From the NCBI RefSeq assembly GCF_023195775.1, contig NZ_CP096205.1, positions 1-64,000 on the forward strand: 64,000 bases of DNA, read 5' to 3'. Of this stretch, positions 1-64,000 are shown in pieces; the stretch's first letter is position 1; every line of letters begins with the position of its first letter. The stretch is from Flavobacterium azooxidireducens (GTDB lineage Bacteria > Bacteroidota > Bacteroidia > Flavobacteriales > Flavobacteriaceae). Below the pieces are notes generated by a model. The model ran no database searches. It was not told where the DNA came from and worked only from the letters and a program-made list of their open reading frames with translations. A program made the position numbers and the translations under genes.

Positions 1-1428
1 ATGAGCAAAACTGCGGAATCGGTATGGGAGAACTGTCTATCATTTATAAAGGACAATATTCAGGAGCAAGCTTACAAAACTTGGTTCGAACCGATTAAGT
101 CAGTGGAACTCACAGACAATGCTTTATACATTCAAGTACCAAGCAAATTTTTCTATGAATGGTTAGAGGAACACTATGTAAAATTACTTAAAGTGGCCTT
201 GACCAAAGAACTTGGAAAAAACGCAAAGTTACTGTATAAAATTAAAATGGAAAACACTTACGGCAATAAACAACCGTTTACGGAACAATTGCCAAGTGCC
301 CATCGTAGTCCGGTTAAACCACAAGACGTAGACGCTCCCTTTAAAAACCTAAGTCCAGAACTTAAAAACCCTTTTGTAATTCCGGGAATCCGTAATTTAA
401 AAATCGAATCACAATTAAATGCCAATTACAGCTTTGATAACTTTTTAGAAGGAGATTCAAACCGATTAGCCCGTTCTGCCGGTATGGCGGTGGCCAACAA
501 GCCGGGTGGGACTTCTTTTAATCCATTATTAATTTTTGGTGGTGTTGGTTTAGGAAAAACACACTTAGCTCATGCAATTGGCGTAGAAATCAAAGATAAA
601 TATCCGGATAAAACGGTTTTATATATTTCTGCTGAAGTTTTCACACAACAATATATAGATTCGGTTAAGAAGAATACTCGAAATGATTTCATTCATTTTT
701 ATCAATTAATTGATGTGTTGATTATTGATGATGTGCAGTTCTTATCAGGAAAATCAGGAACGCAAGATGTATTTTTTCATATCTTTAACTTCTTACATCA
801 AAACGGAAAACAGGTTATTTTAACCTCAGACAAAGCTCCGGTTGACATGCAGGATATTGAACAACGATTGTTGTCTCGTTTCAAATGGGGATTATCAGCA
901 GAATTGCACCAACCTGATTATGAAACACGAATTTCAATCCTAAAAAATATTTTATATCGTGATGGTGTAGAAATGCCTGACGAAATTATAGAATATGTTG
1001 CTCGTAATATTAAATCAAATGTAAGAGAATTAGAAGGTGCTATCATCTCTTTAATTGCTCAATCTTCTTTCAATAAAAAAGAAGTTACCTTAGAATTAGC
1101 AAAAGGAGTTGTTGAGAAATTCGTTAAAAATGTAAAAAGAGAAATCTCTATCGATTATATTCAGAAAGTAGTTTCCGATTATTTTCAATTAGACATTGAT
1201 ACATTGCAATCCAAAACCAGAAAACGTCACGTGGTGCAAGCCAGACAATTAGCGATGTTTTTTGCTAAAAAATTCACGAAGGCTTCTTTAGCAAATATTG
1301 GTTCTCAAATTGGCGATCGCGATCACGCAACCGTTTTACACGCATGCAAAACCGTTGACAATTTGGTTACTACAGATAAACAGTTTAGAAAATTTGTGGA
1401 AGATATTCACAAAAAACTTTCCTTATAA
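1..1428 (+). CDS. dnaA: Chromosomal replication initiator DnaA
   Basis: DnaA binds the replication origin, melts it with ATP and loads the replicative helicase. The 475 residues have the family's normal length and layout: N-terminal helicase-interaction domain (about 1-90), linker, AAA+ domain with Walker A GGVGLGKT at 180-187 and Walker B IIDDVQ at 241-246, and a C-terminal DNA-binding domain with the DnaA signature RDHATVLHACK near 440. The window starts exactly at the ATG, as is common when a circular chromosome is numbered from dnaA, so its promoter and any upstream origin lie outside. A strong hairpin follows the stop. Identity is essentially certain. Confidence 0.98.
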   Translation: MSKTAESVWENCLSFIKDNIQEQAYKTWFEPIKSVELTDNALYIQVPSKFFYEWLEEHYVKLLKVALTKELGKNAKLLYKIKMENTYGNKQPFTEQLPSAHRSPVKPQDVDAPFKNLSPELKNPFVIPGIRNLKIESQLNANYSFDNFLEGDSNRLARSAGMAVANKPGGTSFNPLLIFGGVGLGKTHLAHAIGVEIKDKYPDKTVLYISAEVFTQQYIDSVKKNTRNDFIHFYQLIDVLIIDDVQFLSGKSGTQDVFFHIFNFLHQNGKQVILTSDKAPVDMQDIEQRLLSRFKWGLSAELHQPDYETRISILKNILYRDGVEMPDEIIEYVARNIKSNVRELEGAIISLIAQSSFNKKEVTLELAKGVVEKFVKNVKREISIDYIQKVVSDYFQLDIDTLQSKTRKRHVVQARQLAMFFAKKFTKASLANIGSQIGDRDHATVLHACKTVDNLVTTDKQFRKFVEDIHKKLSL

Positions 1429-1430
1429 AA

Positions 1431-1477
1431 AAAATAATTTCAGTATTCTTACTACCTTTGAATACTGAAATTATTTT
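1431..1477 (+). terminator. Hairpin terminator after dnaA
   Basis: A perfect 18-bp inverted repeat has arms at 1431-1448 and 1460-1477 around an 11-base loop. It begins three bases after the dnaA stop. The stem is A+T-rich, with an A run before and a T run inside the right arm, so it could act on either strand. The next gene's possible TTG start at 1458 lies inside this hairpin, which favours the later ATG. Confidence 0.7.
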
Positions 1478-1493
1478 TAAAGTATCTACATTT

Positions 1494-1958
1494 ATGCCTA
1501 CTAGAATTTTAATGGTTTGTTTGGGAAACATTTGCCGTTCGCCATTGGCAGAAGGCATTTTGGCCTCTAAACTTCCCAAAAATGACTTTTTAGTTGATTC
1601 CGCCGGAACGGGTCATTGGCATGTTGGCAATCCACCTGATAAAAGATCTATACTCACGGCAGAAAAAAACGGAATTGATATCACCAATCAACGTGGGAAA
1701 TTATTCAAACCTTCTTTTTTTAAAGAATATGATTATATTTATGTAATGGACACGAATAATTATGCCGATGTAATTAAAATGGCAAAAAATGAGGATGAGA
1801 AAATGAAAGTTCAACTCATTTTAGATGAACTTTTTCCCGGTGAAAATGTCGATGTTCCAGATCCATACCACGGTATTCAAAGTAATTTTGATCAGGTTTT
1901 TGAAATGTTAGACGAGGCTTGTGATAGCATTGCGAATAAGCTTTTAGAAAAGAAATAA
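1494..1958 (+). CDS. Low-molecular-weight protein-tyrosine phosphatase
   Basis: A 154-residue cytoplasmic phosphatase that removes phosphate from protein tyrosines. The N-terminal P-loop CLGNICRS (C9 nucleophile, R15) matches the family C-x5-R-S signature, and the DPYH motif near the C-terminus supplies the general acid. The frame is open from a TTG at 1458, but that codon lies inside the dnaA hairpin and would put a non-family extension before the P-loop. ATG 1494 is therefore chosen. It is followed after one base by a methyltransferase gene. Such phosphatases can act on BY-kinases such as the Wzc-like protein at 37.7-40.1 kb, but a functional link here is only inference. Confidence 0.93.
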   Translation: MPTRILMVCLGNICRSPLAEGILASKLPKNDFLVDSAGTGHWHVGNPPDKRSILTAEKNGIDITNQRGKLFKPSFFKEYDYIYVMDTNNYADVIKMAKNEDEKMKVQLILDELFPGENVDVPDPYHGIQSNFDQVFEMLDEACDSIANKLLEKK

Positions 1959-1959
1959 T

Positions 1960-2682
1960 ATGAAACCCATCACTTTTTTAGGAAAACTATATTTAATTCC
2001 AACCACTTTAGGTGAAGTTGCTCCTGATGATGTGCTGCCGCAAACTGTAAAAAGAGCAATAGATTTCATCAATGATTATGTGGTGGAAAACGAAAAAACT
2101 GCACGTAAATTCATCAAATCGATCAATCCTGAAAAAGTGCAAGCAAATCTCAGAATTAATGTATTGAATAAGCACACCGAGATTTCAGAACACAACGTAA
2201 TGATTAAACCGTGTTTAGAAGGAAGAAATGTGGGTTTAATGAGTGAAGCAGGTTGCCCAGGTGTTGCCGATCCGGGAGCTGTAATTGTAAAATTAGCTCA
2301 CGAAAAAGGAATTCAAGTAGTGCCTTTGGTTGGACCATCTTCTATCCTACTCGCTTTAATGGGTTCCGGAATGAACGGACAAAGTTTTGCCTTCAATGGC
2401 TATTTGCCAATTGATAAAAGTGAAAAGAAATCAGCCTTAAAAAATTTGGAAAGATTATCGTTCGAAAAAAATCAGGCTCAGCTATTTATTGAAACTCCTT
2501 ATCGTAACAACAAATTATTAGAAGATATTTTGCAATCGCTTCAAAATTCTACTCGACTTTGTATTGCAACGGATATTACTTTACCAACCGAATTCATTAA
2601 AACACTTTCTATAAACGACTGGAAAAAAACAAAGGTCGATTTACACAACCGACCTACTATTTTTATTATACAAAAATCGTAG
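1960..2682 (+). CDS. RsmI-like SAM-dependent methyltransferase (tetrapyrrole methylase family)
   Basis: A 240-residue protein of the tetrapyrrole/RsmI methylase fold. The SEAGCPGVADPG loop at 95-106 corresponds to the SAM-binding SDAGTPLISDPG loop of RsmI, and the ETPYRN motif resembles RsmI's ESPHR. RsmI 2'-O-methylates C1402 of 16S rRNA. This copy is shorter than usual, and its N-terminus (LYLIPTTLGE rather than LYVVATPIGN) differs. It may be the Bacteroidota paralogue rather than RsmI itself, so no symbol is given. It starts one base after the phosphatase stop and is probably co-transcribed with it. The family call is firm; the substrate is unknown. Confidence 0.85.
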   Translation: MKPITFLGKLYLIPTTLGEVAPDDVLPQTVKRAIDFINDYVVENEKTARKFIKSINPEKVQANLRINVLNKHTEISEHNVMIKPCLEGRNVGLMSEAGCPGVADPGAVIVKLAHEKGIQVVPLVGPSSILLALMGSGMNGQSFAFNGYLPIDKSEKKSALKNLERLSFEKNQAQLFIETPYRNNKLLEDILQSLQNSTRLCIATDITLPTEFIKTLSINDWKKTKVDLHNRPTIFIIQKS

Positions 2683-2839
2683 AAAGTCCTTTTTTATTCG
2701 ACACATATGAAAAAGAATCAAGTATAGAAGATAATTTTAAATTATGATAAAAATATTCGAGTATGAAAGATTATTTCAGCAAATTTTAAGCAAATCTAAT
2801 TTAAATACCTACAACCTTGTAAGTTTCAAAAAATCTTGA

Positions 2840-4129
2840 TTAGCGTCTAAAAACATCCCTAAATTGATATAAAAGACGTTCGATTAATCTTAAATCTTCT
2901 GTAATGATGTCTGCTGTTCCAGACATTTCTTGTTGAAAGTTGATTTGTTTTTGATATGAAGTTTGCAAACCATCGGGTAAAGAAATATCAAGCAATAAAT
3001 TACCTTCCTTGTCTGGAATTAACGAAATTGATTTTACTTTCCCTGTTATAATTCCAAATTCTCTGTCGGGATAATTGGCTAATCTGATTTGAACTTCCTG
3101 ATTAATTTTTAATTTTCCTGAATTTTGAGCAGGTGCCTTTACTTTTCCAACAAAATTTTTATGAGTTGTAGGAATAATAGAAAACACATTATCACCAATA
3201 TTTACAAATTGATTTTCTGACCAAACTTGCAAAAAGGTTACTTCACCTGCTATTGTGGATCGCAAAACATATGCTTGCTCCCAATCTGAAATTGATTTTT
3301 TGAGTTGATTAAAGGCTTGGATTGTATTTCGGTAAAGGTTGATATCATCTTTTGATTTATTTACTTGAGTATTTTGACTATTTTTATTCAAATCATTGAT
3401 GGATGATTTTGTTTGAGAAATTTGTGAAGATAGATTTCTGATATTTTTCTCCTGTTGCAGGTAATCAATATTTTTGGTTTCCCATTCTTGTGCTGAAATC
3501 ACGCCTTTTTGATGCAACAATTTAAAACGTTCTAATTCTTTCTTTTTTAAACTTAATTCAGTTTGACCAATTTCTTTTTGTTCTAATAACAATTGTAAAC
3601 GTTCTTTGAGTTGTTTCGATTCATATTGTTGAGCGTTTCCATCAATAGAATAGGGTTTTAAATCTTTATATTGGATGTAGTTCAAATATTCTTTCTCTAA
3701 TAAAGCAAAAGCAGTTTCGATATTTCCTAATTGCAAAGGAGGAAGATTTTCAAAAGGAAACGAAAGACCATCAGCATTTATTTTCACCGAATCAATATGA
3801 GCTTTCAATAAAAAAACATCTTTATAATTAGCCGTATTTTCAATAACCGCAAGCGGGGTATTCTTTTCTATCTTCTGACGGTCAGTAATTAGAATTTTCT
3901 CAATCCTTCCTGAACTATTTGCTACTAACTTTTCCGGTGGAAGTGTTGTAGTTACAATGATGTCAGTTTTTATAATATCTGGATATTTAACTAACCACGA
4001 GACTAAAAATAACGAAAGTAGCAGTGCTAAAATAACGAGATTTCCCCATCGAATCATCCAATGAGGTATTCGTGTTAAGATTTCTTGTACTTCCTCGCTT
4101 CTTAATTCTATTTCTTTATAGTCAGGCAT
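2840..4129 (-). CDS. HlyD-family membrane fusion protein of the peptide exporter
   Basis: This 429-residue periplasmic adaptor would join the ABC exporter encoded directly upstream to an outer-membrane channel. It has a short cytoplasmic N-terminus and one membrane segment at about 29-51. A barrel/lipoyl-like half follows (LVANSSGRIEKILITD near 68), then a long coiled-coil hairpin of Gln, Glu and Lys-rich repeats (about 110-280). The second lipoyl half and a C-terminal beta-barrel follow (VGKVKAPAQNSGKLK onward). Its ATG lies one base after the exporter stop, so it is the last gene of the minus-strand peptide operon. No TolC-like gene is nearby; a shared outer-membrane channel is presumed. 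Confidence 0.9.
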   Translation of the reverse strand: MPDYKEIELRSEEVQEILTRIPHWMIRWGNLVILALLLSLFLVSWLVKYPDIIKTDIIVTTTLPPEKLVANSSGRIEKILITDRQKIEKNTPLAVIENTANYKDVFLLKAHIDSVKINADGLSFPFENLPPLQLGNIETAFALLEKEYLNYIQYKDLKPYSIDGNAQQYESKQLKERLQLLLEQKEIGQTELSLKKKELERFKLLHQKGVISAQEWETKNIDYLQQEKNIRNLSSQISQTKSSINDLNKNSQNTQVNKSKDDINLYRNTIQAFNQLKKSISDWEQAYVLRSTIAGEVTFLQVWSENQFVNIGDNVFSIIPTTHKNFVGKVKAPAQNSGKLKINQEVQIRLANYPDREFGIITGKVKSISLIPDKEGNLLLDISLPDGLQTSYQKQINFQQEMSGTADIITEDLRLIERLLYQFRDVFRR

Positions 4130-4130
4130 A

Positions 4131-6323
4131 TTAATTTCCTAATTGAAGTTGATTTTTAACTAATTCATAATAATTTCCTTTGAGAGAAATCAACTCTTTA
4201 TGCGTTCCAGTTTCAATGATTTTTCCTTTATCTAAAACCACAATTTGGTCTGCATTCATTACGGTACTCAATCGATGAGCTATAATTACGACGGTTTTGT
4301 TTTTGAAAAATGAATCTAATTTTTCAATGATTTCCTTCTCATTATTAGCATCCAAAGCACTGGTAGCTTCGTCAAAAAACAACATCTCCGGGTTTTTATA
4401 AACAGCTCTTGCGATGAGTAATCGTTGTTTTTGACCTGTACTCATTCCAATTCCTTCTGCTCCAATTTTTGTGTTGTAACCCAATGGTAAACTGTCAATA
4501 AATGATTTTATATTCGCTACATCACTCGCATATTGCAGTCTTTTTTTATCAATAACGTCAACTCCAATAGCTATATTTCCAGCGATTGTATCGTTAAAAA
4601 TATAACCTTCCTGCATCACGGTACCGATGTGACTTCGCCAAGTTTTTTGGGAAATAGTATTCAAATTAAAGTTTGCATAATTAATTTCACCTGAAATAGG
4701 TTCATAAAACTTTAAAAGCAGTTTCATGAGCGTTGTTTTACCACTTCCACTCACGCCTACAATGGCTGTGACTTTGTTTGCGGGAATCGTTAGAATAAGA
4801 TTCTCCAATACTTGAGTATCTGAACCGGTATAGCGAAAAGTAACATCTTTTAAAACAATGTCTGCATTTTCAGGGATTTCAGTTACTTGCTTTTCACTAT
4901 TTGCCGTTTCATCTTCTTTATCATGTATCTCAGACAATCGAACAAGTGATATTTTGGCATCTTGCACTTCGCGAATAAAATTTATAAGCTGAACAATTGG
5001 TCCGTTTAGATTTCCAACAATTGCGGTAATGGCCATCATCATCCCTAAGGTAATTTGACCGTCTATGACCAATTTAGCAGATAGAAAAATGATAATGATA
5101 TTTTTAAGTTCATTTATAAAATTGGAACCAATGTTTTGCGTTTGCTCCAACACTAAACTCTTCATCGAAACTTTAAATAATCGTGCTTGAACATATTCCC
5201 AGCCCCAACGTTTTTGTTTTTCGGCATTGTGCAATTTGATTTCTTGCATTCCGTTAATGAGTTCAATTACTTTGCTTTGCTCTTGGCTTACCTCGGCAAA
5301 ACGTTTATAATCTAGCGTTTCTCTTCTTTTTAAAAATAAAATAATCCACAAAAAATAGAAAAAACTTCCGATGAAAAAAACAGCAAATATTTTTAAATTA
5401 TAATATGCCAAAACACCGCCCATGATAATCATATTCACAACCGAAAATAAAACGTTGAGTGATGAATTGGTTAGAATTCGTTCGATTCGGTTGTGATCGT
5501 TGATCCGTTGCATAATATCTCCGGTCATTCTCACATCAAAAAAAGAAATGGGTAAGTTCATTAATTTGATAAAAAAGTCAGATATCAAAGAAATATTTAT
5601 ACGAGTTGATAAGTGCAATAAAATCCAACTTCTAATAAATTCTAAAGCCGTTTTACCAAAAAATAAAACCAACTGAGCGATTAAAACCAAATAAATAAAA
5701 TGTATATTTTGATTTTGAATTCCAACATCTACTACACTTTGAGTAAGAAACGGAAAAATTAGCTGCAATAAACTACCCGCTAACAATCCAATAGCCAATT
5801 GAATCAGAAAAGATTTGTATTTAAAAACATATTGGAATAAAAATTGAAATCCAAAGGATTTATTTTCTTCTTTTTCAAACGATTCTTGATAAAACTTTGG
5901 TGTAGTTTCTAATAGCAAGGCAATACCTTCTTCGGTGGTTGTAGTGGCATTATTTCCAATCCAGCATTTTAAAAAATCTTCTTGGTTATATTCAATTAAT
6001 CCGTGGGCAGGATCAGAGATAAAATAGTTGCTTTTTTTTATTTTATAAAGTACTACATAATGATTGTTATTCCAATGAAGTATGCAAGGTAATGGAGCCT
6101 CTTTAAGTTTTTCTAAGGATACTTTTACACCTAATGTTCTAAAGCCTATTTGTTCTGCTGCTTCACTTAATAACAACAAATTGCTTCCTTCTCTGGTAGT
6201 TTCAGAAAGTTGACGTAATGTTTGGATATTAATTGTTTTGCCATAATGCTTGGCGATTATTTTTAGGCAGGTGGGACCGCAGTCTTTTGAGTCGGGTTGT
6301 TTGTAAAAGGGAAAGTTTGACAT
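4131..6323 (-). CDS. Peptidase-containing ABC transporter (C39 peptidase, bacteriocin-type exporter)
   Basis: This 730-residue inner-membrane exporter should cut the leader from a double-glycine-type peptide and export the core. It has an N-terminal C39 peptidase with C15 in DCGPTC, H88 in NNNHYVVL and D104 in SDPAHG, so all catalytic residues are present. About six membrane segments follow (roughly 165-440), then an ATPase domain with Walker A GVSGSGKTT, signature MSTGQKQRL, Walker B LFFDEATSAL and the H-loop AHRLS. It lies between a thioredoxin gene (5 bases) and the HlyD gene (1 base). The four-cysteine peptide encoded at 7703-7933 is its natural substrate candidate. Confidence 0.95.
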   Translation of the reverse strand: MSNFPFYKQPDSKDCGPTCLKIIAKHYGKTINIQTLRQLSETTREGSNLLLLSEAAEQIGFRTLGVKVSLEKLKEAPLPCILHWNNNHYVVLYKIKKSNYFISDPAHGLIEYNQEDFLKCWIGNNATTTTEEGIALLLETTPKFYQESFEKEENKSFGFQFLFQYVFKYKSFLIQLAIGLLAGSLLQLIFPFLTQSVVDVGIQNQNIHFIYLVLIAQLVLFFGKTALEFIRSWILLHLSTRINISLISDFFIKLMNLPISFFDVRMTGDIMQRINDHNRIERILTNSSLNVLFSVVNMIIMGGVLAYYNLKIFAVFFIGSFFYFLWIILFLKRRETLDYKRFAEVSQEQSKVIELINGMQEIKLHNAEKQKRWGWEYVQARLFKVSMKSLVLEQTQNIGSNFINELKNIIIIFLSAKLVIDGQITLGMMMAITAIVGNLNGPIVQLINFIREVQDAKISLVRLSEIHDKEDETANSEKQVTEIPENADIVLKDVTFRYTGSDTQVLENLILTIPANKVTAIVGVSGSGKTTLMKLLLKFYEPISGEINYANFNLNTISQKTWRSHIGTVMQEGYIFNDTIAGNIAIGVDVIDKKRLQYASDVANIKSFIDSLPLGYNTKIGAEGIGMSTGQKQRLLIARAVYKNPEMLFFDEATSALDANNEKEIIEKLDSFFKNKTVVIIAHRLSTVMNADQIVVLDKGKIIETGTHKELISLKGNYYELVKNQLQLGN

Positions 6324-6328
6324 TAAAA

Positions 6329-6838
6329 TTATTCTGCTAGATATTTGTTTATCTCTTTGTATAACTTTTCTCTTTCCGATGGTCGTGGTGCATCAGAATT
6401 TACCAACTCACCCTTTTTATTATAAATCAAATAAAATGGGATTTCGTTTTTAGGTTTAATTTTTTTAAATAACTCATCCTTTTCAATTTCAATTATATAA
6501 TAATTTCTATCAGACTCAATGATACCGTCTTTTTTTATTGCTTTTTCACAATCTTCCTTGTTTAAGTCCATGGTTATATATAAAAATATAACATCTTCCG
6601 GAGGATATTCTTTCTTAATCTCTTTCATTTTTTTTATCTCCTTTCTACAAGGAGCACACCAACTTGCCCAAAAATCAACATAGATAACTTTTCCTTCATA
6701 CTTTTTTAGAATCGAGCTATATGTTTCCTTAGGCTTAAATGATGGATCTATTTGTGCATAATTAACATTATGAACAAAAAGTAAAAAAATAATTATTCTA
6801 AATACATTTGAAAGTAAAAGTTTTTTTGTAAAATCCAT
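6329..6838 (-). CDS. Secreted TlpA-like thioredoxin
   Basis: A 169-residue thioredoxin-fold protein with a signal sequence (hydrophobic segment at about 14-28, ending NVNYAQ) and the active site WASWCAPC (C61, C64), as in TlpA/ResA thiol-disulfide reductases. It probably works in the periplasm. Its start overlaps the end of the preceding gene by 46 bases, which suggests translational coupling. In this operon it could reduce or isomerise disulfides in the cysteine-containing peptide, balancing the oxidising VKOR fusion; that role is inferred from context. Confidence 0.88.
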   Translation of the reverse strand: MDFTKKLLLSNVFRIIIFLLFVHNVNYAQIDPSFKPKETYSSILKKYEGKVIYVDFWASWCAPCRKEIKKMKEIKKEYPPEDVIFLYITMDLNKEDCEKAIKKDGIIESDRNYYIIEIEKDELFKKIKPKNEIPFYLIYNKKGELVNSDAPRPSEREKLYKEINKYLAE

Positions 6839-7671
6839 TCTAATTTATTTGAGTTATATATAAATGATTTATGCTTTTCATTCCTTTTTCTTTTTGTGCT
6901 AACAGATGGAACTGCCGATATTATTCCTTCTCTTGTGGATATAAACTGTTGTGGATAATCAGCATCATCCAATGTCTCAAAAACAATAAAAACCCCCTTT
7001 TTAGGAACAGAAATATCAAGATTTTCAACATCCAGTGTAAACCAATTATTCTTATTATAATCATTTCTCAATATTCCAAAATCATATAAAAGCTGATCTG
7101 GTAAATAATAATTATCATCAGTTGTGAATAATTTTAATCTAAAAGGGAGGTATTTTAAATTTTTAGCTCCGTATAAATCAATAAGCTTTATTTTAATTCT
7201 TCTAATTTTAGTTAGACTTAAAGAGTCTTTAATATCTAGTTTATTTGGTTTAATTAGATTAGCTATTTTAGTATTATGCGACAAATTAACATGATAAGGT
7301 AATGGATTTATATTTAATCTTTGCTTCTGTTTTTGATTTAAAACAACTTCATCTAGTGAAACTGTTTTAGGCCATAAATAAATTACATTATTGTAGTTTT
7401 TTAAATTCTGCTTTTCAATACAAACCTTTATGAAGCTAACATGTGAAAAACAAATCTTATCATAATCTTTTATAGATGAAATATTAAATATTCCATCTTT
7501 ATCATTGTTAAAAACTTTAATTGTATCTAGATTCTTTAGAAAAACAATATTTACATCATATAAAAGTTCTTCATTCACTTTATTTAAAATTTTATAGTTT
7601 TCAGTTTGAGAATAAACTATAAGGGCACAAAAAAAAAGTAATAGAGAAAATAGAGGTTTTCTATTTTTCAA
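6793..7671 (-). CDS. Secreted protein with carboxypeptidase-regulatory-like N-terminus, unknown role
   Basis: A 292-residue protein if started at TTG 7671, giving a clean signal peptide (KNRKPLFSLLLFFCALIVYSQ). The frame is open to a GTG at 7716, but that lies inside the peptide precursor gene and would put 15 polar residues before the signal. After the signal comes a short beta-rich region resembling the carboxypeptidase-regulatory-like domains of Bacteroidota surface proteins (VSLDEVVL is typical of their end). The remaining about 180 residues have no motif I recognise. It sits between precursor and thioredoxin, so a role in maturation, export or immunity is possible but unproven. Confidence 0.65.
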   Translation of the reverse strand: MKNRKPLFSLLLFFCALIVYSQTENYKILNKVNEELLYDVNIVFLKNLDTIKVFNNDKDGIFNISSIKDYDKICFSHVSFIKVCIEKQNLKNYNNVIYLWPKTVSLDEVVLNQKQKQRLNINPLPYHVNLSHNTKIANLIKPNKLDIKDSLSLTKIRRIKIKLIDLYGAKNLKYLPFRLKLFTTDDNYYLPDQLLYDFGILRNDYNKNNWFTLDVENLDISVPKKGVFIVFETLDDADYPQQFISTREGIISAVPSVSTKRKRNEKHKSFIYNSNKLEWILQKNFYFQMYLE

Positions 7672-7680
7672 AAAACCTCT
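7652..7680 (-). terminator. Hairpin just after the peptide precursor gene, candidate attenuator
   Basis: A perfect 9-bp inverted repeat has arms at 7652-7660 and 7672-7680 around an 11-base loop. Read on the minus strand, a T-rich tract including a run of nine T follows about 15 bases later. It lies 23 bases after the precursor stop, and its loop contains the TTG proposed as the next gene's start. It could reduce read-through so the peptide is made in excess of the export proteins. Confidence 0.4.
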
Positions 7681-7702
7681 ATTTATTAAAGAACTAAAAT
7701 TA

Positions 7703-7933
7703 TTAACCCCAAACACTACAACCTCCCCATCCAGTTACCTCTCCAATTCCAATACCCAAAAAAGTTCTAGTACATGTCCATTCACAAGAATAACCAACAG
7801 CTTCTCCACCACTGTAAATTATTTGTTCATTCCCAGTTAATGTACAATTTCTTCTTCCGCTTCCTTCAATCTTTTTTAATTCAGTTTTATTCAAAACTGT
7901 AACCCCTTCTAAATTCAAAATTGATTTTTTCAT
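7703..7933 (-). CDS. Gly-Ser-type leader peptide precursor with four cysteines (bacteriocin-like)
   Basis: A 76-residue peptide. Its N-terminal part (MKKSILNLEG...LNKTELKKIEGSG) has the LxxxELKxIxG(G/S/A) form of double-glycine leaders of Bacteroidota secreted peptides, with likely C39 cleavage after G24-S25. The core of about 50 residues is Gly- and Trp-rich with C30, C50, C54 and C72, enough for two disulfides. It lies between a disulfide-forming VKOR fusion and the exporter genes, which supports it as the secreted product. It could be a bacteriocin or a signalling peptide. The core matches no family I recognise. Confidence 0.8.
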   Translation of the reverse strand: MKKSILNLEGVTVLNKTELKKIEGSGRRNCTLTGNEQIIYSGGEAVGYSCEWTCTRTFLGIGIGEVTGWGGCSVWG

Positions 7934-8037
7934 AATCTAATAATTATTTATTTAAATTTTTCCTCAATCCTTTAAAGTCAGTTGAGTTTCTGACTACTCT
8001 TGCAAGAATATTTTTATCTAATGGTTTTTGATTATTT

Positions 8038-9576
8038 TCAATGATTATTTTCTTCTATTAAATCTGTAATAAAATAGTTCAAATCTTGGAGTTCATATTC
8101 TTTTGGAAATAGTTTTTGATTGATAATTATTACAGGGGTATAACTAAAGTTATTTAACAAACACCAATCATAATACTCATGCATCAAATTAACAGTTTCA
8201 CTAGAAACATTGTTTATTTTCCATTTATTTTTCCATTTTTCTAATTCAAAATTGTGAATATGCCAATCAGAAATGGCTTCAAAAAGCTTGTCTGATTTAG
8301 TAATATTCATCTCTGTCAAAGTTTCTACGACAACGTTAAATGGATTTTCTTTATTATTTGGGTTTATATTAAAAATAATATCCACAGTAATTGAATCAGA
8401 ATTATTTTGTATTAGTGTGATTACATCTTTAAATATTTTATGACAATGAAAACATGATGGACTTAGTAATAAACATATTTTTATTGGAGCATTCGAATTT
8501 CCCAAATTGATTTTCTTTAAACTATTAAATGCTTCTGCATTTAAAATTGGTTTCGTTAAAAAATTAAAGACACTATAGTTTCTTTTAATCTTTCTCAATT
8601 GATAAATTTCATTACTTTGTTTGTTTATTTTCTCTAAATTATCTTTAATTAAAAACCATAATAAACTAACCGCTAAAGTTGATAAGATATATACAATTAA
8701 ACCTTGAAATGTCAAACTAGATATTGATGAATAAATTATAAAAAACATCCCTAAAGAAAGTAAACTAAAAGAAATCAATAAACAAAGTGTACACCATTTT
8801 TTTAATTTAATTTTCTGAATCCAAATTGTATAAAGGATTATTGGAAATGCAAACAAACTAATAAATCCAATCAAATTAGTTATCCCTGTTTCAAAAAATA
8901 TACTAAGAAATCCTGCCCCAAAAAAGATTATTGGCAAGTCAATAAAACTCAACCATTTGTTTATCTTAGAATAAGATGAAGCAAATACTTTATTACACGA
9001 AACAGATGAATTAAAATTACAAAAGTTTGAAACTAATTTTTCATTAATACCAAAACTCTCATTAACAATCAATATACTAAGCAAAAAACCCATCACAACG
9101 ACAGAAGTTATTAGCAAACTGTAAATATCAAGTTCTTTAAAAAATAATAGTAATAGAAATGGTATAAAAACGAGTAGTCCATTTTTTAGATAATTAAAAG
9201 TCTTATTATAATGTAAACCTTTCGATTCTTTCTCATTAGGTTCAATTCCAACAAACAATCCATCCCAATTTACTATAAAATCATCCTTTTTAAATTGAAA
9301 CTCTTTTAAATTATCAGATTCAATTAAAACAAAATCGTTATGCTTTGAAACTAAAACAAACTCATTTCCAAAAAAGGTCATAAACTTTTGAGGCAATTCA
9401 ACAAACTTATCTTTTGGAACATAAGCAGCAATATTCTCAATTCTCAGAGAATCAAAAGAATCTGTAATTGCATAAAGACTTGGGTAGTTGGGATGAGACA
9501 AATATAAATCTCTGAAATTATCTATTAAATCAGAATAATTATTAATATTCAAGTATTTTGAAACAACATTTAACAT
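8038..9576 (-). CDS. C39-like / VKOR / thioredoxin fusion, disulfide-forming membrane protein
   Basis: A 512-residue three-part protein. Residues 1-110 resemble a C39 peptidase-like domain (HPNYPSLYAITDSF at 28-41) but hold no cysteine, so this part is not a peptidase. Residues 125-310 form a multi-pass vitamin K epoxide reductase domain with the loop pair C186/C194 and the active pair WCTLC (C262, C265). Residues 350-510 form a DsbA-like thioredoxin domain with CFHC (C375, C378). VKOR-thioredoxin fusions pass electrons from a substrate thiol to quinone, making disulfides in the periplasm. It is the first gene of the operon. The dead C39 part may dock the precursor leader, by analogy with C39-like domains; that is inference. 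Confidence 0.88.
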   Translation of the reverse strand: MLNVVSKYLNINNYSDLIDNFRDLYLSHPNYPSLYAITDSFDSLRIENIAAYVPKDKFVELPQKFMTFFGNEFVLVSKHNDFVLIESDNLKEFQFKKDDFIVNWDGLFVGIEPNEKESKGLHYNKTFNYLKNGLLVFIPFLLLLFFKELDIYSLLITSVVVMGFLLSILIVNESFGINEKLVSNFCNFNSSVSCNKVFASSYSKINKWLSFIDLPIIFFGAGFLSIFFETGITNLIGFISLFAFPIILYTIWIQKIKLKKWCTLCLLISFSLLSLGMFFIIYSSISSLTFQGLIVYILSTLAVSLLWFLIKDNLEKINKQSNEIYQLRKIKRNYSVFNFLTKPILNAEAFNSLKKINLGNSNAPIKICLLLSPSCFHCHKIFKDVITLIQNNSDSITVDIIFNINPNNKENPFNVVVETLTEMNITKSDKLFEAISDWHIHNFELEKWKNKWKINNVSSETVNLMHEYYDWCLLNNFSYTPVIIINQKLFPKEYELQDLNYFITDLIEENNH

Positions 9577-9602
9577 CTAATTCCCATTTTGGCTTAAACT
9601 TT

Positions 9603-9644
9603 AACAAAGCTACAAATTATCTTAAAAGTAAGAATAGCTTTGTT
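9603..9644. promoter_or_regulatory. Inverted repeat overlapping the peptide operon -7 box
   Basis: The 10-bp arms at 9603-9612 and 9635-9644 are perfect inverted copies 22 bases apart. Each contains TAGCTTTG, a match to the Bacteroidota -7 consensus TAnnTTTG. The minus-strand copy (9605-9612) is well placed for the operon, about 28 bases before ATG 9576. No good -33 TTG is seen for it. The symmetry suggests a regulator site or paired divergent promoters. Confidence 0.5.
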
Positions 9645-9707
9645 ATTTCAAAAATAAATAAAAAATAATAGCATGCAAAAAAATAAAATGAAATTCCTAT
9701 GATTTTT

Positions 9708-9740
9708 TTATGCACCTATTCCTGCATAATATTGCATAAT
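9708..9740. promoter_or_regulatory. TGCATAA repeats, candidate XRE operator
   Basis: Three half-sites are seen: TTATGCA at 9708-9714 (inverted), TGCATAAT at 9723-9730 and TGCATAAT at 9733-9740. The first two form an inverted repeat with an 8-base gap; the last two are direct repeats one helical turn apart. They cover the upstream part of the promoter of the divergent XRE gene, as expected for an autoregulatory operator. Confidence 0.5.
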
Positions 9741-9758
9741 GAGATAATAATATCTTTG
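9732..9758 (+). promoter_or_regulatory. Promoter of the XRE regulator
   Basis: A -7 box TATCTTTG (9751-9758) fits TAnnTTTG, with TTG at 9732-9734 as a -33 element 16 bases upstream, slightly short of the usual 19. Transcription would begin a few bases after 9758. This excludes the GTG at 9758 as start and supports ATG 9776. Confidence 0.55.
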
Positions 9759-9775
9759 TGAAAATAAGTTATATA

Positions 9776-10135
9776 ATGGAACATCAAAAACTCATTCAAG
9801 CTCGAAAATCGAAAGGATTTACTCAAGAACAAATGGCTTCAAATATTGCTATGGAACAAACAACTTATTCAAGAAAGGAAAGAGGTAAATCGCCAATATC
9901 GGATGAAGAATGGCAACGATTTGCGAAAACACTCGATGTAACTGTTGAAGAAATAAAAGAGAGTCAACAACCAAATTTAAAAAATGAACATTGTACTTTT
10001 CAATACAATAGCATTGGAATACAATTTATTTCTATACCTCAAGAAGTTTTAGATACTATTTTGAAATATAATAAGAAACTCGAAGAAGAAAACGAAAAAT
10101 TAAAAAATGAAATAAAAAAAGCAGGTCAATTTTAA
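9776..10135 (+). CDS. XRE-family helix-turn-helix regulator
   Basis: A 119-residue DNA-binding protein. The N-terminal HTH (about 1-60) has the XRE pattern (RKSKGFTQEQMASNIAMEQ, then TYSRKERGKSPIS). The C-terminus is a Glu/Lys-rich coiled coil (KYNKKLEEENEKLKNEIKK), probably for dimerisation. The frame opens at GTG 9758, but the promoter's -7 box covers that codon. It is transcribed away from the peptide operon and is the only regulator nearby, so it is the best candidate for controlling that operon and itself through the TGCATAA sites. No sensor domain is visible. Confidence 0.88.
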   Translation: MEHQKLIQARKSKGFTQEQMASNIAMEQTTYSRKERGKSPISDEEWQRFAKTLDVTVEEIKESQQPNLKNEHCTFQYNSIGIQFISIPQEVLDTILKYNKKLEEENEKLKNEIKKAGQF

Positions 10136-10146
10136 ATTAACCTGCT
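10120..10146 (+). terminator. Hairpin at the end of the XRE gene
   Basis: Arms AGCAGGT (10120-10126) and ACCTGCT (10140-10146) pair perfectly, with four further A-T pairs inside after one mismatch. The stem spans the XRE stop codon and lies before the convergent gene ending at 10170. The T tract after it is weak. Confidence 0.45.
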
Positions 10147-10169
10147 AACTTTATCTTCAATATTAATAT

Positions 10170-10814
10170 TTAATTGCTTTTCACTTTCGCATTTTTGTTT
10201 GCCACAATATGCGATGTGTCATACCCTCCAAATTTTTTGATATAACTTTTGATAGAAGTTCCAAAACCGTCTGTAATACTTCGGTTTCCGTTGCTTTTTA
10301 AAAATTTCTTTACAGAACCTGCTCCGCCTAAGTGAGCAGCAGCTAGCAATCCGGATTCGGTAATTGTTACACCTTTAATAACTTTACCCTCATATTTTTC
10401 AATTTCATCACGAAGAATCCATTTGTTTATCGAAGCTAAGGCGTTGAATGCTTTTTCTTGTAGTTTTGGAGAATTCATAAATGTTAGACTATCACGAACA
10501 CCAATAGTTCGCAATGTTCCCATACCAAATTGGTATTTTCCCATATATCCAAAGGAATTTACCAAATGATATTTTCCTTGTGATTCTTTAAAAGCTAAGG
10601 CCTGTTTAAAACCGGCATAGGTTTTTCCGGTTTGTGGGAATATTACGTTTGTATATTCCAATTCTTCTGCAGTGGGAACGGTGTAATGTAAAACCTCATC
10701 CGATTCATTTACATAAAACCAATTCAAATTCTCAAATTTATATGGTTTAAAACCTGTAGTAATTACGCCTACAATCAAGGCTATACAAGAATAAAAATAC
10801 CATTTTTTCGACAT
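10170..10814 (-). CDS. Lytic transglycosylase-like / lysozyme-fold secreted protein
   Basis: A 214-residue protein with an N-terminal membrane or signal segment (YFYSCIALIVGVITTGF). The region AFKESQGKYHLVNSFGYMGK (about 73-92) resembles the E-S-x-G core of lysozyme-fold transglycosylases, with E77 as the catalytic candidate, followed by YQFGMGTL and an LAAAHLGGAGSV motif. It would cut or bind cell-wall glycan in the periplasm. A -7 box lies about 47 bases before its ATG, so it is probably transcribed on its own. The fold assignment is fair; activity is not shown. Confidence 0.7.
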   Translation of the reverse strand: MSKKWYFYSCIALIVGVITTGFKPYKFENLNWFYVNESDEVLHYTVPTAEELEYTNVIFPQTGKTYAGFKQALAFKESQGKYHLVNSFGYMGKYQFGMGTLRTIGVRDSLTFMNSPKLQEKAFNALASINKWILRDEIEKYEGKVIKGVTITESGLLAAAHLGGAGSVKKFLKSNGNRSITDGFGTSIKSYIKKFGGYDTSHIVANKNAKVKSN

Positions 10815-10860
10815 ATATGTTTATTTCTCAAGCTCTGTCACCATCTTGAATTTCACGGTG

Positions 10861-10868
10861 CAAATATA
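10861..10868 (-). promoter_or_regulatory. -7 box upstream of the transglycosylase-like gene
   Basis: The minus strand reads TATATTTG here, a full match to TAnnTTTG, 46 bases before the ATG at 10814. No TTG is seen at the usual spacing. Confidence 0.45.
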
Positions 10869-10911
10869 CGTATTTTTATTAGAAAATTGACTATCAACAA
10901 GTTAAACTTTT

Positions 10912-11817
10912 CTAAAAGTAGAAAATGTGAAATTTAGACTTCCCTAAACTATTGATTTCAAACGTTGGAGCTGGAATTTTGATGGTATTAAAAAGTGAAA
11001 AAATGGTCTTTAAAAAATGTGAATTGGTGTCAATTTTAGATAAATCAACGTCAAAACTCAAGTAGAATTGACGAAATCTGTCGTCATTTAGAAACAAATT
11101 GTTTTTTTGAGAAGATAGCATGTCCTCTGCTCCGTACCCAACAGCTAAATTTAACCATTTTGGTATCTTTGATTTTTTCGCAAACGAATGAATATTCGCT
11201 GACAACCAATACGTTTGACCATTATAATCTTTCAGAATTTGTTCGCTGAAACTTTCACCCAATAATTCCGGTCGTTGAATTGCGTATTTGGTTGTATGAA
11301 AAGAGAATTTCGGAATAATCCGTTGCTCATCCCACACTAATTCTTGAGAAACATATAAAGCGGTTCCGGTAGCATTGGCAGCTACATCACCCCAAGAAAA
11401 TCCCCATTCGGCGGAGTAACCATCAAAAACCTCAACGGCTGTCAGAAAAACAAAGCCATAACCGGCACCATAAATCAACTGATTTTTTTTGGAAACTCCG
11501 CTCCAAGCGAGCATTTCAGCACTCATTCGACCTAAATGATAGGAAGAATACACATGTCCGGCTTTGTCCATTTGAAGCCAATCAGCATTATCATTTTTAA
11601 AATGAAAGGACGATTTTTCGTAATCCGCATACCAAAGTTGGTTTAATCCAATTAAAGCAGCAGAAATTAAAACTGCTTCTGAAACGATAACTAAATTTCT
11701 TCTTTTTAGATTTAAGGTATCGGAAGGTTCTAAGAATTCATTTAAACCAGATTGAGCAACTGAACTATTTGAAAATAGCAAAAAAATTATAAAAACTATG
11801 AAAACAGAATTTTTCAA
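10912..11817 (-). CDS. DUF2279 family outer-envelope protein
   Basis: A 301-residue protein with a signal peptide (VFIIFLLFSNSSVAQ). It matches the Bacteroidota DUF2279 pattern: a DKAGHVYSSYHLGR motif, hydrophobic helices with AVEVFDGYSAEWGFSWGD, and a C-terminal beta-rich half. The biochemical function of the family is unknown to me. The start lies directly after the mltG stop, so it is probably the last gene of the dapF-GNAT-mltG run. Confidence 0.8.
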   Translation of the reverse strand: MKNSVFIVFIIFLLFSNSSVAQSGLNEFLEPSDTLNLKRRNLVIVSEAVLISAALIGLNQLWYADYEKSSFHFKNDNADWLQMDKAGHVYSSYHLGRMSAEMLAWSGVSKKNQLIYGAGYGFVFLTAVEVFDGYSAEWGFSWGDVAANATGTALYVSQELVWDEQRIIPKFSFHTTKYAIQRPELLGESFSEQILKDYNGQTYWLSANIHSFAKKSKIPKWLNLAVGYGAEDMLSSQKNNLFLNDDRFRQFYLSFDVDLSKIDTNSHFLKTIFSLFNTIKIPAPTFEINSLGKSKFHIFYF

Positions 11818-12858
11818 TTAGTTACCGGAAGTTTGAGCATTCAACCAAGCAGCGTATTTTCTGGCGTTGACATTATGTTGTTCCAATGTGGTCGCGAACT
11901 CGTGATAACCAAAACGTTCGACACTGGCACAGAAATAAATAAAATCGTGTTGTTCGGGATTTAAAACGGCATCAATAGCATTGACATCTGCCATAAAAAT
12001 AGGTCCGGGTGGCAAGCCTGCATTTCGATAGGTATTGTATGGAGATTCAACTTCCAAATGTTTATAATACACTCTTTTGATCACTTGATTGAAGTCATTT
12101 GCTACTAATTTATAAGCATAAATTACCGTTGGATCAGCTTGCAAAGGCATTCCAATATTCATTCGATTCAAATAAACTTTTGCAACTCGAGGTCTTTCTT
12201 CCACTTTTGCTGTTTCTTTATGAACGATTGAGGCTAAAATAGAAACTTCAATTGGCGTTAAACCCAATTTTTCAGCCTTGGCTTTTCGTTCATCATTCCA
12301 AAATCGAAAATATTCTTTTGCCATTTGATTTCTGAATTTTTCTGCTGAGGTATCCCAGTAAAATTCAAATGTGTTGGGCAATAATAATGTAAAAACCGTT
12401 TCTTCAGTAAAACCATTTTCTTCTAAAAATTTTGGGTTTTTAAAAGCTTGCAATAGCTGAATACTATCTGCTTCAATTTGAGAAGAAATTCGTCCTGCAA
12501 AATTTTCCAATCGTTCTTGGTTGTTGAAAGTTACTCGAACGGGAACACTTCTTCGCAAAGCAGAAACAATGGAGTTGGTATTCATATTTTTAGTTAATTC
12601 AAATTTTCCGGCTTTCACTTCCGTGGAATATCCTCTGCGATTGGCCAAGGTTTCAAACTTATCCATATCTTTTAAATATGGAGAAACGATGGCTTTTACT
12701 TCTTCAAAATTGGCATTTGTTGGAACAAAAACAGTTACTTTTTCTTCCGAAAAGCTTGTATTTGGTGTAAAAACAATTTGATAGACTTTAAAACCAAAAT
12801 AAGCAACTACCAATAAAATCACTAAGGATATATAGAGAATTATCTTTTTAAAATTCAT
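11818..12858 (-). CDS. mltG: Endolytic murein transglycosylase MltG
   Basis: MltG cuts nascent peptidoglycan strands near the inner membrane and sets glycan length. The 346-residue protein has one N-terminal membrane anchor (about 7-29), a LysM-like region, and the YceG/MltG catalytic domain with E215 in SIVHKETAK. The family motifs NRMNIGMPLQADPTV, SPYNTYRNAGLPPGPI and FCAS follow in order. Length is normal. The ATG is 10 bases after the GNAT stop, in an operon with dapF, a cell-wall precursor gene. Confidence 0.95.
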   Translation of the reverse strand: MNFKKIILYISLVILLVVAYFGFKVYQIVFTPNTSFSEEKVTVFVPTNANFEEVKAIVSPYLKDMDKFETLANRRGYSTEVKAGKFELTKNMNTNSIVSALRRSVPVRVTFNNQERLENFAGRISSQIEADSIQLLQAFKNPKFLEENGFTEETVFTLLLPNTFEFYWDTSAEKFRNQMAKEYFRFWNDERKAKAEKLGLTPIEVSILASIVHKETAKVEERPRVAKVYLNRMNIGMPLQADPTVIYAYKLVANDFNQVIKRVYYKHLEVESPYNTYRNAGLPPGPIFMADVNAIDAVLNPEQHDFIYFCASVERFGYHEFATTLEQHNVNARKYAAWLNAQTSGN

Positions 12859-12868
12859 TTTTACTAAA

Positions 12869-13399
12869 CTATTTTTTTATAATTAATTGATATAATGCTT
12901 CGTCTGAATAATCTCCGTCACTAAAAATCCAATCTTTTTTTATTCCGATCAATTCAAAACCAAAGGAAGTGAATAAGGTTTTACTAGCCAAATTAGTCAC
13001 AGAAATATTGGCAAAAAGTTGATGAATGTGCAAATAATTTTTCGCGTAAGCAATGAGTAATTCCAACGCTTCTTTTCCAAAACCTAAACTTCTATCTTCT
13101 GGATTTTGGATGACAATTCCAATTCCGGCTCGATTATTTTTTGGATCAAAATCAAATAAATCAATCAAACCAATGGCTTCAAACGTTTCATTTTTACAAA
13201 TGGCTAAACGCAATTGCTTGGCTTCGTAAATATCCTTGTGAGCATTTTCCAGATAACTTTTGATTAAAAACATACTGTATGGCATTTGTGTTTGACTAAC
13301 TTCCCACACAGAAGTGTCATTTTCCAATCGATAGACAAACTCCAAATCATCGGGTTCTAAAGCTCTTAAATAGACGTGTTTTCCTTGTAATGAACTCAT
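12869..13399 (-). CDS. GNAT-family N-acetyltransferase (RimJ/RimL type)
   Basis: A 176-residue acetyltransferase of the RimJ/RimL/SpeG class. It starts VYLRALEPDDLEFVYRLEND, a standard start for the class, with the acetyl-CoA loop region GIGIVIQNPEDRSLGFGKEAL near 92-112 and the usual C-terminal FGFELIGIKKD. The substrate cannot be read from sequence. It starts one base after the dapF stop. Confidence 0.88.
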   Translation of the reverse strand: MSSLQGKHVYLRALEPDDLEFVYRLENDTSVWEVSQTQMPYSMFLIKSYLENAHKDIYEAKQLRLAICKNETFEAIGLIDLFDFDPKNNRAGIGIVIQNPEDRSLGFGKEALELLIAYAKNYLHIHQLFANISVTNLASKTLFTSFGFELIGIKKDWIFSDGDYSDEALYQLIIKK

Positions 13400-13400
13400 T

Positions 13401-14192
13401 TTATATCGTAGCTAATTCAATTTTTCCTTCAAAAACAAAGGTTGCCGGTCCGATTAGAAAAACATCTGTGTAATTATTTCCTTCTTTATTAAAAGTGACT
13501 TTTAATTCGCCACCTTCTACTAATAATGAAATTTCGTTGGAAGTTGTTTTTCCGATAGCATTCATCGCAATGGCTGCTGCTGTAACGCCTGTTCCACACG
13601 ATAAAGTTTCATCTTCTACTCCTCTTTCATACGTTCGGACAGCATATAACGAATCAGATATCGCTTCCACAAAATTGACATTACTTCCCGGTTTTCCATA
13701 CAAATCACTGTATCGAATTTGGCTACCAATTTCTTTTACAGGAACCGATTTTACATCGTCCACTAACGTAATATGATGAGGCGATCCGGTGTTCAAAAAC
13801 ACATAATCAGAAGTCATTTTTATTTCATCCACATTTTTCATTTGAAGCGAAACTGTTCCATCAACTGAAATTTTGGCATAATGTTCTCCGTCCACTGCTA
13901 TAAAAGTAGTTTCGTTATCAATGACATTCAATTGCTTCGCAAAAGCCACGATACATCGGCCACCGTTTCCGCACATCGAACTTTCATTACCATCCGAGTT
14001 GTAATAGACCATTTTAAAATCTGAAATTTTGTCATTTTCGAGTAATATCAAACCGTCAGCACCGATTCCGAAACGTCTGTCGCAGAGCTGTTTGATGAGT
14101 TTGGTATTATTTTTGGAGAAAACTTCTTGACGATTATCAATCATAATGAAGTCGTTTCCCGTTCCTTGGTATTTAAAAAATTGAATGGTCAT
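13401..14192 (-). CDS. dapF: Diaminopimelate epimerase DapF
   Basis: DapF converts LL- to meso-diaminopimelate for lysine and peptidoglycan synthesis. With ATG 14192 it has 263 residues, the normal length. Catalytic C74 lies in SSMCGNGGRC and C199 in LSCGTGVTAAA, both in family context. The frame extends to a TTG at 14222, but the -7 box at 14212-14219 lies inside that extension, so ATG 14192 is preferred. It is the first gene of a run continuing into GNAT, mltG and DUF2279. Confidence 0.96.
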   Translation of the reverse strand: MTIQFFKYQGTGNDFIMIDNRQEVFSKNNTKLIKQLCDRRFGIGADGLILLENDKISDFKMVYYNSDGNESSMCGNGGRCIVAFAKQLNVIDNETTFIAVDGEHYAKISVDGTVSLQMKNVDEIKMTSDYVFLNTGSPHHITLVDDVKSVPVKEIGSQIRYSDLYGKPGSNVNFVEAISDSLYAVRTYERGVEDETLSCGTGVTAAAIAMNAIGKTTSNEISLLVEGGELKVTFNKEGNNYTDVFLIGPATFVFEGKIELATI

Positions 14193-14211
14193 TTTTGAAT
14201 AATATAGAATA

Positions 14212-14219
14212 CAAAAGTA
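14212..14219 (-). promoter_or_regulatory. -7 box of the dapF operon
   Basis: The minus strand reads TACTTTTG, a full TAnnTTTG match, 19 bases before the dapF ATG. The -33 element is weak. Confidence 0.5.
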
Positions 14220-14325
14220 CAATTATTTTAAAGAAAAGTTAAGGTCTGTTAAAGAGCGTTAAACCTAATTTATCGAAACAATAAAACATATAAATTTACA
14301 TTAATAAACTAAAATTAGATTATCT

Positions 14326-15714
14326 ATGAAAAACGTAACCAATTTATTTTTAGTATCCTTATTTAGTGGTGTTATCACGTTAGGAACGTACAAATTATTT
14401 ATTGAAGAAAATTCAATTACAAGCAAAAACATTGTGACAACCGCACCGATGTTTGCGACTAAAAATGTTGGCCTTTCAGCAGAAACTGTCGATTTTACGG
14501 AAGCGGCCGGGTCAGCTTTAAATCAAGTTGTTCACGTTAAAAATGTTTCATACCGAACCGTTTATAATCCAATTGAATTTATGTACGGTCACAGAGGTGG
14601 TCAACAGCAACAACAAATCGGGACCGGTTCGGGCGTAATTATCTCAGAAGATGGTTATGTGGTGACAAATAATCACGTAATTCAAGGGGCAACTGAATTA
14701 GAAATTACCTTAAACAATAAAAAAACATATCCCGCCAAATTAATTGGAACCGATTCTAAAATGGATATTGCGTTGCTTAAAGTGGAAACCGATGAAAAAT
14801 TACCTTATGCCATTTTTGCTGATTCAGATCAAGTTAAAGTGGGCGAATGGGTTTTGGCAGTTGGAAATCCATATAACCTAAACTCTACTGTGACGGCCGG
14901 AATTGTTTCGGCGAAAGCCAGAAATTTAGATACAAGTGGAATTCAATCGTTCATTCAAACCGATGCAGTTGTAAATCCCGGAAACAGTGGTGGTGCGTTG
15001 GTGAACACGCGTGGCGAATTAGTTGGAATCAATACGATGATTTCATCAAACACCGGAAGTTATGTTGGTTATTCGTTTGCTGTTCCTTCTAATATTACTC
15101 GAAAAATTATCGAAGATATTATGGAATATGGAAATGTTCAACGTGGAATTTTGGGCATTGAAGGAAGAGAATTAAACGGTGCAGCTTCCAAAGAATTGAA
15201 TCTTACCGAATCCCAAGGATTTTATGTGAATAAAGTAACAAAAAATTCCGGTGCAGAAAAAGCAGGAATCAAATCAGGTGACGTGATTTTGAAATTAGAC
15301 AATCAAAATGTGACTTCGTTTGCAGAACTTTCCGGTTATGTAAATACGAAACGACCGAATGATGAAATAAATGTAACAGTGAATCGTGATGGAAGAAGAT
15401 TAGTAATTCCGGTGAAATTAACCAAAAAAGAATTATTGAATTATGAATTTTACGGATTGGAATTGGAAGATTTGGAACCAGCCGATAAACAACGATTCAA
15501 ATTAAAACAAGGCGTTAAAATCAAAGATATTACCAATGAAAAATTGGTACCTTATGCCGAAGAATTAAAAGGAAGTATCATTTTGAGTATTGATGGTGTG
15601 AAAGCCATCGATGTTGAAACTATTTCAAGAGGCTTAGGAAGCAAAACCGAAAAAGAAGGCGTTCGTGTTGAACTAATGCTCAGAAATGGTCAAGTAATGC
15701 GAGTGATATTATAA
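14326..15714 (+). CDS. degP: Do-like (HtrA/DegP) periplasmic serine protease
   Basis: A 462-residue quality-control protease with an N-terminal signal or anchor (NLFLVSLFSGVITLGTYKLF). The trypsin-like domain has the triad H117 (NNHVIQ), D147 (SKMDIALLKV) and S221 (NPGNSGGAL). Two PDZ domains follow (about 275-360 and 375-462). A Gln-rich stretch QQQQQ precedes the catalytic core. It would degrade or refold misfolded envelope proteins. It diverges from dapF and ends at a clear terminator. Confidence 0.94.
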   Translation: MKNVTNLFLVSLFSGVITLGTYKLFIEENSITSKNIVTTAPMFATKNVGLSAETVDFTEAAGSALNQVVHVKNVSYRTVYNPIEFMYGHRGGQQQQQIGTGSGVIISEDGYVVTNNHVIQGATELEITLNNKKTYPAKLIGTDSKMDIALLKVETDEKLPYAIFADSDQVKVGEWVLAVGNPYNLNSTVTAGIVSAKARNLDTSGIQSFIQTDAVVNPGNSGGALVNTRGELVGINTMISSNTGSYVGYSFAVPSNITRKIIEDIMEYGNVQRGILGIEGRELNGAASKELNLTESQGFYVNKVTKNSGAEKAGIKSGDVILKLDNQNVTSFAELSGYVNTKRPNDEINVTVNRDGRRLVIPVKLTKKELLNYEFYGLELEDLEPADKQRFKLKQGVKIKDITNEKLVPYAEELKGSIILSIDGVKAIDVETISRGLGSKTEKEGVRVELMLRNGQVMRVIL

Positions 15715-15735
15715 ATTAGGTTAAAGTTAGGGTAG

Positions 15736-15774
15736 TCCTGCAAAGTCGGAATTTGATTTTGCAGGATTTTTTTA
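15736..15774 (+). terminator. Rho-independent terminator after degP
   Basis: Arms TCCTGCAAA (15736-15744) and TTTGCAGGA (15758-15766) pair perfectly and are followed by seven T at 15767-15773. The end of the convergent amidohydrolase gene overlaps the T run. Confidence 0.8.
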
Positions 15775-17106
15775 TTCTGGCAATGTGTTTTTATAAACTG
15801 TTCCATTTTTCATTATCAATAAAAAATTCTTTTCCGGATCTTCTATTAATTTGATATTTTCTATTGGATTTCCATCCACTAATAGTAAATCGGCATAAGC
15901 TCCTTCTTCAATTACGCCTAATTTCCCTTGACGGTATGGACTTCGTAAACCTGAAAAAGCCAACAATTCTCCGTTGGTTGAAGTGGCCATTTTCAGAACC
16001 TCAAAAGGTGTGTACCATTTTGTTAGCTTCGCTAATTTTGCTCCTTGACGAGCAGCAAGTTTAGCATTAAATAAACAATCGGTACCAAATGCTACTTTTA
16101 TATTGTATTTTTTAGCTAACTTATAAGCATTGTCAGTTCCGTTAGAAACCATAAGTTGTTTTGCTCTATTTTCGCTTCCTTCCGGTTGAGGATTCGCATC
16201 TTCATCATCTAAAAAAGGTTGAAGACACAACCAAGCTCCTTTTTCTGCAATCAGTTTCGCTGTAGGTTCATCAATTAATTGACCGTGTTCTACACATTTT
16301 ACGCCTGCATTTATCGCTCTGGTTATTGCTTTTGGAGTGTAGGCGTGAATCGTAACATACGTTCCCCAATTTTCGGCGGCATCAACAGCTGCTTTAAATT
16401 CGGCTTCCGAATATTGGGTTACATCAATGGGATCGTAATGCGATGACACTCCCCCGCCCGCCATCAATTTAATTTGGGAAGCACCTTGACGTAACTGTTC
16501 ACGAACTCTCATCGTAACTTGATCCGGCCCATCGGCAATTTGGGTCATATTATTAATTTCCATATAGGATAAATCTCGACCAAATTTTCTAGGTACATCA
16601 GTAGGAAAACCAAAATCTCCGTGACCACCTGATTGAGAAATTGTAGCTCCACTTGGGAAAATTCGTGGTCCGGTAACAAAACCTTCATCAATGGCTCTTT
16701 TTAACCCAAATGAATTTCCCCCCACATCACGTACACTTGTGAAACCTCGCATTAATTGTTGTTCTGCTGCTTTTCCTGCATATAAATTAATGTATGAAAA
16801 ATCAGCAGTCATCAATACTTGAATAGGCATCGCATCCATCAACATATGAGCATGAGCATCAATTAACCCAGGCATTAAAAATTTTCCTTTTCCATCAATA
16901 ATTGTTGTTCTTCCACTTTTGTTAGTCACAATTGGACTTGTTGAAATTGTCTTTATCAGATTATTTTCGATTAATACATTACCAACAAGTAATTTCGATT
17001 CTTTTCCATTAAAAATGGAAACGTTATTGATGAGAATGTAATTTTGAGCATCCAAAACAGAAAAATGCAATAGAATGCATAAAAAAAGAATTATGTTTTT
17101 TTTCAT
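15772..17106 (-). CDS. Secreted amidohydrolase (imidazolonepropionase-like)
   Basis: A 444-residue metal hydrolase of the amidohydrolase superfamily. Its signal peptide KKNIILFLCILLHFSVLDAQ begins at ATG 17106; an in-frame ATG eight codons earlier is less likely because it spoils the short positive N-region. Metal-site motifs are GLIDAHAHM near 86, a later TIHAYT, VEHGQLID, and GTDC in AFGTDCLF. The C-terminus (GVIEEGAYADLLLVDGNPI) is typical of secreted members acting on cyclic amides or dipeptides. It lies alone between two plus-strand genes. The substrate is unknown. Confidence 0.88.
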   Translation of the reverse strand: MKKNIILFLCILLHFSVLDAQNYILINNVSIFNGKESKLLVGNVLIENNLIKTISTSPIVTNKSGRTTIIDGKGKFLMPGLIDAHAHMLMDAMPIQVLMTADFSYINLYAGKAAEQQLMRGFTSVRDVGGNSFGLKRAIDEGFVTGPRIFPSGATISQSGGHGDFGFPTDVPRKFGRDLSYMEINNMTQIADGPDQVTMRVREQLRQGASQIKLMAGGGVSSHYDPIDVTQYSEAEFKAAVDAAENWGTYVTIHAYTPKAITRAINAGVKCVEHGQLIDEPTAKLIAEKGAWLCLQPFLDDEDANPQPEGSENRAKQLMVSNGTDNAYKLAKKYNIKVAFGTDCLFNAKLAARQGAKLAKLTKWYTPFEVLKMATSTNGELLAFSGLRSPYRQGKLGVIEEGAYADLLLVDGNPIENIKLIEDPEKNFLLIMKNGTVYKNTLPE

Positions 17107-17327
17107 AATCAAAAAGATGAAGTTGGACAAATTTTAAATTTTCCAAAAATTAATATTCATAGTAAATTTAGTTAAAATAGTATCATATTTTATTCTCCAT
17201 GAGAATATTAACAATTGTTTCATTATAATTTAATTTGAAAAGCAGATGACGATTTTGATTTATCAATTTATTCAAATAAAAAATTGAAAAAACTTCAAAA
17301 AAAGTTTACGAAAACGTTTGAAATCTA

Positions 17328-17335
17328 TACTTTTG
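17328..17335 (+). promoter_or_regulatory. -7 box of gap
   Basis: TACTTTTG matches TAnnTTTG and lies 36 bases before the gap ATG. Upstream only a weak TTT (17305-17307) is near the right distance for a -33 element. Confidence 0.5.
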
Positions 17336-17371
17336 CACAAAATTTTACAACACCAACTAATTTTTTAAAGT

Positions 17372-18823
17372 ATGAACAACAATCCTTCTTTATACGAAAA
17401 AGAGCTTTCGTTTCAGGCAGACCGCAGAAGAGCCGGCGTTGAATTTATCAAAATCATTAGCGATTTGTGGTATGACAAATCAATCGAAATGGTGCTTTTT
17501 CGCAATCAATTGATAGACAAAAACGTATCTGAAATTTTAAACTTGCACGAATATGCAGGAGAATTTGTTGGGAAACCAATTTCTATTTTTGATTCGGTTG
17601 AAATTGCCCGAGAAATGTTGTCGTTGGATTTACCACCATCAAAATTAGATATTGGTAAATTGACATATGAATATCACTTGGAAGATGATAAATACCACAA
17701 CACCAAATCGTTTGTAATTGACAAATTGCGAAAAGCAAAAGAATCAAATTCCATAAAACCAAAAGATGTTGTTTTATATGGTTTTGGAAGAATTGGTCGT
17801 TTATTGGCAAGAGAATTGATGTCTAAAACAGGAAAAGGAAACCAATTACGCCTTCGTGCGATTGTGACAAGAGATAAAAATGATGCTACGATTTTAGAAA
17901 AAAGAGCTTCTTTATTGCGATATGATTCGGTTCACGGTGATTTTCAAGGTTCTGTGATAGCCGATCCAAAAAACAATGCTCTGTTAATTAACGGAACAAC
18001 GGTTCATATTATATCTGCCAATTCACCGGAAGAAATTGATTATACTGCTTATGGTATTGAAGATGCCTTAGTTATTGATAACACAGGAGCTTTTACGACA
18101 GAAGAAGCGTTGAAAAGACATCTTACTTCCAAAGGAACCTCTAAAGTATTGTTAACTGCTCCCGGAAAAGGAGTTCCAAATATTGTGTATGGTGTGAACC
18201 ACAAAGAGCACAATCCTGATAACGTTGATATTTTTTCGGCGGCTTCTTGTACTACCAATGCCATTACTCCTATTTTAAAAGCGGTTGAAGATACGTTGGG
18301 AGTTGTAAAAGGTCATTTAGAAACCATTCATGCCTACACAAATGACCAAAATTTGGTTGACAATATGCATAATAAATACCGCAGAGGTCGTGCTGCTGCG
18401 TTAAATATGGTTATTACCGAAACCGGTGCTGGAAGTGCTGTTGCCAAAGCTTTACCAAGTTTAGCCGGAAAATTAACGTCAAATGCTATTCGAGTTCCGG
18501 TTCCGAATGGTTCTTTGGTAGTTTTAAATTTGGAAGTAAGCAGAGAAACTTCGGTAGAAGAAGTGAATGAAATCATGAAAAAATATGCTTTAGAAGGTCA
18601 ATTGGTAGAGCAAATTAAATATTCGCTCAACAACGAATTGGTTTCTTCGGATATTGTGGGCACAAATGCTCCTTCGATTTATGACAGCAATGCTACAATT
18701 GTTTCTGCCGACGGAAAAAATGTGGTACTGTACGTATGGTACGACAACGAATTTGGTTACAGTCACCAAGTAATTCGTTTGGCAAAATATATTTCTAAAG
18801 TGCAACGTTACGCTTATTATTAA
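17372..18823 (+). CDS. gap: Glyceraldehyde-3-phosphate dehydrogenase, long form
   Basis: The enzyme interconverts glyceraldehyde-3-phosphate and 1,3-bisphosphoglycerate with NAD(P). It has the Rossmann motif GFGRIG at 137-142, catalytic C293 in SAASCTTNAIT, and the C-terminal YVWYDNEFGYSHQV. At 483 residues it carries about 130 extra N-terminal residues over the usual 335. A long form of about 480 residues is known in Bacteroidota, often beside a standard one elsewhere in the genome. Whether this copy is glycolytic or gluconeogenic cannot be told. A strong terminator follows. Confidence 0.94.
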   Translation: MNNNPSLYEKELSFQADRRRAGVEFIKIISDLWYDKSIEMVLFRNQLIDKNVSEILNLHEYAGEFVGKPISIFDSVEIAREMLSLDLPPSKLDIGKLTYEYHLEDDKYHNTKSFVIDKLRKAKESNSIKPKDVVLYGFGRIGRLLARELMSKTGKGNQLRLRAIVTRDKNDATILEKRASLLRYDSVHGDFQGSVIADPKNNALLINGTTVHIISANSPEEIDYTAYGIEDALVIDNTGAFTTEEALKRHLTSKGTSKVLLTAPGKGVPNIVYGVNHKEHNPDNVDIFSAASCTTNAITPILKAVEDTLGVVKGHLETIHAYTNDQNLVDNMHNKYRRGRAAALNMVITETGAGSAVAKALPSLAGKLTSNAIRVPVPNGSLVVLNLEVSRETSVEEVNEIMKKYALEGQLVEQIKYSLNNELVSSDIVGTNAPSIYDSNATIVSADGKNVVLYVWYDNEFGYSHQVIRLAKYISKVQRYAYY

Positions 18824-18840
18824 TCAGGTTATATAGTCGT

Positions 18841-18880
18841 AAAAATCCGTTTCATTCTATTCGTTTGAAGCGGATTTTTT
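18841..18880 (+). terminator. Rho-independent terminator after gap
   Basis: The 13-base arms at 18841-18853 and 18867-18879 pair fully with one G-T wobble and end in a T run. Confidence 0.85.
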
Positions 18881-18904
18881 TATACATTTATTAAAATATT
18901 TCTA

Positions 18905-19630
18905 ATGAAAGATAATAAATCCATTTTACTACTACTACTTTTTTTGATAATGCCATTTATAGCAATTAGTCAAATTCAGCCAACTCCAAAGTCCTATAAA
19001 AAAATTAAGTTTGTTTATCAGAAAAAATCAAATTTCAGGTTAGATGAAAAAGGATTTTATGCAGATACCACACAGTTTAACGTAATGTTTCCTTATCTGG
19101 AATATGAAAAAATGTCTACCGAAAGTGGAGCAATCATTGGTTTTGTACCATTTACCAAATTAAACATTTATCATCAAAAAATGATTTTAGAAAAGATGAC
19201 TCAACACAACACAGTCATTTTTGGATCGGTTGATCTTAAGAAAAATAAAGTTCAATTTTCAGTAGATCACAGTTCTCTGGAAACTGATTATGCCTATCAA
19301 CTATTTAATTTTCCTCAAAATAAATTAAATAGTTCCTATTATTACACTTATAAAAAGAATTTTTCTCAACTAGAAATTTATTCAAATGGCTCAACTCAAC
19401 TGAAAACTATTCCTAAAAATAAAATTCTTTGGCAAAATGAGGAACAAACCATTGGGCAATATGATACAACCGAAAAAATAGACGATAAACAGTTGAATGT
19501 TGTTATTTTTCAGAAAGAATTGCCAAAACTGGTTAGTCCTATTCCTTTATTTGAAAATGCCAATTATGGTGTAAAATCTATTTATGCGATGGAATATCAT
19601 TATGAATTGATTTCTGTTTCGTATGAATAA
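18905..19630 (+). CDS. Secreted protein of unknown function (GLPGLI-like size)
   Basis: A 241-residue protein with a clear signal peptide (SILLLLLFLIMPFIAISQ). The mature part is rich in Lys, Gln and aromatic residues with beta-strand-like alternation. I recognise no motif; length and style recall small secreted Bacteroidota proteins, but no family can be claimed. It starts 25 bases after the gap terminator and is followed by another small secreted protein gene. Confidence 0.7.
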   Translation: MKDNKSILLLLLFLIMPFIAISQIQPTPKSYKKIKFVYQKKSNFRLDEKGFYADTTQFNVMFPYLEYEKMSTESGAIIGFVPFTKLNIYHQKMILEKMTQHNTVIFGSVDLKKNKVQFSVDHSSLETDYAYQLFNFPQNKLNSSYYYTYKKNFSQLEIYSNGSTQLKTIPKNKILWQNEEQTIGQYDTTEKIDDKQLNVVIFQKELPKLVSPIPLFENANYGVKSIYAMEYHYELISVSYE

Positions 19631-19646
19631 ATTTCAGTAGTAGAAC

Positions 19647-19701
19647 AATAGATTCTTGATTTTTGAGTTATTTCAATACAGATTTAACCCAAGAATCTAT
19701 T
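19647..19701 (+). promoter_or_regulatory. 12-bp inverted repeat abutting a start codon
   Basis: Arms AATAGATTCTTG (19647-19658) and CAAGAATCTATT (19690-19701) are perfect inverted copies with a 31-base loop. The right arm ends on the base before ATG 19702. In mRNA it would hide the ribosome landing site. It could instead end transcription of the upstream gene, although there is no T run. Confidence 0.45.
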
Positions 19702-20061
19702 ATGAAAAACCTACTATTTATGGTGCTATTCACCTGTAATTTGTCGTATTCACAAAACAAACCTGTTGCCTATCAACATGGTCAGAACAGCATGGAATTG
19801 ATTGCTAAAACCAAAACCGGTACAGTAGTCGTGAGTACGTTCAATGCTAAAATGACGATTCGTCAAGACATTGCTCAAAAATTATATTCGCTCTATCAAC
19901 AAAATAAAATCAAGCATAATTCAGTACTTACTGTTTTAGGAAAAGAAGCAAAAGTTGTTGGTAAATGCTTTATTAAAAAGAAACACAACCTAACCAGTAT
20001 TGAATTTTATTATGACAAAGTTTTTTGGCATAACGGAATGGTTGAAGTATATGGAAAATAG
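19702..20061 (+). CDS. Small secreted protein of unknown function
   Basis: A 119-residue protein with a signal peptide (KNLLFMVLFTCNLSYSQ) from ATG 19702. The frame opens 13 codons earlier at a TTG, but that would add a polar stretch before the signal. The mature part is basic, with no cysteine in the secreted region other than C90 in VVGKCFIKKK. No family is recognised. A 12-bp hairpin sits directly before the start, and a fossil of the aconitase 3' end lies 20 bases after the stop. Confidence 0.65.
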   Translation: MKNLLFMVLFTCNLSYSQNKPVAYQHGQNSMELIAKTKTGTVVVSTFNAKMTIRQDIAQKLYSLYQQNKIKHNSVLTVLGKEAKVVGKCFIKKKHNLTSIEFYYDKVFWHNGMVEVYGK

Positions 20062-20080
20062 AATTCAAAATTATATTCAT

Positions 20081-20163
20081 AAAAAAACTCCCGACTGCTA
20101 GAGAGTTTTGCTACAAAATGGCATACTACGATTTAAGGTTTTCCAATAGCTACTATTAACTTT
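20081..20163 (-). pseudogene. Degenerate copy of the aconitase 3' end and terminator
   Basis: These 83 bases align without gaps to 22526-22608 (offset 2445) with about 15 mismatches. The matching part covers the aconitase terminator hairpin, the sequence ATGGCATACTA, the stop codon and the last nine codons. Read on the minus strand the copy gives LIVAIGKP then stop, against LIAAAGKA then stop in the real gene. It is in the same orientation as the real gene. It is a repeat remnant, not a functional gene. Confidence 0.75.
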
Positions 20164-20286
20164 ACAATAGATTAGTTATGAATAATTTGAGTAATTCTTT
20201 ACAATTATTCATACATTATTAATAATTTTATTACTTTAGTCAACTAATTTCATTAATTAAATTAATTTTTTGAAAAGACTAATGTA

Positions 20287-20913
20287 ATGAATCAAAACAG
20301 AAGACCGGTCACTACCAGAGATAATTCGTTGGTTAAAAAAATTGCATCATGGTGTGCTAAAAATGGCTTATCCCCAAATTTTATTTCTCTATTGAGTATT
20401 GTGTTTTCTGCAATCTCACTCTTGGTATTTTATCTCGATAGTCAATTAATGTATAATCATGCCGTATTGATGATAATCGCAATCGTGGGCATACAAGGGA
20501 GATTGTTAATGAATCTCTTAGACGGAATGGTAGCCATTGAGCACGATAAAAAATCTGTCGTTGGCGGATTATTCAATGAAGTTCCGGATAGAATCAGTGA
20601 TTCAGTTATTATTTTTGGTGCAGGACTATTGACAATGGATTTTCCTTATGGCATCCATCTTAGTTATTTAGCGATTATCTTATCAATCTTTACGGCATAC
20701 ATTAGAACTTTAGGAGCCTCATTAAATTCACCACATTTTTTTAGTGGACCAATGGCAAAACAACATCGAATGGTTCTTATTTGTTTGGGTTGTATTGTTG
20801 GCATTTGGTATCTCCCCGCCTTTTATTATGCATTGATAATTATGAATATTGGATTAATAATTACTTGTGTGAACAGATTGCTTAAAATTGTAATTTTTTT
20901 AAAGAATGAATGA
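20287..20913 (+). CDS. CDP-alcohol phosphatidyltransferase family protein (YnbA-like)
   Basis: A 208-residue membrane enzyme with about five to six hydrophobic segments that would move a phosphatidyl group from CDP-diacylglycerol to an alcohol. The signature region reads LLDGMVAIEHDKK...GGLFNEVPDRISD. The first DG and the last Asp pair of D-G-x2-A-R-x8-G-x3-D-x3-D are present, but Arg is replaced by Ile and the third Asp by Asn. This altered motif sits in a cassette with CdsA-like and PlsC-like genes, a makeup that recalls the E. coli ynbABC operon. The alcohol substrate is unknown. It overlaps the next gene by 8 bases. Confidence 0.85.
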   Translation: MNQNRRPVTTRDNSLVKKIASWCAKNGLSPNFISLLSIVFSAISLLVFYLDSQLMYNHAVLMIIAIVGIQGRLLMNLLDGMVAIEHDKKSVVGGLFNEVPDRISDSVIIFGAGLLTMDFPYGIHLSYLAIILSIFTAYIRTLGASLNSPHFFSGPMAKQHRMVLICLGCIVGIWYLPAFYYALIIMNIGLIITCVNRLLKIVIFLKNE

Positions 20914-21859
20914 TTTAATTAAGATTGATTTCATAGAAAAAAAAGAACTGCTCATTGTAGTTTTTTTGATTTTTGGTATTCTCACTTTTGCAACAATTCT
21001 GTTTTTCGTAATTGGAAAATTAAAACCAAATGCCAATTTAACTGAACTAAAATCCAGAACAAAATCGTGGTGGGTAATGGCAACAATTTTTGTTGGAGCA
21101 ACTTTAATTAATACAACGATTTCTTATATCGCTATTGGATTATTGTCCTTTATGGCTTTTAGAGAATTATATTCGGTATTAGGATTTAGACAATCTGACA
21201 GAAGAGCAATTTTTTGGGCTTTTATTGCAATACCAATTCAATATTATCTAGCATTTATAGGATGGTATGGTGCTTATATTATTTTTATTCCCATAGTGAT
21301 GTTCTTGTTTCTTCCGTTACGTCTTGTTTTGAAAGGAGATACTACCGGAATTATAAAGTCGATGGCTTCACTTCATTGGATTTTAATGTTAACCGTTTTT
21401 GGTATTAGTCATATGGCCTATTTACTTTCTCTTCCAGAAATTGAAGGTTTTTCAAGTGGCGGAAGAGGATTATTGTTGTTTTTGGTGTTTTTAACTGAAA
21501 TCAATGATGTGATGCAATTTACTTGGGGAAAATTAGTAGGTAAGCACAAAATAATTCCAAAAGTTAGTCCCAATAAAACGTGGGAAGGATTTATTGGCGG
21601 AGTAATTAGTACAACAATTATAGGTTACTTTTTAGGATTTTTGACACCTTTATCAACCGGACATTTAATTTTTGTGAGTTTTATGATTGCGATTTCGGGT
21701 TTCTTTGGAGATATTGTGATGTCATCCATCAAACGAGATATTGGTGTAAAAGATATGGGTAATTCGATTCCCGGTCATGGTGGTGTCTTGGATAGAATAG
21801 ATTCTTTGGCTTACACGGCTCCAGTTTTTTTTCATCTTGTTTATTACATTGCCTATTAA
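20906..21859 (+). CDS. Phosphatidate cytidylyltransferase (CdsA-like)
   Basis: A 317-residue polytopic membrane enzyme making CDP-diacylglycerol from phosphatidate and CTP. The C-terminus has the complete CdsA signature SSIKRDIGVKDMGNSIPGHG followed by GVLDRIDS, preceded by SPNKTWEGFIGG. About eight membrane segments are visible. It lies second in the three-gene phospholipid cassette, with overlapping or adjacent ends on both sides. The housekeeping cdsA is probably elsewhere; this would be a dedicated copy supplying the neighbouring CDP-alcohol transferase. Confidence 0.92.
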   Translation: MNDLIKIDFIEKKELLIVVFLIFGILTFATILFFVIGKLKPNANLTELKSRTKSWWVMATIFVGATLINTTISYIAIGLLSFMAFRELYSVLGFRQSDRRAIFWAFIAIPIQYYLAFIGWYGAYIIFIPIVMFLFLPLRLVLKGDTTGIIKSMASLHWILMLTVFGISHMAYLLSLPEIEGFSSGGRGLLLFLVFLTEINDVMQFTWGKLVGKHKIIPKVSPNKTWEGFIGGVISTTIIGYFLGFLTPLSTGHLIFVSFMIAISGFFGDIVMSSIKRDIGVKDMGNSIPGHGGVLDRIDSLAYTAPVFFHLVYYIAY

Positions 21860-22501
21860 ATGCAAAAAATAATTTTACAATTAACCTATAGTTTTGCCGT
21901 CAGAATTTTTCTGAAATTAATCGTCGGGGTTAAATTTGATAATGCTAAATTTCTATTGAACGAAAAACAATTCATCATTGTTGCCAACCACAATAGTCAT
22001 TTAGATACGATGACCCTTTTGGCATCAATTCCAAGTAAAATTATTGATAAAGTTAAACCTGTTGCGGCCGCCGATCATTTCGGTAAAACAAAGTTGAAAG
22101 AAAAACTTACCAATTATTTTGTAAATACATTATTAATTCAACGAAAAAGAGACCTTGAAAATCCTGAAAATGATCCGATAAACAAAATGATTAAAGCCAT
22201 TGAGGATGGTTATTCGCTCATCATTTTTCCGGAAGGAACAAGAGGCGAACCGGAAATCCAACAACCTTTAAAACCGGGTGTTGCATATGTTTTAAAAAGT
22301 AAACCGCACATCAACTATATTCCTGCGTATATGACAGGAATGGGTAAAGCTATGCCAAAAGATGATAATTTAATTGTTCCCCATAGTTCTACTTTATCTT
22401 TTGGCGAACCCACCCAAATTTCTTCTTTAGAAATAAGCGAAATACTTGCTCAAATTGAACAAGATTTCAATAATTTAAAAATGAAAAAACATCCTAACTA
22501 A
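21860..22501 (+). CDS. 1-acylglycerol-3-phosphate acyltransferase-like (PlsC family)
   Basis: A 213-residue acyltransferase with the catalytic NHNSHLD (H-x4-D) motif near 44-50 and the substrate motif FPEGTRGEP near 122-130. It would acylate lysophosphatidate or a related lysolipid. Its ATG follows the stop of the CdsA-like gene directly, so the three genes form one unit able to build a phosphatidyl headgroup product from lysophosphatidate. It ends at a hairpin shared with the convergent aconitase gene. Confidence 0.9.
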   Translation: MQKIILQLTYSFAVRIFLKLIVGVKFDNAKFLLNEKQFIIVANHNSHLDTMTLLASIPSKIIDKVKPVAAADHFGKTKLKEKLTNYFVNTLLIQRKRDLENPENDPINKMIKAIEDGYSLIIFPEGTRGEPEIQQPLKPGVAYVLKSKPHINYIPAYMTGMGKAMPKDDNLIVPHSSTLSFGEPTQISSLEISEILAQIEQDFNNLKMKKHPN

Positions 22502-22525
22502 AATTTATTTATATTTTTTTAAAAA

Positions 22526-22608
22526 CAAAAAACTCCCGATTGCTCAGGAGTTTTTCTATAAAATGGCATACTAAGATTTAAGCTTTTCCGGCAGCTGCAA
22601 TTAAGTTA
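22526..22608. repeat. Intact partner of the 83-base aconitase 3'-end repeat
   Basis: This stretch (terminator, stop and last codons of aconitase) is the parent of the degenerate copy at 20081-20163. The two are direct repeats 2445 bases apart and bracket the three-gene phospholipid cassette. Confidence 0.75.
22528..22555. terminator. Bidirectional terminator between the PlsC-like gene and aconitase
   Basis: Arms AAAAACTCC (22528-22536) and GGAGTTTTT (22547-22555) pair perfectly. Read from aconitase, a long T-rich tract follows. A mutated copy of this hairpin lies at 20081-20110. Confidence 0.85.
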
Positions 22609-24845
22609 AGAGCAGATCCGGCAACAAACCAACCAATTTGGCTTTCATTGTACGAATGATTGGCAATAATCACATCTTTACTTCCATCAGCATGAACGAA
22701 TTCTAATGTTAAAGGTTTTCCAGGCGTGAAACTCACTAAATCTACAAAATTGATGGTGTCGTTTTCTTGGATTTTGTCATAATCAGCTTCGTTAGCAAAT
22801 GTTAATGCCAACATTCCTTGTTTCTTCAAATTCGTTTCGTGAATACGAGCAAATGATTTTACTAAAACCGCTTTTACACCCAAGAAACGAGGTTCCATAG
22901 CCGCATGTTCTCTTGATGAACCTTCTCCATAATTGTGATCTCCCACTACAATCGAAGGAACTCCGGCCGCTTTATAAGCTCTTTGCACAGCTGGAACAGC
23001 ATCATATTCACCGGTTAATTGATTCTTTACAGTATTTGTTTTTTGATTAAAAGCATTCACCGCTCCAATCAACATATTATTTGAAATATTATCCAAATGA
23101 CCACGGAAACGCAACCAAGGACCCGCCATCGAAATGTGGTCTGTGGTACATTTTCCAAATGCTTTGATTAATAATTTTGCGTTTGTAATGTTTTTTCCAT
23201 CCCAAGGAGAAAATGGCTCCAATAATTGTAAACGTTCTGAAGTTGGACTCACCGCTACTTGCACTCCGCTACCATCTTCGGCAGGAGCTTGATAACCCGG
23301 ATCTTCGGCATCAAAACCTTTTGGAGGTAATTCGTCTCCGGTTGGTTCATCTAATCTCACTTCTTCTCCGTCTTCATTAATTAAGGTATCGGTTAACGGA
23401 TTAAATCCTAAATCTCCGGCAATTGCCAAAGCGGTAACCAACTCTGGAGAACCTACGAATGCTAACGTATTCGGATTTCCATCGGCACGTTTAGAAAAGT
23501 TTCGGTTGAAGGAATGAACGATAGTGTTACGTTCTTCTTTCTCTGCTCCTTCTCTATCCCACATTCCGATACAAGGTCCGCACGCATTAGCGAAAACAGT
23601 GGCACCAATTTTATCAAACGTATCGATAAATCCGTCACGTTCAATCGTGTAACGAACAGTTTCAGAACCCGGTGTGATTGTAAACTGAGCTTTAGTTTTT
23701 AGGTTTTTATCAGCTACTTGTTTGGCCAATGAAGCCGCACGAGCAATATCTTCATAAGATGAGTTTGTACAAGATCCAATCAATCCCACTTCAATTCGTA
23801 AAGGCCAATCGTTTTTGATGGCTTCCTCTTTCATTTTAGAAATTGGCGTAGCTAAATCCGGTGTAAAAGGTCCGTTTAAATGTGGTTCTAATTCCGATAA
23901 ATTGATTTCTATTACTTGATCAAAATACTGTTCCGGATTAGCATAAACTTCTGGGTCAGCCGTTAAATGTTGAGCTACTTTGTTAGCAGCATCAGCCACA
24001 TCAGGTCTTCCGGTTGAACGTAAATAGCGATCCATTGAAGCATCATACCCAAAGGTTGATGTGGTAGCTCCAATTTCTGCACCCATGTTACAAATGGTTC
24101 CTTTTCCAGTACACGACATTGCTGTTGCACCTTCTCCGAAATATTCTACAACAGCTCCGGTTCCACCTTTTACAGTAAGAATTCCGGCTACTTTTAAAAT
24201 TACGTCTTTTGGAGCTGTCCAACCTGATAATTTTCCGGTTAGTTTAATTCCGATTAATTTTGGAAATTTCAATTCCCACGCCATTCCTGACATCACATCC
24301 ACGGCATCAGCACCACCTACTCCGATGGCTAACATTCCTAATCCACCTGCGTTTACAGTGTGTGAATCGGTTCCAATCATCATTCCACCCGGAAAAGCAT
24401 AATTTTCTAATACAACTTGGTGAATAATTCCTGCTCCCGGTTTCCAAAATCCGATTCCGTATTTATCGGAAACAGAAGAAAGAAAATCAAAAACTTCATT
24501 GCTTTGTTGTTTTGCACGAGCTAAATCGGTTTTTGCATCTACTTTTGCTTGAATCAAGTGATCACAATGAACGGTTGTTGGTACAGCCACTTTGCTTTTT
24601 CCCGCATGCATAAATTGCAATAACGCCATTTGAGCAGTAGCATCTTGACACGCCACACGATCCGGTGCAAAATCAACATAATCTTTTCCTCTTGTGAATG
24701 CTTGGGTTGGAGTTCCTTCCCAAAGATGAGAATATAAAATCTTTTCTGATAAGGTGAGCGGTCTTCCAACTAACTCACGTGCTTTTTCTACACGATCGGC
24801 TAGATTAGCATAGACCTTTTCAATCATTTCTATATCAAATGCCAT
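22578..24845 (-). CDS. acn: Aconitate hydratase, mitochondrial type
   Basis: Aconitase isomerises citrate to isocitrate in the TCA cycle using a 4Fe-4S cluster. The 755-residue length and layout fit the mitochondrial-type enzyme rather than the longer AcnA/IRP or AcnB. Cluster ligands are C359 ([10 protein letters not shown]), C422 and C425 ([10 protein letters not shown]). The swivel domain has [15 protein letters not shown]. The gene is monocistronic between a shared terminator and 247 bases of upstream sequence. Its last codons are copied in degenerate form 2.4 kb to the left. Confidence 0.97.
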
Positions 24846-25092
24846 AATAAATAAGTGTTATTTGTTTGTGGTGCGAATTTACGAAAACGTTAGAACATTG
24901 TAAAATTATTAGTGAAATATATCTTTTAGAAATCATTTTTTACAGAAATTCTGTTTTTTAGATATTATTTTCAACAAAAAGCAATATTCAGCCATTAAAA
25001 TACAAATATGGCAAAATTAGAAACCTAAATTATCAATATCGTAAAATCAATTCTGAAAAAGTTCTTCAAATCAGCTACTTTCGACAAGTTTT
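24846..25092. other. Intergenic region upstream of aconitase
   Basis: This A+T-rich stretch holds a possible minus-strand -7 box (TAAATTCG, one base off TAnnTTTG) about 35 bases before the aconitase start. I see no repeat, RNA gene or small coding region in it. Confidence 0.3.
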
Positions 25093-26208
25093 TTACTGAT
25101 TACTCCATTTTCGGAGTGGATTTTCGAAGAATTTATACAATAATGTAGCCGATAAAAATGTAATTAGAAAATAACAAAGTGAATACAAATGCAATTGATT
25201 CATTGAAAGATCATCCGTTGGGAAATAAAATTGAAGCAACTGAAGAATTACACCATAATGAAGCAAATAAATGGAATAGGAAATCAAACTAATAAAAACA
25301 ATCGGTTTTTGAAGAAAAGTGAATGTTGTTGATTTCCATTGTGATAAAATCGGAAGAAATAATAGACAAGTCAACGAAGTTAGCGGCAAATAGAAAATGT
25401 TCCAAAAGTGAGGAAATCGATCAATTGTAAGTTGAAAAAAACCAACGCCGACAAACATAAATCCAAATAAAAGCATTCCTAAAAAGGCAAAAGGTAAGCG
25501 GATTCTTTTCCAAAAAGGTAAACGATTTAATGAAATCCAAGCAGCTAAAACTCCGATAAAAAAAGCATCTAAACGATAAATAACCAAAGCTTTTAGTTCT
25601 AAATTCCACTGATCTAAAGTTGTGTTTTGAGTTGTAAACGCATAATAAATTTTGGTAAAAACAAAAAATAGCGTTAGTCCTAAAACGACTAAAAGAAAAA
25701 ACAATGGTTTATTGCTCGGCTTCACAATGGCTGTTTTGAGATAAAGAGCAATGAGAAGTAATAAAAATGCAAACACACCAATTGAAACAGGCCACGATTC
25801 CGGGAAAAATGGCAACATCGTTGAACTGAAATTTTGAAGAAAGAAGAAATATTTCCACCAATCGGCTACGGCATACCCAAGAATAAAACTAATGATGATG
25901 TTTAAAATCAGAACTAAATAATAGTTTGGCAAAATTCGGAAGCTTCTTCGTTTGAGAAATTCTAGTACTTTTTTTATCGAAAAATCATCTTCAACATACA
26001 ATTGATATAAAATTCTTCCCACCAAGAAACCGCTTAAAACAAAAAAAACTTCTACTCCAAAAAAACCGGAAAAAATCCCAACTTGATAAATCAAACTTTG
26101 ATTAGGTGGATAAATGGACAAACAATGTCCGAACAAAACCATTAAAATGGCAGTTGTTCGCATAAAATCCAATCCAAAAATGTTATCGCTTGAAGATTTT
26201 TTTTCCAT
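25093..26208 (-). CDS. Acyltransferase-3 family membrane protein
   Basis: A 371-residue integral membrane acyltransferase (OafA-type core) with about ten hydrophobic segments. The N-terminal GLDFMRTTAILMVLFGHCLS has the family R and H residues near 17 and 25, followed by FFGVEVFFVLSGFLVGRI and FLKRRSFRILPNYYLVL. It would O-acylate a surface sugar or lipid. It overlaps the end of the next acyltransferase gene by 26 bases, and a third paralogue lies at 28.5-29.6 kb. No SGNH domain is attached. Confidence 0.88.
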   Translation of the reverse strand: MEKKSSSDNIFGLDFMRTTAILMVLFGHCLSIYPPNQSLIYQVGIFSGFFGVEVFFVLSGFLVGRILYQLYVEDDFSIKKVLEFLKRRSFRILPNYYLVLILNIIISFILGYAVADWWKYFFFLQNFSSTMLPFFPESWPVSIGVFAFLLLLIALYLKTAIVKPSNKPLFFLLVVLGLTLFFVFTKIYYAFTTQNTTLDQWNLELKALVIYRLDAFFIGVLAAWISLNRLPFWKRIRLPFAFLGMLLFGFMFVGVGFFQLTIDRFPHFWNIFYLPLTSLTCLLFLPILSQWKSTTFTFLQKPIVFISLISYSIYLLHYGVILQLLQFYFPTDDLSMNQLHLYSLCYFLITFLSATLLYKFFENPLRKWSNQ

Positions 26209-27328
26209 TTAGTTTAAAATTAGATACTCTGAAAGTATTGATTGGTTTTTCAAAATAAGTATAAAAAAAGTAACCCAACGTGAACGTTATCAGCAGATAA
26301 ACTAATGTAAATATATGCAATTGAATTAATGAAAAAGTACTCGTATCGATAAAGTATTTCATCAAAAACAGCACAATACTGTAATGAATCAAATAAACAG
26401 AATACGATAAATTACACAAAAACGTAACTATTTTACTGAGTTTTTCCGAAGCCTTTTTCCATAAAAGTAGAGAAGGTAAAAAGCACAACACTATCAACGA
26501 AATGAATGGTAGAACAACAATATTCCAAAACCAGGCGAGTGTATTCAAATTAAAAAACAAGAGCAAAATGATGAAAATGAGCATTAGCAAAATTCCCATC
26601 CACAGTAGTAAAAAACTCTTTTGTTGAAAAAATTCTTTGTATTCAGCATAATAATAGCCGAATAAAATTCCAAACATCACCGAATCAATTCTATAAATAA
26701 CGACTGAACGAACCTCTGCCGTCCATTTTAGTAATGAAAATTCCGGATTTTCAATATGGTAAATGATTTTTAAAATAATTGAAAGAGATAATAATCCATA
26801 CACAATCAATAAAAAAAATGATTTTCTAAAGTTCAAACGGATTTGTTTCGCAAAAGCAAAAAGAATGATGACAACCAAAACATAACTCAATTCTTTTATC
26901 GGCAAGCTCCAAGATTCGGGAAATAAGGGCGGAATTGGTGTTGCAAAATTCTGAATAAATAAAAAATACTTCCACCATTCGGAAATGGAAAGTCCGACAC
27001 AAACGCCAATAATTATGTTGATAATTAAAATGAGATAATAGCTTGGTAAGATTCTAAACAAACGTCTTTTTACAAAATTGCTAACTTCTTTAAACGTGTA
27101 TTGTTGGGTTAAAAATTGTTTTAAAATGATGCTTCCTACCAAATAACCGCTCAACATTAAAAACAGCTCAATTCCAATTAAACCTGAGAAATCTTGCATT
27201 TTTCCGATAATGCCGTCTGAGTTGTAAATCCAAGAAATATGGGAGAAAAGCACCAACAAAATTGATAATGACCTGAGAAAATCTAATCCGAAAATTCTTT
27301 TCGACGCAACAATTTGATTATCAATCAT
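26183..27328 (-). CDS. Acyltransferase-3 family membrane protein
   Basis: A 381-residue paralogue of its neighbours with FGLDFLRSLSILLVLFSHIS, GLIGIELFLMLSGYLVGSI and FVKRRLFRILPSYYLIL. ATG 27328 is chosen because the frame's longer opening would add 73 residues lying antisense over the divergent gene at 27351. The start is only 22 bases from that gene, so the two share a very short divergent promoter region. Confidence 0.86.
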   Translation of the reverse strand: MIDNQIVASKRIFGLDFLRSLSILLVLFSHISWIYNSDGIIGKMQDFSGLIGIELFLMLSGYLVGSIILKQFLTQQYTFKEVSNFVKRRLFRILPSYYLILIINIIIGVCVGLSISEWWKYFLFIQNFATPIPPLFPESWSLPIKELSYVLVVIILFAFAKQIRLNFRKSFFLLIVYGLLSLSIILKIIYHIENPEFSLLKWTAEVRSVVIYRIDSVMFGILFGYYYAEYKEFFQQKSFLLLWMGILLMLIFIILLLFFNLNTLAWFWNIVVLPFISLIVLCFLPSLLLWKKASEKLSKIVTFLCNLSYSVYLIHYSIVLFLMKYFIDTSTFSLIQLHIFTLVYLLITFTLGYFFYTYFEKPINTFRVSNFKLNGKKIFKR

Positions 27329-27345
27329 AGAAATACTTAAATTTG
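27314..27345 (+). promoter_or_regulatory. Promoter of the PHM-like gene, nearly leaderless
   Basis: TTG at 27314-27316 and TAAATTTG at 27338-27345 fit the Bacteroidota promoter with a 21-base spacer. The ATG at 27351 is only five bases downstream, so the transcript would start at or very near the start codon. Confidence 0.5.
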
Positions 27346-27350
27346 CGGTC

Positions 27351-28490
27351 ATGCGGAAAACAAAGATATATAAAATTTTATCACTGCTACTACTTCTCTC
27401 GATTGTGGGAGGAGTGATTTGGTATGCACAATTATCCAATCGCCACAAAGCAATCGTGAAGACGACTTTGTTGCACAAAACCGGTTTGGTTGATAACGAT
27501 TGGCAAGTAGAAAACATTAGAAAAGAGTACAATATGCTATCGCCCACATTTATTGTGGATGATATTTATAAATCGATGGAAGGGCCAAAAGCATCCAATT
27601 ATGTTATGCTTTCGCAAGATTCTACATTGCTCTGGATTACCGGATTTAAGGTAGTTGCTCAAGACGCAAAAACGGGCGAAAAAATGTCGAATGATTTTAT
27701 TTGTCACATGAATGTGGATATGAATGACTCGAAATATTATTCTAATTTTGGATTAGAAGATCGGATTGGCAAACAATATCCGAGATTGACTTCGCTTTCG
27801 CATGGAATGGAGACATTTGATTTTCCGAAAGGTTACGGTGTGCCGATGAAAGGAAATGATTTGCTTTTTGTAACAACGCAAACATTGAATCACAACATAA
27901 AAGATGCGTATTACAAAGTGAAGCACCAAGTTTCAATCACCTATCAAGAAGATAAAAATATAAAACCGTTAATGAGCAAAACGGCTTTTATCATGTTGCC
28001 GTATGACAAATATGATCCGTATAAAAGTCCGATTGATCCGGGTGCCGATTTTTGCATTCCTGTAGAAACCAAAAACCATAGTTACGACGATGGAAGTGGC
28101 AATAAATTATCCGGACATTGGGTAATTCCGATAGGAAAAAACACGTATCGAAGCGACATTAATCATCAATTGGGAATCAAAGACAGTTTGCGATTGCATG
28201 CCGCTGCCATTCATGTTCACCCGTTTGCCACACGAATTATGTTGTTTAATAAAACTACGCAAAAACCTGTGTTTGTTAGTGAAGTTATCAATCATAAAAA
28301 CAGTATTGGTTTGACTAACATTGAAAATTATACTTCCAAAGAGGGAATTTGGTTGTATGAAAATCAGGAATATGAAATTGTGTTGGAGGTAAACAATACG
28401 TCAAAAGAAGAACAAGATATGATGGGAAGTATGTTTTTGTTTTTTTATGATGAAGAAATGGATTTGATAGTGAATTCGAAATTTAAATAA
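27351..28490 (+). CDS. Secreted or anchored protein with possible PHM-like copper fold
   Basis: A 379-residue protein with one N-terminal anchor (about 10-26) and an exported remainder. I recognise no certain family. The pattern of potential metal ligands resembles peptidylglycine alpha-hydroxylating monooxygenase (PHM) and the SURNod19-like group: H119 in FICHM, H181 in TLNHN, H288 and H290 in AIHVHPF, and Met in DMMGSMFLFFYDE (357-361). The gap from the HxH to the Met is about 70 residues, as in PHM, and H119-H181 is near PHM's 64. It could be a copper protein or oxidase; the alternative is a structural relative without metal. It lies between acyltransferase-3 genes. Confidence 0.5.
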   Translation: MRKTKIYKILSLLLLLSIVGGVIWYAQLSNRHKAIVKTTLLHKTGLVDNDWQVENIRKEYNMLSPTFIVDDIYKSMEGPKASNYVMLSQDSTLLWITGFKVVAQDAKTGEKMSNDFICHMNVDMNDSKYYSNFGLEDRIGKQYPRLTSLSHGMETFDFPKGYGVPMKGNDLLFVTTQTLNHNIKDAYYKVKHQVSITYQEDKNIKPLMSKTAFIMLPYDKYDPYKSPIDPGADFCIPVETKNHSYDDGSGNKLSGHWVIPIGKNTYRSDINHQLGIKDSLRLHAAAIHVHPFATRIMLFNKTTQKPVFVSEVINHKNSIGLTNIENYTSKEGIWLYENQEYEIVLEVNNTSKEEQDMMGSMFLFFYDEEMDLIVNSKFK

Positions 28491-29612
28491 TTATTTTCTA
28501 TCTCTCAAATTAGTCATTGTTTTTTCGAAAAAGCGATACAATAAATACGAAAAGACAAGTATTAACAACCAATACGTTAAGGTGTAAATCAATAACGGAA
28601 TCCCTCTTAAATGATCGGAAGGAACTAAAACTTTCATACTATGCAAAATGATCGTGTAATGCAACAAATAAATGCTGTAGGACAAAAGACTCAATAAAGT
28701 AATGATTTTTAAAACCCACATCGATTGAATTTTAATTGTAAACAAAAAAGGCATCAAACAACAAATGGCAACGGAATTTAGAGATAAGTAAAAGATATTG
28801 AAAAAGCCCGGATTGGTTTCAAACGTAATTCCGAAATAGAAAATAAAGAGGTGAAGCGTGAAAATTCCAAACATACCAATTGTAAATAGTAATTTATTAA
28901 GCGTCAGATTTATTGGGAAATTTACATAAAGGTAAAAAGCCAAAAACCCATAATAAATAGCGTCCAATCGATAGACTGATACTTTTCTAAGGTTTTCATT
29001 CCATTCATAAATAGAATCTAATTCATGCGTTGAATGAAACCAAAATCGAATTAAAATTACAACCGATATGATGAAGCACGTAACCCATAAAAAAAGCTTT
29101 TTTCGATTCAATTTAGGAAAAAAGCTAATCAACAAATAAAGCAAAATTGGTCCGAGAATATAGCAAAACTGCTCCACAGATAAACTCCAAGATATTCTTG
29201 AAAAGTCGGGAGAATGTGAGAAAAAGTTTTGTAGATAAACGAAATACAACCCTATTTTTTCAGGGATTTTGCCGTAGATTAAATACCAAAGAATGATATT
29301 TATAATTAGAACAAGGTAGTAATTGGGAAGTGTTCTAAACCATCTTCGCTTCCAGAACTCTCGTACATCTTTAAATGAAAAATCATCCTTTTGAATGATT
29401 CGGTAAATAATTTTTCCTATCAAAAATCCACTGATTACAAAAAATATTTCAACACCAATGGTTGCTGTAAAATTCATGAACCATTTAATGTAGGGTGGAT
29501 AATTTTCACTAATCCATAACGAATGCGAAAAAACAACTAAAAATATAGCAATGGATCGAGCTAAATCTAACCCGGGAACTCTTTTTTCTAAATCGATTTT
29601 GAGTCCTAGCAT
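28491..29612 (-). CDS. Acyltransferase-3 family membrane protein
   Basis: A 373-residue third paralogue with PGLDLARSIAIFLVVFSHSL, TIGVEIFFVISGFLIGKI, FWKRRWFRTLPNYYLVL and RISWSLSVEQFCY. The last resembles the SWSLSVEE motif of OafA-type enzymes, which the other two copies have in altered form (ESWPVSIGV, ESWSLPIKE). Its stop adjoins the stop of the convergent gene with no space. The substrate is unknown. Confidence 0.88.
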   Translation of the reverse strand: MLGLKIDLEKRVPGLDLARSIAIFLVVFSHSLWISENYPPYIKWFMNFTATIGVEIFFVISGFLIGKIIYRIIQKDDFSFKDVREFWKRRWFRTLPNYYLVLIINIILWYLIYGKIPEKIGLYFVYLQNFFSHSPDFSRISWSLSVEQFCYILGPILLYLLISFFPKLNRKKLFLWVTCFIISVVILIRFWFHSTHELDSIYEWNENLRKVSVYRLDAIYYGFLAFYLYVNFPINLTLNKLLFTIGMFGIFTLHLFIFYFGITFETNPGFFNIFYLSLNSVAICCLMPFLFTIKIQSMWVLKIITLLSLLSYSIYLLHYTIILHSMKVLVPSDHLRGIPLLIYTLTYWLLILVFSYLLYRFFEKTMTNLRDRK

Positions 29613-29632
29613 TTAGCTATTTATTTGATTTT

Positions 29633-30586
29633 TTAGAATAACTTTTCAATGATTTTTTCTATCGTAAGTCCTTCTGCATCGGCTTTGTAATTTTTAACTA
29701 CACGATGACGCAGAATTCCTTCGGCTACAGCCTTAACATCTTCGATATCGGGTGAAAATTTTCCGTTAAAAGCAGCGTGTGCCTTAGCAGCTAAAATTAA
29801 GTTTTGCGAAGCTCTTGGTCCTGCACCCCAATCGATGTAATTTTTGATAAAATCGGTTGCTAAATTACTATCCGGCCGTGTTTTGGTAACTAAAGTTACA
29901 GCATATTCAATTACATTATCTGCAACAGGAATTCGACGAATTAAGTGTTGAAAATCGATAATTTCCTGAGCCGTAAACAACGGATTAATCTCAGGTTTAT
30001 GGTCAGAAGTGGTACTTTTTACCACCTGAACTTCTTCTGCAAAAGACGGATAATCTAATTTTATAGAAAACATAAAACGGTCTAATTGAGCTTCCGGCAA
30101 CGGATAGGTTCCCTCCTGCTCGATTGGGTTTTGTGTTGCTAATACAAAATAAGGTAAGCTCAATTTATAGTTATGACCTGCAATCGTTACCGCACGTTCT
30201 TGCATGGCTTCCAAAAGAGCCGCTTGTGTTTTTGGTGGTGTACGGTTGATCTCATCGGCCAAAATAATATTGGAAAAAATTGGCCCTTTGATGAATTTGA
30301 ATGTTCTGTTTTCATCTAAAATTTCGCTTCCCAAAATATCGGAAGGCATTAAATCCGGTGTAAACTGAATTCGCTTAAAATCTAATCCCAATGCTTGAGC
30401 AATGGTGTTGACCATCAATGTTTTTGCTAAACCGGGTACACCAACTAAAAGTGCGTGACCTCCGGAAAAAATACTCAATAAAATCTGATCAACCACAAGG
30501 TCTTGACCCACAATGATTTTAGAAATTTCTTGTTTTAAGTCTTTTCTTTTTTGAACTAAATTTTGAATTGCGGTTACGTCAGACAT
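29633..30586 (-). CDS. MoxR-family AAA+ ATPase
   Basis: A 317-residue AAA+ ATPase with Walker A GVPGLAKT at 49-56, Walker B IILADEIN at 107-114, an ATQNPIEQEGTYPLPEAQ sensor stretch and a C-terminal lid. MoxR proteins act as chaperones, often with VWA-domain partners. No VWA gene is seen nearby. It follows the SurA-like gene (35 bases), so it likely belongs to the same envelope-folding operon. Confidence 0.93.
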   Translation of the reverse strand: MSDVTAIQNLVQKRKDLKQEISKIIVGQDLVVDQILLSIFSGGHALLVGVPGLAKTLMVNTIAQALGLDFKRIQFTPDLMPSDILGSEILDENRTFKFIKGPIFSNIILADEINRTPPKTQAALLEAMQERAVTIAGHNYKLSLPYFVLATQNPIEQEGTYPLPEAQLDRFMFSIKLDYPSFAEEVQVVKSTTSDHKPEINPLFTAQEIIDFQHLIRRIPVADNVIEYAVTLVTKTRPDSNLATDFIKNYIDWGAGPRASQNLILAAKAHAAFNGKFSPDIEDVKAVAEGILRHRVVKNYKADAEGLTIEKIIEKLF

Positions 30587-30621
30587 AATGAGAGTGGTAT
30601 AGATTTAAAAAATTTGTTTGA

Positions 30622-32034
30622 TTATTTTTTTAGCCAGTTGTTCATAAATTCACAGTTTCGGTATTCGCCATTGATTTTGATATACGTTTCCATGATTTTT
30701 TCATTAGCCCATTTTCCAATGGCATCAAATTGTTTTTCTTTTAAAGCCAAATCTTTAATTTTAGTATAATCGATGGCATAATCGGCTGTGTGAGAATCGA
30801 TTCTATTGGTTACCATCAATAATTTGTATTTTTTCATTTTTCTATGGTCTTCATCTAAAATCGGCACAGAAACTTCATTGTCTTTTAAATTTGAGACGTA
30901 GCCATATAGTGTTGGATCCATTTTGGTTAATTCGAATTTTGAATCCATTGTTTTCGGATTCAACAAAACACCACCATTTGCTTTGGTTTCTTTTTCATCA
31001 GATAATGATCTAGCAGCATCTGCAAAAGATAATTCACCATCCATAATTCGTTTACGTACTAATTGAGCTTTTTCTTTTGCTTCTCTTAGAGCATCATCTG
31101 AAACTTTTGGAGCTATCAAAATATGCCTTAAATCAACTTCCTGCCCTCTGATTTTTTCTACTAAAATAATATGAAAACCGTATTCTGTTTCGAAGGGCTT
31201 AGAGATTTCACCTTCATTTAAACTAAAAGCAGTCTCCTTAAACTCTTTTACAAACTGTGTTTTACGGTTCATTTTAATAAAACCACCTATTGACCTAGAA
31301 CCCGGATCTTCTGAATAAAGTACAGCTCTCGTTGTAAAACTTGCTCTATTATTCAACACATCATCTCTAATTTCATTCAATTTATCAATTACTTTCTGTT
31401 TTTCTTCTTTTGAAATTTTGGGTTCAATAACAATTTCAGAAACCTCCATTTCTGCACCAAAAGTTGGTAAATCTTCTTTGGGGATTTTTTTAAAAAAAGT
31501 ACGCACTTCTTCCGGAGTAATTTCCACTTCGTCTACCACTTTATTTCTCATTTCCGAGGAAAGTTTGTTCTGCTTTAACACATCAAAAAAGAACGAACGG
31601 AAATCTTCTTCATTTTTCTTGTTATAAAATTTAAGCATTTTTTCCATTGAACCAATTTGACTAAGCATATAACCAACACGTTCTTCCATCATATTGTTTA
31701 TTTCAGAATCTTTTACCACTATGGTACTGTCTTGCAATGCTTGATGAGCATAAAGACGTTCTTCCATTAATTTGCCTAATAATTCGCAACGAGAAACGTT
31801 TTCAACTGAAATTCCTTGGCTGGAAAGCTCAATATATTCCATGTCAATATCTGAATCTAATATAATATACTCTCCAACAGTTGCAATAATGCCGTCGATT
31901 TTCTTTCTTTTAAAAGGTTCAACAGTATCCTTTTTTACCGGAGCTTGCTCGCTAATAATTTCTTGTGCTTGACTTGAAAATGCAAAAGAAACCATTAGAA
32001 TAAAGGTTATTGCAATTTTATTTATAAATTTCAT
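30622..32034 (-). CDS. SurA-like periplasmic peptidyl-prolyl isomerase
   Basis: A 470-residue chaperone from ATG 32034 with a signal peptide (KFINKIAITFILMVSFAFSSQAQ). It has a SurA N-domain (KIDGIIATVGEYIILDSDID) and parvulin-type regions (GAEMEVSEIVIEP... and VDLRHILIAPKVS) with GGFIKMNRKTQFVKEF and TEYGFHIILVEK. It would help outer-membrane proteins fold. The frame's longer opening adds 14 residues before the signal, so the later ATG is preferred; it still overlaps the upstream gene by 17 bases. Confidence 0.9.
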   Translation of the reverse strand: MKFINKIAITFILMVSFAFSSQAQEIISEQAPVKKDTVEPFKRKKIDGIIATVGEYIILDSDIDMEYIELSSQGISVENVSRCELLGKLMEERLYAHQALQDSTIVVKDSEINNMMEERVGYMLSQIGSMEKMLKFYNKKNEEDFRSFFFDVLKQNKLSSEMRNKVVDEVEITPEEVRTFFKKIPKEDLPTFGAEMEVSEIVIEPKISKEEKQKVIDKLNEIRDDVLNNRASFTTRAVLYSEDPGSRSIGGFIKMNRKTQFVKEFKETAFSLNEGEISKPFETEYGFHIILVEKIRGQEVDLRHILIAPKVSDDALREAKEKAQLVRKRIMDGELSFADAARSLSDEKETKANGGVLLNPKTMDSKFELTKMDPTLYGYVSNLKDNEVSVPILDEDHRKMKKYKLLMVTNRIDSHTADYAIDYTKIKDLALKEKQFDAIGKWANEKIMETYIKINGEYRNCEFMNNWLKK

Positions 32035-32869
32035 ATTTGTTGTTTTTAATAGCATCATCGGTGATTTCCTTCTCAAATTTTTTAATTAAATCTAGTTTTC
32101 TTTTGTTTATTATTAATTCTTTTATGGTTGGTTTAACATAGTCAAACGGACTAACTTCATTCTTATCTATTACGTTTCTAATTTTTACAAAATAGATGTT
32201 GAGTGAATCGGGTTGTTGAATTGCTTTTCCTTCCACAATATAATTTTCTCTATTGTCGGGTGTAATAAATGGCAATTTTCTATAAATCTGATTCATTTCT
32301 ACCCAAACAGAATCATTTAGTGCCGAACTTTTAAATTGCAATTGATAGGTTTCCCAAAACTTAGCATCACTTTTTTTAGCGTCAAAAAACTTACCTTTTA
32401 TCAATTCAAACTTAGGATGATCTTTTGGCAAATTAATGTATCGCAACTTTATTAACGAACCATTTGTTCTAAAATTATCTTTGTTTTCATCGTAATACGA
32501 TTTTATTTCTGCGGTAGAAACAACCGTATCTACCTCTCTTTGCACAATTTGCTCTAAATATGCTTTGGTGTATAAATCTACTTTATATTGTTGAATGAGT
32601 CTGTCAAATTCTTCCTGTTGCTCTTTAGAAATATTAACTTCTGCAGCTTTAATCAACAGTTTTTGAGTTGCCCATCGGTCTATAAAGCTTCGCACAATAG
32701 AAATACTGTCTTCTTTAGAAGTTCCTTCAGAAACCAAATCAACCAAATCGCTTTTAAACAAATAACTTTCGCCCACTCTTGCAACAGCTTGTGGTTTTTC
32801 TTCCGGCTTAAAATAGGAACAGGAAGTTAAAACAAAATACAGCATTACAATTGCCGGCAGTTTATTCAT
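32018..32869 (-). CDS. Lipoprotein of the SurA/PpiC-type chaperone cluster
   Basis: A 283-residue lipoprotein: lipobox LTSC with C17, then AVARVGESYLFKSDLVDLVS, the usual start of a SurA-like N-terminal domain. A helical region and a basic C-terminus follow. No intact parvulin catalytic domain is evident, so it may be a chaperone without isomerase activity. It lies between two PPIase genes, sharing its first base with the end of one and overlapping the other. Confidence 0.78.
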   Translation of the reverse strand: MNKLPAIVMLYFVLTSCSYFKPEEKPQAVARVGESYLFKSDLVDLVSEGTSKEDSISIVRSFIDRWATQKLLIKAAEVNISKEQQEEFDRLIQQYKVDLYTKAYLEQIVQREVDTVVSTAEIKSYYDENKDNFRTNGSLIKLRYINLPKDHPKFELIKGKFFDAKKSDAKFWETYQLQFKSSALNDSVWVEMNQIYRKLPFITPDNRENYIVEGKAIQQPDSLNIYFVKIRNVIDKNEVSPFDYVKPTIKELIINKRKLDLIKKFEKEITDDAIKNNKYEIYK

Positions 32870-34842
32870 TATTTTTTAATTTGCTTTTTCACATCTTCAA
32901 ACACGTCTTTGTTTACAGACACTTTAAACTCTTGCTTCAAATTGGCTACCCAATTTTCTTCTAAATATTGTTGGTAGTCGTTGATAACTCTTCCTTTACA
33001 TTCGTCTAGTAATTTCGGACCGGCTTCTTTGATGTCATTCACTTGAACAACGTAATAATAATTGTCCTCTTTTACAACATCTGAAAGTCCTTTCTTAAAA
33101 GGAATTGTTTTGGGTAATGCTTCACTACCTTCTTCAAAAACACCCGAAGTTGCCATTACATTGATAACTCCTTTGGTGTTTAGAGCAGCTTTAATCTCGT
33201 CTATATTTTTTCCTTGTTTTACTAACTTATGGGCTTTTTTAGCAATGTCGGCTTTTGTTGAAGAGATAACAAGTATATCATATCGTTTTTTCCACAAATA
33301 TTTTCCGGAATTGGCTTTATGGAATGCTTCTAATCCTAATGTATCGGTTTTCGATTTTTCCCAAATTTCTTTTTCCATCAAATCAAAAAGCAATAAACCA
33401 TCACGGTATTCTTCCATAACTGCGGCAAATTCAGGAAATTCATTTTCTAAATTATCATTATAATATTGATTCAATTGAGCATCAACAAAAGTTGAATAAT
33501 GAAAATCGACTAATTTTGCTACCGGTTTTGGTTGATTTGGATTTTTTTGTTGAGAAAATAAATAATTCAAAAATTGCGTTCCGGTTACTTTTGTTTTTCC
33601 GAAAGAAATTAACTCTCCATCAAATGCTTTTGTATCAGAAGGCAATTCCCAAGTTAATTCATAATATTTATCTGTTACGGCTTTTTTGATTTTTGCATAC
33701 ATTGCTTCATTTCGTTTCACCGTATATTTTGCTCTTAATTTTTCGTTCAACGATTCCGTAATTTTTCTTGAACGTTCATCACGGCTAATTTTGGTTTCCA
33801 TATCCGCTTTGGCTTCTTCAAATGTTTTAACCGGATGTTTTTCGATTAATTTCATAATATGCCATCCAAATTGTGTTTGAAATGGTTTTGAAATTTCATT
33901 GGGTTTTTGCAATGAAAAAGCAACGGTTTCAAATTCTTCCGAACTCAATTGACCGGAACCAAAACGATTTAAAACACCACCTTTTGCCGAAGATGATTTG
34001 TCTTGCGAAAATTGTTTTGCCAAGGCTTCAAATTCTTCTCCTTGTTGAATTTTAGCATAAATTTCATTGATAGTGGTTTTGTTTTTTTCTGCTTCTTCTG
34101 CATTTCCTTCGGCAGGATTCATCAACATAATATGTGCAACCGTAACATCTCCTCTGTTGTTACGAATGTCGTTTACTTTAATTAAATGATAACCAAATCG
34201 AGTTCGAACCGGCTTTGAAACCTCACCCACTTTGGTGTTGTAAGCCGCTGTTTCAAAAGTATAAACCATTCTAAAAGCAGAAAAGTACCCCAAATCACCC
34301 TTGTTCTCTTTAGCACTTGGATCTTGCGAATATTTTTGAGCTAAATCACCAAAATCTTCACCGTTATCAGCTCTTTTTTTTAAATCTAAAATTTGTTTGT
34401 AAACTGCTAATGTATCCTCCGGTTTTGCATTTTCATCAACGGTTAACAATATGTGAGAAGCCTTGATTTCTTTTAACGAACGAACATAACCTTCTTCAAG
34501 CAGTTCTTTAGTGACTTTAGAATCAGTTAAATAATTTTTAGAAAGTTGTGTGCGGTATGATTTTAATTCGTTTTGGTATTTGGAATTATTTTGTAAACCT
34601 AACTTATTAGCCTTATTGATTTTTAATTTATAACCCACAAAAAGTTCTAAATAATGATCTAAGTCTTTTTGCGATTCATCTTTAACCAAATCTAAATTTT
34701 TGTTGTAAACACGAGCAAATTCATCGGTATAATAAGGATTTTCATCAACTGTAAAAAGTACTTTTTTGGATGATTGTGCAAATGCAAAAACAGAAAAAAG
34801 AATTGAAATTCCCAAACAAAAATGTTTTTTATTCATTTTCAA
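32869..34842 (-). CDS. PpiC-type peptidyl-prolyl isomerase with two parvulin domains
   Basis: A 657-residue secreted chaperone with signal MNKKHFCLGISILFSVFAFA. Two parvulin domains are visible at about 125-235 (KASHILLTVD, KGDLGYFSAFRMVY, RFGYHLIKVND) and 235-345 (VAHIMLMNPA, GGVLNRFGSGQLS, QFGWHIMKLIE). A long C-terminal region of unclear fold follows. It starts the four-gene run ending with MoxR and has a near-ideal promoter 56 bases upstream. Confidence 0.9.
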   Translation of the reverse strand: MKMNKKHFCLGISILFSVFAFAQSSKKVLFTVDENPYYTDEFARVYNKNLDLVKDESQKDLDHYLELFVGYKLKINKANKLGLQNNSKYQNELKSYRTQLSKNYLTDSKVTKELLEEGYVRSLKEIKASHILLTVDENAKPEDTLAVYKQILDLKKRADNGEDFGDLAQKYSQDPSAKENKGDLGYFSAFRMVYTFETAAYNTKVGEVSKPVRTRFGYHLIKVNDIRNNRGDVTVAHIMLMNPAEGNAEEAEKNKTTINEIYAKIQQGEEFEALAKQFSQDKSSSAKGGVLNRFGSGQLSSEEFETVAFSLQKPNEISKPFQTQFGWHIMKLIEKHPVKTFEEAKADMETKISRDERSRKITESLNEKLRAKYTVKRNEAMYAKIKKAVTDKYYELTWELPSDTKAFDGELISFGKTKVTGTQFLNYLFSQQKNPNQPKPVAKLVDFHYSTFVDAQLNQYYNDNLENEFPEFAAVMEEYRDGLLLFDLMEKEIWEKSKTDTLGLEAFHKANSGKYLWKKRYDILVISSTKADIAKKAHKLVKQGKNIDEIKAALNTKGVINVMATSGVFEEGSEALPKTIPFKKGLSDVVKEDNYYYVVQVNDIKEAGPKLLDECKGRVINDYQQYLEENWVANLKQEFKVSVNKDVFEDVKKQIKK

Positions 34843-34897
34843 AAAATTTAATTTAAGATTTATATCAATTAGCTATAGTTTGACCTATTGCAACCCA

Positions 34898-34927
34898 CAA
34901 AATTAACAATTCAGATACATTATACAA
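34898..34927 (-). promoter_or_regulatory. Consensus promoter of the PPIase-MoxR run
   Basis: On the minus strand TTG (34925-34927), a 19-base spacer and TAATTTTG (34898-34905) match the Bacteroidota primary sigma consensus exactly. The start codon at 34842 is about 50 bases beyond the predicted transcript start. Confidence 0.7.
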
Positions 34928-34995
34928 GTATAGCTGCTACTATTAACAAAAATTTATTAACGAAAAATGTTTATACTTTTTTGACTAAGAAATAG

Positions 34996-35003
34996 TATTT
35001 TTG
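34996..35003 (+). promoter_or_regulatory. -7 box of prfC
   Basis: TATTTTTG matches TAnnTTTG and lies 20 bases before the prfC ATG. The -33 element is weak. Confidence 0.5.
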
Positions 35004-35022
35004 CAAACCTTTATAAAGAGAT

Positions 35023-36612
35023 ATGAGTTTTACAGAAGAAATCAAGCGAAGAAGAACTTTTGGAATTATTTCGCACCCCGATGCCGGAAAAACAACCTTA
35101 ACCGAAAAACTGTTGCTTTTTGGTGGTGCAATTCAGGAAGCTGGTGCTGTTAAAAATAACAAAATTAAAAAAGGAGCTACCTCCGATTTTATGGAAATTG
35201 AACGGCAACGTGGAATTTCTGTGGCTACATCGGTACTTGCTTTTAATTATAAAAACAAAAAAATCAACATCTTAGATACGCCTGGTCACAAAGATTTTGC
35301 CGAAGACACGTTTAGAACCTTAACGGCTGTGGACAGTGTGATTGTGGTAATTGATGTTGCAAAAGGTGTTGAGGAACAAACTGAAAAGTTGGTAGAAGTT
35401 TGCCGAATGCGTAACATTCCGATGATTGTTTTTATCAACAAATTAGACCGAGAAGGAAAAGATGCGTTTGATTTGATGGACGAAGTGGAACAAAAACTAA
35501 AACTTAGAGTAACACCATTGAGTTTTCCAATCGGGATGGGCTATGATTTTCAAGGAATTTATAATCTTTGGGAAAAGAACATCAACCTTTTTAGTGGTGA
35601 TAGTAGAAAAAATATAGAAGATACTATTGCATTTTCAGACATTAATAATCCGGAATTAGATAAAATTGTTGGCGAAAAAGCAGCAATAAAACTGAGAGAA
35701 GAATTAGAATTGATTGATGAAGTGTACCCTCCTTTTTCCCGAGAAGAATATCTGGAAGGCGATTTGCAACCCGTATTTTTTGGTTCTGCCTTAAATAATT
35801 TTGGTGTTCGCGAATTGTTGGATTGTTTCATAGAAATTGCTCCTTCTCCACGACCAAAGCATTCAGACACACGTATGGTTGAACCAACGGAACAAAAAAT
35901 GTCTGGATTTGTGTTTAAAATTCACGCCAACATGGACCCGAAACACAGAGACAGATTGGCTTTTATTAAAATTGTTTCCGGAACTTTTGAAAGAAACAAA
36001 CCCTATTCGCATGTGCGATTGAATAAAAGTTTGAAATTTTCGAGTCCAAATGCTTTTTTTGCAGAGAAGAAAGAGATTGTTGATATTTCTTATCCGGGTG
36101 ATATTGTAGGTTTACATGATACAGGAAATTTCAAAATTGGTGATACATTAACTGAAGGAGAAGTAATGAATTTTAAAGGTGTACCGAGTTTTTCGCCGGA
36201 ACATTTTAGATACATCAATAATGCTGACCCGATGAAGTCTAAACAATTGGAAAAAGGAATTGACCAATTAATGGATGAAGGTGTTGCTCAGTTGTTTACC
36301 TTAGAAATGAATAACCGGAAAATTATTGGAACGGTTGGAGCTCTACAATACGAAGTTATTCAGTATCGATTGGAACATGAGTATGGAGCAAAATGTTCGT
36401 ATGAAAATTTCCCTGCACATAAAGCCTGCTGGATAAAACCACAAGATCCAAAAAGTGAGGAGTTTGCAGAGTTTAGAAGAATTAAACAGAAATTTTTGGC
36501 TCATGATAAATTTGGTCAATTGGTGTTTTTAGCCGATTCAGAATTCACTATTCAAATGACGCAAAGCAAATTTCCGACAGTAAAAATGTTTTTTACCTCT
36601 GAAATGGAATAG
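35023..36612 (+). CDS. prfC: Peptide chain release factor 3
   Basis: RF3 is a GTPase that removes RF1/RF2 from the ribosome after termination. The 529 residues have the normal length. G1 is SHPDAGKTTL at 17-26, followed by RQRGISVATSV, DTPGHKDF and NKLD in order, then translation-factor domains II and III. It diverges from the PPIase gene. Confidence 0.96.
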   Translation: MSFTEEIKRRRTFGIISHPDAGKTTLTEKLLLFGGAIQEAGAVKNNKIKKGATSDFMEIERQRGISVATSVLAFNYKNKKINILDTPGHKDFAEDTFRTLTAVDSVIVVIDVAKGVEEQTEKLVEVCRMRNIPMIVFINKLDREGKDAFDLMDEVEQKLKLRVTPLSFPIGMGYDFQGIYNLWEKNINLFSGDSRKNIEDTIAFSDINNPELDKIVGEKAAIKLREELELIDEVYPPFSREEYLEGDLQPVFFGSALNNFGVRELLDCFIEIAPSPRPKHSDTRMVEPTEQKMSGFVFKIHANMDPKHRDRLAFIKIVSGTFERNKPYSHVRLNKSLKFSSPNAFFAEKKEIVDISYPGDIVGLHDTGNFKIGDTLTEGEVMNFKGVPSFSPEHFRYINNADPMKSKQLEKGIDQLMDEGVAQLFTLEMNNRKIIGTVGALQYEVIQYRLEHEYGAKCSYENFPAHKACWIKPQDPKSEEFAEFRRIKQKFLAHDKFGQLVFLADSEFTIQMTQSKFPTVKMFFTSEME

Positions 36613-36624
36613 GTTACAAGAATT

Positions 36625-36644
36625 ATTCTACATTAATGTAGAAT
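36625..36644 (+). terminator. 20-bp palindrome after prfC
   Basis: ATTCTACATTAATGTAGAAT is a perfect palindrome 12 bases after the prfC stop, followed by TAATTTTA. It can form an 8-bp stem with a TTAA loop, so a terminator is likely; a dimeric-regulator site is the alternative. Confidence 0.45.
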
Positions 36645-36707
36645 TAATTTTACATCATTTTTTTCACGAAAAGAGCTTTTAATCGAACTTTTTCAGAAAA
36701 TGATTTA

Positions 36708-36715
36708 TATATTTG
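36708..36715 (+). promoter_or_regulatory. -7 box of the small membrane protein gene
   Basis: TATATTTG is a full TAnnTTTG match 19 bases before ATG 36735. Confidence 0.5.
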
Positions 36716-36734
36716 CAACTTATTAAAATGATTT

Positions 36735-36947
36735 ATGAAAAGTATTTACAAAATTTACATTCTTACATTCTTATTATTGTCTGATTTCGTTCTTTTTGCA
36801 CAACCTGGTGACGATGATGGTAGCGGTGGACTTGAAGGAGATGACACTCCGGCAGCTCCTATTAACGGAAAACTAATTTGGTTAGCAATAGTTAGTATTT
36901 TGTTTGCATTTTACTATTTCAACAAAAGAGTTCAAAAAGCTGATTAA
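36735..36947 (+). CDS. Small protein with signal peptide, Asp/Gly-rich spacer and membrane helix
   Basis: A 70-residue protein: signal peptide ending LLLSDFVLFAQ, an acidic Asp/Gly-rich spacer (PGDDDGSGGLEGDDTP), a PINGKL motif and a C-terminal helix (LIWLAIVSILFAFYYF) with a basic tail. I recall similar short proteins in Flavobacteriaceae near polysaccharide genes, but no function is known to me. It lies 47 bases before the PHP phosphatase gene and may be co-transcribed with it. Confidence 0.7.
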   Translation: MKSIYKIYILTFLLLSDFVLFAQPGDDDGSGGLEGDDTPAAPINGKLIWLAIVSILFAFYYFNKRVQKAD

Positions 36948-36994
36948 CACAATCCTTTTAAAAGTTTTTTTTTAACTACTCATAAATTTCTATT

Positions 36995-37738
36995 TTGATA
37001 TTCTTCAGTAAAAAAAAAACGATTTTAAAAGATTTAATTCCTGATGACTTTGTAGATATTCATTCGCATCTAATTCCAGGAATTGATGATGGAGCTAAAA
37101 CTATTAAAGATTCTCTCAAGTTAATTGGAGAGTTAGAAAAAATTGGATTTTCACAAATTATTACCACTCCGCATGTTTTGCCTTTTGTTTGGAATAATAC
37201 CAAACAAATTATACAAGAAGGTGAATTATCATTACTTGAAGTTCTAAAATCAGTTGATAATAAAGTTTATTTTAAAGCAGCAGCAGAATATATGCTTGAT
37301 AGTTCTCTTTTTGAAAAAATAAAAAAAGAAAAACTATTAACCTTAAAAGACAACTATTTATTAGTTGAGATGTCCTATTTAAATCCGCCAATCCAATTGT
37401 TGGACTATATCTACATGCTTCAAGTGGAGGGATATAAACCCATATTAGCACATCCGGAACGTTACTTATTCTATCACAATAACTTTGATGCTTATTTACA
37501 ATTAAAAAAGTCAGGTTGTCTTTTTCAACTAAATTTACTTTCCACGGTTGGTTATTATGGAAAACATGTTGCTGAAATAAGTGATAAACTATTAAAGAAA
37601 GAACTCATTGACTTTGTGGGTTCTGACATTCACAATCAACGACATATTGATGCACTCAGTGGAAAATTAATCATAAAAGAAATGGCTCCTTTAAAAGAAG
37701 CCATTCATAACAATCAATTATTTAGATTTTCTATTTAA
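36995..37738 (+). CDS. CpsB/CapC-type tyrosine-protein phosphatase (PHP family)
   Basis: A 247-residue manganese-dependent phosphatase of the PHP fold, the type that dephosphorylates capsule BY-kinases. Metal motifs are DIHSHLIPGIDDGA (21-34), TTPHV, LAHPERY and GSDIHN. The start is TTG 36995, with no ATG before the conserved motif; the N-terminus IFFSKKKTILKDLIPDDFVD looks family-like. It ends 21 bases inside the 3' end of the convergent Wzc-like kinase gene, its likely partner. Confidence 0.9.
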   Translation: MIFFSKKKTILKDLIPDDFVDIHSHLIPGIDDGAKTIKDSLKLIGELEKIGFSQIITTPHVLPFVWNNTKQIIQEGELSLLEVLKSVDNKVYFKAAAEYMLDSSLFEKIKKEKLLTLKDNYLLVEMSYLNPPIQLLDYIYMLQVEGYKPILAHPERYLFYHNNFDAYLQLKKSGCLFQLNLLSTVGYYGKHVAEISDKLLKKELIDFVGSDIHNQRHIDALSGKLIIKEMAPLKEAIHNNQLFRFSI

Positions 37739-40111
37739 TATATTTTTGTACCAAGGTAAATTTTCAAATTCTTTGTCTGGTCCATAGCCATAACCGTATC
37801 CGTAACCGTATCCGTATCCATAGCCATAACCATAACCGTAAGTCTTAGCTGGATCAGTTCCATTTAAAATCATGGCCATGTTCGGTAGTTTATGATCTTT
37901 GTTTAATGATTTTGGAATTAATAATGAATGTTTTTTCAAGTAATTAGCTCTAACTACATAGATAAATACATCTGCAAATTTACTAACTAACAAAGTATCT
38001 GTTACCAAACTAACTGGAGCAGTATCTACGACAATATAATCATATTCTGCTTTTAATTTTTCAAACAATTCGGCTATTTTTTTACTATTTAGTAATTCGG
38101 CTGGATTTGGTGGAATAACACCGGAAGGCATTACCCAAAAATCTTTGTGCCCTTCTTGTTTAAAAATGATATCTTCTACTTTTAATTTATCGTTAGACAA
38201 ATAATTACTTAATCCAACATTTCCCTTTATTTTAATATATTCTGTAATTTTGGGATGTCTTAAATCCATTCCAATTAACAGCACTTTTTTGCCATATAAA
38301 GATAGTGTACTAGCTATATTTACAGCAACAAATGTTTTTCCTTCTTTAGGAATTGTAGAGGTCACAAAAATTGTCTTCGCCTTACCTTCGGGTGTTGATG
38401 CCAACATAAAATCAAGATTTGCCAATAAAATTCTGAATGATTCTGCGGTACTTGATCTACTATCTGAAGTCATGATTTCATCACTGGTTTCAGACAAAGG
38501 TATATCTCCTAAGAAGGGTAAATTTAGGTGTTTTTCCAACTCAGTGCGTGAGTGGATTTTTGTATCCAGCATCTGAGCAATATAAATAATTAGAATTGGA
38601 ATAAGTAAACCTATAACAAAAGCTATTAAGTAAATATTTTTTCTATTAGGCGACACTACTCCCAACGAGTAAGAAGTATCAATAACTTTTGCTTTGGGTG
38701 AAGTAACAGCTAATGAAATGGCTGTTTCCTCTTGTTTTTGCCTTAAGTAAAGATATAATGCTTCTTTGATGTTTTGTTGTCTGTCTATTGATCGAAACTT
38801 ACGATCTAAAGTTGGAACTTGTGATACTTTTCCACTGTATTTGGACTCTTGTTGTTGCAGTTGTCTCTTTGATATTAATAACGAGTTTTGCAAATTTTTT
38901 AAACTCTCTCTAATATTTTGTTTGTAGGAAGTAATTTGTTGATCTAAGTTAATGATAGTTGGGTGATTAACAGATGCTCCTTTTATAAATCTATTTCTCT
39001 CTAAAACTAACAGGTTATGTTCATTAATTTGCTCAGAAGCAGTATTATCAATCGGCATAATATTAGATGGGATGGTTTGCTCAACAGAAGAATCTTTGAT
39101 TGAATTTAGCATAAAATCTATGATACTTAAATTCTTTCCGTTTTCAACCAATTCCTTTTCATACTCTGATGAAGTCGACAAATTTAATCCAGCGTCAGAA
39201 ATCAAATCGGTTAAACGATTTTCTCTTTTAAAACGCTCGGCATAACGTTCAACAGTATCAAGTTCTCCAGTGATAATACCTAATCTTTCATTAATAAAAT
39301 CCTGAGTATTTTTAGCGATCAAGTTTTTATCCATCAATGCATCTTCATTGAATTTCGTAACCATTGTATTCAGATAGTCCATCCCTTTTTTAGGCAAAGG
39401 ATTAACTGTTGACAGTTGAATAATACTGGTTCTATCTCCCATTTGAGTAACAGTCATTCTATTTTGGTAAGATGATGCCAAAGAAACTACTGGGCTAATT
39501 TTGATAATTATTGTATTGGTATTAAGGCTGTTATTAGAATTTTTTAAAATTCTCATTTCACCTAAATGCGTTTTTATTGATTCATTAAATGAATATTTTC
39601 TTGCATTTTCTTTTTTGGCGTTGAGAATTTCAAAGTTATTTCCTTCCAAATAGTTAAAATAAAATGTGCCAGATCCTTCGTATAGCTTATCTGTTTTCTG
39701 TTCAAAGACAACGGTAATAGGTGAATCATCATATAACTCTGGAGTTAAAATTCTTCCCTCAGCAAAATAGGCTATATTAAAACCTAGTTCTTTGATAACA
39801 TTTTGAGAAAGTGTTCTTGATTTTAGAATTTGTATTTCGTTTTCAAGGTTACTTTTTTTAACACCTAAAACGCCCAAATCTCCAAAAGCATCGATTTCAG
39901 ATGCTCCTCCTTTTTTATCATCTTTAATTAAAATAGTAGTTGCTAACCCATATTGATTAACTTCATATCTCAAATAGAAATATGCAATTAGCATGCTTAC
40001 TAAAACGGATAATACAATCCATTTCCAATGTTTTAGAAAACGAAATATTTGTTCTGTTATATTAACACTTGAATCTACAGTTTCAGTGGAATTAGAATGG
40101 GTATTTTGCAT
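37718..40111 (-). CDS. Wzc-like polysaccharide co-polymerase and tyrosine autokinase
   Basis: A 797-residue inner-membrane protein controlling chain length and export. It has a Wzz domain between membrane segments at about 33-50 and 490-512, and a cytoplasmic BY-kinase with Walker A TIPKEGKT, Walker A' LLIGMDLRHP and Walker B YIVVDTAPV. The tail has ten Tyr-Gly pairs, an unusually regular form of the Tyr cluster that such kinases autophosphorylate. It follows the Wza-like gene by one base and overlaps the phosphatase gene's 3' end. Confidence 0.93.
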   Translation of the reverse strand: MQNTHSNSTETVDSSVNITEQIFRFLKHWKWIVLSVLVSMLIAYFYLRYEVNQYGLATTILIKDDKKGGASEIDAFGDLGVLGVKKSNLENEIQILKSRTLSQNVIKELGFNIAYFAEGRILTPELYDDSPITVVFEQKTDKLYEGSGTFYFNYLEGNNFEILNAKKENARKYSFNESIKTHLGEMRILKNSNNSLNTNTIIIKISPVVSLASSYQNRMTVTQMGDRTSIIQLSTVNPLPKKGMDYLNTMVTKFNEDALMDKNLIAKNTQDFINERLGIITGELDTVERYAERFKRENRLTDLISDAGLNLSTSSEYEKELVENGKNLSIIDFMLNSIKDSSVEQTIPSNIMPIDNTASEQINEHNLLVLERNRFIKGASVNHPTIINLDQQITSYKQNIRESLKNLQNSLLISKRQLQQQESKYSGKVSQVPTLDRKFRSIDRQQNIKEALYLYLRQKQEETAISLAVTSPKAKVIDTSYSLGVVSPNRKNIYLIAFVIGLLIPILIIYIAQMLDTKIHSRTELEKHLNLPFLGDIPLSETSDEIMTSDSRSSTAESFRILLANLDFMLASTPEGKAKTIFVTSTIPKEGKTFVAVNIASTLSLYGKKVLLIGMDLRHPKITEYIKIKGNVGLSNYLSNDKLKVEDIIFKQEGHKDFWVMPSGVIPPNPAELLNSKKIAELFEKLKAEYDYIVVDTAPVSLVTDTLLVSKFADVFIYVVRANYLKKHSLLIPKSLNKDHKLPNMAMILNGTDPAKTYGYGYGYGYGYGYGYGYGYGPDKEFENLPWYKNILNRKSK
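37781..37840 (-). repeat. Hexanucleotide repeat coding ten Tyr-Gly pairs
   Basis: Sixty bases of tandem TAY-GGN units encode (Tyr-Gly)10 at the kinase C-terminus. Third-base variation gives an imperfect DNA repeat, but units are similar enough for in-frame gain or loss. Confidence 0.9.
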
Positions 40112-40112
40112 G

Positions 40113-40868
40113 TTATTTTGTTAATAATAAAATTGTAGTTATGGCAAACCCGAGAATAGAAATTCCTGCTAAAATATTTGGTCCTATAGCTGTTGAATTA
40201 ATTCTTCTTTTATTGGGTTCAATATATAATACATCATTTTGTGTTAGGTAATAATAAGGTGAATTAATTATAGCTGGATCAGTCATGTCGACTCTAACAG
40301 AAGTTTTAACTCCTTGATCTTCTCTTAAAATTAGAATATTTTCTCGTTTCCCAAATAAAGTCATATCGCCAGCTAATGCAAGAGCCTCAGGAATAGTTAT
40401 TCTATCGCTTTGAATTGTATAACTACCTGGGCTTGAAACTTCACCCAAAATAGTTATCTTATAATTCATAATACGTAAATTGATTACAGGATCTTTTGCT
40501 AATGTTACAATTTTTGATTTTAGCAATTCAATTGTTTGCAATTTTGTTAACCCAGCAACTTTGATACTTCCAAAAACGGGAAACTGAATAAATCCTTCAC
40601 TATCTACCAAATAAGTATTTCGTTGTAATTGTAGACCGCTAGAGATACCTTCCGTACCAATACCAATATTAAAAGGTGCAGACGCTTTTGGTTCAAATGT
40701 TGAAACATTAATATACAATACATCATCAGCCTTGATAACGGGTTCATAATTTGAGTTATTGTTAGACTGTGATTGGTCAATTCCTTGAAAATAGATAACG
40801 TCTTTTTGAGGAACGCATGAAACCATAAAAACCAGTAAAACAAGAACGAGAACAGATTTAATCTTCAT
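40113..40868 (-). CDS. Polysaccharide export lipoprotein (Wza-like)
   Basis: A 251-residue outer-membrane export protein. It has a lipobox MVSC with C18, a polysaccharide-export domain (KADDVLYINVSTFEPKA; YLVDSEGFIQFPVFGSIKVA), an SLBB-type region (KITILGEVSSPGSYTI) and a C-terminal membrane segment (ILGFAITTILLL). It would form the outer-membrane exit with the Wzc-like protein. The 53 bases upstream contain a 10-T run but no clear promoter. Confidence 0.92.
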   Translation of the reverse strand: MKIKSVLVLVLLVFMVSCVPQKDVIYFQGIDQSQSNNNSNYEPVIKADDVLYINVSTFEPKASAPFNIGIGTEGISSGLQLQRNTYLVDSEGFIQFPVFGSIKVAGLTKLQTIELLKSKIVTLAKDPVINLRIMNYKITILGEVSSPGSYTIQSDRITIPEALALAGDMTLFGKRENILILREDQGVKTSVRVDMTDPAIINSPYYYLTQNDVLYIEPNKRRINSTAIGPNILAGISILGFAITTILLLTK

Positions 40869-40921
40869 ATTATTGAAATAAATATTTTGAACTATAAACT
40901 TAACTTTATTATTTTTTTTTT

Positions 40922-42889
40922 TTAACTATCCAATTCCTGAAAAACAGAATTCATGCTTTTAAATTCAGGTACAATTCTTTTCATTTTGGAGACAATTATG
41001 TCATTTGATTTAAGATGAGCATCAATAATTAACTCTTCAACTAAATCACTCACTACATCAAACTCATCACATATTTCTTGAGCAATCATTATCTTGTCAT
41101 GATGTGTAGCTAAGTTTTTGGCCGAATTATTCAGCAATTCTTCATACAACTTTTCTCCCGGACGCAATCCAACAATTTTGATTTTGATTTCTTTATCTGG
41201 CGAATAACCTGCTAAACGAATCATTTTTTTGGCTAAATCAATAATTTTAACGGGTTGACCCATATCAAAAATAAATATTTCGCCACCATTGCCCATAGCT
41301 CCGGCCTCTAAAACCAGCTGACAAGCTTCCGGAATGGTCATGAAATATCTAATAATTTCTGGGTGAGTGATGGTTATTGGCCCACCTTCCTGAATTTGTT
41401 TAGTAAATAAAGGTACTACTGAACCATTTGAACCTAATACATTTCCAAATCGGGTTGTAATGAATTTTGTTTGGTTTTTATCTGAGGATTTTTGATGTTT
41501 AAAATGCATCGATTGAACATACATTTCTGCAATTCGTTTGCTTGCACCCATTACGCTACTTGGATTTACAGCTTTATCAGTTGAAATCATTACAAAACGT
41601 TCAACTTTATGTTTGTGAGCCAAATCTGCCACATTTTTGGTTCCTAACACATTGGTATGAATAGCCTGAGCTGGGTTTTCTTCCATTAAAGGAACATGTT
41701 TGTAAGCTGCAGCATGATAAACAACATCCGGTTTATACTTGGTAAATTTCTTGTCTAAATATTCAAAGTTACGAATGTCGCCTACTAAACATCTAACCGG
41801 ACAATTACTGTTAATTTCGGCAATTTCCAGGTTTAAACTATGCAAGGGCGTTTCGGCTTGATCTAATAAAACAATTAATTTAGGATCAAAACTTAGTACC
41901 TGACGAACAATTTCACTTCCAATAGAACCTGCTGCTCCTGTAATTAAAACGGTTTTTCCTCTCAATTTATTTGAAATAGAATTGGTATCTAAAACGATTG
42001 GTTTTCGCTCTAACAAATCCTGAATTTCAAAGTTTTTAATATTTTTAGAAATCTCTTTTTCATTTTCCCAGTCGGTAATGAGTGGAATGGTATAAACTTT
42101 ATAATTGTAGTCAATACATTCATCTACAATTTGTGACCGTTCTTCTTTGTTCAAACTTTTATCGGCTATAATAAGGGCTTCGGCTTTATTTAATCGCATT
42201 AAAACAGGAATTCTTCTTTTATATTGAAGAATTGGCAAGTCTAAAATACGTTTGGTGTTATTTTGATTTTTTTTATCAATAAAACCAATTAACTTAAATC
42301 GTTGTGGAACCTCAGATTTCAAGGCATTAGCAACAGCAATTGCATTGGCATCAGTTCCATAAATCAATGCGTTTGCTTTAGGGCCTTCTTGAGAGACTGT
42401 AAAATATTTTTCAAATACTTGTTTTACTACTACTCTGTAAAAAAACAATAAGCAAAATGACAAAATAGCTTGGATGAAAATCCCCGTGTTTAAGTAAATT
42501 TTTTGATAGCCACTAACAAGAAAAACAAAATTAAAAACAGCAAAAAATGCCAAAACAGAGGATTGTGAAAAAAATAATTTTAACGCATCAATGTATGAGG
42601 AGTGCCTAATAATTCCGGAATAAGTTCTAAACAACCAGAAAAAGAAAACGTTTACACAAGCATAGAGTGGAACAGCAAACGGAAAATTTTCAGAACGAAT
42701 ATAAAAAAATTTTTCATCTACTTGATTTAGAAAAAAGTAGGTAACCAAACCGGCAAACATAACAAAGGAAAGATCTAGTAACAATACAACCCATCGAGGT
42801 AAATAACCTAGATTTTTAATATTGAAACTCATTCTTAAATTATTAAAATAATTTAGTATATCGCTGATTATGTTATTCTTCTCTTTCAA
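40922..42889 (-). CDS. CapD/PglF-like nucleoside-diphosphate-sugar 4,6-dehydratase
   Basis: A 655-residue membrane enzyme. N-terminal membrane segments (about 28-150) precede a CoA-binding-like domain (NALIYGTDANAIAVANAL) and a short-chain dehydrogenase-like domain with TGAAGSIGSEIV, AAYKHVPLMEENP and VMGASKRIAEMY. Met replaces the usual Tyr of YxxxK, as in PglF/WbpM. Such enzymes turn UDP-GlcNAc into the 4-keto-6-deoxy sugar. The next gene is an aminotransferase that can use this product. Confidence 0.93.
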   Translation of the reverse strand: MKEKNNIISDILNYFNNLRMSFNIKNLGYLPRWVVLLLDLSFVMFAGLVTYFFLNQVDEKFFYIRSENFPFAVPLYACVNVFFFWLFRTYSGIIRHSSYIDALKLFFSQSSVLAFFAVFNFVFLVSGYQKIYLNTGIFIQAILSFCLLFFYRVVVKQVFEKYFTVSQEGPKANALIYGTDANAIAVANALKSEVPQRFKLIGFIDKKNQNNTKRILDLPILQYKRRIPVLMRLNKAEALIIADKSLNKEERSQIVDECIDYNYKVYTIPLITDWENEKEISKNIKNFEIQDLLERKPIVLDTNSISNKLRGKTVLITGAAGSIGSEIVRQVLSFDPKLIVLLDQAETPLHSLNLEIAEINSNCPVRCLVGDIRNFEYLDKKFTKYKPDVVYHAAAYKHVPLMEENPAQAIHTNVLGTKNVADLAHKHKVERFVMISTDKAVNPSSVMGASKRIAEMYVQSMHFKHQKSSDKNQTKFITTRFGNVLGSNGSVVPLFTKQIQEGGPITITHPEIIRYFMTIPEACQLVLEAGAMGNGGEIFIFDMGQPVKIIDLAKKMIRLAGYSPDKEIKIKIVGLRPGEKLYEELLNNSAKNLATHHDKIMIAQEICDEFDVVSDLVEELIIDAHLKSNDIIVSKMKRIVPEFKSMNSVFQELDS

Positions 42890-42959
42890 AATTTATTCTT
42901 TATTCAAACCATTTTAACATGTAAAAGTAAGATTTATTTTTTTAATTCTTAAAAAAATC

Positions 42960-44102
42960 TTAATTTTTAAAAACATCATTAATTAAATCCGTAATTCTAG
43001 CTCTATCTTGATCTGATAAGTTTGAGCCAGAAGGCAAACAAAGTCCATTTAAGAACAAATTTTCAGAAATTTTCCCTCCATAATATGGATATTTCTCAAA
43101 AATTGGTTGCAAATGCATTGGTTTCCACAGAGGCCTACACTCAATGTTTTCTGCTTCCATCGCTAAACGAAGTTTTTCACTAGTTACGCCATTGGTTTGA
43201 TTAGCATCTATCACAATACAACTTAACCAATGATTGGAAAAATAGTGCTCGTTAGGTTCAGAAAAAACAGTAACGCCATCAATCGAGGAAAATAGATTTT
43301 TGTAGAAATCGTGCATTTTTCTTCTCAACGCAACATGGTCATCAAGCACTTCCATTTGACCACGTCCGATTCCTGCACAAATGTTACTCAAACGATAATT
43401 ATAACCAATTTCACTGTGTTGATAATGTGGGGCAGCATCCCGGGCTTGTGTAGCTAAAAAAACTGTTTTTTCTTTATCAACTTTTGTAGAAGTAACTAAT
43501 GCACCTCCTCCTGATGTGGTTATGATTTTGTTGCCGTTAAAAGACAAAGCGGCCAATTGACCAAAAGTGCCACATTTTTTTCCGTGGTAGGTGCTTCCTA
43601 AAGCCTCTGCACTATCTTCTAAAACGGGAATATCATATTTTTGTGCAACTGCCATCACTTCTTTCACTTTAAAAGGCATACCGTATAAATGCACCGCAAT
43701 AATGGCTTTTGGTTTCTTTCCTTTTGCAATTCGGTCAACAATAGCTTCCTCAAGAGCAATTGGACAAATATTCCATGTTTCCGATTCACTGTCTACAAAA
43801 ACCGGAATTGCACCAAGGTAAGCAATCGGATTAGCTGAAGCAGAAAAAGTCATACTTTGACAAATTACCTCATCGCCCGGTCGAACATTCAACAGAATCA
43901 AACCCAAGTGCAAAGCAGCTGTACCGGAACTCAAAGCAGCCACGTGATGTGTATCGCCTAAATAGCTTTCTAAATCTAACTCAAAACCCGTTACGTTTGG
44001 TCCAAGAGGTGCTACCCAATTGGCTTCAAATGCCTCATTCACATAGTGTTGCTCTCGTCCCCCCATGTGAGGTGAAGAAAGCCATATTTTTGGTTTATTC
44101 AT
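42960..44102 (-). CDS. DegT/DnrJ/EryC1/StrS aminotransferase (PglE-like)
   Basis: A 380-residue PLP enzyme that would aminate the 4-keto sugar made by the dehydratase. It starts IWLSSPHMGGREQHYVNEAF, a typical PglE-class start, has the PLP Lys at K192 (SFNGNKIITTSGGG) and the EDSAEALGS motif. The product would be UDP-4-amino-4,6-dideoxy-GlcNAc, the precursor of bacillosamine-type sugars. It is followed by a phosphoglycosyl transferase gene. Confidence 0.92.
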   Translation of the reverse strand: MNKPKIWLSSPHMGGREQHYVNEAFEANWVAPLGPNVTGFELDLESYLGDTHHVAALSSGTAALHLGLILLNVRPGDEVICQSMTFSASANPIAYLGAIPVFVDSESETWNICPIALEEAIVDRIAKGKKPKAIIAVHLYGMPFKVKEVMAVAQKYDIPVLEDSAEALGSTYHGKKCGTFGQLAALSFNGNKIITTSGGGALVTSTKVDKEKTVFLATQARDAAPHYQHSEIGYNYRLSNICAGIGRGQMEVLDDHVALRRKMHDFYKNLFSSIDGVTVFSEPNEHYFSNHWLSCIVIDANQTNGVTSEKLRLAMEAENIECRPLWKPMHLQPIFEKYPYYGGKISENLFLNGLCLPSGSNLSDQDRARITDLINDVFKN

Positions 44103-44123
44103 TTATTTTATTTTTATAGCTCT

Positions 44124-44705
44124 TTACTGTTTTTTATTTATAGAACTAATTACTTTAACCACAGTTTGAACGATTATCTTAATATCTAGCCCTAAACTTT
44201 TATTATAATAATAATCCAAATTCATTTTTACTTTATCAGGAAAAATTACCTCATCATTGTATTCGATTGGATTGTCTACTGATTTAAGAATTTCTTCTTC
44301 ATTAGAATATTTTATACTTGCAAGCGATGTAATTCCAGGTTTCAATTCGAGTATTTTTATGTTTTCTCCCTCTAATTTATCATAATACCCTTCAATATCC
44401 GGTCTTGGACCAACAAAAGACATATCTCCTATTAATACATTCACTAACTGCGGAACTTCGTCTATTTTATATTTTCGTAAAAACTTACCAAATGGTGAAA
44501 TAGTTTCCGTTATTGGGTTAATGGTTCGAAATTTATAAATCGTAAATGGCACTCCATTTTTACCGATTCGTTTTTGTGTAAATATACCATTCGTTTTTGT
44601 GTCCCAAACTGCTATTAATAAAAAAATTACAATTATGAAAATAGTAAAAACTATACAGATTATTGAAAAAAAAATATCGAATATTCGTTTTAACATATGA
44701 ATCAC
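44124..44705 (-). CDS. Phosphoglycosyl transferase, PglC-like bacterial sugar transferase
   Basis: A 193-residue initiating transferase that moves a sugar-1-phosphate to undecaprenyl phosphate. One re-entrant helix (about 8-33) precedes FTQKRIGKNGVPFTIYKFRT, KYKIDEVPQLVNVLIGDMS and FVGPRPDIEGYY. The catalytic Asp-Glu pair is in IDEVP. The length fits the short monotopic PglC class. The ATG overlaps the upstream stop by four bases. A second transferase of this class lies two genes upstream. Confidence 0.9.
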   Translation of the reverse strand: MIHMLKRIFDIFFSIICIVFTIFIIVIFLLIAVWDTKTNGIFTQKRIGKNGVPFTIYKFRTINPITETISPFGKFLRKYKIDEVPQLVNVLIGDMSFVGPRPDIEGYYDKLEGENIKILELKPGITSLASIKYSNEEEILKSVDNPIEYNDEVIFPDKVKMNLDYYYNKSLGLDIKIIVQTVVKVISSINKKQ

Positions 44706-45748
44706 CTAGCTCTGTACAATGGGAAAAAATTTGGAAAATCCTCTAACTTAACACCATTTTGTTGTACTAAATCGTTATATTTTTCTTCGTTTGTAATCAA
44801 ATTCCAAACACTAAATTGAAAAAAATCCTTTGAAAAGCCTGATTTAAATCTAAATAATGAATCTTCATCGCTACCGCCAACACCTCCGCCTAAATGTAAA
44901 TAATCAAGTTGTAACTCGGAACCATAAAGCCGAGCATGATCCATCACAATTTTTATGGGTGTATCTACAAGAAATTTATTTTTAGTGCCACCCAAATGAT
45001 ACTGCATTATTTTATTTGTTATAGTGAATATGGCTCCACTTGTTATTTCTCCTAATTCATTTTCTGCAATAATAATTTTAGAATCAAAATCATTGTTTAG
45101 AAGAAATTTTAAAAAATAATTTTTCTTAAAATAATAATATTCCTTTGCCTCAACCCTATCCATTGTTTCGTAGTAGATTGATATAAATTCATCAATCTCA
45201 TCTAACTCCAAAAATCGAGTGGTATATCCTTTCCTTGCTAATTTATTAATTTGATTTTTATAAGCCCTACTGTATCCTTGCCTTTGAATATCAACAGGCT
45301 CTTTTAAGTCAATGGCTACTGTTTTATTGATGCCCAACACTTTGCCGAAATTTAAAAAAAATGATACTTGATTCATTAAAGGATGAAGCCTTGAGAATAC
45401 CGAAATTATATTATTTCTTTTAAAAAAGTTGATTAATTCGGTTTGGTAAAGTTGTACAAATTCATCTAACAATTGCGTAAAATCATGGGAAGAAATCGGA
45501 CCACAATAGCCATAAACAGATGTTACATCAAAATATTCTGAATTTTGAATTTTCCTTATTATTACAGGTAAAGAAATTGTTTGACTATTATATTCTCCAT
45601 GCAAAAGAATAGCTTTTTCATTCTCACTTACTTCTAAACTATGATATAATTCTGTTTGATAAAAATCATAAAAAAGAGATGATTTAACTACCCTATCCCA
45701 TTCCTTCGAACCTATCTCAATTTCTTGAAATTTAATTTTGTTTTTCAT
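44702..45748 (-). CDS. FemAB-like acyl/aminoacyl transferase
   Basis: A 348-residue protein of two GNAT-like halves, as in the FemAB-related group found in polysaccharide and lipid clusters. The C-half has SGAIFTITNKIMQYHLGGT and LDYLHLGGGVGG. It could transfer an acyl or aminoacyl group to a sugar amine, for instance the amino sugar made by the two genes downstream. It overlaps its neighbours by 4 and 17 bases. Substrate not determinable. Confidence 0.75.
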   Translation of the reverse strand: MKNKIKFQEIEIGSKEWDRVVKSSLFYDFYQTELYHSLEVSENEKAILLHGEYNSQTISLPVIIRKIQNSEYFDVTSVYGYCGPISSHDFTQLLDEFVQLYQTELINFFKRNNIISVFSRLHPLMNQVSFFLNFGKVLGINKTVAIDLKEPVDIQRQGYSRAYKNQINKLARKGYTTRFLELDEIDEFISIYYETMDRVEAKEYYYFKKNYFLKFLLNNDFDSKIIIAENELGEITSGAIFTITNKIMQYHLGGTKNKFLVDTPIKIVMDHARLYGSELQLDYLHLGGGVGGSDEDSLFRFKSGFSKDFFQFSVWNLITNEEKYNDLVQQNGVKLEDFPNFFPLYRAR

Positions 45749-47087
45749 TAAAATAATTTTGATTTAAGTTCTTTACACTAATCTTCATTCGTATAGATGA
45801 ATCAGCTAAATCATAATTTATACTATCATCTTTAAATAAAGTATTGTTTATAAATGAATTATCATTTGTTAAAACACTGTCAAATCTTTTACTATCAATT
45901 TTATAAATATAATCACTTTGGTGTAAAATTAAATTATTATTCACAATAGTACCAAATTTCACTTCTCCATCATATAGTCCAAGAAAACCATTTTGGTCAG
46001 AAACAATTGCGTAATCATTAGATCCTGAGACATTTAATTTTGAATTAAGTTGATACCAATAATGTCGGTTTTCTTCTTCAAAACCCATTGTTTTATACCA
46101 ATTCAATGCTTTTTTATTACTCTGAAAAACATCCAACTTAAAACTATTTATTTGATTGTATTGACTTATTAAATTTTTATATGAATAAAATAATAATTTT
46201 TTTCCCAATCCGGTATTGTTTACATCTTCGCATATTGCAATGTTATTTAAAAAGATAAAATCATCAATTATTTTAAAATGTGCAAAACCTTTGATTATAC
46301 TGTTTTTTTCAACAACAAAAAAGTGATTATTTGGCAATTCAAACACTTTCGTTAAAAACTTTTCATAATTAGAATCATAATAAATATTCTTGTTTTCTAA
46401 CAATGTTCCTTTAAGAACTAATTGATGTAATTTGATAATTGATTGTAACTGATAAGGTTTTTTAATTTCTTTAAAATTGATTTCTCTCTCTTCGTTCAAA
46501 TCTTTAAAAAACGAATTAGTATCAACTACTACATTTTCTGATTTTACCACTTTTTTAATGGTTTCAATCAAAATCTTAACATCAAACAGAAATGACAAGT
46601 TTAGAACATAATATACATCATGTTCTAAACGAGAGTCCCAATTTAAAGTATTTCTTCCGTTCACTTGTGCCCAGCCTGTTATTCCCGGTTTAACCGAATG
46701 TCGCAAACTTTCTCTTTCTGAATAAAAAGGCAAATACTTAATTAAAAGAGGTCTTGGTCCCACTAAACTCATCTCGCCTTTTATTACATTGATCAATTGA
46801 GGAATTTCATCCATTGATGTTTTTCGAACAAACCCTCCAATCTTAGTGATACGTTTTGCATCTGGTAATAAATTCCCTCTTTCATCCCGTTTATCATTCA
46901 TCGTCTTAAATTTGATGATATGAAAAATTTTACCATTCTTACCCGGACGAGGTTGAAGAAAAAACGGTTTTCCTTGATTGGCAAAATAAAGAAATATAAT
47001 CGTGAGAACAACTATCGGAGACAGTAGAATTAGTCCTACAAAGGCGGCGGTAAAATCTAAAATACCTTTGATATATGTTCTATACAT
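45732..47087 (-). CDS. Phosphoglycosyl transferase fused to a GNAT acetyltransferase domain
   Basis: A 451-residue fusion. Residues 1-200 are a PglC-like sugar transferase (LQPRPGKNGKIFHIIKFKTM, TSMDEIPQLINVIKGEMSLV, GPRPLLIKYLPFY). Residues about 220-350 are a GNAT acetyltransferase (NIAICEDVNNTGLGKKLL, DVFQSNKKALNWYKTMGF). The last 100 residues have no clear relation. In Neisseria PglB a PglC domain is fused to a left-handed-helix acetyltransferase; here a GNAT domain would take that place. Likely role: acetylate the amino sugar and load it on the lipid carrier. First gene of the run after a -7 box. Confidence 0.85.
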   Translation of the reverse strand: MYRTYIKGILDFTAAFVGLILLSPIVVLTIIFLYFANQGKPFFLQPRPGKNGKIFHIIKFKTMNDKRDERGNLLPDAKRITKIGGFVRKTSMDEIPQLINVIKGEMSLVGPRPLLIKYLPFYSERESLRHSVKPGITGWAQVNGRNTLNWDSRLEHDVYYVLNLSFLFDVKILIETIKKVVKSENVVVDTNSFFKDLNEEREINFKEIKKPYQLQSIIKLHQLVLKGTLLENKNIYYDSNYEKFLTKVFELPNNHFFVVEKNSIIKGFAHFKIIDDFIFLNNIAICEDVNNTGLGKKLLFYSYKNLISQYNQINSFKLDVFQSNKKALNWYKTMGFEEENRHYWYQLNSKLNVSGSNDYAIVSDQNGFLGLYDGEVKFGTIVNNNLILHQSDYIYKIDSKRFDSVLTNDNSFINNTLFKDDSINYDLADSSIRMKISVKNLNQNYFNEKQN

Positions 47088-47114
47088 ACGATTTATAAGG
47101 TGTCAATTTTGATG

Positions 47115-47122
47115 CAAAAGTA
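47115..47122 (-). promoter_or_regulatory. -7 box upstream of the transferase-GNAT fusion gene
   Basis: The minus strand reads TACTTTTG, a full consensus match, 27 bases before ATG 47087. No good -33 TTG is visible. It may be an internal promoter of the polysaccharide locus. Confidence 0.45.
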
Positions 47123-47191
47123 GTGAAATATCACTTGATAATCCCTATTTAACTTTAACATTATCTTATTTTGATGTAAATTGAAAACGAA

Positions 47192-48343
47192 TTAGTCAAT
47201 TTTTTTATACTCATTGAGCATAGCTTCCCAAACAACTCTTTGTTCATATCTATTCACAATCATAGAACGTGCATTGGATCGAAGGTATTCATATAAAACT
47301 GTATCTTCCATAACGGCCGACATCGTTTCGAGTAGTTTTTTTTCGTCTTTCACAGGAATAATTAATCCATTTTCTTTGTGAATAATAATTTCATTACAGC
47401 CATTTATATTGGAGACAATCGAAGGCAATTCCATCGCACCGGCTTGCATCACTACATTGGGAAAACCTTCACGATAACTTGGAAAAGCTAAACAGGTAGA
47501 GATTGAAAAATAGAGCCTTACATCTTGTTGAAAACCTACAGCGATAATTTCCTTTACATTTTCTATTGCTTCAAGTGTTTCGGGCAACAACGGATCTAAG
47601 TCACTTTCCAAAGGACCAACCAATAACAATTTTGCAGTTGGATGATTAATTTTTAACTTTTTGAAAGCTGAAATGAGTTCATTAATTCCTTTATCAGAAA
47701 CTAATCGTCCCATAAATACAAACACGAAATCTCCTTGCTGAATTCCTAATTGGTTTTTTAATTCCTCTTTTTGAGCAAATGAAAAATGATTGTTAGAAAA
47801 GTAAATAGTACTGATTCCGTTAGAACTACCATTGGCTAATACTTTTAATTTTGATTTTTTGCAATAATCATATTTTAAAATAATATCATGCAAGCCTTTT
47901 GAATTTGGATAGACTTTGGTTGCAAAGGCATAAGTCAATTTTTCAACCCAATCAAGTACTTTTCGTTTTCTTCCGGTTGCTTCTAACAAAGGTAAACCCG
48001 CCACGGTATGAAACCGGTTCGGAACGCGTGCCAAAAAAGCGGCCATCATACCTACAATACCTGCTTTAGGGGTGTGCGAATGCACAATTGCAGGTCTTGT
48101 TTTGAGCAGAAACCAAGTAAGTTTTATCACAGCGAGAAGATCGTACAAAGGAGTGATTTTTCTGGTCATTTCCAGATGAAAAGTGGTGACCCCCTCTCTC
48201 TTACCAATTTTTTCTAAATAACCTTTTTCAGAAGAAACGGCTATAACTTCATAGTGTTGTTGCATGAATTTTAGCTGTCCTTCCAAAAGTTTGTCTAAGG
48301 AAACGGGTACAGTAGTAATTCGAATTAATTTTTTTTTAGTCAT
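47192..48343 (-). CDS. Glycosyltransferase, GT4-like
   Basis: A 383-residue GT-B transferase. The N-half has HSHTPKAGIVGMMAAFLARV and VAGLPLLEATGRKR, typical of GT4 enzymes adding the second sugar of a repeat unit. The C-half has FMGRLVSDKGINELI and FPSYREGFPNVVMQAGAME (E-x7-E). It acts on the cytoplasmic face. It overlaps the polymerase gene by 8 bases. Confidence 0.92.
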   Translation of the reverse strand: MTKKKLIRITTVPVSLDKLLEGQLKFMQQHYEVIAVSSEKGYLEKIGKREGVTTFHLEMTRKITPLYDLLAVIKLTWFLLKTRPAIVHSHTPKAGIVGMMAAFLARVPNRFHTVAGLPLLEATGRKRKVLDWVEKLTYAFATKVYPNSKGLHDIILKYDYCKKSKLKVLANGSSNGISTIYFSNNHFSFAQKEELKNQLGIQQGDFVFVFMGRLVSDKGINELISAFKKLKINHPTAKLLLVGPLESDLDPLLPETLEAIENVKEIIAVGFQQDVRLYFSISTCLAFPSYREGFPNVVMQAGAMELPSIVSNINGCNEIIIHKENGLIIPVKDEKKLLETMSAVMEDTVLYEYLRSNARSMIVNRYEQRVVWEAMLNEYKKID

Positions 48344-49448
48344 TAGTCATGTTTTCAAGAGTTGGCTTATACTTTTCATTCCAAAACTTATTGATAAAGG
48401 CAATTAATACAACGCCAAGATAAGGTAAGAACATTATTTTTGTTCGTACAAAGATACCTAATCCGGAATATCTTTGGGTAAATAATAATCCGCCGATTAA
48501 ACAAAAAAGGATAATAAATTTTGAAAAATCATCTTTACAGAAAATCGAACGGTATTTTACAACCAAAAATACTCCTACTGAAAGAAGCATAAGTAAGAAG
48601 CTATTTTCTACACTCAACACCCAATAAATGAGGTTGTCCGAGTTTTCAAAAAGAGGTCTAAAATAAAATGTAAAAAGTTTCATGGGATAAGAATAATTTT
48701 CAATTGGCACAAAGGAACCGGAGCCTTCAAACGAACGTAAAGAACCTAAATTAAATCGCTTAATTCTGCTCCAATCCAATCGTTTGATTTCTGATAATTG
48801 CAAAAACATATAAAAACTAATTCCCAATAGTACGGTAACACTTCCAAAAGTACTTGCTTTTTGCTTCCAATTCATTTTTGAAGAAAAAAGCAGTACAATT
48901 AACAAAGTTAAAAGCAACATAAAGGCCAAATGCGGTCTGATGATAAAAACGATTAAAAAAGACAAAACAAATGCAACAGAAGTAAATTTTTGTTGATAGG
49001 CTTTTAGAAATAATGTTGATAAAGCAGCGAAAATGATGGCTTCTTTTCCAATCATTGCCGTCCAAAAATGTGTGTTGGGTAAAAGTAGAAAAGCATAAAG
49101 TAAGTATTTTGAAGCTTTGGTCATTTCCTCACTTTTCATCATAAGTAATGCTAACCGATAAAGTTGTATAAACCCAAAAAATCCTATCAAAGCATAAAGC
49201 ACAAATCCAAAAAAAAACGAAATGGAAAGTAATTTTGCAAAAGGATAATTTAGAAACAAAACCGCATCAGTACCATAACTAGAGAAATCGAACCACGATT
49301 TATGTTGAGTAGATTCGGTTTGAAGCCAATATAAAAAAGCATCGCCACCATTTTTTGTTACATAATCAAAAGAAATGAAAACAAAAAATAGATGGTATAT
49401 TCCTAAAAAAAGAAGAAAATAAAAATGTTCATCAATTTTCAATTTCAT
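48336..49448 (-). CDS. Wzy-like polysaccharide polymerase, copy 1
   Basis: A 370-residue protein of about ten membrane segments with no soluble domain, the shape of an O-unit polymerase. Motifs GGDAFLYW, LPNTHFWTAMIGKEAIIF, IRPHLAFMLL, KLFTFYFRPLF and MFLPYL each have a counterpart at the same place in the neighbouring gene at 49432-50616. Function is inferred from topology and locus. Wzy proteins are too divergent for a firm motif call. Confidence 0.75.
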   Translation of the reverse strand: MKLKIDEHFYFLLFLGIYHLFFVFISFDYVTKNGGDAFLYWLQTESTQHKSWFDFSSYGTDAVLFLNYPFAKLLSISFFFGFVLYALIGFFGFIQLYRLALLMMKSEEMTKASKYLLYAFLLLPNTHFWTAMIGKEAIIFAALSTLFLKAYQQKFTSVAFVLSFLIVFIIRPHLAFMLLLTLLIVLLFSSKMNWKQKASTFGSVTVLLGISFYMFLQLSEIKRLDWSRIKRFNLGSLRSFEGSGSFVPIENYSYPMKLFTFYFRPLFENSDNLIYWVLSVENSFLLMLLSVGVFLVVKYRSIFCKDDFSKFIILFCLIGGLLFTQRYSGLGIFVRTKIMFLPYLGVVLIAFINKFWNEKYKPTLENMTND

Positions 49449-50616
49449 CCTGAATAGTTCTTGATTTATTTTTTAACTCTTGTTGATATGAAAACGACCA
49501 AAGAATAAAAATAATTAATCCGGGCAAAAACATATTACGCATTCTTATCATGATTCCCAAATTACCTAATGATTGAGAGAAAGCTAATGTTCCGATGATG
49601 AGAAAAAAAAGCATTCCCTTAATCACAAATGGAGCGTTTTTAAACGTTGATTTAAAATTATTTTTAAAAACTACGATATACGAAAGTATCAAGAGTAATA
49701 GGTTTTCAAAGGAAGCTACTACGGCAGGAATTCCATTAATATCAAAAAACAACGGGCGAAACAAAAAGGTAAAAACTTTTAAAGGAAATGGATAGGAAGA
49801 AATATCTAAGCTTGAACCGGTGTGTCCACGACTTAACAAATCTACTTTTTTTTCTGAAAACTCATCAAAACTTTCTACGGTAGCTTCTTCAATTTTGGCA
49901 AATTCCATTACAGTTGGCAAGATGGCAATTCCAACACCAATAAGAATTAAAGAAAAGAAGATTCTTTTTCCTGCCGAAACCTTTCCTCCAAACACATAGG
50001 CTAAGCCAAAACTTACCACTAAAAACAACGTTATGTGAGGTCTAACCAAATAAGAAAGAAATAAGGCTAAAAGAAGTAAAGGTAATCGTTTTGTAATATT
50101 TAAAAGTCCGTAACAAAACATACCGATACAAAAAAACAAAATAGTATCTTTTCCAATACCGGAAGACCAAAAGTGTAAATTGGGCATAAAAAACACTAGA
50201 GGAAATAAAACATATCCTTTGAACTTTGAATTGAAAGGAATAAGCTGATAAGCAAGTAGATAAAAGAAAACAAAGCCAAAAAAACCAAGTAAAGTATAAA
50301 ACATCGTATTGGTAAAAAAACCTAAATCCAATACTTTAGATGGAAAATAATTAAAGGCATTCATAAATCCGGTTCCTTGTGATTCTAATAAATTGAACCA
50401 AAAATCTTCTGAATCCATCGCTTTTGCTCTTTTCCAATAACCCCAAGCATCTCCTCCACCATCTTTGGTTAAAAAGTAATAGCCAGTTCCTACTAACATG
50501 TGAAAAAACCACAACTTTTTCAAAATACTCATTTCATTATCAGGTAATTGTGATTTAAATAGATTCACAAAACCTAAACCTAAAATAACAATAATAATAA
50601 AAAAAAGTATATCCAT
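49432..50616 (-). CDS. Wzy-like polysaccharide polymerase, copy 2 (tandem paralogue)
   Basis: A 394-residue polytopic membrane protein. It shares with the next gene GGDAWGYW, LLGFFGFVFFY, MPNLHFWSSGIGKDTILF, VRPHITLFLV, KVFTFLFRPLF and MFLPGL in the same order, so the two arose by duplication. They overlap by 17 bases. One may polymerise and the other may act on a different repeat unit or as a partner; sequence cannot tell. Confidence 0.75.
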   Translation of the reverse strand: MDILFFIIIVILGLGFVNLFKSQLPDNEMSILKKLWFFHMLVGTGYYFLTKDGGGDAWGYWKRAKAMDSEDFWFNLLESQGTGFMNAFNYFPSKVLDLGFFTNTMFYTLLGFFGFVFFYLLAYQLIPFNSKFKGYVLFPLVFFMPNLHFWSSGIGKDTILFFCIGMFCYGLLNITKRLPLLLLALFLSYLVRPHITLFLVVSFGLAYVFGGKVSAGKRIFFSLILIGVGIAILPTVMEFAKIEEATVESFDEFSEKKVDLLSRGHTGSSLDISSYPFPLKVFTFLFRPLFFDINGIPAVVASFENLLLLILSYIVVFKNNFKSTFKNAPFVIKGMLFFLIIGTLAFSQSLGNLGIMIRMRNMFLPGLIIFILWSFSYQQELKNKSRTIQDEIEN

Positions 50617-51665
50617 TAGTTAGCTATTGCTTTGAAATAATTATGCTGAGCACTTTTTAAACTAAAGTGATACTCAACAAATATACTATTATTTTTTCCG
50701 TGTAAGTGCTGTTGTTCAGCATTACTAAGATAATGTAAAAATGAGTTTAACCATTCTGCTTCGTTTGTGGCTAAAAAACCATTAACATCTTCTTTCACCA
50801 CTTCCACATTCATCCCAACCGGAGAAGCAATTACGGGAATTCCGCATCCCATGTATTGAATGAGTTTATAACTGCATTTTCCTTTTTCCCAAGGTGTGTC
50901 GTTCAGTGGCATGATACCTACATCAAACGTTAAAATAGAGGCTACTTCTGTTTCTTCACTCCATGGAATATGTTTTTCGATGGAAGGTAAGCCAAGGGAT
51001 TCTGTTGCTCCTACAATATGAAGAGCAATAGCATGATCTTGAGCTAATTTTTTAAAAACAGGTTGAAGCGGTTTTAAATATTTGAATGTAGATGGCGAAC
51101 CAATCCAGCCAATCACAAATGGTTTAGAATCTGTAAACTCTTTGATTTGATAACGATTAGTATCAATAACGGTGGGAATAATAACCACGTTCTTAGCTCC
51201 GGCATTTTGAGCTCTTTCTGCTAAATAGGAATTTCCGGCAATAACTGTTCCTGATTTTTGCATGACTACATCGATTTTATTTTTTAAAACAAATCGTATA
51301 ACCGGATTGGGATGCCTATCATAATTATGAAAAATAGCATCATCATAATCAACAACATAGTTAACGCCAAACAATGCCAATACTCGTTCAAAAACTGCTG
51401 GTATATAGGGAAATAATTCTTTTTCTATCACTACCCTATCATACCGAAACACAGTAAATAGTAAAAAAAAGCGTTTGAAATAACCTTTTAAACTTCCAAT
51501 ACTATCTTTTTTTCCTTGGTATAAACTTTCCAAATAAGCATCATCAAAAAGTGGTTTTACAGTAACTTGATTTCCCTGACTTTCCAAAAAAGGAAAATAC
51601 TGAAACGACCGCAATCTACTGCTGGCTCCTTTTCTGGTGTATTTGGTAAAGTATAAAATTTTCAT
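50616..51665 (-). CDS. Glycosyltransferase, GT4-like
   Basis: A 349-residue GT-B enzyme. It starts KILYFTKYTRKGASSRLRSF, followed by a second-half FVIGWIGSPSTFKYLKPL and a donor-binding GKCSYKLIQYMGCGIPVIAS. It would add a sugar to the growing lipid-linked repeat. It shares one base with the downstream gene's start and overlaps its upstream neighbour by four bases. Confidence 0.88.
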   Translation of the reverse strand: MKILYFTKYTRKGASSRLRSFQYFPFLESQGNQVTVKPLFDDAYLESLYQGKKDSIGSLKGYFKRFFLLFTVFRYDRVVIEKELFPYIPAVFERVLALFGVNYVVDYDDAIFHNYDRHPNPVIRFVLKNKIDVVMQKSGTVIAGNSYLAERAQNAGAKNVVIIPTVIDTNRYQIKEFTDSKPFVIGWIGSPSTFKYLKPLQPVFKKLAQDHAIALHIVGATESLGLPSIEKHIPWSEETEVASILTFDVGIMPLNDTPWEKGKCSYKLIQYMGCGIPVIASPVGMNVEVVKEDVNGFLATNEAEWLNSFLHYLSNAEQQHLHGKNNSIFVEYHFSLKSAQHNYFKAIAN

Positions 51666-52756
51666 TTAATATACTGATTTAAAACCTCTTCGTAGCGTTT
51701 GAAAATGATGTCTGCATGAAAAACAGCTTGTGCATTTTCAGCAATTGTTTTAGTATCCAATTCAACAGATTGGTCTAAACTTTTTTCCATTACGTTGGAT
51801 AAATCTGTCGCATCATGAACTTTACATAACCAACCGTTTTTTCCGTCGTGAATTACCTCAGCATTTCCGCCCGGACAATTGGTAGCTATCACTGGGGTTC
51901 CTAAACACAAACTTTCTATGATTACGTTTGAAAATCCTTCGTATAATGAAGAAGATACGAGATAACGTGCCTTTTTCATATAAGGATACGGATTGGCGTG
52001 AAAACCCATCAAAAATACATTCTCTTCTAATTGTAAGCTTTTTAATTGAGATTGTAATTCTTCTTTTAGGTTTCCATCTCCAATTATACCTAACGTAAAT
52101 GTTGAATTTCTTGTTTTTAAAATTGCACAAGCATCAAGCAAGGTTTTATAATCTTTTTGCGGATTAAGTCTTCCCACGGCGATAAAAGTAAATTCTTTTT
52201 CTACTTTTTCATTAGACAGTTGTTCTACTTTTTCAACTTGAACCGGATTGTAGATAATGCTCTGATTTTTTGGGTTTACGCCTGTTTCTTTGATGTAATC
52301 CTTCGCCATGTAATGACATTGAAACACAATATGATTAGAATTTTTTCCAATAAAACGATTAGCTAATAAATACATTACTCGTTTAATTGGATTTTTAAAC
52401 AGTAATTTTTCTGCCCCAATGGTGTTGCCAATACGGTTAATAAAAACAATTTTAGAAGAAACGAATCGTTTCGCTACACTAGCTGCCAAAGCTGAACCTA
52501 AACTACTGAAAACAACTTGTGGTTGGTGTTCTTTGCAAAATTTTATTAGTGGACGAATCGATTTGGTTGCATTGGCCGCTCCTAAACTGTATATCGGAAT
52601 AGTAGTGGGTATTTCTGCAAGTAAAGGACCCGTTTTTTCACCTAACAATAAAACCAATTTAGTATTCGGATACGCTATATGATAGCTAAGCAACACATTA
52701 AGCATTACTCGCTCGGCACCTCCGGGTCTGAGGTTGGGTAGAAAAAAGACAATCAT
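51662..52756 (-). CDS. Glycosyltransferase, GT4 family
   Basis: A 364-residue GT4 enzyme: LPNLRPGGAERVMLNVLLSY at the start, VAVGRLNPQKDYKTLLDACA in the donor domain, and SSLYEGFSNVIIESLCLGTP (E-x7-E). Donor and acceptor are not predictable. It shares one base with the asparagine-synthase-like gene upstream. Confidence 0.94.
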   Translation of the reverse strand: MIVFFLPNLRPGGAERVMLNVLLSYHIAYPNTKLVLLLGEKTGPLLAEIPTTIPIYSLGAANATKSIRPLIKFCKEHQPQVVFSSLGSALAASVAKRFVSSKIVFINRIGNTIGAEKLLFKNPIKRVMYLLANRFIGKNSNHIVFQCHYMAKDYIKETGVNPKNQSIIYNPVQVEKVEQLSNEKVEKEFTFIAVGRLNPQKDYKTLLDACAILKTRNSTFTLGIIGDGNLKEELQSQLKSLQLEENVFLMGFHANPYPYMKKARYLVSSSLYEGFSNVIIESLCLGTPVIATNCPGGNAEVIHDGKNGWLCKVHDATDLSNVMEKSLDQSVELDTKTIAENAQAVFHADIIFKRYEEVLNQYIK

Positions 52757-54525
52757 TAATTTGATTTTTTATTCATATCATCAATAAACTTAAGCATTTT
52801 TGCTACTTCGTTTAAGTTTCCATTATAATTGGGTTGTTGAATTGTTTCTTTTATTTTTGAGGCATCTAAATAATTCCAAATTACATTTTCATCACTTTTA
52901 AGAATATATTCACTGGAAAGAGTTGTTACTTTTGCAGTATACTGTTTCCTTAAATTGCCATTGGTGTCTCCATTGTTCAGTTTCCATATAATTTTGGGCA
53001 AATAGGGAAAAATTTTATTGAGTGATTTTTGAATAAAATTCTTTCCAAATTCATTATCTGCGGTTAAAATTGGTGCGTATGGCATTTTACCTTCGGTCAT
53101 AGTTTGATAAATTTTATAATTTATACCATCACGAACCCCTCTATTTAGTTGTCTTTTTGATGCTAAAAAAACCGTTTGATTTAAACTTTCAGTCGCATAA
53201 GGCAGAAAAATATCATATTTTTGATTAAAAAACTGTGAATATCCAAAGCCTTGCTCACTTCTAAATCTTTCCAGATGAAAAAAAGAAGAGGCTAAAAGTT
53301 GCATGAAATTTGATTTATTTTGAAAAACACTATATTTTTCAAGAAAATAGTTTTCCAATTTTAAAGCAAACCGCTCCGAAACCTCTTTATTTAGAAAAGG
53401 GTGTTGTGTTATCAGAGCTGAATAAGACTTTACAAATGCTTTAAAGTTAGATTGATCTAATTTTTTGAGTTGTTTTTCTCCAAATTCCCAATCTGTGTCT
53501 GCACCATTACCGCCTAAACTTACTTTAAAACAAGTGCCTTGATTATAAAAACCTTTTATTGATTCGCTAAATGCTTTGTAAAAAGGATCATCATCAATTT
53601 TTTTTACTTCAGGTATTTTTGCTTCAAAATCAACAATAGATTTAGAAATATGTATTTTTCTATGTGGCACTTCAAAAGCTTTGCTTAATCTAGCTGCAAT
53701 ATAAAAATCTAGTTTTCCCGCTCTATTGTAGGTCATTGTTTCCAATGGCTTACCTTCTGTTTTATAAAAATAACTCAAGATTGTTCTACCATCAAAACCA
53801 CCTGAAAGGGGCACTACCGTATGATGGTATTTTCTCAAATAGTTAGCTGCCATTTTAAAATCGGCTATAGTTTCTTGTAATTTAGATTCAAAATCTCCGT
53901 TTGGAACTAACAAATCAGAAATGGGCTTATAGGTGTCGACTGTTAATTGCCCCTTTATTATATTCAACCTACCGTATTCCGGCAAAGTATAAAAATCTTC
54001 AAAAATTGTGTCATTACCGGGATAAACGCCAAATCGAACTGTTAAAAAATCAAGAATCAATTTATCTGAATTCACCTTGATTTTATTTAATTTTTTTAAA
54101 AAATCTAATGAATTAGAAACATAAATTTCGTTATCAATTTGACCATAAAAAACTTTATGAAAACCAAAGTTGTCCGCTAGACAAGAAAATGAATTTTCTG
54201 TAAGTTCAAACAAAGCAAACTGACCATTATATTTTTCTGGGCGATTTATTTCGATATTTTTTATATCTCTCAAATCTGTTTCTGCCGTTTCCTTACCAAT
54301 GAGTAAACCAGAATAGGCTACGGTAGATTTTTCTCTTTCTTGAAGATAGCTCTTTTGAGAATAGTCAAATTGTGTGGTAAATGATAGTAGATGGAACTTT
54401 CCATAACTTTTTTGCCAACAATTTCTGTTTTTAAGTTGATTTATGCTTTCTGCCACCTCATTCGCCTTTGCAATGAAATCGGTTGAGAAATTTGTGTCAG
54501 AATATTTTAAAATCCAAATGTGCAT
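52756..54525 (-). CDS. Asparagine-synthase-like protein lacking the glutaminase cysteine
   Basis: A 589-residue AsnB-family protein. The N-terminal half has the class II glutaminase fold (GQFALFELTENSFSCLADNF) but starts MHIWILK, with no Cys at position 2, so it cannot use glutamine as AsnB does. The synthase half has PLSGGFDGRT (241-248) where AsnB has SGGLDS, a changed pyrophosphate loop. Such proteins in surface-glycan loci are thought to amidate acidic sugars with free ammonia or another amine, or to have lost catalysis. No standard promoter is seen before it; 133 A+T-rich bases separate it from the SGNH gene. Confidence 0.82.
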   Translation of the reverse strand: MHIWILKYSDTNFSTDFIAKANEVAESINQLKNRNCWQKSYGKFHLLSFTTQFDYSQKSYLQEREKSTVAYSGLLIGKETAETDLRDIKNIEINRPEKYNGQFALFELTENSFSCLADNFGFHKVFYGQIDNEIYVSNSLDFLKKLNKIKVNSDKLILDFLTVRFGVYPGNDTIFEDFYTLPEYGRLNIIKGQLTVDTYKPISDLLVPNGDFESKLQETIADFKMAANYLRKYHHTVVPLSGGFDGRTILSYFYKTEGKPLETMTYNRAGKLDFYIAARLSKAFEVPHRKIHISKSIVDFEAKIPEVKKIDDDPFYKAFSESIKGFYNQGTCFKVSLGGNGADTDWEFGEKQLKKLDQSNFKAFVKSYSALITQHPFLNKEVSERFALKLENYFLEKYSVFQNKSNFMQLLASSFFHLERFRSEQGFGYSQFFNQKYDIFLPYATESLNQTVFLASKRQLNRGVRDGINYKIYQTMTEGKMPYAPILTADNEFGKNFIQKSLNKIFPYLPKIIWKLNNGDTNGNLRKQYTAKVTTLSSEYILKSDENVIWNYLDASKIKETIQQPNYNGNLNEVAKMLKFIDDMNKKSN

Positions 54526-54658
54526 GATTTATGTTGTTTTTTTTAAATAAAACATGAAGGTTAATTTTATTATAATTCACATTTTATTTTTTGATAATTT
54601 AATTTATTTCTATTAGTTATAAATTTGAAAACTAAAAAACTCTCAAGAACTAATAGTT

Positions 54659-55789
54659 TTAATATACCTGATAATTATTTTTTTTATTTGTTAAATCAAG
54701 TTTAAGCTGTTCAATACTTGAATAGTTGTTCAATTTTGAATCGTTTTCAAGCATATGAATTAACATTTTCAAATAAGTGACTTCCCCTCCATGAAAACCA
54801 TCTAACGTTTCTTTATCGTTAGAACCATACTTACTCAAATTTGACATATCCCATAATTCAAAATCGTATTTTTTAAAAATCATATTTGAAGTAGTAAAAA
54901 TATCTTCTATATAACTATACTTTTTACTTTCATTTAATTTTGAGTTAATTTGATTTGCAAAAGGGGGTATAATAGCAATGACATAAATATTTTTTTCTTG
55001 ACAATATTTCAAAAGATCTTCTAAAACGATAAATGCTTTCTCATTTGTCTTTTTACCATATTCAAATCGGTTAATACCTTTTTCGATTCTATTATATGTA
55101 TCCGAATAATTATAATCATTGGCACTACTATCATTTTCAATAAGTTTATAAATTTGTTCACCATAATACATACTTCCATCTTTACGAAATCCTTTATTGT
55201 TAACTATTGCATTTAGTCCAATTTTTTTAGTGTTTTCAATTTTATCAGAATTGTGTAGAATTTCAAATCCATATTTGCTTTTGAATAAATCAGACCAAAC
55301 ATTATATAATGTTGGAATTGATGCATTTTTATTAAAACCTACCTGATAATATTTATTAGAAGGATTATATTCGGATAATTTATCCCAATTTTCGTTGAAC
55401 ATCCATTGATCTAACGTAATGAGAAGTACTTCTGGCTTATTATTTAGTATATTAGTATCAATAAAAGGCACAAAATCGGATATACTTGACACAGTATAAC
55501 CTGCATTGTAAAAAGGTTTTGTAAACATTTTATCTCTAAACTGTAACATTCTTGAGGAGCCTAATCCAATTACTGACTGCTTACTTTTAGTTTGCAATTC
55601 TTTACATTTTAAATATTTATAATTATCTTCATTATAAGCATATCCAATAAGATAATCTTGTTTACTTAATATTATATCATCCAAAGATTTATAATTTTCT
55701 CCTGTTTTATATAAAAATAATGAAGGAATTGAGAAAAAAACAAATACTGGGATACAAAATACTATTATTTTATTTAAAAAATTTTTCAT
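54659..55789 (-). CDS. SGNH-like secreted protein paired with an MBOAT acyltransferase
   Basis: A 376-residue protein with an N-terminal anchor (IIVFCIPVFVFFSIPSLFLY). GLGSSRMLQFRD near 76 looks like the Ser motif of SGNH hydrolases, and DGFHGGE near the C-terminus like their Asp-His motif. Proteins of this kind (AlgJ/AlgX or DltD-like) accept acyl groups passed across the membrane by an MBOAT protein and hand them to a polymer. Its start lies 7 bases after the MBOAT stop. The family is not certain. Confidence 0.68.
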   Translation of the reverse strand: MKNFLNKIIVFCIPVFVFFSIPSLFLYKTGENYKSLDDIILSKQDYLIGYAYNEDNYKYLKCKELQTKSKQSVIGLGSSRMLQFRDKMFTKPFYNAGYTVSSISDFVPFIDTNILNNKPEVLLITLDQWMFNENWDKLSEYNPSNKYYQVGFNKNASIPTLYNVWSDLFKSKYGFEILHNSDKIENTKKIGLNAIVNNKGFRKDGSMYYGEQIYKLIENDSSANDYNYSDTYNRIEKGINRFEYGKKTNEKAFIVLEDLLKYCQEKNIYVIAIIPPFANQINSKLNESKKYSYIEDIFTTSNMIFKKYDFELWDMSNLSKYGSNDKETLDGFHGGEVTYLKMLIHMLENDSKLNNYSSIEQLKLDLTNKKNNYQVY

Positions 55790-55796
55790 TTGTTAC

Positions 55797-57242
55797 TTAA
55801 AATTGAAAATAAATAAATTCTTGTTCTTTACCACTAGACCAAAATATTGCCATAATAATAGCATAGTATAGTGCGTATCTGAACGGACGTTTCCATTTTA
55901 GACCTAAATTTGAAATCGCATACTGTCCTTCTCTACCTAGCCATTCAATAAAAACAAATAAGACTATTAAAAGTATAGTTTTCTTATATTTCCAATATAT
56001 ATTAATGGATAAAAATGAATCCGGATTTTTAAACAAATCTGAGATATATTGAACAGCATGAGCAATATTTTCTGCTCTAAAAAATATCCATGCAAAAACG
56101 GTTAGGCCAAATGTAATTAGAATAGAACCAAGCTCATTTACATTTGCAAATAGTTTTCCTGTTGCAACTGTTTCTAAGTTATTTCGATTTTTATTCGTTA
56201 ATAAAAGTGGTAAAAAATAAATTGCATTTAAAACTCCCCAAACAATAAATGTCCAATTGGCACCATGCCAAAACCCACTTACGATAAAAATGATAAAAGT
56301 ATTTCTAACTTTCATCCAAGTTCCTCCTCGGCTACCTCCAAGTGGCACATAAAGATAATCTCTGAACCATGTGGAAAGCGAGATATGCCAACGTCTCCAA
56401 AATTCTGCAATATCCCTTGAAAAGTAAGGGAAATTAAAATTTTTCATAAGATCAAAACCAAAAAGTCGCGAGGTACCTATAGCAATATCGGAATAACCCG
56501 AAAAGTCTCCATAAATTTGAAATGTAAAGAACAAAGCTCCTAAAGCCAGAGTACTTCCTGAGTAGTTTGAAGAATTATTGAAGATTAAATTTGCATACTC
56601 AGCACAATTATCTGCAATGACTATTTTCTTAAACAACCCCCAAAGAATTTGACGGAGTCCATCAACGGCAATTGAATAATTGAAAGTTCTCTTTTTATAA
56701 AACTGAGGCAATAAATGGGTTGCTCTTTCAATTGGTCCAGCAACTAATTGTGGAAAAAAACTAACAAAAGCCGAAAAGGCAACGAAATCTTTGGTTGGTT
56801 CTAATTTTCTCTTATAAACATCAATGCTATAACTTAATGTTTGAAATGTGTAAAAACTTATTCCAACGGGTAAAATGATACTTAAAGAACTGGCTTTTAT
56901 TTCCATACCAAAAAAAGAGAATGCAGAAACAAAATTATCTAAGAAAAAATTATAATATTTAAAAAAACCTAGAAATCCAAGATTTACGGTGATGCTTGTC
57001 CATAAAAGTATTTTCCTTTTAGTAATATTTTCTTGCTTTAATAACTGTAATCCAATTACATAATCAACGATGCTACTAAAGAGAATAAGAGACAAAAATC
57101 GCCAATCCCACCAACCATAAAAAAGATAACTCGCTAGTACTATGAGTAAATTTTGTTGTTTCAAATTTTTATTTGTCACAAACCAATAAAGTATAAAAAC
57201 TATTGGTAAAAATATAGCAAAGTCTATTGAATTAAAAAGCAT
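55797..57242 (-). CDS. MBOAT-family O-acyltransferase
   Basis: A 481-residue membrane-bound O-acyltransferase of the AlgI/DltB/PatA class with about ten membrane segments. It has FPQLVAGPIERATHLLPQF, EFWRRWHISLSTWFRDYLYV and catalytic H326 in GFWHGANW, all in family spacing. It would move acyl groups out of the cell for acetylation of the exported glycan, with the SGNH-like protein as partner. Confidence 0.94.
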   Translation of the reverse strand: MLFNSIDFAIFLPIVFILYWFVTNKNLKQQNLLIVLASYLFYGWWDWRFLSLILFSSIVDYVIGLQLLKQENITKRKILLWTSITVNLGFLGFFKYYNFFLDNFVSAFSFFGMEIKASSLSIILPVGISFYTFQTLSYSIDVYKRKLEPTKDFVAFSAFVSFFPQLVAGPIERATHLLPQFYKKRTFNYSIAVDGLRQILWGLFKKIVIADNCAEYANLIFNNSSNYSGSTLALGALFFTFQIYGDFSGYSDIAIGTSRLFGFDLMKNFNFPYFSRDIAEFWRRWHISLSTWFRDYLYVPLGGSRGGTWMKVRNTFIIFIVSGFWHGANWTFIVWGVLNAIYFLPLLLTNKNRNNLETVATGKLFANVNELGSILITFGLTVFAWIFFRAENIAHAVQYISDLFKNPDSFLSINIYWKYKKTILLIVLFVFIEWLGREGQYAISNLGLKWKRPFRYALYYAIIMAIFWSSGKEQEFIYFQF

Positions 57243-57294
57243 ATTTTATTTTATCTGTGTTGTTTTAGGTTTGCTCGTAATTTTTTTTTCTGTG

Positions 57295-57345
57295 TAAATG
57301 TTTAAAACTGGATTTAAAGTCAGTTTTATTGAAAATTATATCAAT
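57295..57345 (-). other. Intergenic hairpin between the MBOAT and GT2 genes
   Basis: AAAACTG and CAGTTTT form a 7-bp stem (about 57303-57326) downstream of the GT2 stop on the minus strand. It could be a weak terminator or processing site; there is no long T run. Confidence 0.25.
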
Positions 57346-57347
57346 AC

Positions 57348-58259
57348 TTAAACCTTTCTTATTTTTTTATACATTTTACTTCCTAACAGAGCAATTGTGG
57401 CTTTAACCAAAATTGAAAATCGTTTTGGTCTATTTACATAAGCAATTAAAAAAGTTCTCACAGCTTTAGTTCGATAACCGTTAATAGCATATAATTCGGC
57501 TAATCTTTCATTAACTTCACTCCAACGCAGAGAAGGCTTCTTTAACTCATTGCGATAACGATCCATAAAAACAACCATATATTCTAATTTATCACCATGT
57601 TGTTTACTTATATTGTTTGGATGGATATAATATTTCATTACTGCTTCATCAACGTAATCTATGGTGTAATGTTTGGCTAAACGATAATAAAAGTCAAAAT
57701 CTTCTCTTGCTACCAGTGATTCATCAAACCCAACAACTTTAGAAACAGCTTCTATTTTACACATCACCATAGAGGGAGGACCGATATGATTAACTCCTAA
57801 AATATCTTTTAGATCACCTTTAAATTTTGGCTTTATGATTCTTTCAGAATTTGTGTCTACTTCAAATCGGATATAGCTTCCATAAACCAACCCTAAAGTA
57901 GATTCATTCTTTTGAAAACAACTCATTTGAAGTGCTGTTTTTTGGGGTAAAAACTCATCATCATCATCTAAAAAAGCTATATATTCGCCTTTGGCAACTT
58001 TGATGCCCGAATTTCTAGCAGCAGCTATTCCTTTATTTTTTTCGTGTTCAACATAACGAACTACATCTTTAGAAATATATTTTTCCAGACTTTTTTTTGT
58101 GTCTTTTCTAAATTCATTATTACCATCGTTATCATCTACAACAATAATTTCTATAGGGCTATAAGTCTGTTTTAATACAGATTCAATAGCTCTAATAAGG
58201 TAATCTGATCTTTTATATGTAGGAATAATTACGGAGACTAATGGATTACTCATTTTCAA
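57348..58259 (-). CDS. Glycosyltransferase family 2
   Basis: A 303-residue GT-A enzyme: PLVSVIIPTYKRSDYLIRAI, VVDDND, ARNSGIKVAKGEYIAFLDDD (DxD at the end) and ESLVAREDFDFYYRLAKH. Its start overlaps the upstream gene by 14 bases, so the first ATG may be replaced by the one two codons later. Sugar unknown. Confidence 0.93.
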   Translation of the reverse strand: MKMSNPLVSVIIPTYKRSDYLIRAIESVLKQTYSPIEIIVVDDNDGNNEFRKDTKKSLEKYISKDVVRYVEHEKNKGIAAARNSGIKVAKGEYIAFLDDDDEFLPQKTALQMSCFQKNESTLGLVYGSYIRFEVDTNSERIIKPKFKGDLKDILGVNHIGPPSMVMCKIEAVSKVVGFDESLVAREDFDFYYRLAKHYTIDYVDEAVMKYYIHPNNISKQHGDKLEYMVVFMDRYRNELKKPSLRWSEVNERLAELYAINGYRTKAVRTFLIAYVNRPKRFSILVKATIALLGSKMYKKIRKV

Positions 58260-59610
58260 TCTGTATAAGGTGTGTATTATGAAAAATAACGTTTACTTTT
58301 TTTTCGGTTAACTTTTCTGCTCTTTCAAATTTGGTTAAAACTAATTCTTTATTAAAGCCATAAAATTTTATTTTATGGTAGTTGGCTTCTTTTCGTTTAG
58401 AGGGTGATAAAACAGAATACAATACTACTTTTATATTCTTTTTTAAATTCTTTAAGACAATTTGAATTGAAGAAGGAGAAGTTGATTTTACTGTTTTAAT
58501 TTGTTCGAGCTTTTCTTCAACTACATTAACAAATGATTCAAAACTATCTGCTTTGAAATTATACATTAAATCTTTCACTTCTTCTGAAGCAAGATTGGGT
58601 TCATTCTGTATTTTATTTTCTTTAATGTCATTGATATAAGCTACCACTTGTTCTAAATTCACCGCTCTAATTCCCATTTGGTTAGGCAACCAGATATCAA
58701 ATTCTTCATTTAATTCTACTTTAAAATTGATGACTGGTTTAGAAGCCAACGTTGCTTCTAAAGCGGTGGTGCAGCCATCATGAATAACTGCTTTTGAAGC
58801 CAAAATCCATGGAGCAACAGGACCATCATGCTTAACAAAAATGTTTGACACTCCATTGAAAACAATTTTATAATAATCATGATTTTCAGACGGATGCGGT
58901 CTATAAACAAAATTTAATTCAGGGAATTTAATTGCCAATTCGTGTGTAAGTTCTACCATAGAAACGAATTGCTTGGAATTGTAGGCATAATAATTTACCC
59001 TACCCATTCTACTTTTTAAATCATCGACTTTATATCCGCCTTTGTCTGAAAAAAGATAACTTTCACCTAATCCATGATTAGAAAGGTAATTACCGTTTAT
59101 TAGAATAAAATCTTTGTATTCGGACTTAATTTTGTCTGTTTCAGGTTTAAAAAAACCTGACCATTTGGGTTTATATAAATCAAAACGAGGATGACCAGTG
59201 GTTAAAATAGAAAGATTATTGCTTCGCTCTTGATCTACTCTTTTTTGAAAATCGCCCCATTGTAATATCAAATCGTTTTGGTCAAAGTGATCTAATGAAT
59301 ATTGTTGTTTCATTATTCTGATCCAGTCTTGTTCTCTACCAGGAAAAACAGCCCCCTCCTCATGAATGTAAATTATATCAAAATTATTTTTTTTCAAAAG
59401 CTTATATTTTTCACCCTTTTCTAGCTCTGCCCTTTTAGAAAAAATGTTTTTTCCAATATAAACACCCCCTTGCAGTGTGGGCAGTAAACTCATTAGAAAA
59501 TCATGCTGTCCTATGTAAATCTTATGATTGTTTTTGGCTAATAAAGTAGCGAGAATAATTTTAAAATCTAATTCTCTATTAATCGTTTCTATAGGCAGTA
59601 ATATATTCAT
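58246..59610 (-). CDS. Surface carbohydrate biosynthesis protein (capsule GT-B-like)
   Basis: A 454-residue cytoplasmic protein resembling the surface-polysaccharide group related to CDP-glycerol/KDO-type GT-B enzymes. Motifs are HEEGAVFPGREQDW, LTTGHPRFDLYKPKW, FVYRPHPSENHDYYKIVF and AVIHDGCTTALEATLASKP. The RPHPSE and DGCTTALEA motifs are like those of capsule transferases. Exact reaction unknown. Confidence 0.78.
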   Translation of the reverse strand: MNILLPIETINRELDFKIILATLLAKNNHKIYIGQHDFLMSLLPTLQGGVYIGKNIFSKRAELEKGEKYKLLKKNNFDIIYIHEEGAVFPGREQDWIRIMKQQYSLDHFDQNDLILQWGDFQKRVDQERSNNLSILTTGHPRFDLYKPKWSGFFKPETDKIKSEYKDFILINGNYLSNHGLGESYLFSDKGGYKVDDLKSRMGRVNYYAYNSKQFVSMVELTHELAIKFPELNFVYRPHPSENHDYYKIVFNGVSNIFVKHDGPVAPWILASKAVIHDGCTTALEATLASKPVINFKVELNEEFDIWLPNQMGIRAVNLEQVVAYINDIKENKIQNEPNLASEEVKDLMYNFKADSFESFVNVVEEKLEQIKTVKSTSPSSIQIVLKNLKKNIKVVLYSVLSPSKRKEANYHKIKFYGFNKELVLTKFERAEKLTEKKVNVIFHNTHLIQIENE

Positions 59611-59634
59611 TTTCTTGACTTAATTGTTTTTTTT

Positions 59635-60156
59635 TTAAATTGGTTTTTGGAAACCTTTTACCGCTTGGCTTACTACATCTTCCAACATATTATTTTCTGT
59701 TAAAATATGTTCTACAAAATCACGAAAAGCTCCTTTTCCACCTTTTAATTTGGTTACATAATCAACTCTACTTTTTACATAAGGAGCTGCATTTTTGGGC
59801 GAAGCACTAAAGCCAACTTTTTCAAGTAAGTTTATATCGTTTATGTCATCTCCAATATAAGCACACTCGGAAAAGGAAATTTGTAGATCCTCTGTGAGCT
59901 GTTGAACTATGGCTACTTTATCTTTTACACCTTGAAACAGATAGTCGATTTTTAACTTTTCTGCTCTTCGTTTTACAATTTGAGTGTCTTCTCCGGTTAT
60001 AATGACCACGGGGATTTTGAGAATTTTTGCATACAAAACACCGGCACTGTCATAGGTGTTGAATTTTTTCAACTCATTTCCGCTTTGGTCATAATACATC
60101 CCGCCATCTGTCCAAACGCCATCTATATCAGTAATGATTAATTTTGGTAACTTCAT
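59635..60156 (-). CDS. KdsC-like HAD phosphatase
   Basis: A 173-residue HAD phosphatase with D10 and D12 in TDIDGVWTDGG, VVIITGED and YIGDDINDI. The size is that of KdsC (KDO-8-phosphate phosphatase) and of nonulosonate-9-phosphate phosphatases. Lying next to NeuB and a cytidylyltransferase, it more likely removes the phosphate from a nonulosonate phosphate than from KDO. Adjacent to the acetyltransferase gene with no gap. Confidence 0.88.
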   Translation of the reverse strand: MKLPKLIITDIDGVWTDGGMYYDQSGNELKKFNTYDSAGVLYAKILKIPVVIITGEDTQIVKRRAEKLKIDYLFQGVKDKVAIVQQLTEDLQISFSECAYIGDDINDINLLEKVGFSASPKNAAPYVKSRVDYVTKLKGGKGAFRDFVEHILTENNMLEDVVSQAVKGFQKPI

Positions 60157-60759
60157 TTATTTTTTAATAATTTTTCCCGGAACTCCGGCTATTACTGCGT
60201 AATCTGGTAAATCCATAAAACAAACACAATTGGCTGCAATAATTGAATGGTTTCCGCACACAATACCTCCAATTACTTTTGCTCCTGCATAAACAGTTAC
60301 ATGATCCTTTAGAATTGGTCTTTCTCCTTCTTTATCACCAAAGGTTACATTTTGATGTATCAAAGCATTTTTTCCTATTTGTACTCGGGCACCAATAACA
60401 GTTCCTAAACCATGATTTATTTTTAATCCTTTTCCTATTTCGGCTGAATAATAAATCTCAAATCCCGAGAGAAGCCTACCTAAATTACTATAATGAGTAG
60501 CAACAAATTCGTCTCCCTTTTTAAAATATTGATTAGCGATACGATATAACAAAATACCAACGAGTTCAAGTTTTAAAAAAACATTTTCTAAGAGTATTTG
60601 GTTACTTTCATAATATCGCTGATAATCATATTTAAAAATTTCTAAACTATTTTTATATACTTCTGTATCGTCAAAATCAATTTTTAAATCGGAAATGAAG
60701 TAACTCTTTTTGAATAATTTTTCAATAACTTCACCCGTATTATTTTCATTCAAATGCAT
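60157..60759 (-). CDS. Serine-acetyltransferase-like hexapeptide (LbH) acetyltransferase
   Basis: A 200-residue left-handed beta-helix acetyltransferase. An alpha-helical N-half precedes hexapeptide repeats from about 110: INHGLGTVIGARVQIGKNAL, IHQNVTFGD, VTVYAGAKVIGGIVCGNHSI and VIAGVPGKIIKK. The His in INHG and IHQN fit the catalytic site of SAT-type enzymes. In this position it may acetylate the nonulosonate or its precursor rather than serine. Confidence 0.85.
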   Translation of the reverse strand: MHLNENNTGEVIEKLFKKSYFISDLKIDFDDTEVYKNSLEIFKYDYQRYYESNQILLENVFLKLELVGILLYRIANQYFKKGDEFVATHYSNLGRLLSGFEIYYSAEIGKGLKINHGLGTVIGARVQIGKNALIHQNVTFGDKEGERPILKDHVTVYAGAKVIGGIVCGNHSIIAANCVCFMDLPDYAVIAGVPGKIIKK

Positions 60760-60760
60760 A

Positions 60761-61816
60761 TTATTCTATAAAATCAGGATAAAATAATTCGTTTTGTGGG
60801 ATATCTTTGTTTACTTTTTTTCCAATTATATCATTTTTCTGACTCCATTTATACCCATCGCCCGGGCTTAGTAAATGTAGGTGTTCTTCTTTGATTACAT
60901 CGCCTTTTTTCAGATTTACATTGGTTGCTATTGAACGCTCTAATTTATTTTTTGCAGACATAACACCTTCTTCAATATATATATCTTCAACTCCCAATGA
61001 ACGTTCTGTTACTCGAATATCTCTTAACATTCTATAAACCCCATCCGGACCTAATGAACCTGCCTGGTCTGTTCCTTTCATATTACGATCTATTGTAATA
61101 TGTTTTTCAATAATCATTGCACCCATTCCAACAGCAACAACGGGAGCTGAAATTCCAATTGTATGGTCTGAAAATCCAATGACATATTGTCCGTAATTCT
61201 TCTTTAAATAGGTAATTGTATTGAGATTCACATTATCGGGATGTGTGGGATATTGTGAAACGCAATGCAAAATTCCAATATTATTATGATAGGAAGAAAT
61301 GGCATTTAACGCATCATCTAATTCTTTTTTTCCGGCCATTCCTGTAGATAAAATTATTGGAATTTTTGTTTCTGCCATAGCCGATAATAGTGGTAAATTG
61401 GTTAAATCTCTACTAGCTACTTTTAAGTAATCCGGAGTAAACAATTTTAACAAAGACAAACATCCTTTGGAACACAAGGTCTCTACAAACTCTAAACCTC
61501 TTGACTTGGCATACTTATATACTTCAAAATGTTCTTCATCATTAAGTTCAAGAAATTCACGATGTTCACCATACGTTTTTCCAAAAGAATGAGGGGAATC
61601 ATAAATTCTATTCATTTGCGAATCGGTCAATTCTTCCTTTAAATCTCTCTTAGTCAACTTCACCGCATTCATGGGTTGCATAGTAAGTCCAAACTCTTTT
61701 TCAATGATTGGTCTTGAAACTAACTCTACAATTAATTTTGCTATATCTACAGAACCATTGTGATTTTGGCCTATTTCTCCAATAACATAGACGCCATTTT
61801 TATTTATACCATTCAT
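60761..61816 (-). CDS. neuB: NeuB-family nonulosonate synthase
   Basis: A 351-residue enzyme condensing phosphoenolpyruvate with an amino hexose (or its phosphate) to a nine-carbon acidic sugar such as sialic acid. It has GEIGQNHNGSVDIAKLIVEL, a TIM-barrel region with STGMAGKKE, HCVSQYPTHPDNVNL and FSDHTIGI, and a C-terminal antifreeze-like SAF domain (VNLKKGDVIKEEHLHLLSPG). It has a near-ideal own promoter upstream. Which nonulosonate is made cannot be fixed, since no epimerase gene is in the window. Confidence 0.92.
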   Translation of the reverse strand: MNGINKNGVYVIGEIGQNHNGSVDIAKLIVELVSRPIIEKEFGLTMQPMNAVKLTKRDLKEELTDSQMNRIYDSPHSFGKTYGEHREFLELNDEEHFEVYKYAKSRGLEFVETLCSKGCLSLLKLFTPDYLKVASRDLTNLPLLSAMAETKIPIILSTGMAGKKELDDALNAISSYHNNIGILHCVSQYPTHPDNVNLNTITYLKKNYGQYVIGFSDHTIGISAPVVAVGMGAMIIEKHITIDRNMKGTDQAGSLGPDGVYRMLRDIRVTERSLGVEDIYIEEGVMSAKNKLERSIATNVNLKKGDVIKEEHLHLLSPGDGYKWSQKNDIIGKKVNKDIPQNELFYPDFIE

Positions 61817-61991
61817 AATAATCTATTTTTTTTAATTTTAAAATTTACTTGTTTTTTTAAAATTCAACTCATTAAATATCAATTCAAACTATGCAAGCGA
61901 GCAAAAGTATTGATATTTTATGGTTATCCAAAATTTAAAAAAATTGTTAATAATAATATAATGAATATCAAAAGGCTTAATTATTCAAAAC
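61817..61991 (-). other. Long A+T-rich leader region of neuB
   Basis: This 175-base gap is the largest inside the polysaccharide run. It holds the promoter at 61902-61931 and an untranslated leader of about 80 bases. No RNA motif or small gene is evident. Confidence 0.35.
61902..61931 (-). promoter_or_regulatory. Consensus promoter of neuB
   Basis: On the minus strand TTG (61929-61931), exactly 19 bases, then TACTTTTG (61902-61909) match the Bacteroidota primary sigma consensus. The neuB ATG lies about 80 bases beyond the predicted start, so the downstream part of the locus can be transcribed separately. Confidence 0.75.
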
Positions 61992-62765
61992 TTATTTTAT
62001 ATTACTATTTATTTCTTTAATCATACAATCTAAGAAATGGTGTTTTTTATCTAAGAAAGCTACAATTGTTTTAATGTTGGGAATTTGTTTGTATTCGCTT
62101 TTTAATTCTGAATAAAGATTTTTTAAATTTTCAAAATCTTCTAAAGTATCTAAAGTCATTCTAATATCAGTTCGACCCTCCACACTTTCATCAACCAACA
62201 ACCAATGAATTTTAAAATCATTCGGATTTTCGTAAATGAAATTAGTTACATGTTCGTGATAAAGGTTTAAATCAGTTGATTGGTATACTTTTTTTAAAGC
62301 CTCAAGAGTAACGAACTCTGTCCAAAATCCAAAATGTGTTTTTATACTAGGAAGCTGATTAACTCTAAAACCTACATAATCAAAAATATGATTGGATTGT
62401 TTACAAAACTCAATTAGCTCTAGTAAGGAGTTTATGTCTAGAAAAGGATTATCGGCACAAACTCTAATAATTCGTTGAGCACTAAATTTTTCTGCTGCAT
62501 CAATAAACCGTTTTAAAACATCTTCTTCATCACCTCTAAAAACGAGAATATTTTTTTGTTTTGCCAACAAGGCTAATTTGTCATCTGCAGGATTTGTTGT
62601 GGTTGCCAAAACAATTGAAATTTCGGATTTCAAATGGAGAATTTTATCTATTAAAATTTCCAAAACACCTTTTTGTTCCTCAAATGGCAAAAGCATTTTT
62701 TTGGGTAATCTGGTGGATCCCATTCGTGCTTGAATAATTATAGTTATAGGAGATAAATTGTTCAT
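61992..62765 (-). CDS. SpsF-like cytidylyltransferase
   Basis: A 257-residue nucleotidyltransferase: ITIIIQARMGSTRLPKKMLL at the start, the signature of SpsF and acylneuraminate cytidylyltransferases, then RVCADNPFLD. It would make the CMP-sugar from the NeuB product. It is adjacent to the flippase gene (no gap). Unlike NeuA it is short and may form the spsE/spsF-like pair with the NeuB homologue downstream. Confidence 0.88.
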   Translation of the reverse strand: MNNLSPITIIIQARMGSTRLPKKMLLPFEEQKGVLEILIDKILHLKSEISIVLATTTNPADDKLALLAKQKNILVFRGDEEDVLKRFIDAAEKFSAQRIIRVCADNPFLDINSLLELIEFCKQSNHIFDYVGFRVNQLPSIKTHFGFWTEFVTLEALKKVYQSTDLNLYHEHVTNFIYENPNDFKIHWLLVDESVEGRTDIRMTLDTLEDFENLKNLYSELKSEYKQIPNIKTIVAFLDKKHHFLDCMIKEINSNIK

Positions 62766-64000
62766 TTATAGTAGTTTTTTCTTTAAATTGAAGTAGCCAA
62801 AACGTTGATTAACAATATAGATAAAAATTAAATACGGGATTGAAAACACAATCGGTTTAATCAAATAAAAGCTGTTTTTGAATAACATGGATAAACCATA
62901 ATTTAAAATAAACCCAAAAAAGAAAAACATAATTAACATCTTTAAAACTAAAATGGTTTCTTTTTTAAAATCAAAAACAATTTCTCTTGAACAAAAATAT
63001 AAATAAACAAATCCCATAATAAAGTTCAAGATAACTATTGTCCATAAAACAAAGATGAAATTAGTAAACATTGAAAGTATAACAATCAAAATAACTGAAG
63101 TGATTTTCCAAATTAATTCTATTTTTAAAAGAAAATTTGCTTTACCCTTTACTTTAAAAACATTAACCACTTTGCTAACCAAAGGATAAAATATACTACC
63201 AACAGCTGCAATTTTCAAAAAGTCTGTCATTTCTATCCAATTTTCCCCCAACAAAAATTGTACTATTTCTTTAGCATTAAAATAGAAAACACAATTTATA
63301 ATTAGCATAATAAAAGTCAACCTTCGAATGTTGAGAAGAAAAATTTTCCTAAGCAATCGGTTATGTTGTTGTACTTTTACCATTGTAGGATATAATCCTC
63401 TGGCAAAGGTATTATTGATAATTTCAATTGGAACGCCCTGTAAACTTTTTGATTTTGTATAAAACCCAAGTTCTTTTACATTGAAGAAAAAAGCATAAAT
63501 CAAGTTTAAAGATTGAACATACATTCGGTTGATAAAACTAACGGCAAATAATTTTAAACCAAAACCATAAAGTGTTTTTATAGAGGCTTTACTAATTATT
63601 AAACTAGGCTTATAACGAATATTGTAAATAAGCAATAAAGTATATAGTCCAACACTAACCAACTGTTGAATGATTAAAGACAAAATGCCATACCCATAAT
63701 AGGCTAAACCAATACCAACAAAAAAGCTGATAATAGTGGCAGGAATTCTGGCTAATGTAATTTTTTTGAGATTTAATTCTTTGGTAGCTTTTACAATTTG
63801 AATTAAACCAAAGGCTTCAATAATTAAAGTTAATGATTGAAGGCGAATAAAAAAACTTAAATCTTTAAATTTATAGAAATCTTCTATAAAAGGAGAAGAA
63901 ATAAATAGTAGTAAATATAGAAATACCGAGATACTAATATTTAACCAAAAAACGGTTGAAAAATCCTTTTCATCGGCATCTTTTTTTTGAATAATCGCTT
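62766..64000 (-). CDS. Wzx-like polysaccharide flippase, 5' end beyond window
   Basis: A multi-pass protein of the MATE/polysaccharide synthase class that flips lipid-linked repeat units. The frame stays open without a stop from 62766 to the window edge, giving at least 410 residues. The additional N-terminal part reads as hydrophobic segments (for example WLNISISVFLYLLLFISSPF and RIPATIISFFVGIGLAYYGY). The TTG at 63683 is therefore internal, not the start. C-terminal features include LQGVPIEIINNTFARGLYP. The true start lies to the right. Confidence 0.88.
   Translation of the reverse strand, partial: AIIQKKDADEKDFSTVFWLNISISVFLYLLLFISSPFIEDFYKFKDLSFFIRLQSLTLIIEAFGLIQIVKATKELNLKKITLARIPATIISFFVGIGLAYYGYGILSLIIQQLVSVGLYTLLLIYNIRYKPSLIISKASIKTLYGFGLKLFAVSFINRMYVQSLNLIYAFFFNVKELGFYTKSKSLQGVPIEIINNTFARGLYPTMVKVQQHNRLLRKIFLLNIRRLTFIMLIINCVFYFNAKEIVQFLLGENWIEMTDFLKIAAVGSIFYPLVSKVVNVFKVKGKANFLLKIELIWKITSVILIVILSMFTNFIFVLWTIVILNFIMGFVYLYFCSREIVFDFKKETILVLKMLIMFFFFGFILNYGLSMLFKNSFYLIKPIVFSIPYLIFIYIVNQRFGYFNLKKKLL

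What the first reader, a model, noticed from the sequence alone, without database searches (positions are those of the whole stretch)
2840..10135. Complete disulfide-peptide secretion locus with a single small precursor
Six tightly packed minus-strand genes combine a four-cysteine Gly-Ser-leader peptide with two thiol-handling proteins, a C39 exporter and an HlyD protein, facing a divergent XRE regulator. The exporter keeps its peptidase residues (C15, H88, D104). Cysteines in the core and oxidase/thioredoxin genes in the same unit argue for a disulfide-stabilised secreted peptide, perhaps a bacteriocin or signal. No lanthipeptide or rSAM enzyme is present. Exporter and leader classes are known; this peptide core is unfamiliar to me.
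Basis: partly seen in the sequence, partly recalled or inferred. Interest (0 to 1): 0.72.

Follow-up and report, generated by a model that had tools for sequence, protein, structure and literature searches.

The report
Leader-guided disulfide peptide secretion locus
A Flavobacterium gene set that appears to tie disulfide bridges into a small peptide before exporting it, using a membrane enzyme that looks turned inside out compared with its relatives; related sets with many different peptides occur elsewhere in Bacteroidota.

Summary
Confirmed: six minus-strand genes (9576-2840) encode a VKOR-thioredoxin fusion, a 76-aa four-Cys precursor, an exported protein (C307), a TlpA-like thioredoxin, a C39-ABC exporter with intact catalytic residues, and HlyD, facing an XRE gene. 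It is an accessory insertion in Flavobacterium. The fusion recurs in 92 of 299 genus genomes. Of 61 fusion loci inspected, 55 carry same-strand GG-leader Cys-rich precursors (195 versus 10 opposite-strand; 178 of 195 with even Cys), up to 18 per locus.

Both domains and the VKOR active site are therefore predicted to face the cytoplasm: leader-guided oxidation before export. (2) This core type is followed by a C307-type gene in 9 of 9 loci examined (4 also by TlpA), sometimes with no exporter near; in one genome it is the tail of a lipoprotein-like ORF. C307/TlpA look like partners of the core.

Closest known: bacteroidetocins and PCAT-exported peptides. Topology and activity are untested; a bacteriocin is likely but unproven.

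The parts
8038..9576 (-). Fusion enzyme, 512 aa: dead C39-like domain (1-120), six predicted TM helices with VKOR core (C186, C194, C262xxC265), DsbA-like domain (CFHC 375-378)
   Evidence: Pfam VKOR and Thioredoxin_4; hhalign to exporter C39 domains prob 96.9 vs 0.1-0.5 for three controls, Cys conservation; AF2 pLDDT 84.7; Foldseek and VIA matches to ComA, PCAT1, a C39 protease with leader (6mpz) and ScsC/DsbA
7703..7933 (-). Precursor peptide, 76 aa: 25-aa leader ending Gly-Ser, 51-aa core with 4 Cys
   Evidence: relatives P0002-P0004 and L121, L122, L219-L221
7648..7684 (-). RNA hairpin of 16 pairs directly after the precursor, containing the likely TTG start of the next gene
   Evidence: MFE -17.1 kcal/mol, z -3.88, 0 of 200 shuffles as good
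6793..7671 (-). C307: exported protein, signal peptide + CarboxypepD_reg/SusC-N-extension-like domain + C-terminal part of unknown fold; candidate partner or immunity protein of the core
   Evidence: AF2 reliable only for the first ~80 mature residues
6329..6838 (-). TlpA/ResA-like exported thioredoxin, WCAPC motif
   Evidence: Pfam, NCBIfam below cut-off, Cys positions, hydrophobic N-terminus
4131..6323 (-). C39 peptidase-containing ABC exporter (PCAT type), Q9/C15/H88/D104 present
   Evidence: the only PF03412 match at E<=0.001 in the genome
2840..4129 (-). HlyD-family adaptor
   Evidence: Pfam HlyD_3
9776..10135 (+). XRE-family regulator, divergent (listed start GTG 9758, ATG 9776 likelier)
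   Evidence: Pfam HTH_3; sequence
9602..9645 (.). Perfect 11-bp inverted repeat TAACAAAGCTA/TAGCTTTGTTA in the divergent intergenic region, candidate operator
   Evidence: function not tested

Best explanation
The locus makes and exports a 51-residue peptide with two disulfides. Proposed order: (1) the precursor is made with a double-glycine-type leader (inferred from sequence and relatives). (2) Its leader docks on the dead C39-like domain of the fusion enzyme on the cytoplasmic face of the inner membrane (fold shown by prediction; docking and side inferred). (3) The adjoining DsbA-like domain oxidises the core cysteines and passes electrons through the VKOR cysteines to quinone (cysteines shown; reaction inferred from the families). 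(4) The oxidised precursor goes to the exporter, whose active C39 domain cuts after Gly-Ser and whose ABC part, with HlyD and an unlinked outer-membrane channel, exports it (inferred from the family). (5) In the envelope, C307 and the TlpA-like thioredoxin act on or against this core; self-protection or folding control is the likeliest role (inferred from co-occurrence). The product is most likely a bacteroidetocin-like antibacterial peptide. Related loci carry banks of such peptides.
Against: No experiment; the topology rests on the positive-inside rule and helix counting, the extra first helix passes my hydropathy cut in 96 of 115, and the canonical comparison set comes from distant members of the phylum. 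The cytoplasm is normally reducing, so oxidation there would need protection by docking. The C-terminal domain resembles periplasmic DsbA/ScsC proteins. At -7, 143 of 195 related leaders have Gln, not a hydrophobic residue. C307 relatives also sit by exporters with an unrelated precursor (L191, L192), after an unrelated 2-Cys precursor (L050) and once beside a fusion locus with no precursor next to it (L146), so they are not exclusive to this core. In G668 the core is the tail of a lipoprotein-like ORF in a genome without the fusion enzyme or a close exporter, which suits an envelope function better than a diffusible toxin. 6 of 61 fusion loci had no precursor by my rule. No activity is shown for any member.
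Confidence: 0.6

Rival explanations
1. Ordinary orientation: the fusion enzyme oxidises the peptide in the periplasm after export, and the dead C39-like domain only docks the exporter, or binds peptide that leaves with its leader.
For: Natural bacterial DsbA/VKOR pairs that I recall act outside; the C-terminal domain matches periplasmic ScsC/DsbA structures; bacteroidetocin loci have a thiol oxidoreductase thought to act on the peptide (PMC6671954, passages and sections 7-8).
Against: Lys/Arg distribution is the mirror image of canonical VKORs; leader-type domain on the same side as the DsbA domain if there are six TM helices.
Confidence: 0.3
2. The core is not a diffusible toxin but an envelope component or signal that works with C307 and TlpA at the cell surface; export by PCAT or as a lipoprotein domain are alternative routes.
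For: L219: core is the C-terminal 47 residues of a 205-aa lipoprotein-like ORF followed by C307 and TlpA, genome lacking the fusion enzyme and a close exporter; core-C307-TlpA cassettes with no exporter in the fetched region in L122, L219, L221.
Against: One genome only for the lipoprotein form (95% complete, 4% contamination in the table); precursor diversity in arrays looks like an arms race.
Confidence: 0.3
3. Bacteriocin with C307 as dedicated immunity protein (class IIa-like logic).
For: C307 directly after the core in 9 of 9 loci; exported, so placed where an outer-surface toxin would be met (signal peptide).
Against: C307 belongs to a superfamily found in all 299 genus genomes searched; no immunity protein was found for bacteroidetocins (PMC6671954, section 7); C307 kin occur without this core (L191, L192, L050, L146).
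Confidence: 0.35

Closest known systems
Bacteroidetocins (class IIf bacteriocins), Coyne et al. 2019, PMC6671954
   Same: Bacteroidota; GG-type leader; four-Cys peptide; thiol oxidoreductase and C39-ABC exporter in the same cluster.
   Different: Bacteroidetocins: 15-aa leader, 42-aa core, separate unknown 5-TM protein, four genes suffice, no immunity protein found. Here: 25-aa leader, 51-aa core, single C39-like/VKOR/DsbA fusion, HlyD, C307, TlpA, XRE. Sequence relation of the cores was not tested.
PCAT/AMS exporters and their C39 domains (PCAT1, LahT150; PMC6363468, passages seen)
   Same: Exporter keeps Q, C, H, D; leader hydrophobic anchors at -4, -7, -12 in the window; fusion N-domain has the same predicted fold.
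   Different: The fusion's copy is catalytically dead and joined to a disulfide oxidase instead of an ABC transporter.
C39-like domains (CLD) of type I toxin exporters
   Same: Dead C39 fold used for substrate recruitment (abstract of PMC6363468).
   Different: Those sit on ABC transporters; here on VKOR-DsbA.
VKOR-thioredoxin fusions; inverted VKOR/DsbB used in E. coli for cytoplasmic disulfides (PMC5471842, one passage) and the Aeropyrum VKOR topology paper (Hibender 2017, only its title seen in a reference list)
   Same: Same cysteine relay; precedent for cytoplasm-facing VKOR.
   Different: Here inversion is predicted for a natural bacterial family linked to exported peptides, with an extra TM helix and a C39-like domain.

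Membership tests
PCAT (C39 peptidase ABC exporter) | C39 domain with catalytic Cys/His/Asp plus ABC membrane and ATPase domains | tested here: met
PCAT (C39 peptidase ABC exporter) | Cleaves leader after double-Gly motif during export | not testable with these tools
   needs biochemistry
VKOR family | Two cysteine pairs (loop pair and CxxC) in a helix bundle | tested here: met
   Pfam over cut-off; 115 of 115 keep all four
VKOR family | Active site facing the periplasm, as in canonical bacterial VKOR | tested here: inconclusive
   Lys/Arg pattern inverted relative to 18 canonical VKORs; a prediction only
C39-like domain (CLD) | C39 fold without catalytic residues | tested here: met
   Pfam PF03412 does not reach the window protein itself but is flagged in 8 of 120 listed relatives
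C39-like domain (CLD) | Binds the substrate | not testable with these tools
   needs binding assay
Bacteroidetocin (class IIf) | GG-type leader and four Cys in the mature peptide | tested here: met
   the site here is Gly-Ser
Bacteroidetocin (class IIf) | Locus of 5-TM unknown protein, peptide, thiol oxidoreductase, C39-ABC | tested here: not met
   no separate 5-TM protein gene; a 6-TM VKOR fusion plus further genes
Bacteroidetocin (class IIf) | Sequence relationship of the mature peptide | not tested
   bacteroidetocin sequences were not in the text read
Bacteroidetocin (class IIf) | Kills Bacteroidota | not testable with these tools
   needs assay
Class IIa bacteriocin | YGNGVxC motif | tested here: not met
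   absent from the core (sequence printed)
Bacteroidota GG-leader peptide families in Pfam/NCBIfam (PF14406, NF047798) | Match above curated cut-off | tested here: not met
   window precursor: no hit to either; of five array precursors scanned, one hits NF047798 and one PF14406, both below cut-off

The most novel reading that the evidence does not exclude
The fusion belongs to a phylum-wide class of leader-guided, cytoplasm-facing, quinone-coupled disulfide synthases: a dead C39 peptidase domain holds the leader of a precursor while an inverted VKOR-DsbA unit ties its disulfides before export. Flavobacteria use it to mature large, fast-changing banks of knotted peptides, some with their own envelope partner modules.
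Probability: 0.45. Interest if true: 0.85.

Novelty: new variant of a known kind. Interest (0 to 1): 0.68.

Why it matters
Disulfide bonds are normally made outside the cytoplasm. If this family oxidises leader-bearing precursors inside, before export, it would be a distinct type of peptide-maturing enzyme and a possible tool for making disulfide-rich peptides in bacteria. It also opens a peptide pool: 113 precursor-like ORFs in 23 Flavobacterium loci. Searches of the open library (listings only, titles and abstract starts) showed no paper that describes it; subscription journals are not covered.

Tried and rejected
Chance ORF or mis-called gene: rejected.

Precursor core broadly conserved beside exporters: rejected; the core type is in 7 of 398 genus genomes at E<=0.01, own genome included, one (G335) a weak 27-residue match with a stop that I did not follow; two loci confirmed of 44 pattern matches in the genome-contig scan.

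C307 as a marker of the system by family alone: rejected; its superfamily matches in 299 of 299 genus genomes (at most 7 candidates scored per genome, list cut). In that list 11 places reach >=226 bits; 8 are rows of the model itself, the other 3 (L191-L193) lie beside fusion/exporter or TlpA/precursor genes. 17 fetched regions at 120-181 bits (L194-L210) show no fusion enzyme or TlpA gene and one chance 3-Cys ORF (L206). But score alone does not separate: the linked C307s of L219 and L221, found through the core, have only 160 and 167 bits.

C307 C-terminal fold: AF2 failed there (pLDDT 22-46, four sequences); no structure search run with it.

32-codon open frame between fusion enzyme and precursor (no ATG): not pursued. 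Sigma-70 promoter scan: 47 hits, shuffles 46.5. TANNTTTG (motif recalled): 125 against 113 expected over the window, not evidence. PADLOC: only HTH-type hits to the regulator. Rfam: none. Genome-contig scan with the fusion enzyme: none confirmed. PDB sequence search with the fusion alignment: one weak hit, 1z6m. Literature searches; PMC13289728 (Hungate1000 bacteriocins, in the listings) was not opened; PMC5306230 (passages) gave nothing used.

Rows dropped: 2 of 63 loci without a fusion ORF >350 aa. The 17 loci fetched for a precursor match (L121-L137) were kept out of that count. The 63 were taken from the upper part of the lists by enzyme score, with some places skipped (for instance G217, G162, G026, G130, G164; G528, G456, G529). 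For one search, 7 of 30 PF07884 loci with unclear ORFs were left out; used were 18 canonical (6 without the thioredoxin domain, not counted after TM5), 5 fusions, the window and 25 of 114 other fusions at random. One search's output was cut in the middle; counts come from scripts, not from it.
Full report
OBSERVATION. The window is the start of a single-contig 3.82-Mb genome. The six minus-strand genes and the divergent XRE gene are as described, with Pfam support for five of the seven. The exporter keeps Q9, C15, H88, D104; the precursor has four Cys and a Gly-Ser site, core 51 aa. The exporter is the genome's only PF03412 match at E<=0.001, and no second precursor of this type is found (second hit E 0.26).

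ACCESSORY INSERTION. In 4 of 12 other Flavobacterium genomes examined (L232, L234, L235, L238) the flanking methyltransferase and transglycosylase genes are neighbours, fewer than 100 bp apart, where the window has 7.5 kb between them; in L233 they are about 1 kb apart, and in the other 7 the transglycosylase is not within the 1.5 kb held. The exporter and HlyD have 32% GC, as has the window beyond 10170; the fusion enzyme has 24% and the precursor-C307-TlpA stretch 26%.

WHAT RECURS. The fusion enzyme is in 92 of 299 genus genomes and 40 of 299 family genomes, own genome counted in each. I counted 63 loci (40 family, 23 genus; taken by enzyme score with some skipped, not by neighbours); 61 had a usable enzyme ORF. 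55 of 61 have at least one same-strand ORF with a double-glycine-type leader and >=2 core Cys within 6 kb; totals 195 same strand against 10 opposite; a C39 exporter is near in 42. Of the 19 loci without a nearby exporter 15 still have precursors, so the enzyme is tied to the precursors themselves. Cys counts are even in 178 of 195; the binomial p overstates this because the peptides are related. L140 has 18 precursors. The same rule gives one ORF in 297,017 bases of other Flavobacterium DNA (17 regions) and one other in the 64-kb window. From the phylum sample I fetched 12 PF07884 loci: 9 carry the C39-like domain and 7 of those have Cys precursors on the enzyme's strand; the 3 without it have none, but they are distant, and my VKOR profile recognised only one of them (24 bits), so they are weak controls.

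TOPOLOGY. Canonical VKOR-thioredoxin proteins have five TM helices (recalled). This family shows six hydrophobic segments, each over my cut in 96 to 115 of 115 members, so both end domains share a side, and that side also bears the VKOR CxxC. Lys+Arg means per protein, 31 fusions against 18 canonical VKORs (12 for the stretch after TM5): CxxC-side loops 3.55, 2.61, 7.06 against 1.33, 0, 1.08; opposite loops 0.26, 0.39 against 2.72, 3.28. By the positive-inside rule the fusions face the cytoplasm. This is a prediction, and the canonical set comes from distant organisms. It makes sense of the C39-like domain: the leader is expected to be on the precursor only before export. LahT150 recognises leader residues -4, -7 and -12 (PMC6363468, passages); the window leader has I22, L19, L14 there. 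The 195 related leaders have mostly I at -4 and L at -12 (both partly set by my search rule), but Q at -7 in 143, which is against a simple carry-over of that groove.

PARTNERS OF THIS CORE. A core-only profile found three genomes not used to build it (G668, G617, G669) plus the weak G335. In all three a C307-type gene follows directly, in two TlpA next, the window's order. The same holds for L121 (C307; TlpA-like gene before the core) and L122 (C307, then TlpA), and C307-type genes follow a second core sub-type in L123, L124 and L126. So C307 follows in 9 of 9 examined loci, TlpA directly after it in 4 (window, L122, L219, L221). The contigs of P0002-P0004 could not be read. Three of the six sub-type A loci (L122, L219, L221) have no exporter or fusion enzyme in the fetched 18-19 kb; two of those genomes (G492, G669) have both elsewhere, while G668 has no fusion enzyme and no exporter at E<=1e-100. 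In G668 the core ends a 205-aa ORF that begins like a lipoprotein. C307's N-domain resembles the N-terminal extension of SusC/TonB receptors (8aa4, E 3.1e-11); its rest is unknown. Against exclusivity: C307 kin beside unrelated precursors (L191, L192, L050) and without one (L146), a superfamily present in all 299 genus genomes, and no clean score gap, since the linked C307s of L219 and L221 score like unlinked ones.

EXPRESSION. A 16-pair hairpin (z -3.88) follows the precursor and contains the likely TTG start of C307, as one would expect if peptide must outnumber partners. An 11-bp inverted repeat lies between the divergent genes. Neither was tested in relatives.

KNOWN OR NEW. Bacteroidetocins share peptide type, oxidoreductase and exporter, but not gene make-up (PMC6671954, passages and two sections). 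A Bacteroidales mining paper mentions them and PCATs; a term search of its main text found no VKOR, vitamin K, thioredoxin or disulfide (PMC10352776). A term search of a VKOR phylogeny paper found no 'peptidase' and no 'Bacteroidetes' (PMC4555120). Source names seen for the fusions are 'vitamin K epoxide reductase family protein', 'uncharacterized membrane protein', 'hypothetical protein' and the like. I rate it a new variant of a known kind, with a categorically new enzyme type possible.

Noticed in passing
L219:8162-8779 (+): The four-Cys core occurs as the C-terminus of a lipoprotein-like 205-aa ORF in a genome without the fusion enzyme or a close exporter, still followed by C307 and TlpA genes.
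   Followed up: partly
L140: 18 different GG-leader Cys ORFs around the fusion enzyme and exporter; L138 and L151 have 10 each.
   Followed up: partly
L129:11265-13429, L061: Beside the fusion enzyme lie proteins that recall ATP-grasp and SPASM-type peptide maturases (resemblance from memory, not tested), so some loci may combine two modification systems.
   Followed up: no
L126:470-2459: Two tandem C307-type genes follow one precursor of the second core sub-type, with no exporter in the 9 kb fetched.
   Followed up: partly
window 7942-8037 (-): An open frame of about 32 codons without ATG (ENNQKPLDKNILARVVRNSTDFKGLRKNLNK) sits between fusion enzyme and precursor.
   Followed up: no
window 9602-9645: Perfect 11-bp inverted repeat with 22-nt spacing between the fusion enzyme and XRE genes, candidate XRE operator.
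   Followed up: no
window 6329-9576 versus 2840-6323: GC is 24-26% in the enzyme/precursor/C307/TlpA part and 32% in the exporter part, suggesting different histories.
   Followed up: no
L282-L285, L288-L290: CLD-VKOR loci with GG-leader peptides, mostly of 6 or 8 Cys, occur outside the genus Flavobacterium, in other families, classes and the wider phylum.
   Followed up: partly
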